From: Buxus sempervirens
Taxonomy: Eukaryota > Streptophyta > Magnoliopsida > Buxales > Buxaceae
Length of the DNA stretch: 64,000 nt
Assembly: GCA_947561395.2 (NCBI GenBank)
Contig: OX387182.1
Span: 35,829,949-35,893,948 of the forward strand
Reading direction: 5' to 3'
Position 1 is the stretch's first letter. Every line of letters begins with the position of its first letter. Below, one piece after another: positions 1-64,000 of this stretch. The position numbers and the translations under genes are program-made. Below the pieces are notes generated by a model. The model had not been told where the DNA came from. It was given only the letters and a program-made list of their open reading frames with translations, and did not search any database.

Positions 1-484
1 GGAAGCGCGCTCACACAAGGGAGAAACTCAACCCAAATGACATATCCCTTAGCTATCTAGCCACAACTATAAATCCATAACCAGCTATGCCCACTAGAGT
101 CCAAAAATTCCCTAAAATATAATATTTCTATAAGGGTTGGTGCCTAACGGCATATAAAGGTTAAATCTATCATTTACTTCAATATTCGGGTTAACTGAAT
201 TGAACTTATGATCTGAATTCTCTTTATGTAATTATCTGAATTATAGTGTAGTTTAGAGATGTTCTAGTAATCAATTAATAGTCAAGTTTTCCAAATACTA
301 GATTTCACAGTTTCATACAAAGTTTGGCAACTAGTGTCCTAAATATCTCCTTAATTTATCTTTTTGTAAAACAGGAAGTTTGATAATTTATTTTGGTCTT
401 AAAACATCTTAATTAATCATTAAATTGACTAAAAATAGTTTGGAATTGAATCAGGGTTTGAAATTACGAAATTCTTCATTTTCT

Positions 485-640
485 GCACAGAGCGCCTAGG
501 ATTGCCCCAGCGGTCTAAGGTCAGCGGTAGTTGAAATTAAATCGACGACGATATGTCTTCTCGCGATCTCGGGTGGTCTCAAATTTTGGTCTAGCGCCGA
601 GGATCGCCGAGCACAGTCGAGGTCGGCGGTCCCCCGAAAA
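485..640. repeat. CpG-rich block in LTR E
   Basis: A cluster of AGCGCCTAGG, CCGAGG, AGCGGT and GGTCGGCGGT motifs in AT-rich surroundings. It is at the same relative place as the CpG-rich blocks of other LTRs here. Confidence 0.5.
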
Positions 641-1170
641 CAAACAGAAACAGTTTAAAAACGTGATTTTTCCTATTCTAAGCAATCCCGCAATACTTAT
701 AACAATTATATCATGCATTATACATATATCTACATCATAAAAACATGGTTTGAAGATTAAACACAAGTAAATACAAAACAGTCGATCAAACGATGTCACC
801 TACCTCTATTCGCGTGGTTTCTCCTTCTCCTCTTGAACAGCAATGAACTCTGTAACGCCCCGAACCCGGGTCAGTGCAAACCGACACCCAACCCGAACCC
901 GGTTCGCTACTGTAACAACCCAAGTCCGATTCAACAACCAAACTCGAGATGTTACCATAAAGCTGGGGTCAAATACAAACCAAGATTCACAATAATTTTA
1001 AAACTTTAACGAATTATATTAGAGTTATGGTGGCCAATAAAAACAATTCTTTATTCAATAATATCAATTCAGTTTACAATAAAGTTTATTTAATCAAAAT
1101 GTAACATTAATACCAATTATAATTCTACCCATCAAACTAAAACCCCATCTTCGCGATCTCTCCAAGAAAC

Positions 1171-1208
1171 CTGAAAAATAGGGGAAAACGGAGTGAGATT
1201 TACATCTC
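1171..1208 (-). promoter_or_regulatory. Hairpin plus polypyrimidine-CAG module, LTR D
   Basis: In LTR sense: GAGAT-GTAA-ATCTC (1195-1208, a GNRA-type tetraloop), a T/C-rich tract, then CAG at 1171-1173. Flanking TGCTACTTGCTGAG is shared with family F. Confidence 0.5.
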
Positions 1209-1875
1209 AGCAAGTAGCAGGTGCATGCAATTTGAAACAGTCCAATGTAAGCAAATAGTCATGAGGTATCCGATTAATCAACGATAAGACGAGAAATCCA
1301 AGTTATCCATGGCAATTCCAAATAAAGCGATAAAGCAGATGATCATGTATAAATACCAGTCACTTGATGTTAACAGGGTAAAACCGACAAAAGCGATAAA
1401 ACACGTGTCATTGCAGGACTCACAAAGATGATAAGTATTTGAGATGACACTCAACTAACTACTATACCACCGTGCAGCTTAGGGGTAGTGCTACTTAATG
1501 ATACTCAAACCCCATGCAGCGCAGCTTAGACAAGAGCCGTAGTCACTGACTTATTGCGCACGAACTCAGCAGAGTTAGCATATACCACAGCATGCAGCAC
1601 CAGAATCAATACATGGAGATGGTCGCTTATCCACATGTACAGGGAATCACCAGCGGCTCACCGAGGTGTCCCTCCAGACATAGGAGCTTCCCAGAGCAAA
1701 CTAACTTGCAAGGGAAGCGCGCTCGCATATAGGAGTAACTCAACCCAAACTAAATACCACTTAGCTAACCAGCCAAAATTATGGATCCATATACAGCTAA
1801 ACCCACTGACACAAACCACGATAAAACCACATACGGGAGGACACGCTAATGTAGGAGGCATACACACTTTTACCC

Positions 1876-1918
1876 GTAAAGGATTACACATCTCTACACA
1901 GAGGATTACCCATCTCTG
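1876..1918 (-). repeat. Pair of stem-loops with invariant 10-nt loop, LTR D
   Basis: Two adjacent hairpins share the loop GATTACMCAT (1882-1891 and 1904-1913) but use different stems: GTAAAG/CTCTAC (one mismatch) and CAGAG/CTCTG. Confidence 0.6.
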
Positions 1919-2589
1919 CTGTAAAAGATAGTATCAAACTCTACCACAGAAGCCGCATCACCGAACCGTAAAAGTAAAGTGAACAGCATCATACCACATA
2001 CCAAACCATACCCGAATATTCCATTCCATGTGAAATCCATGATTCAATCCTTACTAATTCAATTAAAGGCTTTTTTAGAATAACATATGCAATTTCTTAA
2101 TTATATTCGAATAAAGCTCATGTATCATAAATTCAATAGAAACTAGAGTTTATGCAAATTCTAGAATCCAAAATTCATATTGAAAGCTCAAATAAGGTAA
2201 AACAAATCTTACTTAGAGTCTTCTTTAATTAATCCCTTTGTTAGAATCCAATTTCCTATATTAACACCTAAGCTAGTTTCTATTCAAATTTTCTGTATTT
2301 TATTTCTCCAGCATGTTCTACAAACCTAAAATAAAGTTTAGAAGATGTTTATAAACTATAGGTACCAGTAGTATTATTTCTAGCAATATCCATACCCTTT
2401 GACCCTTTTTTTAAACAATCCTTTCATTGAAGCCTTCAATTTATTGGATAATCTTTCCCATTTAATTTTTATAATTTTTATACCTTAATTAGGTCCTTAT
2501 AAAGATGCTAACATGCTTAACTAATCAGAAAATTTATTGGATAATTATTCCTATTACAAAATTCCCAAAATCTGCAAATTTTACATAGA

Positions 2590-2645
2590 GTGCCGACCTG
2601 TACAGGGCTAGGCGATCCTAGGCAATCCTAGGCGCTCGAACAATT
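2590..2645. repeat. Short CpG-rich inverted-motif block in LTR D
   Basis: GCTAGGCGATCCTAGGCAAT and further CCTAGGC palindromes in a row; a short form of the GC-rich blocks in the other LTRs. Confidence 0.45.
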
Positions 2646-3362
2646 TTTAACAGAATTTTCCAGATTTTTAAAGTTCGTATTTTTAGGTCTTATCTCTATG
2701 TTTACTTGGTCCAAACTAATCTACAAACTTTCTGAAACATACCTAGAGCCTTCTAGAGTAATTCTTATAAATTAAATACCCTCATATATTAATTTACATA
2801 ATCAAGCTAAGCTTCTTCTTTATTTTTGACAAATCCAACAAGAACACAAATCATTAAACTATAAGCACTTTGATTCCATGTAAATACAATTTCGACTAAT
2901 CCATTCAAACCATATGAAATGTAGCGCCCCAGATCCGGGTCTGCCCTATCACAGCACCAACCCGTACCCAAGACCTACTTATGGGCCCAATAAAACCTGA
3001 TAAACACAATTTCCTGGGCAATTACAATGTAATTATCAGAGTGCATGACTAAAAAAAAGCATGGAATAAAACTGTTCCATCCAACAAAAGATTTCCTGTA
3101 TTATAATCTCCAAAACATAATATCTGTGCATACAAAATACAACTAAGGCATCTACTTGCTCACAAGCTCTTTCCCAATATACAGACATATACAAAAGATA
3201 TCTCCCAAAGTGTAAGTCCAAAAATACTATTTACATCCCATTTACAATCCCCAAGACAGAATACAACATCATAAAAATAATCCTACTGTGGGTAGTAGTC
3301 CTCTGCCCTGAACTGAAGCTTACCCTCTATATCTGCCCTGGTGCGTGGCTCACCAAATGGAT

Positions 3363-3410
3363 CTGAAAACAAATCCGGTAAAACAAAACACACGTGAGAC
3401 TTAAAGTCCC
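3363..3410 (-). promoter_or_regulatory. Hairpin plus polypyrimidine-CAG module, LTR C1
   Basis: In LTR sense: a hairpin GGGAC...GTCTC (3396-3410), then a T-rich tract and CAG (3363-3365), about 440 bp before the LTR end. The same layout appears in LTRs C2, D, F1 and F2. The CAG resembles a 3' splice site; use is not shown. Confidence 0.45.
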
Positions 3411-3751
3411 AGTAAGCAGCAAACATGCATGTAGAGAAACAGTTTATGCAGTTTTTATAACATCATAATGATATTCAAAATTATATAGCACTAAATGCAA
3501 ACCAAAACAGTTCAATCGGATATAAAAGAAATTCCAATTCAAATATCTCAATCAAATCACCAAATACGAACAAATACTGTAAACATGTCTTGTTAGGACT
3601 CGTGGTTAGCATGTCTGTAAATTAGATTAATGACCAGTATCCATTGCCACCTACACGACTTACAGAGAGAAGCCTAGCTAGGGACATCTCAGCAAGCGGA
3701 GTACCCACGTATGGGCTGGCAAGTAGTCAACCAAACCAAGGATCCAGACTA

Positions 3752-4169
3752 AGTGGGATTCCCCACCCACTGCTTGATGAATCGCAAGGACTCCCGCCGG
3801 TTCCCCGCGACGGGGGGTTGCCGCAGTCCTCTGTTCCCCGAGAAGGCCTCACTGATTCCCCACAGTGGAATGCTATATGGATAAGGCAATTAAAGCTAAC
3901 AAGCCAATACCAACGCACTAATTAGACTCACTGTGGATCCACACCAAGAACAACGTCCAATTAGACGACTCACAAATTCAAACCAAACCAATCGAATCAA
4001 GGAATAAATCCAATGCTTTAAACCAAAGCCAAGTGGAATTCCCCATCCACTATTAAATCAAACGAGGTCAAGTGGAATTCCCCATCCACTATTAAATCAA
4101 CCGGGACCAAGTGGAATTCCCCATCCACTACCAGTCCATACCAAGGGCAAGTGGAATTCCCCATCCACT
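3752..4169 (-). repeat. Stem-loop array with invariant octaloop, LTR C1
   Basis: Eight stem-loops share an 8-nt loop that reads RTTCCCCR on the plus strand (YGGGGAAY in the sense of the LTR). Loops lie at 3758-3765, 3800-3807, 3833-3840, 3855-3862, 4038-4045, 4077-4084, 4116-4123 and 4156-4163. Stems differ: AGTGGG/CCCACT, CCCG/CGGG with an internal mismatch, CCTCT/AGAAGG, CACTG/CAGTG, and four copies of AGTGGA/TCCACT. The last four form a roughly 40-bp tandem repeat. It is in the predicted transcribed part of the LTR. Confidence 0.85.
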
Positions 4170-4804
4170 GCCAATAAAACCATAGGCCAAAGCCTTGCCA
4201 AATCGTATAAGGGTTTTTCAACATTGCTTTCATAAATCCAAGCCAAATCAAAACGAAGGTCACAAAATCCTCAAAACGCATTTTCGATGAGTGAGTTCAT
4301 CTTAAAAATCCCAAATAAGTCACCATACCAAAATTCAATGGATTCCGAGACAAAAAGTTTTGGACCTCAAAAATATTCCAAGTCTGGTTGAAAACGTTGA
4401 CTTTTCGGTGTCGAATTTTTCTAGACAAATCTACAAGGAGTTTGGGGCTCAATTCCTATTTGTAGTCTATTGGAGGGTATACAAATCATCTAGAATTTTC
4501 TGGGCTTCTGAATCACTCATTTGGATATCAAACTCAAAAAAGTGGTCTTATTTGAAAATCAGGAAAACTGGAAATTTAGGCACAAACTGGAAAGTTGACT
4601 TTTTATTGGTTGGGAATTGGGCCCTGGGAGTATTTTTATTGGTTCCAAATAGGGGGTAAAACCTTATTTACATGTAAAGACTTAAGTAAATGGAGCAATA
4701 AATACACAGGACATTTACTTAAATGTCTTTCATGTAATAAGGGAGCTATGCGAGAAGCTTGGGTTGTTTGACAAAGGGTTGGAGAGAAAAAGGATGAACA
4801 ACTC

Positions 4805-5070
4805 CAGAAACAGGGTCCACGATTAGCCCCTGGATTGATCGCCCAGGGGCGATTAGTTCAATGTTCGGGCGTTGAGGGTTAAGGTTCGCGCGCCCAGGTT
4901 TAAAACAGGTTCAGCGCGCGCGCGGTAAGGTTTAACGTTCGTGCGCTAAGGTCGCGATTAGCCCTGGGCGATTAATCCTGTTTCGCGATTTAAGATAACA
5001 GAGACCTGTTTTTAGGGATTTGGCTCAGGATTAATCGCCAACTTTCAGGATTAATCGCAGGGTCGGGATT
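4805..5070. repeat. CpG-rich self-complementary block in LTR C1
   Basis: Clustered GCGCGCG, GGGCGATTAG and GATTAATCGCC motifs, many in inverted pairs, in an otherwise AT-rich LTR. It lies on the transcribed side of the TATA box. Matches 15700-15965 in LTR C2. Confidence 0.7.
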
Positions 5071-5613
5071 TTGAAGTATTTTGACTAATTTTAACACAAA
5101 ACTCATGTAAATCCTTTACAACCTTTCCAACATCAAAGTAGGTGATCACAAAACATCCCAACACACTTAAAAACATCTTCTGAAACAAAGATTCATCTCA
5201 AATCTACATTAACACAAGTCAAATGCATGAAACCTCATTCAAGACACAAATCTCAAACCCCAATCTGAAATATAATCAATAGAGGTTGTAAATCCATGGC
5301 AAATCATTAGGAAACTAAGCAAGAGCATTATACAATCAAAACCTACGAATTTTAGAAACAAATAGCAACATGCAAGATTATTTCTTCAAATAACTCAAAC
5401 CCTAGAGAGAGAATACGAATTTTGGTAATTCATTTTGTTTGGAAGGATTTGCTACTGACTTGCTAATGGAGAAGCAACCTCCTCTCCTAGCTCTCCTCTT
5501 CTTCTCCTTCTTCTTGAGGCTTTGAAGCAAGCTCCCACAACTCCCTCTCTTGTTCTATACGTCCAAGACAAGAGAAATGGGTTTTCAAACCCTTAATTAG
5601 AAATTAGGGCATC

Positions 5614-5621
5614 CTTTTATA
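5614..5621 (-). promoter_or_regulatory. TATA box of LTR C1
   Basis: Minus-strand TATAAAAG directly downstream of the U3 minisatellite; the equivalent site is at 15151 in LTR C2. Confidence 0.65.
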
Positions 5622-5689
5622 TGCCCAAGTTTTGGGTCTTTCAAATCTGCCCCTAAACAAGGCTTTTGTTCAACTAAAACCCTAGAGTG

Positions 5690-6590
5690 TACCTAAGGCA
5701 TACCCCTGGTATTAAGTGGGGTACCTTAGTGTTAAATGGGGTGTTTGCCTTAGCCACTTCAAAAGGCATGCTTTAGGGATGCTTGGGAGGTGTACCTCAG
5801 TTAACACAGAAGGGTACCTCAGTTATATGAGGGGTACTTTAGTTATTTGAGGAGGTACCTTGATGTTTCAAGGGATTTACCTTAGTCATTCTAAGGAGTA
5901 AACTTTGAATAAGCTTAGGAGGGTGTACCTCAGATATATTGAGGAGGGGTACCTTGATTATTGAGGGGTGTACTTTAGTTATACAGGGGGTACCTTTAGG
6001 AAATACAAGGAGGTGTACCCTTGGTAACATGATGGGTGTACCTTAATAATATAAGAGGGTTACCTAAGTTATAGAATGGGTGTACCTTAGCTACAAGAGG
6101 GGGTACCTTAGCTATATAAGGGGTTATACCTTAGGGAAAACAGTGGGGGTTACCTTACTTATATAAGGGTTACTTTAGTGAGACAAAGGGGGTACTTTGG
6201 CTATATAGGGGGTGTACCCTAGGTAAAACAGTGGGGGTACCTTACTTATATGAGTGGAGTAACTCTAGGAAATTCAAGGGGTACTTTAGGTATACATGTG
6301 AGGTACCTTAGGCAATGCAAGGGCATACCTTAGGTAAACACAGGGGTACCTTAGGCAATTAAGGTAGGGTACCTTAGGGATACAAGCGGGGTACCTTAGG
6401 TATAACTGGGGAGTACTTTAAGTAACACTTGGGTGGTACCTTGGGTAATACTTGGGTATACTTTGAGTAATACATTCGGGTACTTTGGGTAATACATGGG
6501 TACTTTAGTAGTATTTGGGAGGGTACCTTGGGTATATTTTGGGGTACCATGGGTATACTTGGGAATTACTCTAGGTACACATTAGTCCAA
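5690..6590. repeat. Degenerate GGTACC-core minisatellite in U3 of LTR C1
   Basis: About 900 bp of degenerate units of roughly 22-28 bp, each with a GGTACC, GGTACT or AGTACC core followed by TTAG and a variable T/A/G-rich spacer. I estimate 30-40 units. The array ends about 70 bp from the TATA box of the LTR, on its upstream side, so it occupies the place of a promoter-proximal enhancer. The same array is in LTR C2. Confidence 0.85.
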
Positions 6591-7187
6591 CTTTTCAGAA
6601 TTTGATTTCCAATTCATTAAAGCTAATTGGAGAGTATCTTAACCAATTGGAATTGAGAGATAGCATTAATTAAACTTACTTTAATAACTTTCATATCGTT
6701 CAATTGATTCCTCTAAATCCTCAAGAAAAATCCACATCTACCTCATTTTCATAACACAAGTACTTAATTAGTCTACTAATCACACTTTAGATAATTACTC
6801 TAAATAATTAAGACATAATCCGGGTCGGGGTTTTACATGAAATCACAGAAAACCAAATCATGCAATTCCTCACGTTTTCCAAGGTTAATACTTGCCTTAT
6901 ACGCTAAATCCTTCTTCCATTGAAACTTCTAATTCTGGACCTTACTTTTGCTCCCAAACGCACCAAGTTAAACGCTCCCAATTCAAATCTCCACCGTACA
7001 CAATGTAGTTCCATAAGTGAAGAACAAAACCTCCAAATTTGAAGGCGATCCACCATACGGATTTTCCCCGATCATGTTTTGATGATGGCTGGTCAGACAC
7101 CTCCATTAGCCACCTTCTTCCTTTCTCTCCCTCTTTTCTCTCAATAATACACCCACGAAATTTCCCTCTTGTCTAACTTTAGTTTCC

Positions 7188-7195
7188 TATTTATA
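7188..7195 (-). promoter_or_regulatory. TATA box of LTR D
   Basis: Minus-strand TATAAATA about 580 bp into the LTR. Confidence 0.5.
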
Positions 7196-8087
7196 CTAGG
7201 CTTTAGAAATCCTAAACCAACCCTAATTGGCTAATTTAATTTGGGCTAACCCAACCATGGTCTAATTAATGTCTAAAACCTTCTAATTTAATTCCTACTT
7301 TTTCTCCACCTTCTATTTTTCTACTAAAACAATACTAATCAATTCTCTTATTATCTAAAGACTCTTTACAAGCTATTTTCATGCCTAATAATTACTTAAA
7401 CATTAATTATCACCTAAAACCTTATTTTCTCCAAATTAATACGTTAAATCTCGTAATTACCCTTTTTCCCACTTTTAGGCTTTTATTAATTTCTTTTAAT
7501 TTCTAGATTGTCAAAATAAATTATTTCCTTCTATTTTCTAATTCTAGTTATTATTTAATGATCTAATTATTAATTACCCTTATCTGAAAATTACCAAAAT
7601 ACCCTTTTTATTCTTTTAGGCTAATCTCATTAAAATTCTTTCTTTATTTTCAACTTATGACTTATTCGAATTAATTACCCTCTAAATCTTCACTTTTTAT
7701 TTTAACCAAGACTCAACTCATATTTTCTTTTATTTATTATTTATTTATTTATTAGGTGAAAATTCGGGGTTTTACAAACTCTAACACCAAGCAATGCTTT
7801 GGACGATGAAGAACACAAGCCAACGTCCTTCCTTCTTCTTCTTCCTCAGTCGCACAGTCGCTCTCTCTCTCGATTTTGTCTCTTGCGGCCGTAGAATACA
7901 TGCAAGTATTCCAATCGTATAGAATTAGGTTATTAAACTATTATATATACTCTCTGATCCCACGTAGCTCACATGCATTAGACTCCATACACACGCCCAA
8001 TCATATCTCTTAAAAATTAAAGTGTTAATCATACCTTGATATCTCATGATCGGACGGTCAGATCTGCGTCCAACTCTGGATCTCCAC

Positions 8088-8095
8088 TATTTATA
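8088..8095 (-). promoter_or_regulatory. TATA box of LTR E
   Basis: Minus-strand TATAAATA about 100 bp into the LTR. It is closer to the start than in LTR D, so this call is weaker. Confidence 0.35.
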
Positions 8096-9884
8096 TCATC
8101 CCCTACATTAATAAAATATTTCCATCAATTAAATTTCCCAAGGATATTATTTATTAATTTATTATATTATTTAAATAAAATTCGGGGTTTTACACCCACA
8201 CTGGGGCAAAGCTGAAAAAGAAGTAAAAAAAAGGATGACTAGATTCTCGAATGAGTCTGCATGAAACAATCCAACCAAGTTGTCACAGCTTCTGTAAAAA
8301 GATGAAAGGCCATCTTTGCTTGACATCCCAAATTTTCAAAATCATATCTCTAGTCAAACCCCTTGAGCCTAACGTTATTTCTTCTAACCGATTGAGTCAT
8401 GTGCCCTAAATACGGTGCGTGGCAAAGAAGAAGGAAAGAAGAAAGGAGGCAAGTGTATAAAAACAAAGAAAAAGAAAAAAAGAATCAGAATGCACACTGG
8501 GGCATGCCAATCAAGTCAGAAAGCAAAAATCGGCCCCCAGGCAAAAGAAGAAATGCTAGGGAAAAGAAAAAAAAATGAAGGTCACAAAAGGCCTCAAAAA
8601 GAAAAGGAAAGAAAGTAGAATTGACACTGCCAAAGTACAAGTAACCAAGAAAAGGGTAGAACATGACTCAACCCATTCACAAAAGACTTTGAGCCACATT
8701 CCCTTTTCTTTCATAAACCAAAAACTCGACCTTCGTTTCGTCCCACCAAAAAGTCCTTTCTGATTGCAGAGGATGTGACAATTGAATTTGTGCAGAGTCA
8801 TGATGAAAGAATCTAAAAAAAAAGAAGAATGAGCTTCGGTAGGACACAAAGTGAAACTTGAGAATGGAAAATTTGAGCTTTATAATCCGTCACTTCTCAG
8901 ACTTAAACCCAAGCCGACGTTTCATCCTAATTTCAAGACCTCTCTAATCTATGGGACATGATGTGCAAAAGCAAGCCAAAGACCCGCAAGCTGGGGTAGG
9001 CACTAACCCCAAGGGAAAGGAAAAATGGAAAACCCTCAATTGCAAAATCCTGAGATCACCCAAAAAAAATTCGAGTTAAGATGAGAAAAACCAAAACCAA
9101 GGAAGGGGGAACACTCTTTGAAATACCCTTTTAAGCTCTTGCTGGCCCAATTAAGGAATCTCATGGGGATGCGTATCAGGCACACCATCCCAAAACACTT
9201 CGAGTTAATAAGGCAATCTACAATGGTCACTGATCCTACCTTCCTTTTGAAACACTTGTAAAAAAATAATAAAAAAGAGCTTATCTTCTGAATGTCGAAT
9301 ATCTCACTGTTTTGTAAGAATTGTGCAGACCTACGCAAGGTGGAAAAGCCAAAAGATGTCAAGAAGCGCCTTGAATCCGAAAGAAAAGAAAAGGGAAAAA
9401 GAAAAGCAAAGCCAATGCAAGGGAATAACAAAAGGCTCCCTTATCCCCTGTAGACTTGTTTCCCCGGCCGAGTTTCCTTATTCAATTGCGCAACAAGGCC
9501 ATACCCAGTCTGAAGAGGCAGGCCTTGTAGAAAAGACCCTTTGGAATCAAGAAAAGTGGTAGAGGCTCCCACCAATCCCCCAGTGGAGTTGTTCCAAATC
9601 GAGAAGCTTCTACCTCGTCATAAAAGTAGCTGGAGGAAAAAGGTTCCCCCCTGCCGAAGAAAGAAGCGGTGAACCCATCAAGGCAAGAAGAAGAAAGCAG
9701 AATAAAGAAATTCTAGGCAAATTGGCCCCATTGTAATTTTTGATTGACCACTTTTGTAAATAGAATAGGATAGGTGGACGAGCTCCCTTGAGGCACCGGA
9801 CAGCACTGAGAGCACCTCCTCCTTCTCTCCTTCTCCTTCCACCTTCTCCTTCTGTCCCACTCCATTACCAACCCTCTGGTCAAC

Positions 9885-10015
9885 CCAAAAACAAAAAAAC
9901 AAAACCATTACCAACCCTCTGGCCAACCCAAAAACAAACAAAAAAAAAAACAAAAAAAACAAACAAACAAACAAAAAAAACAAACGAAAAAACAAAAACA
10001 AAAAAAATTAAAATT
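9885..10015. repeat. A-rich (CAAA)n tract in element I
   Basis: A run of CAAAA and CAAACAAA units, preceded by a duplicated ACCAACCCTCTGG segment. The equivalent tract is at 59725-59775 in element II. Confidence 0.8.
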
Positions 10016-10485
10016 TACAATGAAATTTGAAAATTGTATCCTCATTGAAATCTGAGAAGCTAAATCATCCAAAAAAACCCAAAACCGGTGTACCGACATT
10101 AAAGCAATGCACGGGAACCCAAAACCTAAAAAAGGTGAAAAGCGTCACCTATTTCTAAGAACCAAAGCGGAAAAGTACCACACGCGTAAGAAGCTCGCGT
10201 TAATGTGCTTTATCCCACAAACCAAAAAAAAAAAACATCTCCAAGGCTTTCTCGGAACGATATGAGGAATCCAAAATTTAGGTTTCTTCACAAAAAAAAA
10301 AAAAAAAACCTAAAGTCCTAACTTTGCTAAAACCGGAAAACACCTAAAAAACTTTAAGTGAACAAACAAGAAGAAAAAGAATATTGTTGAGTGTCTTGCA
10401 TCAACGTTGATTATATCGACTGAAATGCAAAGCGCAAAAACGAGTTTCTTTTTATTCTTTGCCGTTCATCCCCAAAGTGATTCCG

Positions 10486-10500
10486 GCAAAGAGGGGTAGC
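10486..10500 (+). promoter_or_regulatory. Polypurine tract of element I
   Basis: GCAAAGAGGGGTAGC immediately precedes the LTR start TGTCAACACATC. The same AAAGAGGGGTAGC precedes the 3' LTR of element II at 60131. It primes plus-strand DNA synthesis in this family. Confidence 0.8.
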
Positions 10501-10639
10501 TGTCAACACATCATTTTTGCACCTCCTAAAATGCAGAAAATGAAAATTTTAATAGAAAATTCAAACCTGGGGAGGTCAAAAAGTTGACTTTTTATCTAGT
10601 GCAAATCAGTCACCATACTTCATACCATTCAAAAGAGGA

Positions 10640-10937
10640 TTCCGATACGGTTCTAATGCCATTAAGTTTGCTCAAATCGGAGTCCGGATGAAAAGGTTAT
10701 GGACTGGTCAAATCTGAGAAAAGCATCTTGACACGATTCCAACGCAACTGAGTTTGCTGGAATCGGAGTCCCAGATAAGGAGATATGAGAAAAATTGGCT
10801 CTGGGACGCGACTCTGCACTTCTGCTAAAAAAACCCGAATTTGCTGCTAAACTCTAGCTCAATGGGTAGAGAATCTCGACTTGATTTCAACGCCACTAAG
10901 TTTGCCAGAATCGGAGCTCAAATGAGAGAGTTATGAG
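10640..10937 (+). repeat. Triplicated U3 module in LTR of element I
   Basis: Three copies (10640-10700, 10733-10790, 10878-10937) of a block of the form GATTCCAACGCAACTGAGTT, then TGCTGGAATCGGAGTCCGGA and a TATGAG end. The GATTCC/GGAATC ends form an imperfect inverted repeat. Every Ogre/Tat LTR in the window has one to three copies. Confidence 0.8.
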
Positions 10938-11202
10938 CAGACCTAAGTAAAAAATAAATTGTCCATGTGGCAAACTGCGTTGCATGGATGTCTCCCTTTC
11001 TTAACCCTTAAGTAAACAAAAATAATAATAATAAAGGTCTTTCTTAACCCCTAAGTAAAAAATAATCACAAAAGAATCATTCTTAACCATTAAACAAAAA
11101 ATAATAATAGAAAGGTCATAAGTAAAAAATAATAATAAAAAAGTCCATTTTTTATAAAAATAATTAAAAAATAGTCTTTCTTAACCATTAAGCAACCTCC
11201 CC

Positions 11203-11210
11203 TATAAAAG
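11203..11210 (+). promoter_or_regulatory. TATA box of element I 3' LTR
   Basis: TATAAAAG followed by a GGGGAGGGGGAGGG purine run, about 700 bp into the LTR. Confidence 0.6.
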
Positions 11211-12430
11211 GGGAGGGGGAGGGATGCTCCAACCCATTCAAGCCTGGATAGATTTAGAGCTCTGCCCTCTCTCCTCTCCCAATCTAAATCCTGCCTCTCT
11301 CTCTCCTTTCCTTTTTGCTATACCTTAAACACTTTCTAAACCCTGCCAAAACAAAACCTTGTCTATCCCAAGTCCATTAAACCTTCTCTTTTCCTTCTGT
11401 TTCCTTTCAAACCCAAGGTAGAGCTGTTATGCTGGCCAAAATTCCCTTCTCCTAAACCCTTCAAAACCCCACATACCCTATCCAAAAACCCCTCCAACTT
11501 TCCCTTCTCTTGAATCTGAAAAAGCACTATTACGCTGCCGGAGGAACCTCCAAGGGATTCCACACCTTCAAGCAACTTCCAAGGTAAGCTCCTAGGTGAG
11601 ATTTTATTTGTACATATGTAAATATTTAAGAATGTTATACAACTTTTTTTTATCACGTTGTCTTCTCTTAATTGGTTATTTTCCCTTTTCACTTCATATG
11701 AGAAACGCCTCATGGTAAGGAGGTGTCGTCCACAAGTGAGTTGAAGGGCTGTCAGCACCCAATTTTTGCACCATAGAATTGCCTAGGAAGCATATCTTAA
11801 ACCAGCATATATGTGAGCACGTAAATCGAGGTTTTTATAGTGGACCTTGTAAGCACCTCATTTTTGCGCTCCCAGAAAAGCCGGAAATGCAAAACCCGGC
11901 TAAAAAGCCAAACCCTGAGGGGTCAAAATTTGACCTTTTGATCAAGTGATAATTGGCCACCTCAATTTATCTTAATGGATAGAGAATCTCGACATGATTC
12001 CAACGCAACTGAGTTTGCTGGAATCGGAGTCCGGATGAAGGTTCTGTGGGCCGGTCAAACTTGAGGGTGAGCTGAAAGTTGACTTTTCCTCGAACCCCAT
12101 GCCAAGTGCTTAGCCCTATGTCATTAAATAGAGGGCTCTGATACGAGTCTAACGCAATTGAGTTTGCTCAAATTGGAGTCCGGATGAAGGAGATATGAGC
12201 TGTCAAAGTTTCCGAGCAGCAAAACCGGAAACTGCACACGTGTCGTAGGAAACTGCACACGTGGCAGCCAACGCAGCAAAATATCTCAAGGAATAAATCT
12301 CAAATATCCAAAAATCATCAAATATATCATGGACTAAACCAAAATTCGCAGGGGGCAATCCGTAGATATCCAAAAGTGTCAAATCGGTCGAATCGGTCAA
12401 GTCGAGGGGCAAATCCGTAATTTTTTGATT

Positions 12431-12677
12431 TGTATCCGGCCAAATATGCCGGATACACTTGCTCCTCTTCATATCCGGACTCAAATGTCGGATACAAAGA
12501 TTTGCTCGGCAAGATTCGCGCCGATTCCCCGACAAATTCGCGGCCGCATTAAATTTTTGAAATAATTTTGTTCGTATCCGATATTTTATGCCAGATACAA
12601 AGGAGGTTCAGTGTATCCGACATTAAATGCTGGATACAAAGGACATGTAGTGTATCCGGCATTAAATGCCGGATACA
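12431..12677 (+). promoter_or_regulatory. Five-palindrome array directly upstream of TATA, LTR B1
   Basis: Five dyads of 23-27 bp start near 12431, 12472, 12574, 12612 and 12651. The commonest arms are TGTATCCGGC and GCCGGATACA around an AT-rich centre such as ATTAAAT. The last one ends 11 bp before the TATA box at 12689. The spacing and perfect arms look like sites for a dimeric DNA-binding protein or a cruciform. Confidence 0.8.
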
Positions 12678-12688
12678 TTAAAATTGCC

Positions 12689-12696
12689 TATAAAAG
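12689..12696 (+). promoter_or_regulatory. TATA box of LTR B1
   Basis: TATAAAAG just after the palindrome array. Confidence 0.65.
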
Positions 12697-14185
12697 CATA
12701 GCAGCAACCTCTGGCTGGGGGTTGGCTTCTTTGGCTACTTTCCAGCTTCCTTCCCCCAGTTTTTCCCATCCGAACCCTTCCTCCTTCAACCCCTTTTGCC
12801 CCCCATTACCTCACCACACCACCTCAAGGGTTTCCACCTTTGTTCCCTTCTTCTTCTTCACTTTCTTAAACAAGCCAAAGGAGCCTAGTTGCTGTTGGGG
12901 AGAAGTGGGTGCACCAAGAAGGCCACCAGCTGCTATACCACCTCAAGGGAGTATCACCACCTCGCCTAGGAGTGCAAGAACTATTGGGTAAGGCTTCTCA
13001 TCATATTTTATCATGCATATGTTAAAATTAGAATTTTCTAAGATTTTTCCTACATTTGTTTCCCTCTTGGCATGAGTTTGTCTCCATGAATGTTATGCAT
13101 GCATTTGGTGCTCTTCTCATGGCATGAAGCTACCACAAGTAGGAGGATCACGTAGGGTTCCTTGGGAGTAGGAGAACCCATTTTTCATGTCATTCTAACC
13201 CGCTGTTTTGAGTACTTTTGGGAGGAGAATGTTCCTCCCAGTCTAATCTCATGTATCCCCCTATATAACCCCCCTTCTCTTTCCCTTCTCTAAAGGTTTT
13301 ATGTTGAGCAGTAAGCCTAGGCTTAGATTTCGCCGGATGTTCTTTTTCCTTTGCTTTTTTTTAGTTTGTACATGTGTAGTGACATGCATGCTAGGATCGT
13401 ATGAGCATGCCTTGTTTGCTATTTTTACATGCTTGATAAATTTCTCATGCATGCAAGCTACCAGGCTCTCCGGGTGTCTTTTTTTCTTTTACTGATTACT
13501 TGTTGCTGCTGGGGGTGCTTGGTATGTCTTCCTTCACCATTGGTAAGATATTTGAAGTATAAAGGCATGTCCCCTTGGTCCTTACCCCCTTTGCCATGAT
13601 GAGTAGGGATTGCTGCTGGGAATAGCAACAAGTCCGTATGCTACTGCTGTTCCCAGCAGATTTGTAACCCCGTGCTGTCCCCCTTGAGCATTACACCTAA
13701 TCCCCTTTACCTCATTTTACTCTCCAAGCATAGCCTATTAACCAACCGCCTTGGTCCTTTCATCCATCCATGTTAATTTCTTGCTTTCAAATAAGAAGGT
13801 GTGTTTTTCCATTTCATGTAACTTGCTGTGTTCATGCCAATACCATGCAACCCCCATGAGTGTGAACCTTCCACCCCCACTCGCATGATATCCCCCATTT
13901 ATGATCGTTTTCCCCTTATATTTACAGCATGTTTCACTTATTCGCACGAGCATGAATTGTTTCCCTTGGTGATAACATCGCCTGTAAAACCCCGACCCGG
14001 ATTATACTTTAATTATTAAGTTTAATTACTTAAAGTGTGATTATTAGGCTAATTAAGTACTTGTGTTATGAAGGTGAGGTGGATGTGGATCAAGCTTAAG
14101 GAATTAGGGGAAATCAAATTGATCTCTATTGAAGGTTATTAAGGTAAGCTTAGATAATGTTATTTCTCAATTTCAATTGGCTAAG

Positions 14186-15090
14186 GTACCCTCCAATTAG
14201 TCTAAGCGTACCTAAAGTACCTTCAGAATATACACAAGGTACCTCCCAAGTGTACCCAAATTATCCCCTAAGAGTACCTAAAGTAACTCTTAAGAATGCC
14301 CAAGGTACCTCTCAAGTGTACCTTAAGTGTCTCCCAAGAATACCCAAATAACCTCTTAAGTATACCCAAGATACTTCATTTCTATACTTAAGGTACCCCC
14401 AAGTATTACCCAAAGTACCCCAAAGTATTACCCAAAGTACACCCAAGTATTACCCAAGGTACCCCACTGTTTCACCTAAGGTATCCTACTTTAATTGCCT
14501 AAGGTACCCCTGCGTTTGCCTAAGGTATCCTCTTGTGCTTGCCTAAGGTACCCTTGTGTTTACCTAAGGTATCCTCTTGTGTTTGCCTAAGGTACCCCTG
14601 TGTTTACCTAAGGTATCCACTTGTGATTGCCTAAGGTACCCCACATGAATACCTAAAGTACCCCCTAATTATACCTAAGGTACCTCATTTGTATTGTCTA
14701 AGGTATCTCTTTATTTTAACTAAGGTACCCTACTATCTTACTTGAAGTACCCCTTGTTTAGCTAAGGTACATTCTCTTATACAGCTAGAGGTACCCCCTT
14801 TATATAATTAAAGTACCTCCAACATACCTAAGGTACATCCTCTATATTACCTAGGGTACACCCCTTGTATTTCCTAGAGGTACTCCTCTCAATAACACTA
14901 AGGTACTCCCACTTTACACCAGGGTATCCCATCTTGTATAACTAAAGTACCCCAAGCACCCTTAGAGTATGCCTTTTGAAATGGCTAAGGAAAAACCCCT
15001 TAAAACACCTAGGTACCCCTGCAAATAACACTAAGGTACCCTCTACTTATCACAAGGTACACCCATACTTAACACTAAGGTACCCCCTAG
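14186..15090. repeat. Degenerate GGTACC-core minisatellite in U3 of LTR C2
   Basis: About 900 bp of CTAAGGTACCCC-type units spaced about 22-28 bp apart, with roughly 35 cores. Same array as at 5690-6590, ending about 60 bp before the TATA box. Confidence 0.87.
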
Positions 15091-15150
15091 GGTTTTAGTT
15101 GACTAAAAGCTTTGTTTAGGGGCAGATTTGAAAGACCAAAAGCTTGAGCA

Positions 15151-15158
15151 TATAAAAG
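15151..15158 (+). promoter_or_regulatory. TATA box of LTR C2
   Basis: TATAAAAG after the minisatellite; the base context is conserved with C1. Confidence 0.65.
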
Positions 15159-15699
15159 GATGCCCTAATCTCTGTTTTAAGTATTTTGAGAACACTCCTT
15201 CTTGTCTTGGTCGTATAGAACAAGAGGGGAAGTGTGGGAGCTTGCTTAAAGCTTCAAGAGGAAGAAGAAGAAGGAGAGAAGAGCTTGAAGAGAAGTTTTG
15301 CTTCTCCATTAGCATGTAAGTAGCAAACCCTTTCAAAACAAAATGAATTACAAAATTCGTATTCTCTCTCTAGGGTTTGATTTATTTGAAGGAATGATCT
15401 TGCATGTTGCTATTCACTTCTAAAATTCGTAGGTTTTGATTGTATGATGATCTTGGTTATTTTTCTATTGATTTGCCATGGACTTCCAGCTCTATTGATC
15501 CTATTTTATATTAGGGTTTGAGATTTGTGTCTTGAATGAGGTTTCATGTGTTTGATTTGTGTTCATGTAGATTTGAGATGAATCTTTGTTTCAAAAGATG
15601 TTTTTAAGTGTGTTGGCATGTTTTGTGATCACCTACTTTGATGTTGGAAAGGTTAAAAATGATTTCTATGAGTTGTGTGTTGAAAATAGCCAAAATTTT

Positions 15700-15965
15700 G
15701 TAAGAACCCGAGCCGGCGATTAATCCTGGAGATTGGCGATTAATCCTGAGCAAAGACCCCAAAAAAAATCAGATTCTGTTAAAGTAAATCGCGAATCAGG
15801 ATTAATCGCCCAGGGCTAATCGCGACCTTAGCGCGCGAACGTTGAACTTACTGCGCGCGCATTGGCCTTGATTTACCCTTTAGCGCGCGAACTCTAAACT
15901 TCAACGCGCGAACGTTAACCCCTGTCTTTACCCCAACACCCGAACGTTGAAGCCTGTTTTTGAGA
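15700..15965. repeat. CpG-rich self-complementary block in LTR C2
   Basis: GCGATTAATCCTG repeats, GCGCGCGAACG and ACTGCGCGCGCATTGG motifs. Counterpart of 4805-5070. Confidence 0.7.
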
Positions 15966-16610
15966 ACTCTTAAACCTTTTTCTCCTCAACCCTCTTCCAA
16001 ACAACCCAAGGCTCCGGCAGAGCACCCTTATTTCCATGGAAGACATTTAAGTAAATGTCTTGTGTATTTATTGCTCCATTTACTTAAGTCTTTACATGTA
16101 AATAAGGTTTTACCCCTCATTTGGAACTAATCAAAATACTCTCAAGGCCCAATTCCCAACCAATAAAAAGTCAACTTTCCAGTTTGTGCCTAAATTTCCA
16201 GTTTTCCCGATTTTCAAATAAGACCACTTTTTGAGTTTGATATCCAAATGAATGATTCAGAAGCCCAGAAAATTCTAGATGATTTGTATACCCTCCAATA
16301 GACTATAACCAGAATTTGAGCTCCAAAATCCTTGTACATTTGTCTAGAAAAATTCGACACCGAAAAGTCAACGTTTTCAACCAGACTTAGAATATTTTTG
16401 AGGTCCAAAACTTTTTGTCTCAGAATCCATTGAATTTTGGTATGGTGACTTATTTGGGATTCCTAAGATCATCCCACTCACTGAAAATGTGTTTTGAGGA
16501 TTTTACGACCTTCGTTTGGATTGGCTTGGATTTATGAAAACAGTGTTGAAAAACTCTTATATGATTCGGCAAGGCTTTTGACTTATGTTGTGATCTGGCG
16601 GTGGATGGGG

Positions 16611-16948
16611 AATTCCACTTGGTTTATGTTGTGATGTGGCGGTGGATGGGGTATTCCACTTGGCCTTGGATTGAACACCGGTTATGGATTTGATTTGATT
16701 GGTTTGTTTTGAGTTGTGAGTCATCTAATTGGACATTGTTCTTAGTGTGGATCCACAGTGAGTCGAGTAGTGTGCTGGTGTTGGCTTGTTAGTGTTAATT
16801 TTCCTTGTCCATGTAGCTTTCCACTGTGGGGAATCAGTGAGGCCCTCTCGGGGAACAGAGGTGCTGCGGCAACCACCCGTCGCGGGGAACCAACGGGAGT
16901 TCTTGTGATTCATATGGTTTGGTTCGGCAGTGGATGGGGCATTCCACT
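16611..16948 (+). repeat. Stem-loop array with invariant octaloop, LTR C2
   Basis: Six stem-loops all have an 8-nt loop of the form YGGGGNAY. They lie at 16611-16628 (GTGGA/TCCAC), 16642-16659 (GTGGA/TCCAC), 16822-16839 (CACTG/CAGTG), 16844-16861 (CCTCT/AGAGG), 16876-16897 (CCCGT/ACGGG with one internal mismatch) and 16929-16948 (AGTGGA/TCCACT). Loops are TGGGGAAT, TGGGGTAT, TGGGGAAT, CGGGGAAC, CGGGGAAC and TGGGGCAT. C1 carries eight such units. The array is about 1.45 kb downstream of the TATA box, so it should be transcribed. Confidence 0.88.
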
Positions 16949-17269
16949 AGCCTTGATTATTACTTTGGTTGTCACTTGCCAACCCATACGTGGGTGCTCT
17001 GCTTGCTGAGATGTCCCTGGCTAGGCTTCTCTCTGTAAGTCGTGTAGGTAGCAAATGGACAGTGGACATTAACCTAATTTATAGACACGCCAACTCACGA
17101 GTCCTAACAAGACATACTTGCAGTATTTGATTGTAATTGCCGAATTGATTTCATATATTATTCGATTGAGATGCTTTGACTTGAGATTTACATTTTATAT
17201 TTGTGAATGTGATCATGATGTTATAAAACTGCATAAACTGTTTCTATCCATGCATGTTTGCTGCTTACT

Positions 17270-17317
17270 GGGACTTTAAGTCTCACGCGTGTTTTGTTTT
17301 ACCGGATTTGTTTTCAG
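17270..17317 (+). promoter_or_regulatory. Hairpin plus polypyrimidine-CAG module, LTR C2
   Basis: GGGAC-TTTAA-GTCTC at 17270-17284, then a T-rich tract ending TTTTCAG at 17317. Layout shared with LTRs D and F. Confidence 0.5.
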
Positions 17318-18118
17318 ATCCTCCTGGTGAGCCACGCATAGAGGGAGATCCAGACTATAGACCCGAGGACTATTACTACTACCCACAGTAGGACTCTCCT
17401 TATGATATTGTATTTTGTTAGTGAGTTGGAAATGGGATGTAAATAATACTTTTGGACCTATACGTTGGGAGATATCTTTTGTATATGTCTGTATATTTGG
17501 GAAAGAGCTTGTGAGCAATTAGATGCCTTAGATGTATTTTGTATTCGGATAGATATCATGTTTTGGAGATTGTAATACAAGAAATCTTTTGTTGGATGGA
17601 AAATTTTTACTTCCTTGCTTCTTTAGCTTATGCACTCTGATAATTACATTGTAATTGCCCAGGAAATTGTGTTTATCAGGTTCTATTGGGCTCATAAGTA
17701 GGTCTCGGGGACGGGTTGGTGCCGTGATAGGGCAGACCCGGATCTGGGGCGCTACATCGCCGGTCTAGGCCTTATAACATGATTGGTTTTGCGATTAACT
17801 TGTTTAGCATGGAATGCATGAGTGTTTGGCTTTGATGGTTGGTTGACCTATGACATGAAATCACGAAAATTGGGGTGTCAAGACCCCCACCTTGCTGCTG
17901 GAATTATAGAAAGGAAGTGAGGAGGGGCAGCAGCCCTAGGCATCTCCTCTTCCCCTTTGATTTTTGCTGGAACACCTCCAAAGGGAAGCCAAACAAGGCT
18001 TCTCCCCAAGTCTGAACCAATGTGGGCCTTATTCGGGGCCCACATGACTAGTAGAAGGCCCTAGGAAGCCCCTGGAAACCACCCCAATGGCCAAAGCCAG
18101 AAAAAGGCTATTTTTGGG

Positions 18119-18185
18119 GTGATCCGGCAACTCAGGCCGGATCACCTATGGCTTGCGTGTATCCGGCAACTAAGGCTGGATACAC
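18119..18185 (+). repeat. Two palindromes in the 3' part of LTR B1
   Basis: GTGATCCGGC/GCCGGATCAC (18119-18145, perfect 10-bp arms, 7-nt centre) and GTGTATCCGGC/GCTGGATACAC (18157-18185). LTR B4 has two dyads at the equivalent place with changed but still self-complementary arms. Confidence 0.75.
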
Positions 18186-18740
18186 ACAGAAATACAATTT
18201 TATGTCTTTTTGGGGTCCCTTGCCGAATTTTGTGATGGTTTGGACCAAACCAAGTGAACCAATAGGGTTCCCGGGCCACCCGGAAACCCAACTTGGGACA
18301 TGGACCGCAGGTCCAACTCGGAATACCCGTGGGCCTTCCAATAGGGCCCACCCCATCAGACTCAGATCACCTAAGTTAAGCAAGATAAAATCAACTAAAG
18401 GGACCCACACCACTCAGGTGGTCCCGACAGACTTAACCTAATGGCATGCTGGATTAGGAATCGGGTGAGAACCAAAGCAAGCTGACTCAAACCAGGGAAC
18501 CCACAGGACCCGTCATCCGACGGGGTGGCCTGGGGTGTCTACGGACTTCCCCAAACCACAATCGAGACCCTACTTAGAATCTCAAGCCGCAGACCAAAGC
18601 CCAAAATAGACTAACTTAGGCATCTAGGTGTCCGCCTGCACCCCATCAGGCGGTGGCGACTTCGAACTTTCCCGTGCCGCGTTTATGATGCACACACAGA
18701 CCTATCTTTTTGAAATAACAAGCCCATAATAAAGAGAATT

Positions 18741-18805
18741 CTGAGCCGATTCCGATGCACCAAATCGTGCTCAAATCGGATCTCAAACGGCTAAGTTATG
18801 AATAA
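18741..18805 (+). repeat. Single U3 module in 5' LTR of element II
   Basis: One copy of the Ogre/Tat U3 module, beginning GCCGATTCCGATGC and ending near AAGTTATGAAT. Equivalent copies: 60268-60330, 26148-26215 and 45228-45295. Confidence 0.7.
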
Positions 18806-19148
18806 AAGAAATAAATGGTAGTTTGGGGATTTTTATAAAACCAAAATTGGATGCCACATGGGAGCCACGTGTACACCATGGTGGCTGCCATGTAACCAAT
18901 GATAAACTAAAAATTTTGGGGTTCTTTTAGTAAATAAGAGAAGTTTCCTAATGGGTTTGTTATGCAAATAAATAACAAATTTAATAAACGTTTTGAGATT
19001 AAAAGAAAATAAAAAAATATAAACAAAGAGAAATGAGTTGGACGAATTGGTCCAACTCATGTTCTCTTGAGATATTAAGACTAAGCTTAAAAAAAATACA
19101 AGCCTAAAAAATATGGGACAAAATAGACTTTGACCAAAATAAATGATG

Positions 19149-19337
19149 GTGTTTAAAGAGAAGAAGATGAAAAGCTAGGGGTTTAGGTGTTTAAAGAGAA
19201 GAAGAGGAAGAGTTAGGGGTTAAGGTGTTTAAGAGAGGAAGAGGAGGAGTTAGGAGTTTAGGTGTTTAAGAGAGGAAGAGGAGAAGTTAGGAAGAGGAGA
19301 AGTTTAGGAGAGGAAGAGGAAAGGTTAGGGGTTAAGA
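19149..19337. repeat. GA-rich tandem array upstream of TATA, 5' LTR of element II
   Basis: Four to five units of about 37 bp built as GTGTTTAAAGAGAAGAAGAG followed by GAAGAGTTAGGGGTTTAG. They end about 25 bp before the TATA box. Copies are at 60675-60790 and, reversed, at 25640-25805 and 44720-44875. The TTAGGGGTTTAGG part looks like a plant telo-box but is not a telomere repeat array. Confidence 0.8.
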
Positions 19338-19359
19338 AGTGGAAGGGTTGGGAATTCTC

Positions 19360-19367
19360 TATAAAAA
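19360..19367 (+). promoter_or_regulatory. TATA box of element II 5' LTR
   Basis: TATAAAAA in the context CTCTATAAAAAGGC, identical in the 3' LTR at 60816. Confidence 0.7.
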
Positions 19368-21852
19368 GGCTTGAAGTTGGGAGCAAAAGGGGGAGGAGAG
19401 AAAGTAAGAAAGTTCTTTGGAAAAAAAGAGGGGAGCAAGCAAGAGAGTTCTTTGAAAAAAAAACAGCAAGTAGGAAGAAGTCGAGAAAGAAGAGGGACAT
19501 CCACTAGCAAGGAGGGAGAAAGAAAAACTGCTGTTCACGACACACCAAGGTTCCAAGACCAGATTTAAAGTGTCAATCCATAACAGGTGAGTCATTTGTT
19601 TAATACATTGTATGAGACCTCTCTTTCATTATAATTTTTGAGATGAGATTACATGATTGGTGAGAGACATGTATATATTTTTGATGGCTTTGGGTAATTT
19701 TATCAAGTAAGAAAAAAAAAGACAAAGATGTAAAGTTCTGAGTTTTTTTCTGCATTAGACTTGCACCTGTTTTCCAAATAAACCAATTTTTTTACCTAGT
19801 TCTAGTTGATTCAAGTCTGGAATCCTTGATGAGATTTGTGGTATTTTTCTTTTAGTTTAATGTAAAAATATGCTTGAGACCCTACACTATGAGTAGGTAT
19901 TTTATTTTTAATTTTCTTTGGTTCTGATTTTCACAGGGAGATGTCTAACAATAAATTTTTCAGCTTCATATCTCTTAAATGAAAATGAATTTTTAAAAAA
20001 TGTTATAGGTTATTTTAGTGCTTAAAGTTATGATTCTAGGGAATTAGATTTTGCAGAATTTGGTTGAGACTTGAGGGAGATATGAATCTTTGAATGCGGA
20101 TAGCGCAGTAGTTCAGATTGTTTCATTTTTTTTGTTTCCTTTGTTTATTGTGATTTTCTTACTTACATTTGTTTTGTTTTATTTTTTTATTTTACTACAT
20201 GAGATGTAACATAGTGGCCCTTCATTCTCCCAATGTAGATATGTTATTATATAATAGAGTCTAAAACATTTTATTGGAAGTGGTCGAATCAGCCCCCATT
20301 TCTTATTCTTTTTAATTTGGGTTTCTTTGCTTTAGAATTCTTATGTGCATGTAAGATGTAGTATAGCAATCCCCCAATCCTCTAATCCCTTGTATATATG
20401 AGAAAGATAAAATTAAAAAAAAAGGAAAAAGAAAAGAATAATAAATAAATATTTTTTTTGAAATAACCAAGTACATTGCTCCATGTTGAAATATTTGGTT
20501 TGGATTTCTTTATTTTGGATTTTGTTTTATATGTATCATATGTATTATAATTTGTATAGGATGTAGCAAAGCAACTGTGCGCACCTCGGGTGCGCTGAAA
20601 AAGTGTGTTACATGTCTCTTATGGAGTTGCCATTACCTGAAATGGTGCAGGTAAACACCTTGTTGACTTTTGGTCTGAACCAGTGATTCTGGATAAGTGA
20701 CCCGATTACAACCCAGGGAAGTCCTTGAACACCCTGGGTTGCCCCACCGAAATGGGTTCCCTTAAATCAGTTGGATCGTATTTGGGTTTATTTATTATTA
20801 TTTAAGTTTTTTTTTATCTTTTATCTTTTATCTTTTATATATATATTTTTATTTATTATTTTTTTTATGATCACATGTGTACAAATATTGGAGGAATGAA
20901 GGTTGCTATTCTACATCCTATACAAAATATAATACATATAAAAAATATCTAACATAAAGGAATTCAAATCATGGAGCAATGTACTTGGTAACTTATTTAT
21001 TATTTATTTATCTTTTTATTATTATTTTTATTTTATCTTTCTCATATATACAAGGGATTAGAGGAATTAACATTTTACATTATATATGAAGAAAAATAAG
21101 AAGGTTTATTAAGATATTCTAATAAAAAAATTTCCAAATGAGTAAACCTACGGCCAAAAAAAAATACAATCCCACATCATTTAATCTTTTCTTTTTCTTT
21201 TCATTGTTTTCTTATATTTTTATGATAATTTATTTAAACAAAGCATGTGTTAAAAAACAAAACTCAATCATATTTTTTTTATTGCTTTCCTTATGCCTTT
21301 TTCTTATTCTTTCTTTTTTTTTTATGATAATTTCTTATGCCTTTATATATTTTTTTGGTTCTTATCTCTAAGGATTTGGAGAAAAAGAGAGTTGTTATAA
21401 AAGTGACAAAAAAAATAATTAAGGAAAATAAATATGTTAGTTAGGCATATTATCTAAAAAATTAAGAAAAGAATTAAAAATCTGATTATTATAATTAAAT
21501 ATTTTACTTAAGCATATTATCTAAAAAGAAATTGAGAGAGAGAAAAAAAATTAAAGAAATACCATGAAAGAAATAAAAATAATAATAAATGAAAACTAGG
21601 GGTTCTTAAAAAGGGTTTTAAAGAAGGACTATTCATCAAATACTATAAGTTTTTTTTAATCCTTGGACTTTCTAGAATAGCAAATTAGGCCAAGTGTTTA
21701 TCAAATTCTCCAAACTCCACCCCCAAAAACAATCGTCCAACAGAAAATTTTTTTTATTTGACTTCCTCATCTTTCAATCCCTCTTTCTTATTTCACTCTA
21801 ATCCTTATGAACTTACTTTCCAACTCTCAAACAAAAGACAAGATAAATTTAA

Positions 21853-22213
21853 GAACAGCCGTAGGTGGCTGTTGGACAGCCACCTATGGCTGTTCAACTT
21901 CCTCTAACCAAGCATTTGTATCCTCTCTTTCAATTCCCCATCAATCCTAAACTCTTTCATTCAATTCTTCTCCTTTTATCTTCTCCAGTATCTCTTTATT
22001 TCCTACCAACTTTTAAACAAAAGAAAAAAAAATTAAGAACAACCGTAGGTGGCTGTTGGACAGCCACCTGCGGCTGTTCAACTTCCTAACCAGCTGCTCC
22101 TTCACTTTCTAATCTCTTCCTTTTATTTCCTCCAATTCCTAACTTTCAAACAAACAAAAAAAACCATTTACGAACAGCTGCTGGTGGCTGTCCAACAACC
22201 ACCTGCGGCTGTT
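21853..22213 (-). repeat. Three long hairpins in 3' LTR of element III
   Basis: Dyads at 21853-21895, 22037-22079 and 22172-22213, each about 42-43 nt, with arms like GAACAGCCGTAGGTGGCTGT and a 3-nt centre. They recur at 135-185-bp spacing in a looser tandem repeat. In the 5' LTR they are at 43355-43397, 43538-43580 and 43698-43739. Element II, of the same broad family, lacks this segment. Confidence 0.85.
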
Positions 22214-23427
22214 GCTTTTTTTTTTTTACTAGGTGCAGCCTTTCAACAGCATCCAATGATGCTATTGAAACAATTCCCCTTCAATTCTACAGCATAAAGA
22301 ACAACAGAAATGAATGATCTTAAAGCTGTTTTTTTTTAACTGTTTTTCTTCACTTAATGAGCTTTAAGAATAACTTTTTTTTTTTTTTACATGTTCGGCC
22401 TTCCAACAGCAAGACCATTTCTCCTTTCAATTCTATATTTTAGCTATTGTTTCTTTTATTTAAAAAACCTTAACTTGAGCAACATGAGAATGAGTAAATA
22501 CCAAATGAAATCAACCATGACCGAACACCTCCTCTATTAAAAAACTTAATAGGTTTGGCCATGCATCAAATAATCATGTTTTAGAAAAGAAAAAAAAATC
22601 CAATTGGCATGGTTATCATTCCATTCATTAACAATTCAACACAAAGAAATTCAGAGATTCTAACCAAGAACCACTGTTATGTGTGCGCACCTAAAAAATC
22701 CTGGATCCTAGATCGCACATCGGGCGCACCTTTGGTGCATACCTCGGGACATTCGGAGTCGCCACTGCCTGAGAGGTGTAGGCAGACACGGTGTTGCCCT
22801 ATCTGGGTCTAAGTCTGGTCGCAGAGCTTTTCAAAGTTCTAGCTAAGTCCTCGGTTACGTCCGGGGAAGCCTTAAGACACCCCGGCCCGCCCCGTCGGTT
22901 TGACAGGTCCCTCGGGTCTCCCTGGTTTTTGAGTCAAATTCACCCTTCATAGGCCAGCATGCTGCTTTATCTGGTCTGGTGGGACCCTCTGAAAGTGTGG
23001 GTCCTTTATATTTTGATTTTATCTTTTTTATTTATCTAAGTGAAATGGGTCGGACCCGGGTCCCGTTGGAAGACCCGTGGGCTGCCATGGTTGGGCCTAG
23101 GGCCCAGTAGGGTTATTGGGTAACCCTTTTTGGTTATTTAAATTTTATTTATTTACATTTTTTATTTGGGCTTGATGGGCTTGGATTTGGCCCATTAGCT
23201 AGAGTCAAGGGGCCTGGGCCTGTTTATTGAAAATAGGCCTGGTATAGGCTAGTCAAAAGTGGGCCCTTTAAGTGGGCTCAGGGTGCCTTGGTGGGCCCAT
23301 TTAGGTCCACAGTCCATAAATGGGCTTAAAATAGCCCAAGAAGTCTAAAGGGTTGGTTCAGGCCGGTTCAAGTCAGATCAAGTCCAACCGGGCCAAAAAT
23401 TAAGTTTTTTAAGTTATAATTACACTG

Positions 23428-23503
23428 GCCCATATTTGTTATACGGGCTGCCTTTGCCCGTGAATGAAATCCGGTTTGGCTCGCCCGTGAAGAAAATACG
23501 GGC
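23428..23503 (-). repeat. Second palindrome cluster in LTR B3
   Basis: GCCCATA/TACGGGC (23428-23448) and GCCCGTG/TACGGGC (23483-23503), in the transcribed half of the LTR, as in LTRs B1 and B4. Confidence 0.7.
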
Positions 23504-24329
23504 ATGCCCAAACCGCTCTGAGTTTACGGGCGCAACTAATTTTGCATTTTGGCCGCCGATTCCGCCTGGGATCCATTCCGTGGCCTCTTGGGAGCTTTCT
23601 GCAACATCTGTTGGAGTGTTCATCCTTTTCTGTAGCAATGCATTTGCCCTATTTGCTCCAAACACCCTTCTTTTAAAGTATTTGATAATGAGCTAGAAAT
23701 CCTCATTCTTCTTCTCTTGCTCCCATATTTTTTCAGCATACTATGTGATGTTTAACAGGAAGGAAGTAGGGGAATTGGGTAGGGATACATTGGATTGTTC
23801 AAAGAGGGCAAATCCTTTTCAAAATTACACATTATGTTTAGGAAATTTAATCCTTTCAATTATCATATCTCTTGCCCTTTTATGGACTTATTCTCCTTCC
23901 TCCCTATGTAGGGATGCATGAGACATCCCTTGACCATACAAAGCTTCAATGAATAGGTTAGTATAATATAAAGAAACTAAAAGAATGAAAGAAGGATTTG
24001 TATTGACATAAAATGAAATACTGAAAGAGCTTTTTACCATACAAATACCTTCTTAATTTGTTGTGGTTTTCCAGAGAATTTGGCAGCGCTTCCGCGTCCT
24101 AGTGAGCTTCCAAATGAGGTTTTGGCAGGGGTTCAATGGGGTATTTATACTTGCAGGGTGAAAGGGAGAAGGTTTGGCAGCATTTCAGGGGTATTTTGGG
24201 TATTCTAGTGTTTTGGGATTGGGGTGGTAGCACTTGGATAGAGGTTGGACGTGGTAACAGCAAGGAAGAGAGGGGGTGGAGGCCAAAGGGAGTGGCTTGT
24301 TCAAATGAGGGGGGGGGGGGTGGCCTCTC

Positions 24330-24337
24330 TATTTATA
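24330..24337 (-). promoter_or_regulatory. TATA box of LTR B3
   Basis: Minus-strand TATAAATA, 15 bp from the palindrome array and next to a 12-G run (24309-24320). Confidence 0.6.
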
Positions 24338-24351
24338 GGCAAAATTTTCGT

Positions 24352-24565
24352 GCCCGTATTTGAAGTACGGGCATGCCTTGCCCGTACTTGAAATACGGGC
24401 GTGCCTTGCCTGTAATTCAAGTACGGGCGAAAAACGCACATTTCCAAATCTCGCAAAATCCGCCGTACGGGACGCGTGTCCCGCCGTACAGCGACACGCG
24501 TCCCCTTCTAGAAGCTTGCCCGTATTTGAAATACGGGCATGCCTCGCCCGTACTTCAAATACGGT
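24352..24565 (-). promoter_or_regulatory. Five-palindrome array upstream of TATA, LTR B3
   Basis: Dyads of about 21 bp at 24352-24372, 24380-24400, 24408-24428, 24518-24538 and 24546-24565 with arms GCCCGTA/TACGGGC around a 7-nt centre. They lie just upstream (rightward) of the TATA box at 24330. Same position as the TGTATCC array of LTR B1 but with a different arm sequence. Confidence 0.82.
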
Positions 24566-25602
24566 CCAGCACGTTTTTAAAATGTTTGGATTTCGAAACT
24601 TTATTCAATTTGATTTATTTAAAGATTTTTATCCGATTTTTTGATTATTTTATTATAAAAACAAGATTCTTTTATTAAAATATTATTAAAAAAATAAAGA
24701 TATTTTTATTAAATGATTATTTTATTTATTTAATTCATTTATTCTGCTTTTTTGCTGCTGTTTTGCCACATGGGCAGCTTTCTTAAAACTTCAACTGTCC
24801 ATAACTTCTCTGTCCGATGTCCGATTTTAGCAAATTTGGTGTTGTTGGAATCGGCTTGGAATCACCTATCCACTGGGATCAAGTTTGACAGCTGAATTGT
24901 GGTCGAGCAAAAAGTCAACTTTTCACTCCCCAAAAGTTTGACCAACTCATAACTTTCTCATCCGGACTCCGATTCCAGCAAACTTAGTTGTGTTGGAACC
25001 GTGTCAAAATGCTCTTTTTAATGAGATGAAGTTTGATGGTCAAATTCACTTGAATCAAAAAGTCAATTTTTTGACCCCCTCAAGGTTTGACTTTTCATTT
25101 TTCTTCAATTTGGGGGTGCAAAATCAGGTGCTAACATTATGTCTTGGCCATAACAGTGATTTGAATTTAGAACCTAGGAGACATGCATGCTTCGGCCATA
25201 AAAGAAAAAAAATGACTATCATATCATTTTTTATCTATTTGATAATTAAACAATACTAATAAAAATCCAGCCATAACATTGATATATCATTTTTTTATGT
25301 GACAATTGAACAACACTTAGAAAGAAAAAAAAAATAATTTCGCCATAACATAACAATGACATGTTTTATATTATTTGACAATCCAACAACATAAAAATAC
25401 TTGATTAAAAATAAACATACAAAAATAGAGAAAAAAACCTGGTATAGGATTGATTTCCCGGAAGCTAATGAGCTCAACTCTAGATGTTCCCTCTTTCCTC
25501 TTGCACAACCTTCTTCCTCCTTTTTTCTCACTTCCCTCTTTGCTTCTCTTTTAGAACTCTCTTCTTTTGATTTTGTTCCCCTTTTGCTCCCAACTTCAAG
25601 CC

Positions 25603-25610
25603 CTTTTATA
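25603..25610 (-). promoter_or_regulatory. TATA box of element III 3' LTR
   Basis: Minus-strand TATAAAAG downstream of the GA-rich array; same site as 44674 in the 5' LTR. Confidence 0.65.
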
Positions 25611-26349
25611 GAGGTTTCCCACCCCTTCAAATTCTTAACCCCAAACATTTCCTCTTCCTCTCTTAAACCCTTAACTCTTCATCTTCCTCTTCTTAAACAA
25701 CTAACCGTTCCTCTTCCTCTTCCTCTCTTAAATAAATTAACTCTTCCTCTTCCTCTTCTTAAACAACTAAACTCTTCATCTTCCTCTCTTAAACACCCTC
25801 ATTCAATTAGGTTTGGTCAAAGTCCATTTTGTCCCACATTTTTATTAGGCTTTTGTATTTTTTTAAGCTTTGTTTCAATATCTCAAGAGAATATGAGTTG
25901 GACCAATTCGTCCAACTCATTTCTTTTTGTTTATTATTATTATTATTATTATTTTTATCTTAATCTTTTATTAACTTTGTTATTTATTTGCATAAGAAAC
26001 CCCATTAGGAAACTTACTTATTTACTAAAAACCTCCACAAAATTTTAATTTATCATTGGTTACATGGCAGCCACCATGGCGTACACGTGGCTGCCATGTG
26101 GCATCCAATTTCGGTTTTGTAAAAATCCCCAAACTACCCTTTATTTATTTTATTCATAACTTAGCCGTTTGACATCCGATTTGAGCACGGTTTGGTGCAT
26201 CGGAATCGGCTCAGAATTCTCTTTATTATGGGCTTATTATTTCAAAAAGATGGGTCCATTATAAAAACCTCAATTTACGTGCCCACATATATGTCGGTTT
26301 AAGATATGCTTCTTGGGCAATTTTATAGTGCAAAAATGGGGTGCTGACA

Positions 26350-27085
26350 GCTGCCCTTCTTTGTTAGGGTCACCAAGGTGATGAATGACAAAGAATAAAA
26401 AGAACCCTATTTTTGCATTTTGCATTTCTGTCGACATAACCGATGAGTCAAGTCCTTTAATGTTTTCAAAGATGTGGAAGCGCCGGTGCAAGCTCTGCGT
26501 TGCTTTAGCTCACTTCCAAGTTCTGGGGAATTTCCTTGCCATTGGGCGTTTCGAATTGTTTCCTTTTTTTAGTTTAAGTTGAAAATGATGGATTGGACTT
26601 AGACTCAATAACTTGTTTCGGCGTTGATGCAAAAGTTCTTCAACAATGCTCTTTTCTTCTTGTTTGTTTCATTGACTTTTGACTTCTTCTTTTATCTTTT
26701 CAGATTTATTCACTTTTGTTTATCATTTTATTTTATTTTATTATTATTATTACTTTTTTTTTTGAAAGTTTGAAATTCTTTATCCCCCATGTAGTTGCAC
26801 TACCCCCTAACTCTATTTGGCTAAGAGTCATTGCTGCCCAGCACACCGAGGAAATCCGAATCCTGGTTCAAATCCTATGATACAAAAGTGGGAAAATGAA
26901 AATTACATGAGGGCCTTCTCTGCCCTTTAAATCTTCAAAACATGTCTTCTCCTCTTGGTCTTGAGCTTGCCTGAGCTTTGTTGTCCTTGATGATTCTCCA
27001 CTGGGATTTGTAAGACTCCCTTTTAAAGGAAAATTCTTCTGGTAATTTTATGAGAGCCTTCTCATCTGTCATTCTGTTTCATCCA
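26350..27085 (-). mobile_element. 3' UTR and polypurine tract of element III
   Basis: Next to the 3' LTR on the minus strand is the purine-rich AACAAAGAAGGGCAGC (26350-26365), the polypurine tract. The rest matches, reversed, 59570-60130 of element II, including the TCTTTTTATTCTTTG segment and the GTGCTGGGCAGCA block. It ends where the Tekay fragment begins. No protein is seen. Confidence 0.75.
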
Positions 27086-27120
27086 GTGTGTCTCTATGTA
27101 GAATGGCGCTGTTATTTCGC

Positions 27121-27843
27121 CTATCTGGTGCACATCAGCACCGAGACCATGCGCCTGATGTCTGCCCTCAGTCCTCTCTCGAAATGCTGGGTGCGCCTCT
27201 GCTCATCATGCACTATATGGTGAGCAAATCGAGAAAGAACCGCAAACCGAGCCTCGTACTGTGCTACGGTCAAGGATCCCTGAGAGATATCCATGAACTC
27301 TCTCTCCTTCTGCAACCTCACCTTTGCAGAGAAATACTGCTCATAAAAGACCTGCCTAAACTGGTCCCAAGTCATCTGGATCCCATCTACCGCCTGCCTC
27401 CGTAATGACTGCCACCAATGCTGTGCCTCGCCCTCTAGGGTGAAGGTAGCCAATCTCACCCTCCGGTCCTCTGGACAGTCCATCGTATCAAACATGCGCT
27501 CCACTCTAGCTACCCAGCTCTCCGCCTTCAACGGATCTGGAACTCCATAAAACGGCGGGGCAGTCAGCTTTCTGAACTGATCGATGTCCCTTAAGGACAA
27601 CTCCTCTCTCACCCGCTGCTGATCCACCGCAGCTCCATGACCATTTCGCTGGCCATTTCCATTCCCAGTCTGACTCATCCTTTCCTCCCTCTCCATCGCA
27701 AGGAGGTGGGCAAGCGAGCCAACCGCAGCCCAAATGTCCTCTACTGGGGGTGGGGCTCCCCGTGGTGGTGCAGGTGGCTGCTCCTGTGGTACATCCCTCT
27801 CTGGACAATCCACAGTCCTCGCACGTCTGCCTCTACCGGCCAT
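27121..27843 (-). pseudogene. Gag of Tekay/Del chromovirus (fossil, partial)
   Basis: The start at 27843 gives MAGRGRR, the typical beginning of Tekay/Del gag, about 140 bp after the PBS. The middle carries the retrotransposon gag (capsid) domain, recognisable from AESWVARVERMFDTMDC and GEAQHWWQSL. An acidic Pro-rich leader precedes it. The C-terminal part with the zinc knuckle is not present. In life it would assemble the cytoplasmic particle that packages element RNA. The piece is shorter than a complete gag. Confidence 0.88.
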
Positions 27844-27980
27844 GTATACCTGTAAGCACAAAATACCACATTAGTTAAGAACTCTCTTCTAATCCTCATG
27901 GTTCTATCTAACGTACGCACAACATTTCCCCAGGGTTTTCTATGGTCATACTACCTAAACCTCAAATTTTTCCAGCTTGA

Positions 27981-27993
27981 GTCTCTGATACCA
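27981..27993 (-). promoter_or_regulatory. Primer-binding site of the truncated Tekay element
   Basis: Minus-strand TGGTATCAGAGAC, complementary to the 3' end of plant initiator Met-tRNA, 4 bp after the LTR end. Confidence 0.88.
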
Positions 27994-28320
27994 TCTCTGT
28001 AACACCCCGGATCCGTGTTGTTCATTAAAGATATAACACGTCTCACGGAGGTTAGGGAAGGATCGTTAATCAATTTATGATCGCTGGATAATCATACATC
28101 TATAACCTGACAGAGTGCACATTTCCATTTATGCAAAATTGTAACATTTAACTGAACTGGAATCATATGGTTCATCCCCAATTAACTTTAATACATCTCA
28201 ATTAATTCAAAGTTCCCAAATTCAGAACAGATAACCTACAAGTCTAAGGAAGGTAATAGTAGTCTTCCTCCCTATATGCCTCAGCAGGATCTACCCCAGT
28301 AATCGCCTCACCACGAGTAT

Positions 28321-28361
28321 CTGAAAAACAGAACAACAACAGAGTGAGATACGAATATCTC
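28321..28361 (-). promoter_or_regulatory. Hairpin plus polypyrimidine-CAG module, LTR F1
   Basis: In LTR sense: GAGATA-TTCG-TATCTC (28346-28361), then a T/G-rich tract ending TTTTTCAG (CAG at 28321-28323). Confidence 0.55.
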
Positions 28362-28585
28362 AGCGAGTAGCACATGCATGCAGAAATAGTTGATCACATT
28401 TTAAAACTATGCATCCACAACACTACAATACGTTTAAACAACCAACATCAATTTCCCAAGTTCAAATCAAACAAATCACATCTGAGTTAAGTACAATAAC
28501 ACATCGATTGGTCAATGTCATGACTATCGTTTAGTTGATAAATTAAACATGCCAAGTAGACACTCCACACCTCCATGTACACAGT

Positions 28586-28705
28586 TCCGGCCTACTCAGG
28601 GTTTCGGATACTCTGAAATGACGGCCTACTCAGGGTTTCGTCATCCAATGCAGGCCTACTCCCCGGGTTTCTGCATTGACAACCAGGCCTACTCAGGGTT
28701 TCTGG
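28586..28705 (-). repeat. Stem-loop array with invariant loop, LTR F1
   Basis: Four stem-loops in a row. On the plus strand the loop is GCCTACTCAGGGTTT in three and GCCTACTCCCCGGGTTT in one. Stems: TCCG/CGGA (28586-28608), ATGACG/CGTCAT (28618-28644), AATGCAG/CTGCATT (28647-28677), CCAG/CTGG (28683-28705). Stems share nothing in sequence yet all pair perfectly. Confidence 0.9.
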
Positions 28706-29324
28706 CTGCTCTACACCGGTCGTGGCAACACACAAGGCCATGCAATTCCAACAACCAACAATAACATCACATTACTAAGCTTAAACATCTGGATCCAGGA
28801 CAAGCTAGACCAAAACAGTAAAACATCGTATAATCTCAATACCAATATCAAAGAAAAACCATTCATTTCATATCATGTAAAACTCATCACAATTCGTCAC
28901 CTGTCCCTCTGGACCAAGCAGTACCTCAAGTACATTCAGTATTTTCTCATTTCCGTAACACAAGTCATATGAAAGTAAAACTCAATTCATTCATACCAAG
29001 GAAATCTTTACAATAGATTTAAAGTTTCCAAACCAGTGAAACCAGAATAGAATAACTCCTCAATCAAAACAGTGTATAAAACAGAGGAAGTATAATTAGT
29101 GACTCTTAGTGGTTTGGTATCCGGCATAATATTCATGAATAACCTAAACTCAACTTGAAAGCTTTTAAGAAATTCACTCAATTTTCCTCTAATAGTTTCC
29201 TAGGCAAAATAGATTTCCAGGGTTCCTAAACAAGTGAATAGTGAAGTGGTTTAATCCTCAGGTAACCCAAATACCCTTAGTTAATTCTAATCTCCAATTT
29301 AATAAGCAAAATAGGTCTGCCGCT

Positions 29325-29590
29325 CACTTACTGAGGTGGGCGCGAGGTGAGCGCCGGTCGGCGGTGAAGAAAAAGGGTAAAATCGACCTGCCGCTCACCC
29401 GACGCTAGGTGAGCGTGAGCTGAGCGCGAGATGGGCGTGAGGTGGGCGCGAGATTCGCGCGAGATGGGCGCATAGTTTTCCGCTGAGCGCGAGCTGAGCG
29501 GCAGCCGGGCGCGAGCTCGGCGGTGGGTCGTTTTTAACGGGGCACCTACCTCTGAGGTGAGCGCCGGTGAGCGCGAGGTGAGCGGATTAC
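29325..29590. repeat. CpG-rich GAGCGCGAG block in LTR F1
   Basis: Dense GGTGAGCGCC, GAGCGCGAGC and GGGCGCGAG units of about 10-12 bp, on the transcribed side of the TATA box at 29811. Confidence 0.78.
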
Positions 29591-29810
29591 CCCTGTGATT
29601 TTCATTTCTCTGTTATTTCGAGATCTACATGACTGGCCTGTTTGTGAACCTCTGTAATTGTTCTACTACACTCCTAATACTCCCAGAAGACTTCCCAACC
29701 ATATTTGGAATTAATCTAAACACTTTCATTTTCAAATATAAAATTAAATCCGGAGACTCTGTTCATGTAATTTCCCGAAAACCAGAAAAACCAGAAAACT
29801 CACACTATCA

Positions 29811-29821
29811 CTTTATATATA
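29811..29821 (-). promoter_or_regulatory. TATA box of LTR F1
   Basis: Minus-strand TATATATAAAG about 655 bp into the LTR. Confidence 0.5.
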
Positions 29822-30476
29822 ACCCATGCATCAGAATAATCTCGAGAGAAACATAAAACACAAAACCCCAGTTGTAAATCAGTGCTACTCACCTGAGTGC
29901 GCTTATTCCCGAATGGTAAAACCTCGGCCGATCTCTACTCCGGCCACGCACGCGAAGGAAAATCTCTCCAAACCAAACTTCTCGAGCAGCGAGAGTTAAC
30001 CCACTGAACTTCAACTCCGAACTCCTTCTTTCAGCACTTGCGATTTCTGGTTCTTCACGAACAGAAACCCTAGTCGCCACTCCAGCCGAAATCGCTAGTT
30101 CTCCTGATGTCCAGACTTAACGAAAATGTTTCCGAAATTATGATAAGCGTATTCTCATAAACCCGAACCCTACTTTCCATTTTTAGTACACTTACTTAAT
30201 ACATACGCCGCTCGAATACTCTCCCACTTCCTTGATCCTATGCATGCTCGCCCACCGGAGATACTACATGTTCCGCATCCATTTACGTTAATAATCACAT
30301 AACTATACTTTAATAGTAACAATGATAATACTACGATTTTTCGGAAAAATGGCTATATAACGCCTGTACATACGAGTATGGGCTAAGCCCGCAAACCACA
30401 AAATAACCTGATAAACACAGTTTATACATCAGAATAAATAACTAAATAAATAACTCACAAAATTCAGGGTCTTACA

Positions 30477-31290
30477 AGAGTTGGCTATGATATAATGCCT
30501 TTATCCTTTTCTCATCCAATAGCTGAAGTTGGTCAAATCTGGATTGTTCCCATTCAATATCATTTATCTCGGCTTCCTTCAGAATTCTTAGCGAAGGAAT
30601 CTGCATTTCAATAGGGAGAACAGCTTCCATTCCATACACAAGGGAGAAGGGAGTTGCCCCAGTTGAAGTCCTGATTGATGTTCGATACGCGTGCAGTGCA
30701 TAAGGCAACTTCTCATGCCAATCTCTGTAGATAACCGCCATTTTCGCCAGTATCTTCTTTAGATTCTTGTTAGCGGCCTCTATTGCTCCATTCATCTTAG
30801 GCCAATAAGCTATAGAATTCAAATGTCTGATCCTTAGATCTTCACACATCTTGTCCATGTCTTTATTGTTCAAATTCTTTGCATTATCAGTGATGATAGC
30901 CTCTGGCACGCCATAACGCCAAACAATGTTGTTTCTGATGAACTTCAACACATGAAACTTCTTCACATCCACAAAATACATGGCTTCTACCCACTTCGTA
31001 AAATAATCGATGGCAACCAAGATGAATTTGTGTCCATTAGAAGCTTTCGGATGAATCTGCCCTATCATATCAATTCCCCATATTGCAAATGGCCAAGGTG
31101 ATGCCATGGAGTACAGTGTGTTTGGCGGTGCATAGATGTTGTCTGCATAAATCTGGCATAAGTGGCATCTCCTAACATGGGTTTAGCAATCTGTTTCCAT
31201 CGTTATCCAATAGTAACCCATCCTTAGGATCTTTCTTGCAAGCATGTGGCCATTCATGTGTGCACCACACAAACCTCCGTGCACTTCATT
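30477..31290 (-). pseudogene. Integrase of element III (zinc finger and catalytic core, fossil)
   Basis: The minus strand encodes an HHCC zinc-finger region (CGAHMNGHMLARKI near 31240) and then a gypsy integrase core: WGIDMIG, the YFTKWVEA strand, the ITDNAKN segment with the second Asp, and a glutamate in the NGAIEAANKNLKK helix, so D, D and E are visible. The end shows TGATPFSLVYGMEAVLP, conserved in Tat/Ogre integrases. The enzyme would insert element cDNA into nuclear DNA. The C-terminal domain is not seen because the Tekay fragment starts here. Broken. Confidence 0.88.
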
Positions 31291-31579
31291 GATCAAGTTT
31301 CATGCTTCTTCTTCTTTCACACATAGTAGCAGTGAGTCATTGAATGACTTCTTATACACTCTGCCTCCACTGAGAAAATACTGTCTTGCGAGCCTCTGTA
31401 TTGTTCGCTTCTCTGCAGCTGTGGCACTTTCTGGCAAAGTTCTGTCCTTTAGATACCTCTCAATGTCTGTAAACCACGGCTCATCCTCTGGTTTACTCCT
31501 CTCGATGCTAAAACACTAAACTGGTAGATGGCGAACTTCAATCTTTAGAGGTTGCACAAATGCATTGAATGTGATAGTT

Positions 31580-31960
31580 GCCATGGAGGCAAGAGTTGCC
31601 AAGGCATCAGCGAACTGATTATTGTCTCGTGGCATATAATTGAATGTCACTTTCTCAATCTGCTCCTCTAATTCTTTGATCAATTCTTGGTATGACACTA
31701 GTTTTACATCTCTGGTCCTCCAATCTCCCATTACTTGATAAATGATAAGACTTGAGTCTTCGAATATCTCCAACTTTTGTATGTGCATTTCGAATGCTGC
31801 TCGCAAACCCAACGCACACGCTTTGTATTCCGCCATATTGTTGGTGCAATCAAATAGAAGTTTTGCTGCTACTGGGTGATGAACACCATCTGGGGAGACT
31901 AACACTGCCCCAATTCCCTTTCCATTAACATTTACCGCTCCATCAAAAAACATTCTCCAC
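31580..31960 (-). pseudogene. Archaeal-type second RNase H of element III (fossil)
   Basis: A second RNase H follows the usual RT-linked one. MFFDGAVNVNGKGIGAVLV gives the first Asp, NNMAEYKA the Glu, FEDSSLIIYQV the second Asp and RDNNQFADALA the last Asp, a complete DEDD set. The dual RNase H arrangement defines the Tat lineage (Ogre, Retand and kin); the extra copy is believed to have been captured from a host RNase H. It would degrade RNA in RNA-DNA hybrids during cDNA synthesis. Confidence 0.88.
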
Positions 31961-31999
31961 TTAGTTTCATCCGTTTCTTCCGTCGACTCTGTGCACATC

Positions 32000-33450
32000 A
32001 CATCTTCATCTGGGAAGTGAGTTAGAAGTGGCTGGTAATTTGGGAGAGGATGTGATGCCAAATGATCTGCTACTGCTCGTCCTTTTATCGCTTTCCTTGT
32101 CATATAGACAATATCATACTCAGATAAAAGGACTTGCCACCTTGCTACCCTTCCAGTTGAGATTGGCTTCTCAAAAATATATCTCAACGGATCCAAATTT
32201 GATATTAGCAGAACTGTATGACTGAGCAAATAATGTCGAAGCTTTTGAGCTACCCAGACTAAGGCACAACACGTTTTTTCAAGCACTGAGTATTTCGACT
32301 CATAATTAGTGAATTTCTTACTCAAGTAGTAGATTGCTTGTTCTTTTCTTCCTGTTTCATCGTGTTGTCCTAGCACACATCCTATAGCTGTTTCTGAGAC
32401 TGTTAAGTACATGATCAAAGGTCGCCCAGGCACCGATGGTATCAGTGTCGGCGGATTCATGAGATACATCTTGATTTTGTCAAAAGCTTCTTGGCAATCT
32501 TCATTCCAGACCACTGGGTTATCTTTTCTCAACAATTTAAATATTGGCTCACATATGGGAGTCATCTGTGCAATGAACCGACTGATGTATTGCAACCTGC
32601 CAAGAAACCCTCTAACTTCCTTCTCTGTTGATGGTGGAGGCATTTCTAGAATTGCCTTTGCTTTGACAGGGTCAACTTCAATTCCCCGCTTTCCAACAAT
32701 AAAACCAAGCAGTTTTCCAGATGTAACTCCGAACACACATTTGCTTGGATTAATTCTGAGCTTGAACTTTCTGAGCCTGTCAAAGACTTTTCCAAGGTTT
32801 ATTAGATGATTTTCTGATTCTTTTGACTTTGCTATCATGTCATCCACATACACCTCCATTTCTTTGTGTATCATGTCATGAAATAACAGAGTCATTGCCC
32901 TTTGATAGGGGATACCTACATTCTTTAGTCCAAATGGCATCACTTGATATCAGTACGTGCCCCAGTGTGTGATGAAGGATGTCTTTTCCATATCTTCTGG
33001 TGCCATCCTTATCTGGTTGTAACCAGAAAATCCATCCATAAACGAGAACATTGAATGCGTTGCAGTGTTATCCACTAGAACATCAATATGGGGCAATGGG
33101 AAGTCATCCTTCGAGCTGGCCTTGTTCAAATCTCTATAGTCAACACACATTCTGACCTTTCCATCTTTCGTTGGCACTGGCACAATGTTAGCTAACCATT
33201 CAGGATATTCCGTTACTTGCAAGAACCCTGCATTCAACTGTTTGGTAACCTCTTCTTTGATCTTCAGAGCCCATTCTGGCTTCATGCGTCTGAGTTTTTG
33301 TTTCACTGGAGTGGCCTCAGACTTTGTGGGTAACCGATGTACAACCAAGTCTGTATCTAACCCGGGCATATCCTCGTACGACCAAGCAAACACGTCAGAA
33401 TATGATTTTAAAAATTCAGTTATTTGCAACTTCAATGTTTGAGACAGCTT
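32000..33450 (-). pseudogene. Reverse transcriptase and RNase H of element III (fossil)
   Basis: RT motifs in order: LNAGFLQVTEYPEWLANIV, RMCVDYRDLNKASSKDDFPL, DGFSGYNQI, MPFGLKN and the catalytic EVYVDDMIAKS (near 32840-32850). Then comes the connection domain RGFLGRLQYISRFI and an RNase H with ETAIGCVLGQHD and YSVLEKTCCALVW. Typical Ty3/gypsy layout. It would copy genomic RNA into DNA in the particle. A closely similar piece is at 63610-64000. Broken. Confidence 0.92.
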
Positions 33451-34263
33451 TTTACCGATTTGAACTATCTTGGGTTGTGTTGGTTCACCTATATTAATGG
33501 GTTCAGTTTCCTCAATGTTAGCCTGGAGACTCCTTTCACGTCTTTCCAAAGCAGATTGGATTTCAGGTGGGGTCTCCAATGGTTCATAGTCGTCCTCATA
33601 TTCTAAAGACCTATCTTGGTCTATATCAGAGATGACGTCTAAATCATTATTCTGCAGTGAGCTTATGCTCCAATCTGACCTATTAAGATCTTTTTCATGC
33701 TCGACATCTAATACTTGCTCATGTTTTTTTGTTATTAAGTTTGCCTGCTCAATTGGCTTTTTAAAGCCAAGGCTTGTTATTTCTTCTTCTTTTTGTTCAA
33801 TTATTTTTGTCTCATTATCTATCTCGAGTTCCGGCTTGCCCGAATTTGCATCGGGATTGATACTAAGATTACTGGATTCAAATTTATTATTACTATCAAA
33901 CACATGCAAGTAGTAGAACTCAGTCAGGTACTCATTGAATAATTTAGAATCAGTTGCAACAGAAATGTCAGAAGAAGTAGCAAAAACTCCCTTAAAAAGG
34001 TCAGCCCAGCTAACTGCAAAAGGCATGGAGCTCCAGTTCTTGATTGGTGCTGAAGCTTCTTCCTCAACTGTTGCATCATTCTTTTTCTCTTGATTCTTCT
34101 CAACCATGAAGATGTGCATTTCAAGATCACTCTCATTAGTGAATAGAGTGTCCAGACCTATGGCAGGAAAAGTGGGTGGTTCTTCAGCTTCAAATGGCAT
34201 AGCAAGCGGTTGAAAAGCATTAGCAGATGTTTCTTCTGGGCCTAGCTCTGGCAGCTTGATCAA
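33450..34263 (-). pseudogene. Acidic linker between protease and RT of element III (fossil)
   Basis: About 270 residues rich in Glu, Asp, Asn and Ser with no recognised domain, between the G-patch region and RT. Ogre elements are known to carry an intron between protease and RT, so part of this stretch may have been removed from the RNA; I did not identify the splice sites. Confidence 0.6.
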
Positions 34264-34293
34264 GTCTGAAGAGGACCAGTCAACAAATGGGTA

Positions 34294-35971
34294 CTACAAG
34301 TTCATGGTGGGGGATTCAGCAATTGGCATATTCATGATAGGTGATTCATTCCAAAACATCTGTGCTATTCCTTCCAGATTATCTTCATCTTTCCTTAGGG
34401 AAGGTGGAAAATCATCACCCCATCCTTGGGCAACTACATTCTCAAGGGACCAGAGTGCCTTCAAACGGTCATTAGTAAATGTTTTGTACAACTCTTCATA
34501 GAAGTAAATAGGCCATTCTGGTTCTCTGCCTTCTGCCTTTGCCCTCTTCAGCTCTGACTGATGCCTAAAACGTTTTGCGTAGTCATGTGGTCCTGGGGTG
34601 TAACCAACTCCAAATCCAGTGATGTTTTCTGCCACTTCAATGGCCTTCTTCATTCCTTGCTTGTAACGGCCCAGGCCTTCTCCTGCATGGAGTCCCCAGT
34701 CAGAACATTCAACAGTTCTGAACATGCATTCTCTCTTCCTTCTCTTGAATTCTCTTCCCCTTTCATATTCTGGGATATTAATCACATTAACTAGTTCTGT
34801 AGCATGGAATGCCAAGGATGTTGGCAAGTCATAATCAACATAGGGAACACCTAGTCTTTCGAATTCCCTGTGGTCCTCAGCATGTACCGTGATTAACTCA
34901 TTGCCAGAAATGAATCGGATCATTCTATGAAGAGTGGAGGGTAACTGCCCCAGAATGATGAAGCCAAGGTCAGCCAATCAACAAGTTGAAAGAGGAATTC
35001 AGATCCATCAGTTCAAAGGCTAGGGTAAACGGCTTCTCTGCTATGATGATCGTTATAACAATCTCTCCAACAGAATCTCTTTTGGCATTATCAAAACCTC
35101 TAACATTATGTGTCCTAGGCTTGATCAAGGAAGGGTCAAGCTGCAATCCATAAAAAGTCCTCATTGGGCAGATGTTCAAAGCAAAGCCATTGTCAATCAT
35201 TGCCCTTTTTACTACCTTGTCATTGCATTTGACCATGATGTAAAGAGGTTCGATGTGATCAGGGCCATCAGGAGGCAAATCATCATTTGAGAAGGAGATA
35301 GCCTTTGGTGCCATTATCTGAGAGACTATAGCTTCCAACTGTTCAGGTGCAGTTGTTTCCGGCACATGGGCATCAGATAAGACTTTCATTAAAACATCCT
35401 TGTGCTTTGGGGAGTCCATGAGTAGTCGCATGATAGAGATTTGTGTAAGGACCTTGTTCAACTGTTGAACAATGTCATAGTCAGGCACGTGTATTTTGTT
35501 ATACAATTCCGTGATCTCATCATCAGATGCTCGTCCCTTTCTCTTTTGGGTAAACGACTGCTCGACTACCACTTCCTTCCCTTTCTCCTTCTTTATTTTC
35601 TCCTCTTCTGTCTCTTCCTCGGGTGTAGGTGTAGGGTCTATGTTCACATATCGACCAGATTGAGTGATCCGGTTGACTTCAGTTTCAGTAAAAAGGCGGG
35701 GAAGTTCATAAAAAGCGGGATCAATGGTATAGGCAAGTGTAACGGTGTGGTATGATGGGGGATCTAAGGTGAGTTGGGAAAGATTCAGGCTTTCTGGCTC
35801 AACTAGGATGATGGTAGGGTTAGGTATTACTGGGTTCCTGAGAGAGAAGAAGTTGATCAGTGGTGCTCTGGTAGGGATATAAGCTGGTGGAGTGATATAG
35901 CTAGATGGTGTGGGATCATCAGTGGGTGATGGGAGAAGATACTCAGATTCTGAATCAGGGTGTAGATGCAC
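34294..35971 (-). pseudogene. Aspartic protease and G-patch region of element III (fossil)
   Basis: After an acidic, Pro-rich leader the protease motif reads KRAMIDNGFALNICP, the form DNG[SA]LN usual in Ogre proteases, followed by VRGFDN and a FNLLIG end. The next part holds a G-patch-like motif (GLHAGEGLGRYKQGMKKAI, then GVGYTPG), a Gly-rich RNA-binding module found after protease in some Ogre/Tat elements. The protease would cut the Gag-Pol precursor. Broken. Confidence 0.82.
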
Positions 35972-37711
35972 TCAGCGGAATTGTGGAGGGAATTCTGTTC
36001 TATCTTCTCCTCCGATGACATTTACTTCTTGCCATTCAATTTCTGCTTGGAGGTGAACCCTCACTATCTGTCCTGGATGTCCAATCAAAATTGATGGATC
36101 AAACTGCATTGTGTTGCAGCTGGTGCTTATATGATTGACTGTCTTACTGGTAGATGCTTGAGAATGACTAGGCAAAGGGTTGGTTGCAACACCAGTGGCT
36201 AGAGTTACTGGAGGCGGTGTCGGAAGATTGACTGTAAGGCGTTTCTGATCAATCAAGTCTTGGATATCATGCCTTAGATCCCAACATCGGTTGGTGTCAT
36301 GTCTCAATGCCCCTGAGTGGTACTCACTTCTCTCATTAGGATTGTAATTCTTGCCAATGAATGTTCTAGGATTTGGTAACTTGATTCGCAAATACCCTCC
36401 TTTCAGTAGTGTGGGTAGTAACTCAGCTGGTGTGTAGGGAAGTGGAGTGAATACTCTTCTAAACCTTGCCTCCATTTCTTCTCTTGTCCGTCTCGGTGGA
36501 CCCTGATATGGTACGACCACTTGCCCTTGATTCTGTGGAGATGCTGTCAAGGGCCTTTGGGAAATGTGATAAGGTTGAGTAGGCTGTACATAATTCACTG
36601 CCTGCCCCTCAGTTCTCCTTGGTTGCTCTTGTCCCTGGCTTCTATTACCCTGATTTGCCATTGGTCTCCTCTGAGTAGCATTCTACCCACTGCTATCTAT
36701 CTTTCTTGACCTTACTGCATCTTCAATTTTGTCAGCTGTTAGAATCAAGTCATTGAAACTTGTAGAACTCTGCCCCAGTAACAGAGTGAAGAAAGGTTGA
36801 CCAAGTGATGCTATAAACAAAGATGTCATCTCTTGCTCTAATAGTGGTGGCTGGACTAGTGTTGCCAGCTCTTTCCATCTCTTAGCATAGTCTCGAACTG
36901 ACTCATGACTCTTCTTTGCTAACCTTTGCAGCTCTGCCCTTGTTTGAACCATCTACCTGTTCAAACGATATTGCTGAATGAACACCGCAGCGAGTTCATT
37001 CCAAGTCTTTATCTTGGCTTTGTCTAAGCTCAAAAACCAAGAATAAGAAGCCCCAGTTAAAGGCCGCTGAAAGAACTGTACCATGATTTTCTCATTTTTT
37101 GCATATTGGCACATGTCGCCTGAATACGACCTTAAGTGGTTTAGAGGACAACCAGTTCCATTAAACTGGTGCAACTCAGGACATTTGAACTTGGTAGGGA
37201 GTTGTATATCTGAGAAAAAACAAAGGTTTTCCAGAGCAGCCTCACTCTGAACAGTGTTTGGCTGTAGCTGCTTCAGAAGATCTTCCTTCATGGCCGCCAA
37301 ACGGGCCTCGAATTGAGCTTCTTGCGTTCTATACCAGTCTTCTTCATCCTGCCCCAGTTGGACAGACGCGAATTGTTCTTGCTGCTGTATCGGATGGACA
37401 AGATCTACCACAGGAGGTGGGAATGGAACAGCTTGCGGTGGCGGATGTGGCGGTGCCATAGGTAAAGGTTGTGCTGGTTGTGGCGGAATCGGTACTGCTG
37501 GCACTTCTGCCCGTGGTGGGAGCAGTGGTTGGTGCTGTTGAGTGATCGGAATAGTTGATTGAACTTGTTTCAGATCCCTGATCTCTGCCATGAGGGACTG
37601 AATAACCATAGCCATGTTTTCGACCTTTTGGGTTAGGTCATTAACCACTTGGGTTTCACTAGATTCCGCTTGGTACTGAGCTGGCGGAGTCTGATTTCCT
37701 CGTGCATCCAT
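35972..37711 (-). pseudogene. Gag of element III (fossil)
   Basis: Starts MDARGNQTPP at 37711. A coiled-coil-like segment (TQKVENMAMVIQSLMAEIRDL) is followed by a Pro/Gln-rich stretch, then the capsid domain (HLRSYSGDMCQYAKNEKIM, SWFLSLDKAKIKTWNELA, FIQQYRLNR, RDYAKRWKELATLV). The C-terminal half has a basic region and a degenerate zinc knuckle (EYHSGALRHDTNRCWDLRHD). This order matches Ogre/Tat gag. A related C-terminal piece survives in element II near 47163. Broken. Confidence 0.85.
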
Positions 37712-37916
37712 ATCCAGTCTTTTGCGAGATCGAAGATTGTATGGGCTTTTGGGAACAATTTTGGATACCTGTTGATCATTTTGCAGAAGTCAGTGCATTT
37801 CTTTGGCAATTAATCATATATACATATTTTTATGTTTTTTTTTTTTTTGCTTTTAGAACCTATTTGCAAATTCTTTTTTTTTTTATGGTCAATCGAGATC
37901 AAAATTTGTGATTTGA

Positions 37917-38312
37917 TTTAGCTGTGTGGAAGCAACTTAGGGGGAATCTATGAAAATATATCATTTTTAGTTACAAAAAGGCAATTGGGAGAGAAAACCT
38001 AAAGGAATGATCTATTTTAGCTGCGCAAAGACAATTGGGAGAGAGAACCCTATGTCTACTGGTCTGTTTTAGTTGTCTATGGACAACTAGGAAAAAGAAC
38101 CCAAGGTATTGATCTATTTTAGTTGCATAAAGGCAGCTAGGAGAGAGAACCCAAAGTCTAGAGGTCTATTTTAGTCGTTTTGTGGACGACTAGGAAAAAG
38201 AACCCAAGGGATTGATCTGTTTTAGCTATGTCAAGTCAGCAAGGAAAGAGAACCTAAAGAATTTGATCTATTTTAGTCGCTTACGACAAGGAAAGAGAAC
38301 CTCTTGGCTCAT
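37917..38312 (-). repeat. 51-bp tandem repeat with hairpins between ORF1 and gag
   Basis: Seven to eight units of about 47-53 bp. Each begins TTTTAG and ends AGAGAACCCAAAG-like, and most hold a small stem between these constant parts: AGTTGTC/GACAACT, AGTTGC/GCAGCT, AGTCGT/ACGACT, GTCG/CGAC. The stem bases change from unit to unit while pairing is kept; two or three units are weak. Confidence 0.8.
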
Positions 38313-38366
38313 GCCCTAATGAACCGGAGCTTGCTTATAATGAATTGAACTCAATATCACAGGATT

Positions 38367-38735
38367 GGACTTATGTCTCCACAGGGGGTGAGCTAAAAAC
38401 AACACCCGAGCTCACCCAGCTGGTCTCCAATTTAAGAATCGGTCGCCAGGTGCCACAATTTTTGGACTCAAGTCAAGTCTCCGCAGGGGAAGGGCTAAAA
38501 ATAGCCGCCTCCGGGTTCACCCAGTTGGTCTCCGATTTAAGAATCGGTCACCAGGCACCACAATTTTTGGACTTATGTCTCCACAGGGGGTAAGCTAAAA
38601 ATCAAATACCCGGGTTCACCCAATTGGTCTCCGATTTAAGAATCGGTCACCAGGCACCACAATTTTTGGACTTATGTCTCCATAGGGGAAGGGCTAAAAA
38701 TAGCCGCCTCCGGGCTCATCTAAAGGGTTGGTCTT
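38367..38735 (-). repeat. 97-105-bp tandem repeat between ORF1 and gag
   Basis: Three full units and one partial start at 38367, 38464, 38569 and 38668, each opening GGACTTATGTCTCC or a variant. Most units contain a perfect 6-bp stem CCGATT-TAAG-AATCGG. It adjoins the 51-bp array. Confidence 0.85.
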
Positions 38736-39159
38736 GACGGGGCCATCTTCAAACGCCACCAATTTGGATCATTGGATCGAGGGCAAAAACTGAGTGATCT
38801 TGTAAATAAGATGCATTTGGGTGTGATCTGAGTTCAATCCATAAGCGCTTTAAGAAACGCCTATAGGTATTAATATTAGAATAATTAAGGAGTAGGATTT
38901 GAAGGAAGGGATCTAATATGACCAGAAATCATGATTTTGTATAACTGGAAAGAGAGATAGAGTCCCTTAGGACCAAAAGGCAATATTAACGTTACAACAA
39001 GCATCTGCAAACTAATTTCTGTTTCTTCATGTCCATTCAAAATTTAAAATTAAAGCATTAAACTGAAATAAAAACATATGCATAAATTATATCACAAAAG
39101 CCCAACATGGCTCAAAATACATCAAAGTTAGGTCCAAAAATGAAAGCACCCTAGCCAAT

Positions 39160-40600
39160 GTCTAACTAAGTGGGTCATCATAAGAGGAGGACACATCCTG
39201 CCTCCTAAGGGCGCGCAGAAGTTTATTCCACAAACGCCTGTCCTCATCTGCGTGCTTGCGCACACCACTCAGTTGCTGCTGGAGGGCCTCATTGGCTTGC
39301 CTACTCTCCCGCTCCGATTCAATGTAGGCTGAATGGATACGGGAGTGTGCCTCCTGCAGTTCGGCCACCCTATCTCTATAGATATCATGGGGTGGAACTG
39401 GAATGTCCTTGGGTATGTCAGTCTGGAGAGGTGGGACGCCGTCATGGCCAAAATCCCTAGCCATTTTCTGCTTATATTCTCGAATATGATGTTTCGAGAA
39501 TATATCATGCTCGTGCTTGCGCACAGTCTTCCACTCTATCAATAACTATTTCCTCAACTCCTTCGAGAGCGGGCCTGTCAGATTAGTCGCATCATCCTCA
39601 AGGGGGATTCCCTGCGGTTTCCCAAACTGTCTCAAAACTCTTACTGGATAGTACGGTACAGCATGTGTGAGGCCAATTAAGGCCAGGCATCTCCTATCTC
39701 TGAAGGCTAAAATGGGGTTATAAGTGAAATGGAAGGTTCCCCACCACCTGATATCAACATCCTCATCTAGGTGTAGAAAGCAGTTCAGCCACTCCTCTCT
39801 AGTAGGTAAGTCTGGATGTATTTCTCTTCGGGCAATGTATGTGACGTTGTCACGGACTAGCCCATATCTCTCACTGATGGGTTCTGCCACCATCAGGTGG
39901 TCTTGCAGCCATATATGAAGAAGGGGAGCGCACCCTTGAAACCTTCTGGTTCCATTCTTGGACAAGGTTAAGGCATGATAGAGTTGAGCAAGTATTAGTG
40001 GCATGATCCGGTATCCAACCGAGAGTTGATCCACAATTTCCATGAGGGCCAAATTAATGGTGTCTCCCCCAGTTGGAAAAAAAAAATTTGTGACAGAACC
40101 ACGAGGGTGACGGTGTCCAACCAAACACGGGGTCTTTCCTGCTTTTTGTTCCTTATCTTTTTTGCGAGGAATTTCTTGGAGACCCTCGTGAATGATTTGT
40201 CACCTCCTAAAGTCTGGAATTCTTCCCTCGAAAGGCCAAAGAAAGTACAAGCTTCATTCTTATAACTGTCTTTGAGGTTTGGCCTGGCGGGTTCTCCACA
40301 ATCACGAAACCTGAGGAGTAAGTCTAACTCCTCAATTGTGGGTGTCAACTCTATAGTCCCAAATCGGAAAACTGAAAATTGAGGATCCCAGAATAACAAG
40401 GATGACTGAATCATGTTCCAATTGATTGGCACATTCAATAGGGACAAGGTTTACCCCATGTGGTATTGTGCCTCCCACTTAATTTGCTCATCCCCTTGGA
40501 GTTGCCGTGTCCAAGATCGGATCCAAGGAGTATCCCAGGCACACTTCTCTATCCTAGGGAACTTGGTTTTCTCAGAAGATGAAGACGATGCCATGTACTG
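39160..40600 (-). pseudogene. ORF1 of element III, extra Ogre-specific gene upstream of gag (fossil)
   Basis: The beginning is MASSSSSEKTKFPRIEKCAW near 40593. The middle (VFRFGTIELTPTIEELDLLL, then QIFFFQLGETPLIWPSW and GCAPLLHIWLQDHL) resembles plant mobile-domain-like proteins in which a conserved fold is built around LTPTLEEF-type motifs. A long helical, charged C-terminus follows (EAHSRIHSAYIESERESRQA). Ogre elements are defined by such an ORF ahead of gag; its role is unknown. Broken into a few pieces. Confidence 0.8.
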
Positions 40601-42002
40601 TACTATCCAATTAGTGTTCCAAGTCATTTTGGATTTCAACGTGAAAGCTCTCTATTAGTGTAATGAATAGTAAAAATCAAAGCAAGTAAAAAGAACGGGA
40701 CATCACCATATTTCATGTCTCTAAACAAGAAAAGAAACCATGCACACAAAGTGTGTGATCCTAAGGGTTGGTGCCTATCAAGGCACAACTCCTAGACATA
40801 CTTGTGTAAGGAAGCACACCTAAGTCCTGACCAGCCTTATCCTTTCATCTGTTCTTTCATCCGCTAATGTTAAACTTACAACTTGCCAGCTAGGGCGAAA
40901 ATTACATGATGTTCAAAAAGCTAAAAAAAATAATGCAATCTTAGGGTTGTTGAGAACTCTAAGAAAGGATACATTTGATTCAAAAAGGGTAGGTTAAAAA
41001 AAGCCGAAATCTAGGGTTCAAATTTCTTTGTTTTGATTTGGCCTGCTTTCATCTGCTTAAAGACTGATCCGGACTCAAGATACTTCCTACAGACTCAATG
41101 GGTCGAGGCCCACGGCTCTCAGGACTCAATGCATGGATCTGAGGTGGTTCCCCTGATCAAAGTTTAGGTAAGCTCCCTAATTTAGGGCTGAGGTAGCCCA
41201 GAATCTAGGGTCTACTCAATTTGATACAAAAGAAGGCAAGGGTTGTTGCCCCTGATGGACTCTTGGGTTTTAGACTTCATTCATCATTCACATTCACATT
41301 CACATAGTAGGGTGTATCAGAGCATTAGGTGGGAAAATGGTACCCAGCCCGAGACAAATGCCTACAAGGGTCTGAGCCAAGTATTAGACCCTCGCATACC
41401 ACGGCAAGAAACCAGTGGCGCTATAGGAATCCAGATACCTGGGGGGATGTTTTACCTCGCTTTCCCTGGCAAGCCAAGGGCGCGTGAGGCTAATACCATC
41501 CCAAAATTTGTTTATACGATAAAGAAGGGTGGCTACTAGAGAGATCTAGGTTTTGGTAATCATTCAATCGGATCACCCACGCGGGCTCCCTCGCGCGTGT
41601 CACCCCACACAATTTATATCAAAGCATCTAAAGAAACCACAGTGTGCGTGAGTGCACATGTGTGCATCGGAAGGAATTTTCACTGTCTCATATAGTAAAG
41701 TGATGAATTGGTACACAAAACAATGTTCCGGGAGAGTTCCCAGGTAATTGGAGGGGTCACAGTGGTCCCACTTAAAAACCGATTTCCTTAGGTAATTATC
41801 TCCTCCTTTATGACAGAACTCCCCAGAATATGTTCTTGTGTATATTCAACACTTACTAAAATAAGGTGGAAAATCTTCCTTGACCCATTTGTGCAAGTGT
41901 GTGCATATGTACAAAAAGAGTGTGCGTGCAGGTGCAAGTGTGTGCACATGTGCAAAGAATAAACCCATTATAATCCAACTAATCAAACCGGGTTAGGTCG
42001 GT
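40601..42002 (-). mobile_element. 5' UTR of element III
   Basis: About 1.4 kb between the PBS and ORF1. It matches, reversed, the 5' UTR of element II (45717-47110), with its best part at 41310-41540, which differs at about 11 of 240 sites. It contains CACATTCACATT micro-repeats (41283-41306) and alternating GTGTGCA/TGCACA runs (41640-41960). No sense-strand gene seen. Confidence 0.75.
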
Positions 42003-42019
42003 CCCCAGTGGAGTCGACA
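42003..42019 (-). promoter_or_regulatory. Primer-binding site of element III
   Basis: Minus-strand TGTCGACTCCACTGGGG, 3 bp after the 5' LTR. It is the diverged form of TGGCGACTCCGC in element II. Ogre elements are reported to use tRNA-Arg. Confidence 0.75.
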
Positions 42020-42428
42020 AGCTGTGCGCACCTCGGGCGCGCTGAAAAAGCATTACATGTTTTATGGAGTCGCCACTACCTGAAATGGTGCAGGTAGACA
42101 CCTTGTTGACTTTTGGTCTGAACCAGTGATTCCGGATAAGTGACCCGATTACAACCCAGGGAAGTCCTTGAACACCCTAGGTTGCCCCACCGAAATGGGT
42201 TCCCTTAAATCAGTTGGATCGTATTTGGGTTTATTTATTATTATTTAATTTTTTTTATCTTTTATCTTTTATATATATTTTTTTATTTATTATTTTTTTT
42301 ATGATCACATGTGTACAAATATTGGAGGAATGAAGGTTGCTATTCTACATCCTATACAAAATATAATACATATAAAAAATATCTAACATAGAGGAATTCA
42401 AATCATGGAGCAATGTACTTGGTAACTT

Positions 42429-42430
<2 letters not shown>

Positions 42431-42475
<45 letters not shown>
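42431..42475. repeat. A-tract and (AT)n microsatellite in 5' LTR of element III
   Basis: An A-run followed by about 15 AT units, absent from the same place in the 3' LTR (near 20990), so it expanded after insertion or was lost from one copy. Confidence 0.9.
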
Positions 42476-42478
<3 letters not shown>

Positions 42479-43354
42479 TATTTATTTATCTTTTTATTAT
42501 TATTTTTATTTTATTATTATTATTTTTTATTTTATCTTTCTCATATATACAAGGGATTAGAGGAATTAACATTTTACATTATATATGAAGAAAAATAAGA
42601 AGGTTTATTAAGATATTCTAATAAAAAAAATTTCCAAATGAGTAAACCTACGGCCAAAAAAAAATACAATCCCACAACATTTAATCTTTTCTTTTTCTTT
42701 TCATTGTTTTCTTATATTTTTATGATAATTTATTTAAACAAAGCATGTGTTAAAAAACAAAACTCAATCATATTTTTTTTTATTGCTTTCCTTATGCCTT
42801 TTTCTTATTCTTTCTTTTTTTTTCTTATGATAATTTCTTATGCCTTTATATATTTTTTTTGTTCTTATCTCTAAGGATTTGGAGAAAAAGAGAGTTGTTA
42901 TAAAAGTGACAAAAAAAATAATTAAGGAAAATAAATATGTTAGTTAGGCATATTATCTAAAAAATTAAGAAAAGAATTAAAAATCTGATTATTATAATAA
43001 AATATTTTAATTAAGCATATTATCTAAAAAGAAATTGAGAGAGAAAAAAAATTAAAGAAATACCATGAAAGAAATAAAAATAATAATAAATGAAAACTAG
43101 GGGTTCTTAAAAAGGGTTTTAAAGAAGGACTAATCATCAAATACTATAAGTTTTTTTTAATCCTTGGACTTTCTAGAATAGCAAATTAGGCCAAGTGTTT
43201 ATCAAATTCTCCAAACTCCACCCCCAAAAACAATCGTCCAACAGAAATTTTTTATTTATTTGACTTCCTCATCTTTCAATCCCTCTTTCTTATTTCACTC
43301 TAATCCTTATGAACTTACTTTCCAACTTTCAAACAAAAGACAAGATAAATTTAA

Positions 43355-43739
43355 GAACAGCCATAGGTGGCTGTTGGACAGCCACCTATGGCTGTTCAAC
43401 TTCCTCTAACCAAGCATTTGTATCCTCTCTTTCAATTCCCCATCAATCCTAAACTCTTTCATTCAATTCTTCTCCTTTTATCTTCTCCACTATCTCTTTA
43501 ATTCCTACCAACTTTTAAACAAAAGAAAAAAAATTAAGAACAACCATAGGTGGCTGTTGGATAGACACCTACGGCTGTTCAACTTCCTAACCAGCTGCTT
43601 CTTCACTTTCTCATCCCACCTGCTCCTTCACTTTCTAATCTCTTCCTTTTATTTCCTCCAATTCCCAACTTTCAAACAAACAAAAAAAACCATTTAGGAA
43701 CAGCCGCTGGTGGCTGTCCAATAGCCACCTGCGGCTGTT
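43355..43739 (-). repeat. Three long hairpins in 5' LTR of element III
   Basis: 43355-43397, 43538-43580 and 43698-43739, with arms like GAACAGCCATAGGTGGCTGT. They lie about 1 kb downstream of the TATA box and so in the predicted 5' leader. Confidence 0.85.
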
Positions 43740-44673
43740 GCTTTTTTTTTTTTACCAGGTGCAGCCTTTCAACAGCATCCAATGATGCTATTGAAACAAT
43801 TCCCCTTCAATTCTACAGCATAAAGAACAACAGAAATGAATGATCTTAAAGCTGTTTTTTTTAACTGTTTTTCTTCACTTAATGAGCTTTAAGAATAACC
43901 TGTTTTTTTTTTACATGTTCGGCCTTCCAACAGCAAGACCATTTCTCCTTTCAATTCTATATTTTAGCTATTGTTTCCTTTATTTAAAAAACCTTAACTT
44001 GAGCAACATGAGAATGAGTAAATACCAAATGAAATCAACCATGATCGAACACCTCCTCTATTAAAAAACCTTAATAGGTTCGGCCATGCATCAAATAATC
44101 ATGTTTTAGAAAAGAAAAAAAAATCCAATTGGCATGGTTATCATTCCATTCATTAACAATTCAACACAAAGAAATTCAGAGATTCTAACCAAGAACCACT
44201 GTTATGTCTTGGCCATAACAGTGATTCGAATTTAGAACCTAGGAGACATGCATGCTTCGGCCATAAAAGAAAAAAAAATGACTATCATATCATTTTTTTA
44301 TCTATTTGATAATTAAACAATACTAATAAAAATCCAGCCATAACATTGATATATCATTTTTTTTGTATGTGACAATTGAACAACACTAAGAAAGGAAAAA
44401 AAATTAATTTGGCCATAACATAAAAATGACTTGTTTTATATTATTTGACAATCCAACAACATAAAAATACTTGATTAAAAATAAACATACAAAAATAGAG
44501 AAACAAAACCTGGTATAGGATTGATTTCCCGGAAGCTAATGAGCTCAACTCTAGATGTTCCCTCTTTCCTCTTGCACAACCTTATTCCTCCTTTTTTCTC
44601 ACTTCCCTCTTTGCTTCTCTTTTAGAACTCTCTTCTTTTGATTTTGTTCCCCTTTTGCTTCCAACTTCAAGCC

Positions 44674-44681
44674 CTTTTATA
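44674..44681 (-). promoter_or_regulatory. TATA box of element III 5' LTR
   Basis: Minus-strand TATAAAAG in the context CTCTATAAAAGGGC, downstream of the GA-rich array (44720-44875). It would drive the genomic RNA of element III. Confidence 0.68.
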
Positions 44682-45638
44682 GAGGTTTCCCACCCCTTCA
44701 AATTCTTAACCCCAAACCTTTCCTCTTCCTCTCTTAAACCCTTAACTCTTCATCTTCTTCTTCTTAAACAACTAACCCTTCCTCTTCCTCTCTTAAATAA
44801 ATGAACTCTTCCTCTTCCTCTTCTTAAACAACTAAACTCTTCCTCTTCCTCTCTTAAACTCCCTCATTCAATTAGGTTTGGTCAAAGTCCATTTTGTCCC
44901 ACATTTTTATTAGGCTTATGTATTTTTTAAGCTTTGTTTCAATATCTCAAGAGAATATGAGTTGGACCAATTCGTCCAACTCATTTCTCTTTGTTTATTT
45001 TTATTATTATTATTTTTATCTTAATCTTTTATTAACTTTGTTATTTATTTGCATAAGAAACCCCATTAGGAAACTTACTTATTTACTAAAAAAACCCCAC
45101 AAAATTTTAATTTATCATTGGTTACATGGCAATCACCATGGTGTACACGTGGCTGCCATGTGGCATATAATTTCGGTTTTGTAAAAATCCCCAAACTACC
45201 CTTTATTTATTTTATTCATAACTTAGCCGTTTGACATCCGATTTGAGCACGGTTTGGTGCATCGGAATCGGCTCAGAATTCTATTTATTATGAGCTTATT
45301 ATTTCAAAAAGACGGGTCCACTATAAAAACCTCGATTTACGTTCCCACATATATCCCAGTTTAAGATATGCTTCTTGGGCAATTTTATAGTGCAAAAATG
45401 GGGTGCTGACAGCAACCTCTATTTCTCCAATATTTGTACACATGTGATCATTAAAAAAATAAAAATTAAATAATAGTAAATCAACCCAAATATGATCCAA
45501 CTGATTTAAGGGAACCCATTTCGATGGGGCAACTCAGGATGTTCAAGGACTTCCCTAGGTTGTAATCAGGTCACTTATCCAGAATCACTGGTTCAGACCA
45601 AAAGTCAACAAGGTATCTACCTGTACCATTTCAGGTAG

Positions 45639-45648
45639 TGGCGACTCC
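45639..45648 (+). promoter_or_regulatory. PBS-like core inside U5 of element II 5' LTR
   Basis: TGGCGACTCC, identical to the first 10 bases of the true PBS 60 bp further on. It follows a conserved ACCTGTACCATTTCAGGTAG segment, itself a dyad. Confidence 0.7.
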
Positions 45649-45695
45649 ATAACAGATTCTAACACGTATTTTTCAGCGCGCCCGAGGTGCGCACA

Positions 45696-45716
45696 GCTTG
45701 GCGACTCCGCTAAGGA
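45696..45716 (+). promoter_or_regulatory. Primer-binding site of element II
   Basis: TGGCGACTCCGCTAAGGA begins at 45699, directly after the LTR end GTGCGCACA. It matches the tRNA-Arg-type PBS reported for Ogre elements. Confidence 0.8.
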
Positions 45717-47162
45717 TCGAACCCAAAATCTCTGGTTTGATCAAACCCGAAATCGCTAGGGGTTGACCCAACCCGGTTTGATTAGTTGGATTATAATGGG
45801 CTTATTCTTTGCACATGTGCACACACTTGCACATGCACACACACTCTCTTTGTACATATTCACACACTTGCACAAATTGGTTAAGAAAGATTTGCTGTCT
45901 TACTTAGTAAGTGTTGAATATATGCAAAAACATATTCTGGGGAGTTCTGTCATAAATGACGAGATAATTGCCTAAGGAAATTGGGTTTTAAGTGGGACCA
46001 CTGTGACCCCTCCAATTACCTAGGAACTCTCCTGGAACATTGTTTTGTGTACCAATTCATCACTTTACTATATGAGGCAGTGAAAATTCCTTCCCGTGCA
46101 CACATGTGCACTCACACACACTGTGGTTTGTTTACATGCTTTGATATAAATTGTGTGGGTTGACACGCGTGAGGGAGCCCACATGGGTGATCCGACTATA
46201 TGATTACCAAAACCTAGATCTCTCTAGCAGCCACCCTTCTTTATCGTATAAACAAATTTTGGGATGGTATTAACCTCACGCGCCCATGGCTTGCCAGGGA
46301 AAGCGAGGTAAAACATCCCCCCAGGTTTCTGGATTCCTATAGCGCCATTGGTCTCTTGCCGTGGTATGCGAGGGTCTAGTACTTGGCTCAGACCCTTGTA
46401 GGCATTTGTCTCGGGCTGGGTGCCCTTTTCCCACCTAATGTTCTGATACACCCTACTATTTGAATGTGATTGTGAATGATGAATGAAGAGGAATAAAATC
46501 AATTTAAAACTCAAGAGTCCATGAGGGGCAGCAACCCCCGCCTTTTGCATCAAATTGAGTAAGCCCTAGATCTTGGGCTACCTTAGCTCTAATTTAGGAA
46601 ACCAGCCTAACTTTGATCAGGGGAACTACCCCAGATCCATGCATCGAGTCCTGTGAGCCGTGGGCCTCGACCCATTGAGTCCACTGGAGGCACACTAAGT
46701 CTAGATTGGCCTTTTTGAGCAGATGAAAGCCGGCCAGATCAGACAAACAGATGAAAGCATGCCAGATCAGAACAGGGGCACACAGCCCTAGATCTAGGAA
46801 TTCAGCTCACCTGCCTTTGAAGCAATTTGTACCATTCTTTTGGGCTCCTAATAGCCCTAAAGATGAATTCTTTGCAGATTTTTATAAATTCATGTAAATT
46901 TCACCCTCGCTGGCAAGTTGTAAGTTTCGCTGTGGTCCGACAACAAAAGTAGATGAAAGAACAGATCAAAGACAAAAGGCTAATAAAGACTTGGGCGTGC
47001 TTCCTTACACAAGTATGTCTAGGAGTCGTGCCTTGATTGGCACCAACCTTTTTAGGACTATGCACACACTTTTGGGTGTGTTTTTGATATCTATCTGTTA
47101 ACACAGACACTCAGGATGGTAATATCACTTAACCTTCACTTTATTTGTGCAATGAAGAACAA
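45717..47162 (+). mobile_element. 5' UTR of element II
   Basis: Matches the 5' UTR of element III in reverse for most of its length. It has GTGCACACACTTGCACA runs (45815-45875, 46095-46125). The usual ORF1 does not follow; the sequence passes instead into a short gag-derived stretch. Confidence 0.7.
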
Positions 47163-47374
47163 GCCCATCTGTTGATGTAAACTTCGGATATTTCACATGG
47201 GATCTGCGGCATGACATTCAAGATCTGATTGATCAAGGTTTCTTGAAAAAACTTCTCGAGAAGCCAAGATCTATCGAAGGACGGGACATCTCTAACAAGT
47301 TAGCACAGCTTCGGACATTTGAGTCAGCCGTATTCCCGCAGGAAAGAGAAGATGATGACGAGGAAAGCACTTAA
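47163..47374 (+). pseudogene. Gag C-terminal fragment in element II (fossil)
   Basis: An open stretch of about 65 codons includes WDLRHDIQDLIDQGF, which matches WDLRHDIQDLIDQ near the end of gag in element III, then an acidic tail. It is the only protein-like remnant found in element II. Downstream sequence is 3' UTR. Confidence 0.6.
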
Positions 47375-48233
47375 AGGCTTCCTCCCATGGCATGCGACTC
47401 AATTCCAAGAACGTCGATTTGCATCGGCCACTCCTTGCATAGTTTGCTGCTCTGTTTTTGTTTATCTTTTCTTTTCTTTTCTTTTCAATTTAGAACTTGA
47501 TAACGTGTTTCTTATGCAAACTTATGAAATATTTTGGGAAATCACTAGAGTGTTGGACCACACCAAGGCATGATGGTGATCTCGGGACAAACTTGAACAA
47601 TCAAATTTGACAGATGGAATGTGCCAAACAGCACGAATTGTGCGGGTCTCGACCTATCCAAGGGATCCCCCGCACATTTGAAACCTACCTTGCCAAACAT
47701 TGGGGCAAGCTGTGATTGGAGACAGAAAAAGGAAAAGGGCAAGGTGCCCATACCAGTCGGAGGTCACTGACATGATCCAGGATCAATGATCCCAATGAAA
47801 TGATGAGAGGCGATTTTTGGCTAAGATACTTCAAATAAATTCCACTAGTCAAACATGTTGAGCTTGATCGTCTCATTTCTAACCCACGTTATGTCTAGCC
47901 ACCCCAAATTGGGGCAAAGTCAAAAGGCAAAGAAGAAAAGACAAAATGAATAAAGATGAGAATGGTTCTTAAGCCAGTTAATCGTGCAAATACAAGTAAG
48001 TGTTACCTTCTCTGCGAAAAGATAAAAGGCCATCCTTGGTTTTCTCCAAAAATCATCTAACAAAAGATGAAACCCTAGCAAGATACTTTGGGCCTAAAAA
48101 TTTCTTCCTCAACCCTACCATGTTCTATCCTCGAATTGGGGCATGAAGCTTCATGAAATTGGAGACACAAGAAAGACAAATGTGAAGATAGGGCGAAGTG
48201 AAGGAAACGAGAATGAGGAAAAGGAACTATGAC
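47375..48233 (+). mobile_element. Element II 3' UTR, first part
   Basis: Non-coding. The segment at 47905-48060 (CACCCCAAATTGGGGCAAAG and following) resembles 8195-8350 of element I, showing a common 3' UTR. Interrupted at its right end by LTR F2. Confidence 0.6.
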
Positions 48234-48393
48234 TGTAAAACCCCGATTTTTGCTAAAAATTATTTTATTTAAATTAATTATGTGTACGTATTAACTTAAG
48301 TAGCTGAGGGTGTATGTAGGGATTATGGTGGGTGAGCACACACGGAATCAAGGAATTTCAAAGGTTGTCGAGCGGCAATCTACATATGGAAGG

Positions 48394-48400
48394 TATAAAT
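48394..48400 (+). promoter_or_regulatory. TATA box of LTR F2
   Basis: TATAAAT about 160 bp into the LTR. Placement differs from F1, so this is tentative. Confidence 0.4.
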
Positions 48401-48949
48401 GCTTAAGGGAAATTAGGTTTTAGTTTTTGGAATACTCGTATACTCTCGTAACCGAAGAAGATTGGCGATTGCGGCTACTGATTGGCGATCTAGGTTTTCG
48501 TTGGGAAGAGAAGGGAACTATGAGAGATCCGACTGGGTTGTTGTGTCCGTGATCAAGGATTCAGAGGGTTTTTCCTCTTGCGACCGGAGGATCATCTGGG
48601 CGGCAATAGCAAACAGATGGACGACTGTTGGTGATCGGCCGTGGTTCGAGTATTATTGTTGCTGGGATATAAGCGTGCAAGAGGTGAGTAGCATCGTTTT
48701 AAAACTGGGTTTTTCGTATTTATTCGTGAGTTTGATCTGGATGATGCATGTGTGTTTTCTGGAAGAAGTTCGTCCGAGCATGAGTTCCTTTAGAACTGAA
48801 TGATGATAAATAAAAATGTGTTGGAATAATTTCAAAAGTAGTTTAAATGTCTTCTGGGGATATTAGGAGACTGGGAAAATTGTTATAGAGAGAAAAAGTC
48901 TGGCCAGTCGTGTAGATCGGGAAATAACAGAGAGTCGAAAATCCAGATT

Positions 48950-49205
48950 AGTATCCGCCGAGTTGGCGCTAACTGGCACCAACTGAAGGTAGTGGGCGCA
49001 AGGTTTATTTTTCCTATCCGCTGAGCTTGCATCTATTTCGCGCCTAGCTCGCGCGTACTTAAATTTATATCCGCGCATTTCGCGCGAAGCGTGCGCGATG
49101 TTCACGCTTATCTCGCGCCCACTCAATTTAAGTAGGCGCATACCATTTTTTTTAACAAGCGACCTATCCGCCGACCTCGCGCCTAGCGCAGGAAGTCAGC
49201 GCATG
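48950..49205. repeat. CpG-rich block in LTR F2
   Basis: Units such as TTCGCGCCTAGCTCGCGCGT and TCGCGCCCACTC; the counterpart of 29325-29590 with many CpG sites changed. Confidence 0.72.
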
Positions 49206-49806
49206 GTCCTAAAATTTGCTGATGTAGAGTTTTGACCCAATTAAGCTGGTTTTGATGATTCTGAGGGTTCGAGCACTTGAATAATGATTTGTTTAGGACT
49301 TTAGAAACATTATTCCCTATTAAATTTTCTTTGAGAATAGAAGTGGAAATTCTGGAAATCTTTAGAAGCATCCAAGATTATTTCGAAAGGGCTAATGATA
49401 GATGATCTCATTGTACCTAACCCTAGGTGTCCCTGACTTAGTTCCTGTTATTATATATTGTACTTGAATGCGAATTTACTTCATCTGATCTTTACTTGAT
49501 TGCAAGTTTCTGAAATGTATTGCAAAGAATTCTTTTGGTGTGAGTAAAGGGTTTTATTACCAATGAACATGTGTTGTGAGTTGTGGATAACTGCTGGAGA
49601 TACTTGAGGTACTGTTTTGGTCCAGAGGGACATGAGGTGAACTGGTTGAGTTATACATGATGATTGAACGTGTTGTTTTGTTTTACGTTGGTTTACTGTT
49701 TTGGTTTAGCTTGTCCTGGATCCATGCTTAAGCTTAGTAATGTAATGTTATTGTTGGTTGTTGAAATTGCATGGCCTTGTGTGTTGCCACGACCAGTGTA
49801 GAGCAG

Positions 49807-49926
49807 CCAGAAACCCTGAGTAGGCCTGGTTGTCAATGCTGAAACCCGGGGAATAGGCCGGCATTGGATGACGAAACTCTGAGTCGGCCGTCATTTCAAA
49901 GTTTCCGAAACCCTGAGTAGGCCAGA
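49807..49926 (+). repeat. Stem-loop array with invariant loop, LTR F2
   Basis: The four hairpins of LTR F1 in the same order (sense strand): CCAG/CTGG, AATGCTG/CGGCATT, ATGACG/CGTCAT and TCCG/CAGA (one mismatch), with loops AAACCCTGAGTAGGC, AAACCCGGGGAATAGGC, AAACTCTGAGTCGGC and AAACCCTGAGTAGGC. The second stem holds a G-T pair that would still pair in RNA. Confidence 0.88.
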
Positions 49927-50162
49927 ACTGTGTACATGGAGGTGTGGAGTGTCTACTTGGCATGTTTAATTTATCAACTTAACAATAGTCATGACATTGA
50001 CCAATCGATGTGTTGTCGTATTGAATTGAAATGTGATTAGAAACGATTATTGGTTTTGGATTTAAACTTGGAAATTGTCTTAGTTGTTTAATCATACTGG
50101 ATGTTTATCGATGCATAATTTGAACTGCGGTTAACTATTTCTGCATGCATATGCTACTCGCT

Positions 50163-50216
50163 GAGATATTCGTATCTCACTCTGTTGTTTTTGTTTTGTT
50201 TTTCAGATACTCGAGG
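50163..50216 (+). promoter_or_regulatory. Hairpin plus polypyrimidine-CAG module, LTR F2
   Basis: GAGATA-TTCG-TATCTC (50163-50178), then a T/G-rich tract ending TTTTTCAG at 50216, about 317 bp before the LTR end. Confidence 0.55.
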
Positions 50217-50538
50217 TAAGGTGACTATTGGGGTAGATCCGACTAAGACTTATAGGGAGGAAGACTACTATTACATCCCTTAGACTTGTAGGTTATTTTG
50301 AATTGAACTTTGAATAAATTGAATGATTGAGGTGTAATAAAGACCATTGAGGTTGTGCCATTTGAATCTTAGTTAAGTTTTGAATATTGAATTCTTAGAT
50401 AAAGTATGAATGTGCACTCTGATATGTTTTAGTTAGGTGATTATCCAGCGATCACAAATGATTAAGATCCTTACCTAACACTCTGTGAGACTTGTTATAT
50501 CTTTATTGAACAACACGGATCCGGGGCGTTACAATAAC

Positions 50539-51530
50539 AATCCCTTGAAAAAAAGGCAAAAACAAGAACTAGGGCAAACCCCCAATAGAAAAGTCAAAGA
50601 TTGGGATAAAGAACCCAAGAAAGAAAGAAGAAAAGAAAAGAACAAAGATGAAAAAGAAGGAAAAACTACCTTGCAAAGTTGGGCACAAAGTTGAGGAGAC
50701 AAAAGATGAAGCAAGCCCTAACAAGAAAAATGGATATAACATGGCCCTTACCCCACTCATCAATTTTAAGCCTCTATACCATTTCTTTTGGATCCTTGAA
50801 CCCAGCCTACGTTTCATCCTATTATGAAGTCCTTACTGATTACAGAGAATGTAACACTGAATCTCAGACTAACTGGCAATGACGGAACCAAAAGGACAAA
50901 AGAACTTTGGCTAGACATAATGGTTATCCATAGAATGAAGCTATATAGGGTTTGAGCTTGTTTATCCTTCATTTCTGAACACTAGAACCAAAGCGTACAT
51001 TTTGTCCTACTGATTAGTGCTCTCTGATCGTTAGATCATGATCCGTGGAAATTGACAGGACCCTCAGATTGGGCCAAGACACTGAACCTGAGAGAAAGAA
51101 TCAATTGAGAGAAAAACCATTCCATAACCCTTAGACAAGGGTGGGGAAAGAAAAAACAAGAGAGGAAGGCAAAAGAGCTGGGGAAAGGGTAGTGCCAAAG
51201 AAACCCCCTGGACCAAAACAATTCCCCTCATTTCAACCCGGGGCATGCTATTGAAGAAAATGTTGAGACCCTCGCAGGGAGTGCCGGGAGGAATCACTTC
51301 ATAAGTCTAAATAAAATTGTTAGGTGACTTACCAAAAGATTACTGGTCTTGTCGTGGACCAACTTCAAAGAGGAAACTCCAAACTCCTAATGAATTCACA
51401 AGAGATTTTAATCAAAAATAAATTGCTTGAATTTACATGTAATTTTTATAATAAACAGATGAAGTCCAATTGACTGAACTCCACATGAACTTTTGTAGGT
51501 ACTGACAAAACCTGAAACAGACAGACAAAG
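50539..51530 (+). mobile_element. Element II 3' UTR, middle part
   Basis: A non-coding, A/G-rich 1 kb between LTRs F2 and B4. It shares short blocks with 8400-9100 of element I (for example the ATTTCATCCT and ACAGAG contexts). No gene seen. Confidence 0.55.
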
Positions 51531-52564
51531 CCACCTGTGCGCGCTTAGGGAACGCGGCACGGGAAAATTCAGAGTTGCCATCGCCTGATGGGGTGCAGGC
51601 GGACACCTGGGTGCCTAATCTTGTCTATTGGTCTGGTCTGCGGCTTGAGATCCTGAGAAAGGTCTCGGTTGCGGTCTGGGGAAGTCCGTAGACACCCCAG
51701 ACCACCCAGTCGGATGACGGGTTCCGTGGGTTCCCTGGTTTGAGTCAAATTACTGTGGTTTCTCACCCGATTCCTAATCTGATATGCAACTTGGTTAAAT
51801 CTGGCGGGACTACCTGAATGGTGTGGGTCCCTTTAATTGATTTTATCTTGCTTAATTTAGGTGATCTGAGTATGACTAGGTGGGCCCTGTTGGAAGGCCA
51901 ACGGTGTCCCTGGTGGGCTTGGTTAAGCCCACAAATCCCTTGGTGGGCCTCAGTCTAACCTGAGAGGCCCTTTGGGTTCAGGTTTAGTGAATTGATTTTA
52001 TCTTAGGTTTTAATTTAAAGATTTAAGTGGCTTTCATGCAAAACATGGGTCGGCATTGGTTTGCGGGCCCTTAGGTGGGCCCCCATGATGGTTGTCAAAG
52101 TATTTTTAGGTTATCTTGTTTAAATTTGCCAAAGTGAGCTGGACATTGGGCTTGGGGCCCGTAGTCCAAATTTGGGCTTGAAAGCCCAGTTCCTTGAGGC
52201 TTAAGGTTTGCACCCTTCCTTGGTTTAGTTGCTGGGCTTTAGCGGGCCCGATAGGCCCTAGCCTTGGGTCTCGGCCAAACCATGTCATCCATCACACATT
52301 ACACACATCAAGTTTGGGTGGGTCGCATTGGGTTTGGCCCACCCAGTTCGATCCATCTATTTTTTCTCAACTTGCTTATTTGCATGCATTAGGGTTTATT
52401 GGGTTTGGTGGGCTCCGTTGGAGGGCTCACTAATTGTTCCAAATTGGACAGGTGGTCCAGGCCCTATGTTGGGTTTCCGGGTCACTATTGGTTTGCTTGG
52501 TTTGGTGGAAATATCATTCAAATTCGACAAGAACCGGAGAAAACCAAAATTGGCATTTTTACCA

Positions 52565-52631
52565 TGTAGCTGACATTACTTGTCGGCTACACACAAGTCC
52601 TAGGTGATTCGACCTGAGTTGTCGGATCACC
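52565..52631 (-). repeat. Two palindromes in the 3' part of LTR B4
   Basis: GTAGCTGACA/TGTCGGCTAC (52565-52590) and GGTGATTCGAC/GTCGGATCACC (52603-52631), the counterparts of 18157-18185 and 18119-18145. Confidence 0.7.
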
Positions 52632-53163
52632 TCAAAATTGCCTTTTTCGAGTCTCTGCAATTGGGGTAGTTTCATGGGCTTCTTAGGGGCTTTCTACAAG
52701 TCATGTGGGCCCTTGGGCAGGCCCACATTGGTTCTGATATGGGGGAGAGGCCTTCACTTTGGTTTCCTTTGTGATCTCCAGCAAAGACACAAAGAAAAGG
52801 GGGCATGGGAGTTGCTGCTCCCCCTTTACTCTTCTCAGCAATACAACAGCAGCAAGGTATGGGTCTTTGCACCCCTACCTGGGTATTACACCACCAGCAA
52901 GTAACAATCCAAGTCTACCAATTGGGCACTCATGCTGCCCCATTCTGACACAAGCACCCAAGCTACACTGCCGGGGAACAGCAACAACACAAGAGATAAA
53001 AAAAAAAACAGCAAATAATGTGCATAAGTTGATCATACGAAAACCAACATGCACTCCAAGATGAGGGGACCATGCATTCGTAGGTTGGCAAAATAGTGAA
53101 CAAAGCGAAGGCACACCAGGAGGCATTAATGCACGTAAGAAACAACACTTGGATGGGCATAAA

Positions 53164-53178
53164 GGGGGGGGGGGGGGG
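53164..53178. repeat. 15-G homopolymer in LTR B4
   Basis: One of three long G runs in this LTR; the others are 56253-56268 (16 G) and 56610-56622 (13 G). Confidence 0.9.
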
Positions 53179-54654
53179 ATGATGGTGATTAGTAAGCATG
53201 CTCACATGTATACAAAAACACAGCAAATGGTAAAGGAGGTTGAGGGGTGATGGAGGCGTGCTTAGCCACGTAAAAAAAAACCACATGTTATGTGAAAAGG
53301 AACCAAAGGCTTGCTGTAGACAAAGGGGACAGCAACCTTGAAATTGAGCTTTTGTGGGGTTTGATTGCTACCAGGATGAAAGGTGCTGCTGCTGGCTTCA
53401 GCAGCAGCTTATTTAAACAATGACAGTGGATTATGTGCGCACCTGATTTCGGTCGCACGACGAGGCGCATGCAAAACAATGCGTGCCTCGGGATTGTTTG
53501 GAGTCGCCACTGCCTAATAGGGTGCAGGCAGACACCTGGGTGCCTATTTTTGTCTATTAAGGCTTGGTCTGCAGCTAGAGATTCTAAGCAAATTCTCAGT
53601 TGCGGTCTGGGGAAGTCCGTAGACACCCCAATCCACCCCGTCGAATGACAGGTCCCATGGTTTCCTGGTTTTGAGTCAACTCAGTTGGTTTCACCCGATT
53701 CCTATTCCAGCATGCACAGTTTTGGTTAAGTCTGGCGGAACCGCCAAAGTGGTGTGGGTCCCTTTACTGATTTTATCTTCTTAGCTTAAAGTGAAGTGAG
53801 TCTGATTGGGTGGCCCCGTTGGAGGGCCCACGGATTCCTTGGTGGGCCAAGTGTGGTCCACATGTTCCCTTGGTGGGCCTCAGTCTAAGCCTGCGAGGCC
53901 CTTTGGACTTTGGTTCAATGAGTTGGTTTTATCTTGAAATTCTAGTTTGATTATTCAAGCGGATTTTCATGCCAAAGTGGGCCGATTTGGTTCGCGGGCC
54001 CATTGGGTGGGCCACACATGGTAGCCAAGTGATTTATTGGATTTATCTTGATTAAATTTCAAAAATGGGCCATGCCTTGGGCTTGGGGCCCTTTACCTGG
54101 GCTTGGGCTTGAAAGCCCAAGACTTCTTGAGTTAGGGTTAGAAACCCTAATTTTATTTAGTGAGTGGGCTTGGTGGGCCCGACAGGCCCCACCCTTGGTC
54201 TCGGCCAAACCACAATCTTAAATTAAACATGCATGCCCCAAGCTAGGCTTCGGTGGGCCTCCAATGGGTTTGGCCCACTCAATTCTTTTTAATTATCTTA
54301 TTTAAGCATAATTGGATGGTTCGGGCAGGGTGGGCCCCGTTGGAAGGCCCACTGGAAATCAAGTTAGACCGGGTGGTCTGAGTCACCCGGAAACCCTATT
54401 GGTTCATTGGGTTCTATTTGAAAATATCACCCACAGCTAGCAAAATCACAGAATATACAGAAATCACAAATCACAAAAATACAGGGGAGATCGGCTCACT
54501 ATTCTGGGTTCGCTCTGCCCACAGGGGCCCCAGGTCCCTCCCTGCACCAAGGAACGAGTTGGACGCGTGGCAAACAACTGGGTTCCCTCCGCCCACAGTA
54601 TGAGGGTATTCTCGGGTTTTCAAAAAAAAACAAGCAAATCGGCATTAAAAGGGG

Positions 54655-54845
54655 GTGCACTGACCTCAGGTGCTCGGTGCGAGGTCAGCGCGAGCCCGGC
54701 GGACCGAAAATAGTGAAAAAAAGCACCCGCGTGCGCGCTCAACGTGAGCTCGGCGGAGGCAAAAATGCTCCGTGCAAGCACCGCGCGAGCTCCGCGCAAG
54801 CACCACGCGAGTTCGGTGTGAGCTCAGCGCATACCCTTGACCAAC
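54655..54845. repeat. CpG-rich block in LTR B5
   Basis: Units GGTCAGCGCGAGC, GTGAGCTCGGCGG and GCGCGAGCTCCGCGC. The core closely resembles the block of LTR F1, although F is a Tekay family and B an Ogre/Tat family. Confidence 0.72.
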
Positions 54846-55549
54846 CCCGATTCTCTGTTTCTTGCTCAAACTCCATGAATGTCTGGTTTTTAACCTCTGT
54901 AACAGCTTTCTGGTGATCCTTAGGCTCCCAAAAGACACCTGAACACACTTAGAAATTAATCTAACCTAACTACTCATCACGACTCAAATCTCTTCACAAA
55001 CCACCGAATCCGAAAACAAAATACTAACAGGACTAAAGAAGGGAACTAATGAAGGGAAGAGGGGTTTACGTCAGGGTACAAGAGATGAAGCGACCATGGG
55101 GGAACATGCTCCCCCTCCGAATCCAACAAGCCAGAACATCAAATAACACGCTAGAAAAGAAATGGGAAGCCCGATTTATATATGTTAAACCAAAATAGGG
55201 AGAGCTCACCTTAGGCTTTTAAGCCTTCGTAGAGTCTGCATGAGGCCTCCTTGGAGTGCATGAGCAGCTGCTGGAGCCTCCTTCTTCTTGCACCAACAGC
55301 AAGTCTCCTTCGGGTTTGTCGAGGAAGAAGAGGAAGGGAGAGACCAAGGGTGGAAAGGCTTCGAGTGATGTGGGGTGGTTGGGGAAGCAAGGAGTGGCAA
55401 AGGAAGCTGGGTTCCGTAACTAGAACCAAGCAAGGAAGGGAATGACGGGGTTGTCGCCGGCGACCAAGGAACCGACGAAGGAAGAGCCGAACCAAGAAAG
55501 AAGCCTCTGAAAAAAGAGCCGAAAATCCTGAACAAGAATGAGGCTGCTG

Positions 55550-55557
55550 TATTTATA
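55550..55557 (-). promoter_or_regulatory. TATA box of LTR B5
   Basis: Minus-strand TATAAATA just downstream of two GC-rich dyads. Confidence 0.6.
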
Positions 55558-57479
55558 GGAGAAAAAGGGGGTATCCGCCGGGTTGGCGCCAACCTGGCAC
55601 CGAGTAGCTGTCGCTCGGCGCGAGCGACACAATCATTGAAAAACAATTAATGCGGCCGTGGATTTGTCTCAAAAATCTGAAATTTAAGATTTAGTCCCTA
55701 GGATATTTTGAGAAAATATTATTTTATTTAGATATTTTCAGACATTTTTAGATTGGTCCCTGGGATCTTTTGAATGTTTTGATATTTATGGATTTGATCC
55801 CCGAGATATTTTCCTGCGCAACCTGCCACGTGCGCAGCTCTCTGCCATGTGTGCAGTTTGCCGGTCTCTACTGTTCGGAAACTTCGACAGCTCATATCTC
55901 CTTCATTCGGGCTCCGATCTGGGCAAACTCAATTGCGTTAGAATCGTATCGGAGCCCTCTATCCAATGGCATGGGGGTAAGCACCTGGATTGGGGTTTAG
56001 CAGAAAGTCAACTTTCGGCTCCCCTAAAGTTTGACCAGCCCGCGGAACCTTCATCCGGACTCCGATTCCTACAAACTCAGTTGCATTGGAACCGTGTCGG
56101 GATTCTCTATCCATTGAGATAAAAGCGAGGTGGCCAATTTCCACTTGATCAAAAAGTCAACTTTTCACCCCTTAGGGTTTGACTTTTTGTCCAGGGTTTT
56201 CATTTTCAGCGCTTCCAGGGGTGCAAAAATAAGGTGCTTACAGATTAGGGGTGGGGGGGGGGGGGGGGAGCATGCTTACATACATATACTCAAAAAAAAA
56301 AAACAGCAAATAACAAAGACAAGGTTGGTGCATCTAATCAGTAGCATGCATGGTTTTAAAAAAAACAGCAATCATGCATGGGGTGGGGGAGCATGGTCAC
56401 GGGGTTTGCGTGGGATTGGAACACCTATTGGGGGAGGTGGGACAGCAATGAGCAACCTGAACTTGCTGCTGTCCCATCCCCCGGCAGCAACTTGCATGGG
56501 ACTTGGGTGGGTTTGGAAAGTAAAGGAAAAGGAGGGTCAAAGGAGGCATGCTTGGGGGGTGGAAGTGCTACTGCTGTTGTTCTCAACAGCAGCTCTTGGA
56601 GGTTGCAGAGGGGGGGGGGGGGCATATACCAGCACATTCAAACATCAAACCACAGGGGGGAGACATGCATTAATCATGACGAGCATAAGGATGATCAAAA
56701 TAGGAGCATATTAGTGAAGGTTAAGAAGCATGCTACTATCACCAACAAGAACAGCAAGCAACCTGGGGGGACGGCTAGCAGAGAAAACACCAAAGAAACT
56801 GTAAAAGAAGAAATGAGAAGAAGAGAATAATCAAGAAGGGAAGTGGGGGGTTATTACCAGGGGTACATAAGGTGAAGACTAAGAAGGAACAGGCTCCTTC
56901 TTTCCATGCATAGAAATAAAAAAAAAACACTGTTGTAAACCAAAATCCAGCAACTTTCCATGGCATTTTGACCCACTTCTACCAACTAGAAAACCTTCTC
57001 TTCCCTACATCAGACCACCGGATGCCTTCCTTTCTTACTGTCGAAGAAGCACACCCCATGGAATGCAAGAAAAAAGTAATGAAGAGGGAAGAAAAACTCA
57101 CATTCATGCACAAGGAAGTACTACACCATGCATGGGGACTTACATGCTCCAAATGGGCCAAAACTCATATATATGAAATAAAACAATGCAAGGATGCTTA
57201 CCTTGTGCCTACAAATTGCTCTTGAAGTATGCTTCAACCTCCTTTTGGCTTGGGTGGCTGCTGGAACTCCTTTTCTTGATAGCAGCAGCAGTGGTTCCTC
57301 CTCTTGTGGGGGGTGTAAGCAAGGAGGAAGAAGGGATGGAAGGGGTGGGAACAACCTAAGGTGGTGTGGGGAGGTGGTGGTGAGCAAAGAGAGCTGAGAA
57401 GAAGGTGGTTCGGATGCCCAAGGGAGGAGGAAAAAGCTCCAAGGCCAGCCACCCTCGGCCAGGGGGTTGCTGGCCCTTA

Positions 57480-57690
57480 GTGTATCCGACCTATATGGTC
57501 GGCTACACTAAGGGTTACATGTATCCGATATTAAATATGGAATACATAACATAATGATTTCAAAATTTACTGCCGCCGCGAATTTGCCGGGCGACCGGCG
57601 TGAATCTCACTGGCTGATCTCCTTGTATCCGATGAATAGTGTCGGATACACACAAAAATACTTGTATCCGACATTTAAGATCGGATACAA
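57480..57690 (-). promoter_or_regulatory. Palindrome array in LTR B4
   Basis: Four dyads start at about 57480, 57519, 57624 and 57663, with arms such as GTGTATCCGACC/GGTCGGCTACAC and TGTATCCGA/TCGGATACA. Homologous to the array of LTR B1, with changed arm bases that largely keep pairing. Confidence 0.75.
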
Positions 57691-58275
57691 ATCCAATATT
57701 TACGGATTTAGCCCCTGGATATTCGCAGATTCATCCGATACTCTTAGATATTCACAGATTTGGTCCCTGCGAAATTTTGCTTTAAACCTTAGGATATTTT
57801 GCATGTTTGGATATTTACAGATTGCCCCTCGAGATATTTTCTTGTGCCACTTGCCAAGTGTGCAGCCTTTTGCCACGTGTGCAGCTTTATGGGTTTTGCT
57901 GCTTGAAAACTTCGACAGCTCATATCTCCTTCATCCGGACTCCGATTTGAGCAAACTTAGTTGCGTTAGAACCGTATCAGAGCCCTCTATCCAATGACAT
58001 AGGGCTAAGCACCTGGCTTGGGGTTTGGCAAAAAGTCAACTTTCGGCTTCCCCTCAAGTTTGACCGGCCTGCAGAACCTTCATCCGGACTCCGATTCCAA
58101 CAAACTCAGTTGCGTTAGACTCATGTCGGGATTCTCTATCCATTGAGATAAATCAAGGTGGCTAATTTTCACTTAATCAAAAAGTCAATTTTTGACCCCT
58201 CAAGGTTTGACTTTTTAGCCGGGCTTTGCATTTCTGGCTCTTCCGGGAGCGCAAAAATGAGGTGCTTACACCACC

Positions 58276-60130
58276 ACAGCGCATCTTACATGTTGGGTGC
58301 GAGACAGAATCGTCACAATGTAGTCACACATTGGACGTAGAAGAAATCCATCACAGTGTACTCACACATCGGATGCAAGACAAAGATATCCCTAGCACAT
58401 CTCACCTGTCGGACAGAGATTGAAGGATCAAGGTGTCTCCCTACCCTAAGGAGCAAGATGTCTTCCAAAATTGAAGAATTAAGGGGCAAGGTGCCTCCCA
58501 AAAAGCAAGACATAAGGAGCAAGGCGTCTCCCAAGATAGAAGCAGCAAGGTTTCTTTCGACCCTAAGGAGCAAGATGTCTCCCAAAATTGAAGAATTAAG
58601 GAACAAGGAGTCTCACAACCACAAAAAGTAAGGCGTCTTTCAAGACGAAAGAGCAAGGTGTCCCTGGAGCAAGGCAACTCCGAAATTAAGAAGCAAGGCG
58701 TCTCCCAACTACAGAGAGCAAGGCGACTCTCAAGACTGAAAGGGCAAGGCGTCCCTAGAGCAAGGCGTCTCCCAACCACAGAGAGCAAGGCGTCTCTCAA
58801 GATTAAAAGGGCAAGGCATCCCTGGAGAAAGTCGTCTCTGAAATTAAGGAGCAAGGCATCTCCCAACCATAGAAAGCAAGGCATCTCTCAAGACTTAAAG
58901 GGCAAGGCGTCCCTGGAGCAAGGTGACTCCGAAACTAATGGAGCAAGGCGTCTCCCAACCACAGAGAGGAAGGCGTGTCTCAAGATTGAAAGGGCAAGGC
59001 ATCCCTGGAGCAAGGCGGCTCCGAAACTAATGGAGCAAGACGTCTCTCAAGACTGAAAGGGCAAGGCGTCCTTGGAGCAAGGCGATTCCTAAACTAATGG
59101 AGCAAGGTGTCTCCCAAGATTGAAGACCTTCGGAGCAAGGCATCTCCCACATCTAAATGGACACGGAAATGTGTCTCTAAGGAGCAAGGCGTCTCCCACA
59201 TCTGAATGATACAGAAATGTGTCCCTAAAGAGCAAGTTGTCTCCCACATCTGAATGACACGGAAATGTGTCCCTAAGGAGCAAGGCGTCTCCCACATTTG
59301 TATGACACAGAAATGTATCCCTAAGGAGTAACCTTGGAGCAAAGAATCTCTAAACCACAAAAAAGTTGAGGCCAAAGCCTCCCAATTGAAGAACAATGAG
59401 CAAAGACCTGAAAAGGAGTAGAGTGTCTTCCAAGACTGAAGGACAAGGTGTCCTTAAGGAGCAAACTACCTCCGCGAAGTTGAACAAGATGTTTCTATTC
59501 CTGAAAAAGACAGAGAATCAAGACATGAAGAAGAAGACAAAATGAAGAACTGCTGGGTAAATTACCCCTTTTGTAATTTTCATTTTCCCACTTTTGTATC
59601 ATAGGTTTTGAACCAGGATTCGGAGCTCTTCGATGTGCTGGACAGCATTGACTCTTAAACCCTTTAGAAGCCAAATAGAGTTAAGGGGTAGTGTACGTAC
59701 ATGGGGTAAAGAACTTCAAACTTAAAAAAACAAAACAAAAAAACAAAACAAAAAAAACAAAAAAAAAGAAGAAAAAGTGAAAAGATAAAAGAAGAAGTCA
59801 AAAGTCAATGGAAAAAACAAGTGGAAAAGAACACTATTGAAGCACTTTTGCATCAACGCCGAAACAAGTCGGTGAGTCTAAGTCCAACCCATCTTTTTCA
59901 ATTCAAACTAAAAAAGGGGAACAATTCCAAACGCTCAATGGCAAGGAAAATCTCCAAAACTTGGAAGTGAGCCAAAGCAACACGGATCTTGCACCAGCGC
60001 TTCCGCATCTTTGAAAACGTTAAAGGACCTGACTCATCGATTATGTCGACAGAAATGCAAAGTGTAAAAGTAAAATTCTTTTTATTCTTTGTCATTCATC
60101 ATCACGGTGACTCTGACAAAGAGGGGTAGC
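58276..60130 (+). mobile_element. Element II 3' UTR, last part, with polypurine tract
   Basis: Begins with a tandem-repeat tract (58280-59340) and ends in the GACAAAGAGGGGTAGC polypurine tract (60115-60130) before the 3' LTR. An A-rich tract is at 59725-59775. The last 560 bp match elements I and III. Confidence 0.8.
58440..59340. repeat. GGAGCAAGGCGTCTCCC minisatellite in 3' UTR of element II
   Basis: Some 25-30 copies of the core GGAGCAAGGCGTCTCCCAA at 20-60-bp spacing. Right part (59140-59330): a regular unit of about 56 bp containing ACATCTGAATGACACGGAAA. Left part: a higher-order pattern alternating AACCACAGAGAG and AAGATTGAAAGGGC spacers. Ogre/Tat 3' UTRs are known sites of tandem-repeat birth. 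Confidence 0.85.
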
Positions 60131-62340
60131 TGTCAGCACCCCATTTTTGCACCATAGAATTGCCCAAGAAGCATATCTTAAACTGGCATATATGTGGGCA
60201 CGTAAATTGAGGTTTTTATAGTGGACCTATCTTTTTTAAATAACAAGCCCATAATAAAAAGAATTCTGAACCGATTCCAATGCACCAAATCGTGCTCAAA
60301 TCGGATCTCAAATAGCTAAGTTATGAATAAAAGAAATAAAGGATAGTTTGGGGATTTTTATAAAACCAAAATTGGATGCCACATGGGAGCCATGTGTACA
60401 CCATGGTGGCTGCCATGTAACCAATGATAAAATAAAAATTTTGGGGATCTTTTAGTAAATAAGATAAGTTTCCTAATGGGTTTGTTATGCAAATAAATAA
60501 AAAATTTAATAAAAGTTTTGAGATTAAAAGAAAATAAAAAATATATAAACAAAGAGAAATGAGTTTGACAAATTGGTCCAACTCACGTTCTCTTGAAATA
60601 TTAAGACTAAGCTTAAAAAAATTACAAGCCTAAAAAATATGGGACAGAATAGACTTTGACCAAACCTAAATAAATGATGGTGTTTAAAGAGAAGACGAGG
60701 AAGAGCTAGGGGTTTAGGTGTTTAAAGAGAAGAAGAGGAAGAGTTAGGGATTTAGGTGTTTAAGAGAGGAAGAGGAAAGGTTAGGGGTTAAGAAGTTGAA
60801 GGGGTGGGAGTTCTCTATAAAAAGGCTTGAAGTTGGGAGCAAAAGGGGGAGGAGAGAAAGTAAAAGAGTTCTTTGGAAAAAAAGAGGGGAGAAAGTAAGA
60901 GAATTCTTTGAAAAAAAAACAGTAAGTAGGAAGAAGTGGAGAAAAGAAGAGGGACGTCCACTAGCAAGAAGGGAGAAAGAAAAACTGCTGTTCATGACAC
61001 ACCAAGGTTCCAAGACCTGATTTAAAGTGTCAATCCATAACAAGTGAGTCATTTGTTTAATACATTGTATGAGACCTCTCTTTCATTACAATTTTTGAGA
61101 TGAGATTACATGATTGGTGAGAGACATGTATATATGTTTGATGGCTTTGGGTAATTTTATCATGTAAGAAAAAAAAAAGACAAAGGTGTAAAGTTCTGAG
61201 GTTTTTTCTGCATTAGACTTGCACCTATTTTCCAGATAAACCAATTTTTTTACCTAGTTCTAGTTTGATTCAATTCTGGAATCCTTGATGAGATTTGTGG
61301 TATTTTTCTTTTAGTTTAATGTAAAAATATGCTTGAGACCCTACACTATGAGTAGGTATTTTATTTTTAATTTTCTTTGGTTCTGATTTTCACAGGGAGA
61401 TGTCTAATAATAAATTTTGCAGCTTCATATCTCTTAAATGAAAATGAATTTTTAAGAACTGCTATAGGTTATTTTAGTGCTTAAAGTTATGATTCTAGGG
61501 GAATCAGAGTTTGCACAATTTGGTTGAGAATTGAGGGAGATATGAATCTTTGAATGTGGATAGCGCAGTAGTTCAGATTGTTTCATTTTTTTTTTTGTTT
61601 CCTTTTTTTATTGCGATTTTCTTACTTACATTTGTTTTGTTTTATTTTTTTATTTTACTACATGAGATGTAACATAGTGGTCCTCCATTCTCCCAATGTA
61701 GATATGTTATTATATAATAGAGTTTAAAACATTTTATTGGAAGTGGTCGAATCAGCCCCCATTTCTTATTCTTTTTAATTTGGGTTTCTTTGCTTTAGAA
61801 TTATTATGTGCATGTAAGATGTAGTATTGCAATCCCCCACTCTTCTAATCCCTTGTATATATGAGAAAGATCAAAATTAAAAAAAAAAGGAAAAAGAAAA
61901 GAATAATAAAAAATAAATAAATATTTTTTTTGAAATAACCAAGTACATTGCTCCATGTTGAAATATTTGATTTGGATTTCTTTATTTTGGATTTTGTTTT
62001 ATATGTATCATATGTATTATAATTTGTATAGGATGTAGCAAAGCAACCTCCATTCCTCCAATATTTGTACACATGTGATCATTACAAAAATATAAGAGAT
62101 GAAAAATAAAAATTAAATAATAGTAAATCAGCCCAAATATGATCCAACTGATTTAAAGGAACCCATTTCGGTGGGGCAACTCAGGGTGTTCAAGGACTTC
62201 CCTGGGTTGTAATCGGTTCACTTATCCGGAATCACTGGTTCAGACCAAAGTTAACAAGGTGTCTACCTGCACCATTTCAGGTAGTGGGGACTCCATAACA
62301 GATTGTAACACGTCTTTTTCAGCGCGCCCGAGGTGGGCAT
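60131..62340 (+). mobile_element. 3' LTR of element II
   Basis: Starts TGTCAGCACCCCATTTTTGC, ends GCCCGAGGTGGGCAT; 2210 bp and uninterrupted. U3 module 60268-60330, GA-rich array 60675-60790, TATA box 60816-60823, PBS-like core 62285-62294. It is a reference for the uninterrupted form of the shattered 5' LTR. Confidence 0.93.
60816..60823 (+). promoter_or_regulatory. TATA box of element II 3' LTR
   Basis: TATAAAAA in the context CTCTATAAAAAGGC. Confidence 0.65.
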
Positions 62341-63272
62341 AGGGCTGCCTTTGTCATGTCCAAATTATTAAAAAGGGAGCATGTTCCCTTCTTCGCCTCC
62401 AAATTCCAATGTACCCCTATTAAAAACCCCCCAAGTCCTTTCTTTATTTTTGTGCCTTTTTATCATGGTTTGATTGTTAAGTGACTAAGCAAGGCTTCTT
62501 TTAAAAGTGTTGTACCACTGTTGGCCCACACAGGGGCCCACACAAATTCTACAAAACATCAAAGACATCAAAAAATGCATTTTCTGTAAAAAAAAAAAAA
62601 TCTTAAAAAAAACTAGTTTTTACCCTTAACCAAAAACACTGGTCGGTTAACCCTTATTTTGGGTTTTACCCTAATTAAATTTCGATTAAAGCTGTTTATA
62701 GCTTAACCGAAATTTAATTTCGATTAAACTAAAAATCTATGTAGCCTGTAAATATCCAAAAATTCAATTTTTCAGCTTGCAAACCTTTCTTCACTTGTTT
62801 CAATCAAATCGAGAAATCCAGTAGGGTTTCCGAGTCAACCGGAAACCCAACATGGGCCTTGGATCCGCCAGTCCAACTTGATACATTGTGGGCCTTACAA
62901 CGGGGCCCACACCCGACCCACTTCATGAAAGGGCTAAAAAGATAAAATCAATAATAAAGGGGGCATATACCTTCAATGGTCCCCACTAGACCAAAAACAA
63001 GCATGCTGGATTAGGAACATGGTGAGACTAAGTTGACTCAGAACCAAGGAGACCTGAGGGACTCGTCATTTGACGGGGCGGACCGGGGTGTTTTCGAACT
63101 TCCCTGTACCGTAACCGAGAACTTGCCCGAATCTCTAAAAAAGCCGCAGACCAGCAAATCTTAGACCTGTATAGGCATCCAAGTGTTTGCCTGCACATCT
63201 CAGGCAATGGCAACTCTGATACCCCAAAACCCCAACGCATTCCGTGTCGCGCCCTCGCGGGACGTGCGCACA

Positions 63273-63609
63273 CATTGTAAACCAAAGTAATTCAAAATAG
63301 AGCTCAAAACACCAATTTCTTAAATCTGACTAGAATTGTGTTCTCAGATATTTATTTATTTTAAACATGTATAAATATGAGAATTACATGAGTAGCAATC
63401 CTTAGAATCCTTACAAGTTAATGAAAGCATGAAAATCCATTTAAGCTCCAAAATTAACTAATTTGAAGGAATAGGTGGACAAGTATTTGGTATCAACTCA
63501 TTCATACAATTGGCCTTCAGAAAAACCTTAAAAATGATCTCAGAAAGATGTTACAAGTGGTGGAATCAAAATAAACTCATTCTATAATAATTTGGAACCA
63601 AAAGTCTCT
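63273..63609. other. Unassigned AT-rich stretch
   Basis: About 340 bp between the LTR end of element I and an Ogre fragment. I see no gene, LTR end or repeat. It may be the target into which element I inserted, either host DNA or an older element. Confidence 0.5.
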
Positions 63610-64000
63610 CAAATTTGATATTAGCAAAACTGTATGGCTGAGCAAATAATGCCGAAGCTTTTGAGCTGCCCAGACTAAGGCACAACACATTTTTTCAAGC
63701 ACTGAGTATTTTGACTCATAATTAGTAAATTTCTTACTCAGGTAGTAGATTGCTTGTTCTTTTATTCCTGTTTCATCATGTTGTCCTAGCACACATCCTA
63801 TAGCTGTTTCTAAGATTGTCAAGTACATGATCAAAGGTCGCCTACGCACCGGTGGTATCAATGTCAGCGGATTCATGAGATACATCTTGATTTTGTCAAA
63901 AGCTTCTTGGCAGTCTTCATTCCAGACCACAAGGTTATATTTTCTCAGCAACTTAAATATTGGCTCACATATAGAAGTCACATGTGCAATCAACCGAATG
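63610..64000 (-). pseudogene. RT-RNase H fragment of another Ogre-type element (fossil)
   Basis: Aligns with 32193-32590 of element III at about 93% by eye. It covers the end of the RT connection (ICEPIFKLLRKYN) and the first RNase H (ILETAIGCVLGQHDETG, YSVLEKMCCALVWAAQKL). It begins abruptly at 63610 and runs out of the window. Broken. Confidence 0.85.

Follow-up and report, generated by a model that had tools for sequence, protein, structure and literature searches.

The nearest described case in plants is that of the palindromic repeats in the LTRs of the Sireviruses (Ty1/copia), clusters of dyad-symmetric motifs (PMC2829016, PMC10760457) which, in the accessible part of the first of these papers, have conserved CGG-CCG arms around a variable centre and lie upstream of the TATA box (PMC2829016). 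For the Ty3 elements of maize, the accessible part of the second paper reports generally no obvious peak of such structure (PMC10760457). Plant LTRs are also described as carrying quadruplex motifs, plus-strand G-tracts downstream of the promoter with four G-runs at short gaps (PMC3902901, in part). Among packaging signals, those of the alphaviruses include stem-loops with GGG tips, several in a row, the number of which had an effect; the same excerpt reports as much evidence against as for the necessity of the signal (PMC5869531). In MMTV, Gag binds a purine loop beginning GGAG with a self-complementary dimerisation site nearby (PMC8096270, in part), and a purine-rich apical loop is likewise found in the HIV psi, which comprises SL1-SL4 (PMC3902901, in part). 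For Ty1 and Ty3, according to the accessible part of PMC4974528, Gag packages the genomic RNA, the Ty3 nucleocapsid has one CCHC finger, the positions at which Gag binds the RNA of Ty1 or Ty3 lack a precise definition, and these RNAs do not fall into separate pools for translation and packaging; for BARE, separate translated, spliced and packaged RNA pools are described (PMC3735527, in part).

The array of hairpins described here, from an LTR of Buxus sempervirens, can be compared with these systems as far as the excerpts go. It shares with the Sirevirus repeats the clustering of dyad-symmetric motifs in a plant LTR, but it belongs to a Ty3/gypsy family, its arms vary while its centre is fixed, and it lies downstream of the TATA box; with a Ty3-type reverse transcriptase, differing arms and a position 1.45 kb downstream of the TATA box, it was not assigned to the Sirevirus repeats. 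Like the alphavirus signal it is a row of stem-loops with G-tract tips, the number of loops varying here; the alphaviruses, in contrast, are unrelated viruses, and here the whole octaloop is nearly fixed, the array lies in an LTR and its role in packaging is putative. A purine-rich apical loop is common to the MMTV loop, the HIV psi and our array, which has a conserved 12-nt palindrome between hairpins 2 and 3; our array differs from both in its position within the LTR and upstream of the PBS, and in being repeated on different stems. The family has a Ty3-type Gag in common with Ty3, whereas the encapsidation determinants of Ty1 and Ty3, as described in the excerpt of PMC4974528, include no array like this one. 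The quadruplex motifs have four closely spaced G-runs, whereas here there is one GGGG per loop and the loop starts are 22-180 nt apart. Among the matches listed by full-text searches of open literature, some of the lists being capped, no title or abstract opening names an array of this form.

The window, that is, the whole stretch of DNA analysed, is 64,000 nt long (contig OX387182.1, positions 35,829,949 to 35,893,948). Its features are as follows, with coordinates in the window and, in brackets, the basis of the assignment.

13981..17757, + strand: solo LTR C2, which starts TGTAAAACCCCGACCCGG and ends GGGGCGCTACA, with flanks TCGCC / TCGCC (sequence and comparison with C1)
15151..15158, + strand: TATA box TATAAAAG (TATAAAA in 21/21 rows where the place was found; not found in 3/24 rows)
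15316..15321, + strand: putative 5' splice site GTAAGT (GTAAGT in 17/22 rows shown, GT in 19/22)
16600..16619, + strand: hairpin 1, GGTGGA-TGGGGAAT-TCCACT (sequence)
16641..16660, + strand: hairpin 2, GGTGGA-TGGGGTAT-TCCACT, tandem copy of hairpin 1 (sequence)
16746..16768, + strand: conserved block with the 12-nt palindrome TGTGGATCCACA at 16746-16757 (change counts, window scan)
16822..16839, + strand: hairpin 3, CACTG-TGGGGAAT-CAGTG (sequence)
16844..16861, + strand: hairpin 4, CCTCT-CGGGGAAC-AGAGG (sequence)
16876..16897, + strand: hairpin 5, CCCGTCG-CGGGGAAC-CAACGGG, with one C.A mismatch in the window copy C2 (sequence)
16929..16948, + strand: hairpin 6, AGTGGA-TGGGGCAT-TCCACT (sequence)
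17307..17317, + strand: putative 3' splice site TTTGTTTTCAG (AG in 22/23 rows shown)
6837-2919, - strand: solo LTR C1, with target duplication TTTCA / TTTCA (sequence and comparison with C2)
3750..4170, - strand: second array, of eight hairpins, in LTR C1 (sequence)

The two LTRs (C2, 3,777 nt or 3.8 kb; C1, 3,918 nt) are related. Each begins TGTA, finishes TACA and has a 5-bp direct repeat on either side, so that both are solo LTRs. TG...CA ends with a 5-bp target-site duplication, as in Ty3/gypsy LTR retrotransposons, were thus present in both window copies. By eye, the inverted repeat at the termini (13981 and 17757) is extended but imperfect (TGTA..CCCCGACCCGGAT versus TGTAGCGCCCCAGATCCGGGTC). 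U3 of both LTRs (14200-15090; 5700-6570) consists, upstream of the TATA box, of degenerate TACCCC-bearing repeats about 22 bp long. There was no intact polyprotein near the window LTRs; the 17 ORFs of at least 150 aa in the window all start at 25395 or later. The family was placed from a copy elsewhere in the genome (L132), in which the PBS TGGTATCAGAGC, spotted by eye and presumably of the Met-tRNA type, begins 4 nt past the LTR end. This was the one copy with a PBS among 29 non-window copies when the right flank (45 bases after the LTR end) was inspected, and the majority of that series (L112-L141) resemble solo or 3' LTRs. Downstream of the PBS in L132 are gag (Pfam PF03732, 3.7e-18; Ty3_capsid PF19259, 4.5e-10) and then protease and reverse transcriptase (RVP_2, RVT_1), and the best PDB match is the Ty3 Gag-Pol polyprotein (9e-46). 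Since this one copy with a coding region has PBS, gag, protease and a reverse transcriptase whose best structural relative is Ty3 Gag-Pol, the array-bearing family is Ty3/gypsy, and is placed at that level. A zinc knuckle, CX2CX4HX4C, was seen by eye after gag; the 147-aa piece bearing it had no Pfam match at E 0.001. Beyond the reverse transcriptase, where a member of the chromovirus clade Tekay, the placement presumed at first, would have a chromodomain at the end of its integrase, the one internal region read contains no further element frame before an NLR gene. The truncated L132 adjoins this 1,123-aa open frame (L142:10-3381, - strand; Rx_N + NB-ARC + LRR, a CNL-type resistance gene), which was considered as pol and rejected as such. 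L093 and L094, LTR pieces on one strand of one contig with 8.9 kb between them, are perhaps the two LTRs of one element.

Direct reading of 14500-18500 gives six YGGGGNAY octaloop hairpins in C2 at 16600-16948 on the + strand, as had been predicted; the start proposed for the array, 16611, falls within hairpin 1, and the true start is 16600. The octaloops start at 16606, 16647, 16827, 16849, 16883 and 16935, so that successive starts are 41, 180, 22, 34 and 52 nt apart. The four unrelated stem pairs of the original prediction are borne out, hairpins 1, 2 and 6 having one stem in common ((G)GTGGA/TCCAC(T) in hairpins 1 and 2, AGTGGA/TCCACT in hairpin 6) and the others being CACTG/CAGTG, CCTCT/AGAGG and CCCGTCG/CAACGGG. 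The last of these (hairpin 5) has a stem of 7 pairs in C2 and keeps its octaloop in register despite the C.A mismatch; its most frequent form across copies, CCCGTCG/CGGCGGG, is fully paired when G.U is counted. The last hairpin of C1 has the stem AGTGGG/CCCACT. It had been argued that duplication would copy loop and stem together, and this is what hairpins 1 and 2 show, being a 41-nt tandem duplication, whereas the other stem types are not so explained. The first hairpin unit occurs in 2 to 5 tandem copies of 39-41 nt, differing by subfamily (L096, L101-L111, and window 4045-4163 on the - strand).

YGGGGNAY occurs 6 times in the C2 LTR, 5/6 with at least 5 perfect Watson-Crick pairs around it, against 10/3,747 for octamers of any sequence in the same LTR; in C1 it occurs 8 times, 6/8 with at least 5 perfect pairs (8/8 with at least 5 pairs if G.U is allowed), against 15/3,888. 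Further copies were obtained by a genome search in which the best 40 of about 1,000 candidates were scored per query (947 for one query), so that they are not a random sample. The resulting 101 copies, of which 99 were fetched and 2 are those of the window, with none dropped, were trimmed to pieces of about 440-730 nt each. In these pieces 604/612 YGGGGNAY octamers sit in hairpins, taken as having 4 or more of 5 pairs formed, and RTNCCCCR, the loop in reverse complement, has 0 occurrences; the copies were found by similarity to the array, and the presence of arrays in them is therefore unsurprising. Conversely, 439/566 octaloop hairpins with 5 perfect pairs in the 101 copies carry the YGGGGNAY loop. 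With one loop-core mismatch allowed, the number of hairpins per copy was 7 in 55 copies, 6 in 24, 8 in 12, 5 in 7, 4 in 2 and 9 in 1. A search of 15100-17757 against Rfam gave none at the gathering score and 4 weak matches (E up to 5), none of them over the array.

The copies were aligned with MAFFT, a tree was built with FastTree (midpoint-rooted) from the 444 flank columns that remained after columns filled in 80% of the rows or fewer had been left out, and changes were assigned by parsimony in Python. Terminal branches are taken to hold mostly post-insertion decay and internal branches change in lineages still copying themselves; recombination between copies is ignored, and some of the 101 copies may be paired LTRs of one element. 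The flanks (444 columns, 101 copies) had 997 terminal and 280 internal changes, whereas the loop core GGGG-N-A (positions 2-5 and 7) had 77 terminal and 3 internal changes (p 1.3e-5). Because of this difference, the loop core is held to have been under selection while the family was active, and the claim that the loop matters, to be judged by conservation above that of the flanking LTR, was upheld. Positions 3, 4, 5 and 7 had 51 terminal and 0 internal changes (p 1e-5), and all three internal core changes were G to A at position 2. When changes from G only were counted, the ratio of terminal to internal was 423:93 in the flanks and 72:3 in GGGG (p 0.0012); leaving out one hairpin at a time gave p 3.5e-5 to 3.9e-4 for the core; internal changes with at least 3 descendants numbered 2 in the core and 180 in the flanks (p 7e-4); and the first 81 copies alone gave 47:2 against 660:231 (p 1.4e-4). 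In a random control, 71/20,000 draws of six flank blocks had 3 or fewer internal changes, and 4 of those also had at least 77 terminal changes. Internal change does occur at loop position 6 (27 terminal, 12 internal) and at the loop ends (16:6 and 12:6).

The stem columns, with 182 terminal and 44 internal changes, are as changeable as the flanks (997, 280). Changes in the stems ended paired in 18/22 cases on internal branches and 101/191 on terminal ones (p 0.012, 101 copies; 17/19 and 63/113 in the first 81 copies, p 0.005), and when the partners were slid by 1 to 3 columns, the internal ratio of paired to unpaired dropped to 5:26 - 16:15. Without hairpin 5, the ratio was 8:3 internal against 58:53 terminal (p 0.22). 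That stem pairing matters is thus in agreement with the internal changes, but the effect is weaker than that of the loop and depends largely on hairpin 5; the same holds for the drift of the two arms independently of each other, which had been named as contrary evidence and is not what the internal branches show, a result mainly of hairpin 5. States changed on both sides are GC 57/AT 33 at pair 4 of hairpin 5 and AT 89/GC 12 at pair 1 of hairpin 6, and many of the remaining stem pairs are nearly invariant, hence uninformative on covariation. The alignment of the tandem hairpins 1 and 2 between copies is uncertain, GT at pair 6 of hairpin 1 being counted in 27/81 rows and in 3/101 in the later alignment. 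In hairpins 4 and 5 the two loop ends were CC in 106 cells, TT in 88, TC in 6, CT in 1 and GT in 1 (194/202 like with like), where the cells count copies and not events, which are few; it is as if a like-with-like pyrimidine pair were maintained there. The loop was very probably selected as part of a nucleic-acid hairpin.

Both protein-binding and kissing loops had been proposed for the GGGGAA loops. YGGGGNAY is by inspection not self-complementary, and TTCCCC and TGCCCC, the complements for the GGGGAA and GGGGCA loops, are absent from the sense strand of both window LTRs, which tells against kissing. TACCCC, the only one present of the complements searched for, occurs there 14 and 12 times in the two LTRs, most often within the U3 repeats; a general mechanism in which the loops kiss these repeats was considered and rejected on that ground. 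The better reading is a loop that binds a protein. A fixed loop, exchangeable stems, one orientation and several repeats point to a loop-reading RNA-binding protein. In such a scheme the sense transcript of the Ty3/gypsy family would offer, in the array, a multivalent platform for docking, each unit being a stem of 5-9 pairs, of nearly immaterial sequence, displaying the octaloop Y-GGGG-H-A-Y, so that the loop would be the part recognised and the stem the holder. The ligand would most likely be the element's own Gag, via its zinc knuckle, and the array would tag the genomic RNA so that it is packaged into particles. What makes Gag the best candidate is that in alphaviruses packaging signals take the form of arrays with G-tract tips, that the Gag of MMTV binds a purine loop, and that BARE separates its RNA pools; Ty1 and Ty3, however, are said not to separate theirs (PMC4974528). 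As would suit a packaging signal, the array lies between the TATA box and the LTR end and its loop is conserved; the sense fold is no better than that of shuffles. Most retroviral packaging signals do not lie upstream of the PBS, unlike the array here.

The TATA box at 15151 agrees with the predicted distance of about 1.45 kb to the array. A location in the leader RNA, also predicted, applies to the genomic RNA of the family but not to a transcript of this locus, the window copy being a solo LTR. Use of the putative splice sites would give a leader intron of about 2 kb (about 15316-17317) enclosing the whole array, which would thereby be stripped from spliced messages. Should the array lie in R, the 3' UTR would contain it as well, and leader splicing alone would not remove every copy. 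By eye, the presumed first exon has no start codon save one at its very end in C2. At the putative acceptor, 17317-17391 is a coding-looking stretch, DPPGEPRIEGDPDYRPEDYYYYPQ followed by a stop; YYYYPQ-stop is found in 9/23 rows, and the length changes in other subfamilies. That the array is a multivalent protein-docking RNA, most likely a Gag packaging signal and perhaps inside a leader intron, is the reading we favour, and we hold it tentatively, as we infer the protein, its identity as Gag, the packaging, the intron and the sense strand.

The position of the array between a mostly kept GTAAGT and TTTGTTTTCAG would also suit a host RNA-binding protein that, bound to the hairpins, prevents splicing of the leader intron, exports the RNA or regulates how the very long leader is translated. 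The invariant part is a G-tract, as expected of a binder of the hnRNP H/F type, and the RNA-level evidence is common to this explanation and to docking of Gag. Such G-tract binders, however, favour unstructured RNA, and the paired stems, the A at loop position 7 and the coupled loop ends would be unexplained by them; the splicing itself is putative. We consider a host protein of this kind unlikely.

Long-lived G.U states of the sense strand are GT at pair 6 of hairpin 2 (69/101), TG at pair 3 of hairpin 5 (57/101) and TG at pair 4 of hairpin 4 (13/101), against A.C in at most 7 of the 101 copies at any pair. The formal comparison of WC>GT with WC>AC gave 5:2 internal and 73:62 terminal (p 0.46) in 101 copies and p 0.044 in 81 copies; with both directions pooled, it was 14:3 against 92:63 (p 0.07). 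Folding against shuffled controls, which had been suggested as a check, went against the prediction, the 371-nt sense RNA being no more stable than its shuffles (z 0.15). Some of the hairpins are missing from its minimum-energy fold, whereas that of the antisense shows all six (z -1.61). In a 600-nt context, the pair probabilities of the hairpins ranged from 0.00 to 0.99. Single hairpins are predicted at -6 to -16 kcal/mol, and when folded alone 4/7 adopt the plain octaloop, hairpins 4 and 5 and the last C1 hairpin preferring another loop. The sense RNA as the acting strand is thus favoured by evolution (G.U states, single loop orientation) and not by the energy model, and the evidence for it is suggestive. 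A DNA-level element, that is, dyad sites for a transcription factor or cruciforms like the Sirevirus palindromic repeats, would be compatible with the formal strand tests (p 0.46 and 0.07) and with the sense-strand fold, and dyad-symmetric repeats are common as LTR cis-elements in the accessible parts of PMC2829016 and PMC10760457. We regard it as quite improbable, however: a DNA dimer site would show the opposite of arms that differ between hairpins around a fixed centre, the array is far downstream of the TATA box, the loop has a single orientation, and G.T is long-lived whereas A.C never is.

A G-quadruplex, intermolecular or with long loops, that is formed from the GGGG tracts and dimerises or stalls the RNA would account for the conservation of all four G, and the plus-strand motifs of plant LTRs are most frequent some 150 or 1200 bp downstream of the promoter (PMC3902901, in part); it is nevertheless very unlikely, as a quadruplex has no need for stems, for A at position 7 or for coupled loop ends, and the spacing of the loop starts is wide compared with that of a compact quadruplex. 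The intramolecular quadruplex motif (PQS), with four G-runs at short spacing, was rejected for the array, the starts being 41, 180, 22, 34 and 52 nt apart. For the Sirevirus palindromes, a role as structured RNA in setting off or evading small-RNA silencing has been proposed, and clusters of LTR hairpins in maize accompany small RNAs (PMC10760457, in part); here, this is highly improbable, since the stems are short (5-9 pairs), dicing needs no selection on the loop, and an element would be expected to lose structures that silence it. That the array has no function and arose from tandem duplication and chance palindromes is scarcely credible, for although hairpins 1 and 2 and the extra units of other subfamilies are 39-41-nt tandem duplicates, one loop stands on four unrelated stems and its core is under selection (p 1.3e-5).

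A scan of 515 overlapping 12-column windows had its best result at 16754-16765 (44 terminal and 0 internal changes, one-sided p 2.3e-5), which is overlapped by the palindrome TGTGGATCCACA between hairpins 2 and 3; no hairpin-centred window was among the 14 best conserved windows listed. Downstream of the array, 16983-16994 and 17010-17021 are also conserved (38 terminal:1 internal and 28:0). By eye, CCACAGTG in 16746-16768 is complementary to CACTGTGG of hairpin 3. The palindrome block, turned up by scanning, may serve for dimerisation or pair alternatively with the hairpin 3 arm; separate from the loops, the palindrome could be a kissing dimerisation site. Taken at its widest, docking of Gag would make the array an RNA motif of a new kind, in which a U.U or C.C pair (swapped together) closes a GGGGHA loop repeated on interchangeable stems and which would serve as the packaging code of a plant Ty3/gypsy element within a leader intron, splicing parting messenger from genome and the 12-nt palindrome acting as the dimerisation site; in this full form it is possible but rather doubtful. 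LTR retrotransposons make up a large share of plant genomes, yet little is known of the way in which they select their own RNA for packaging. The comparison of internal with terminal branches singles out particular loop bases, few enough to be tested, and this way of setting decay against change in active lineages is applicable to other elements.
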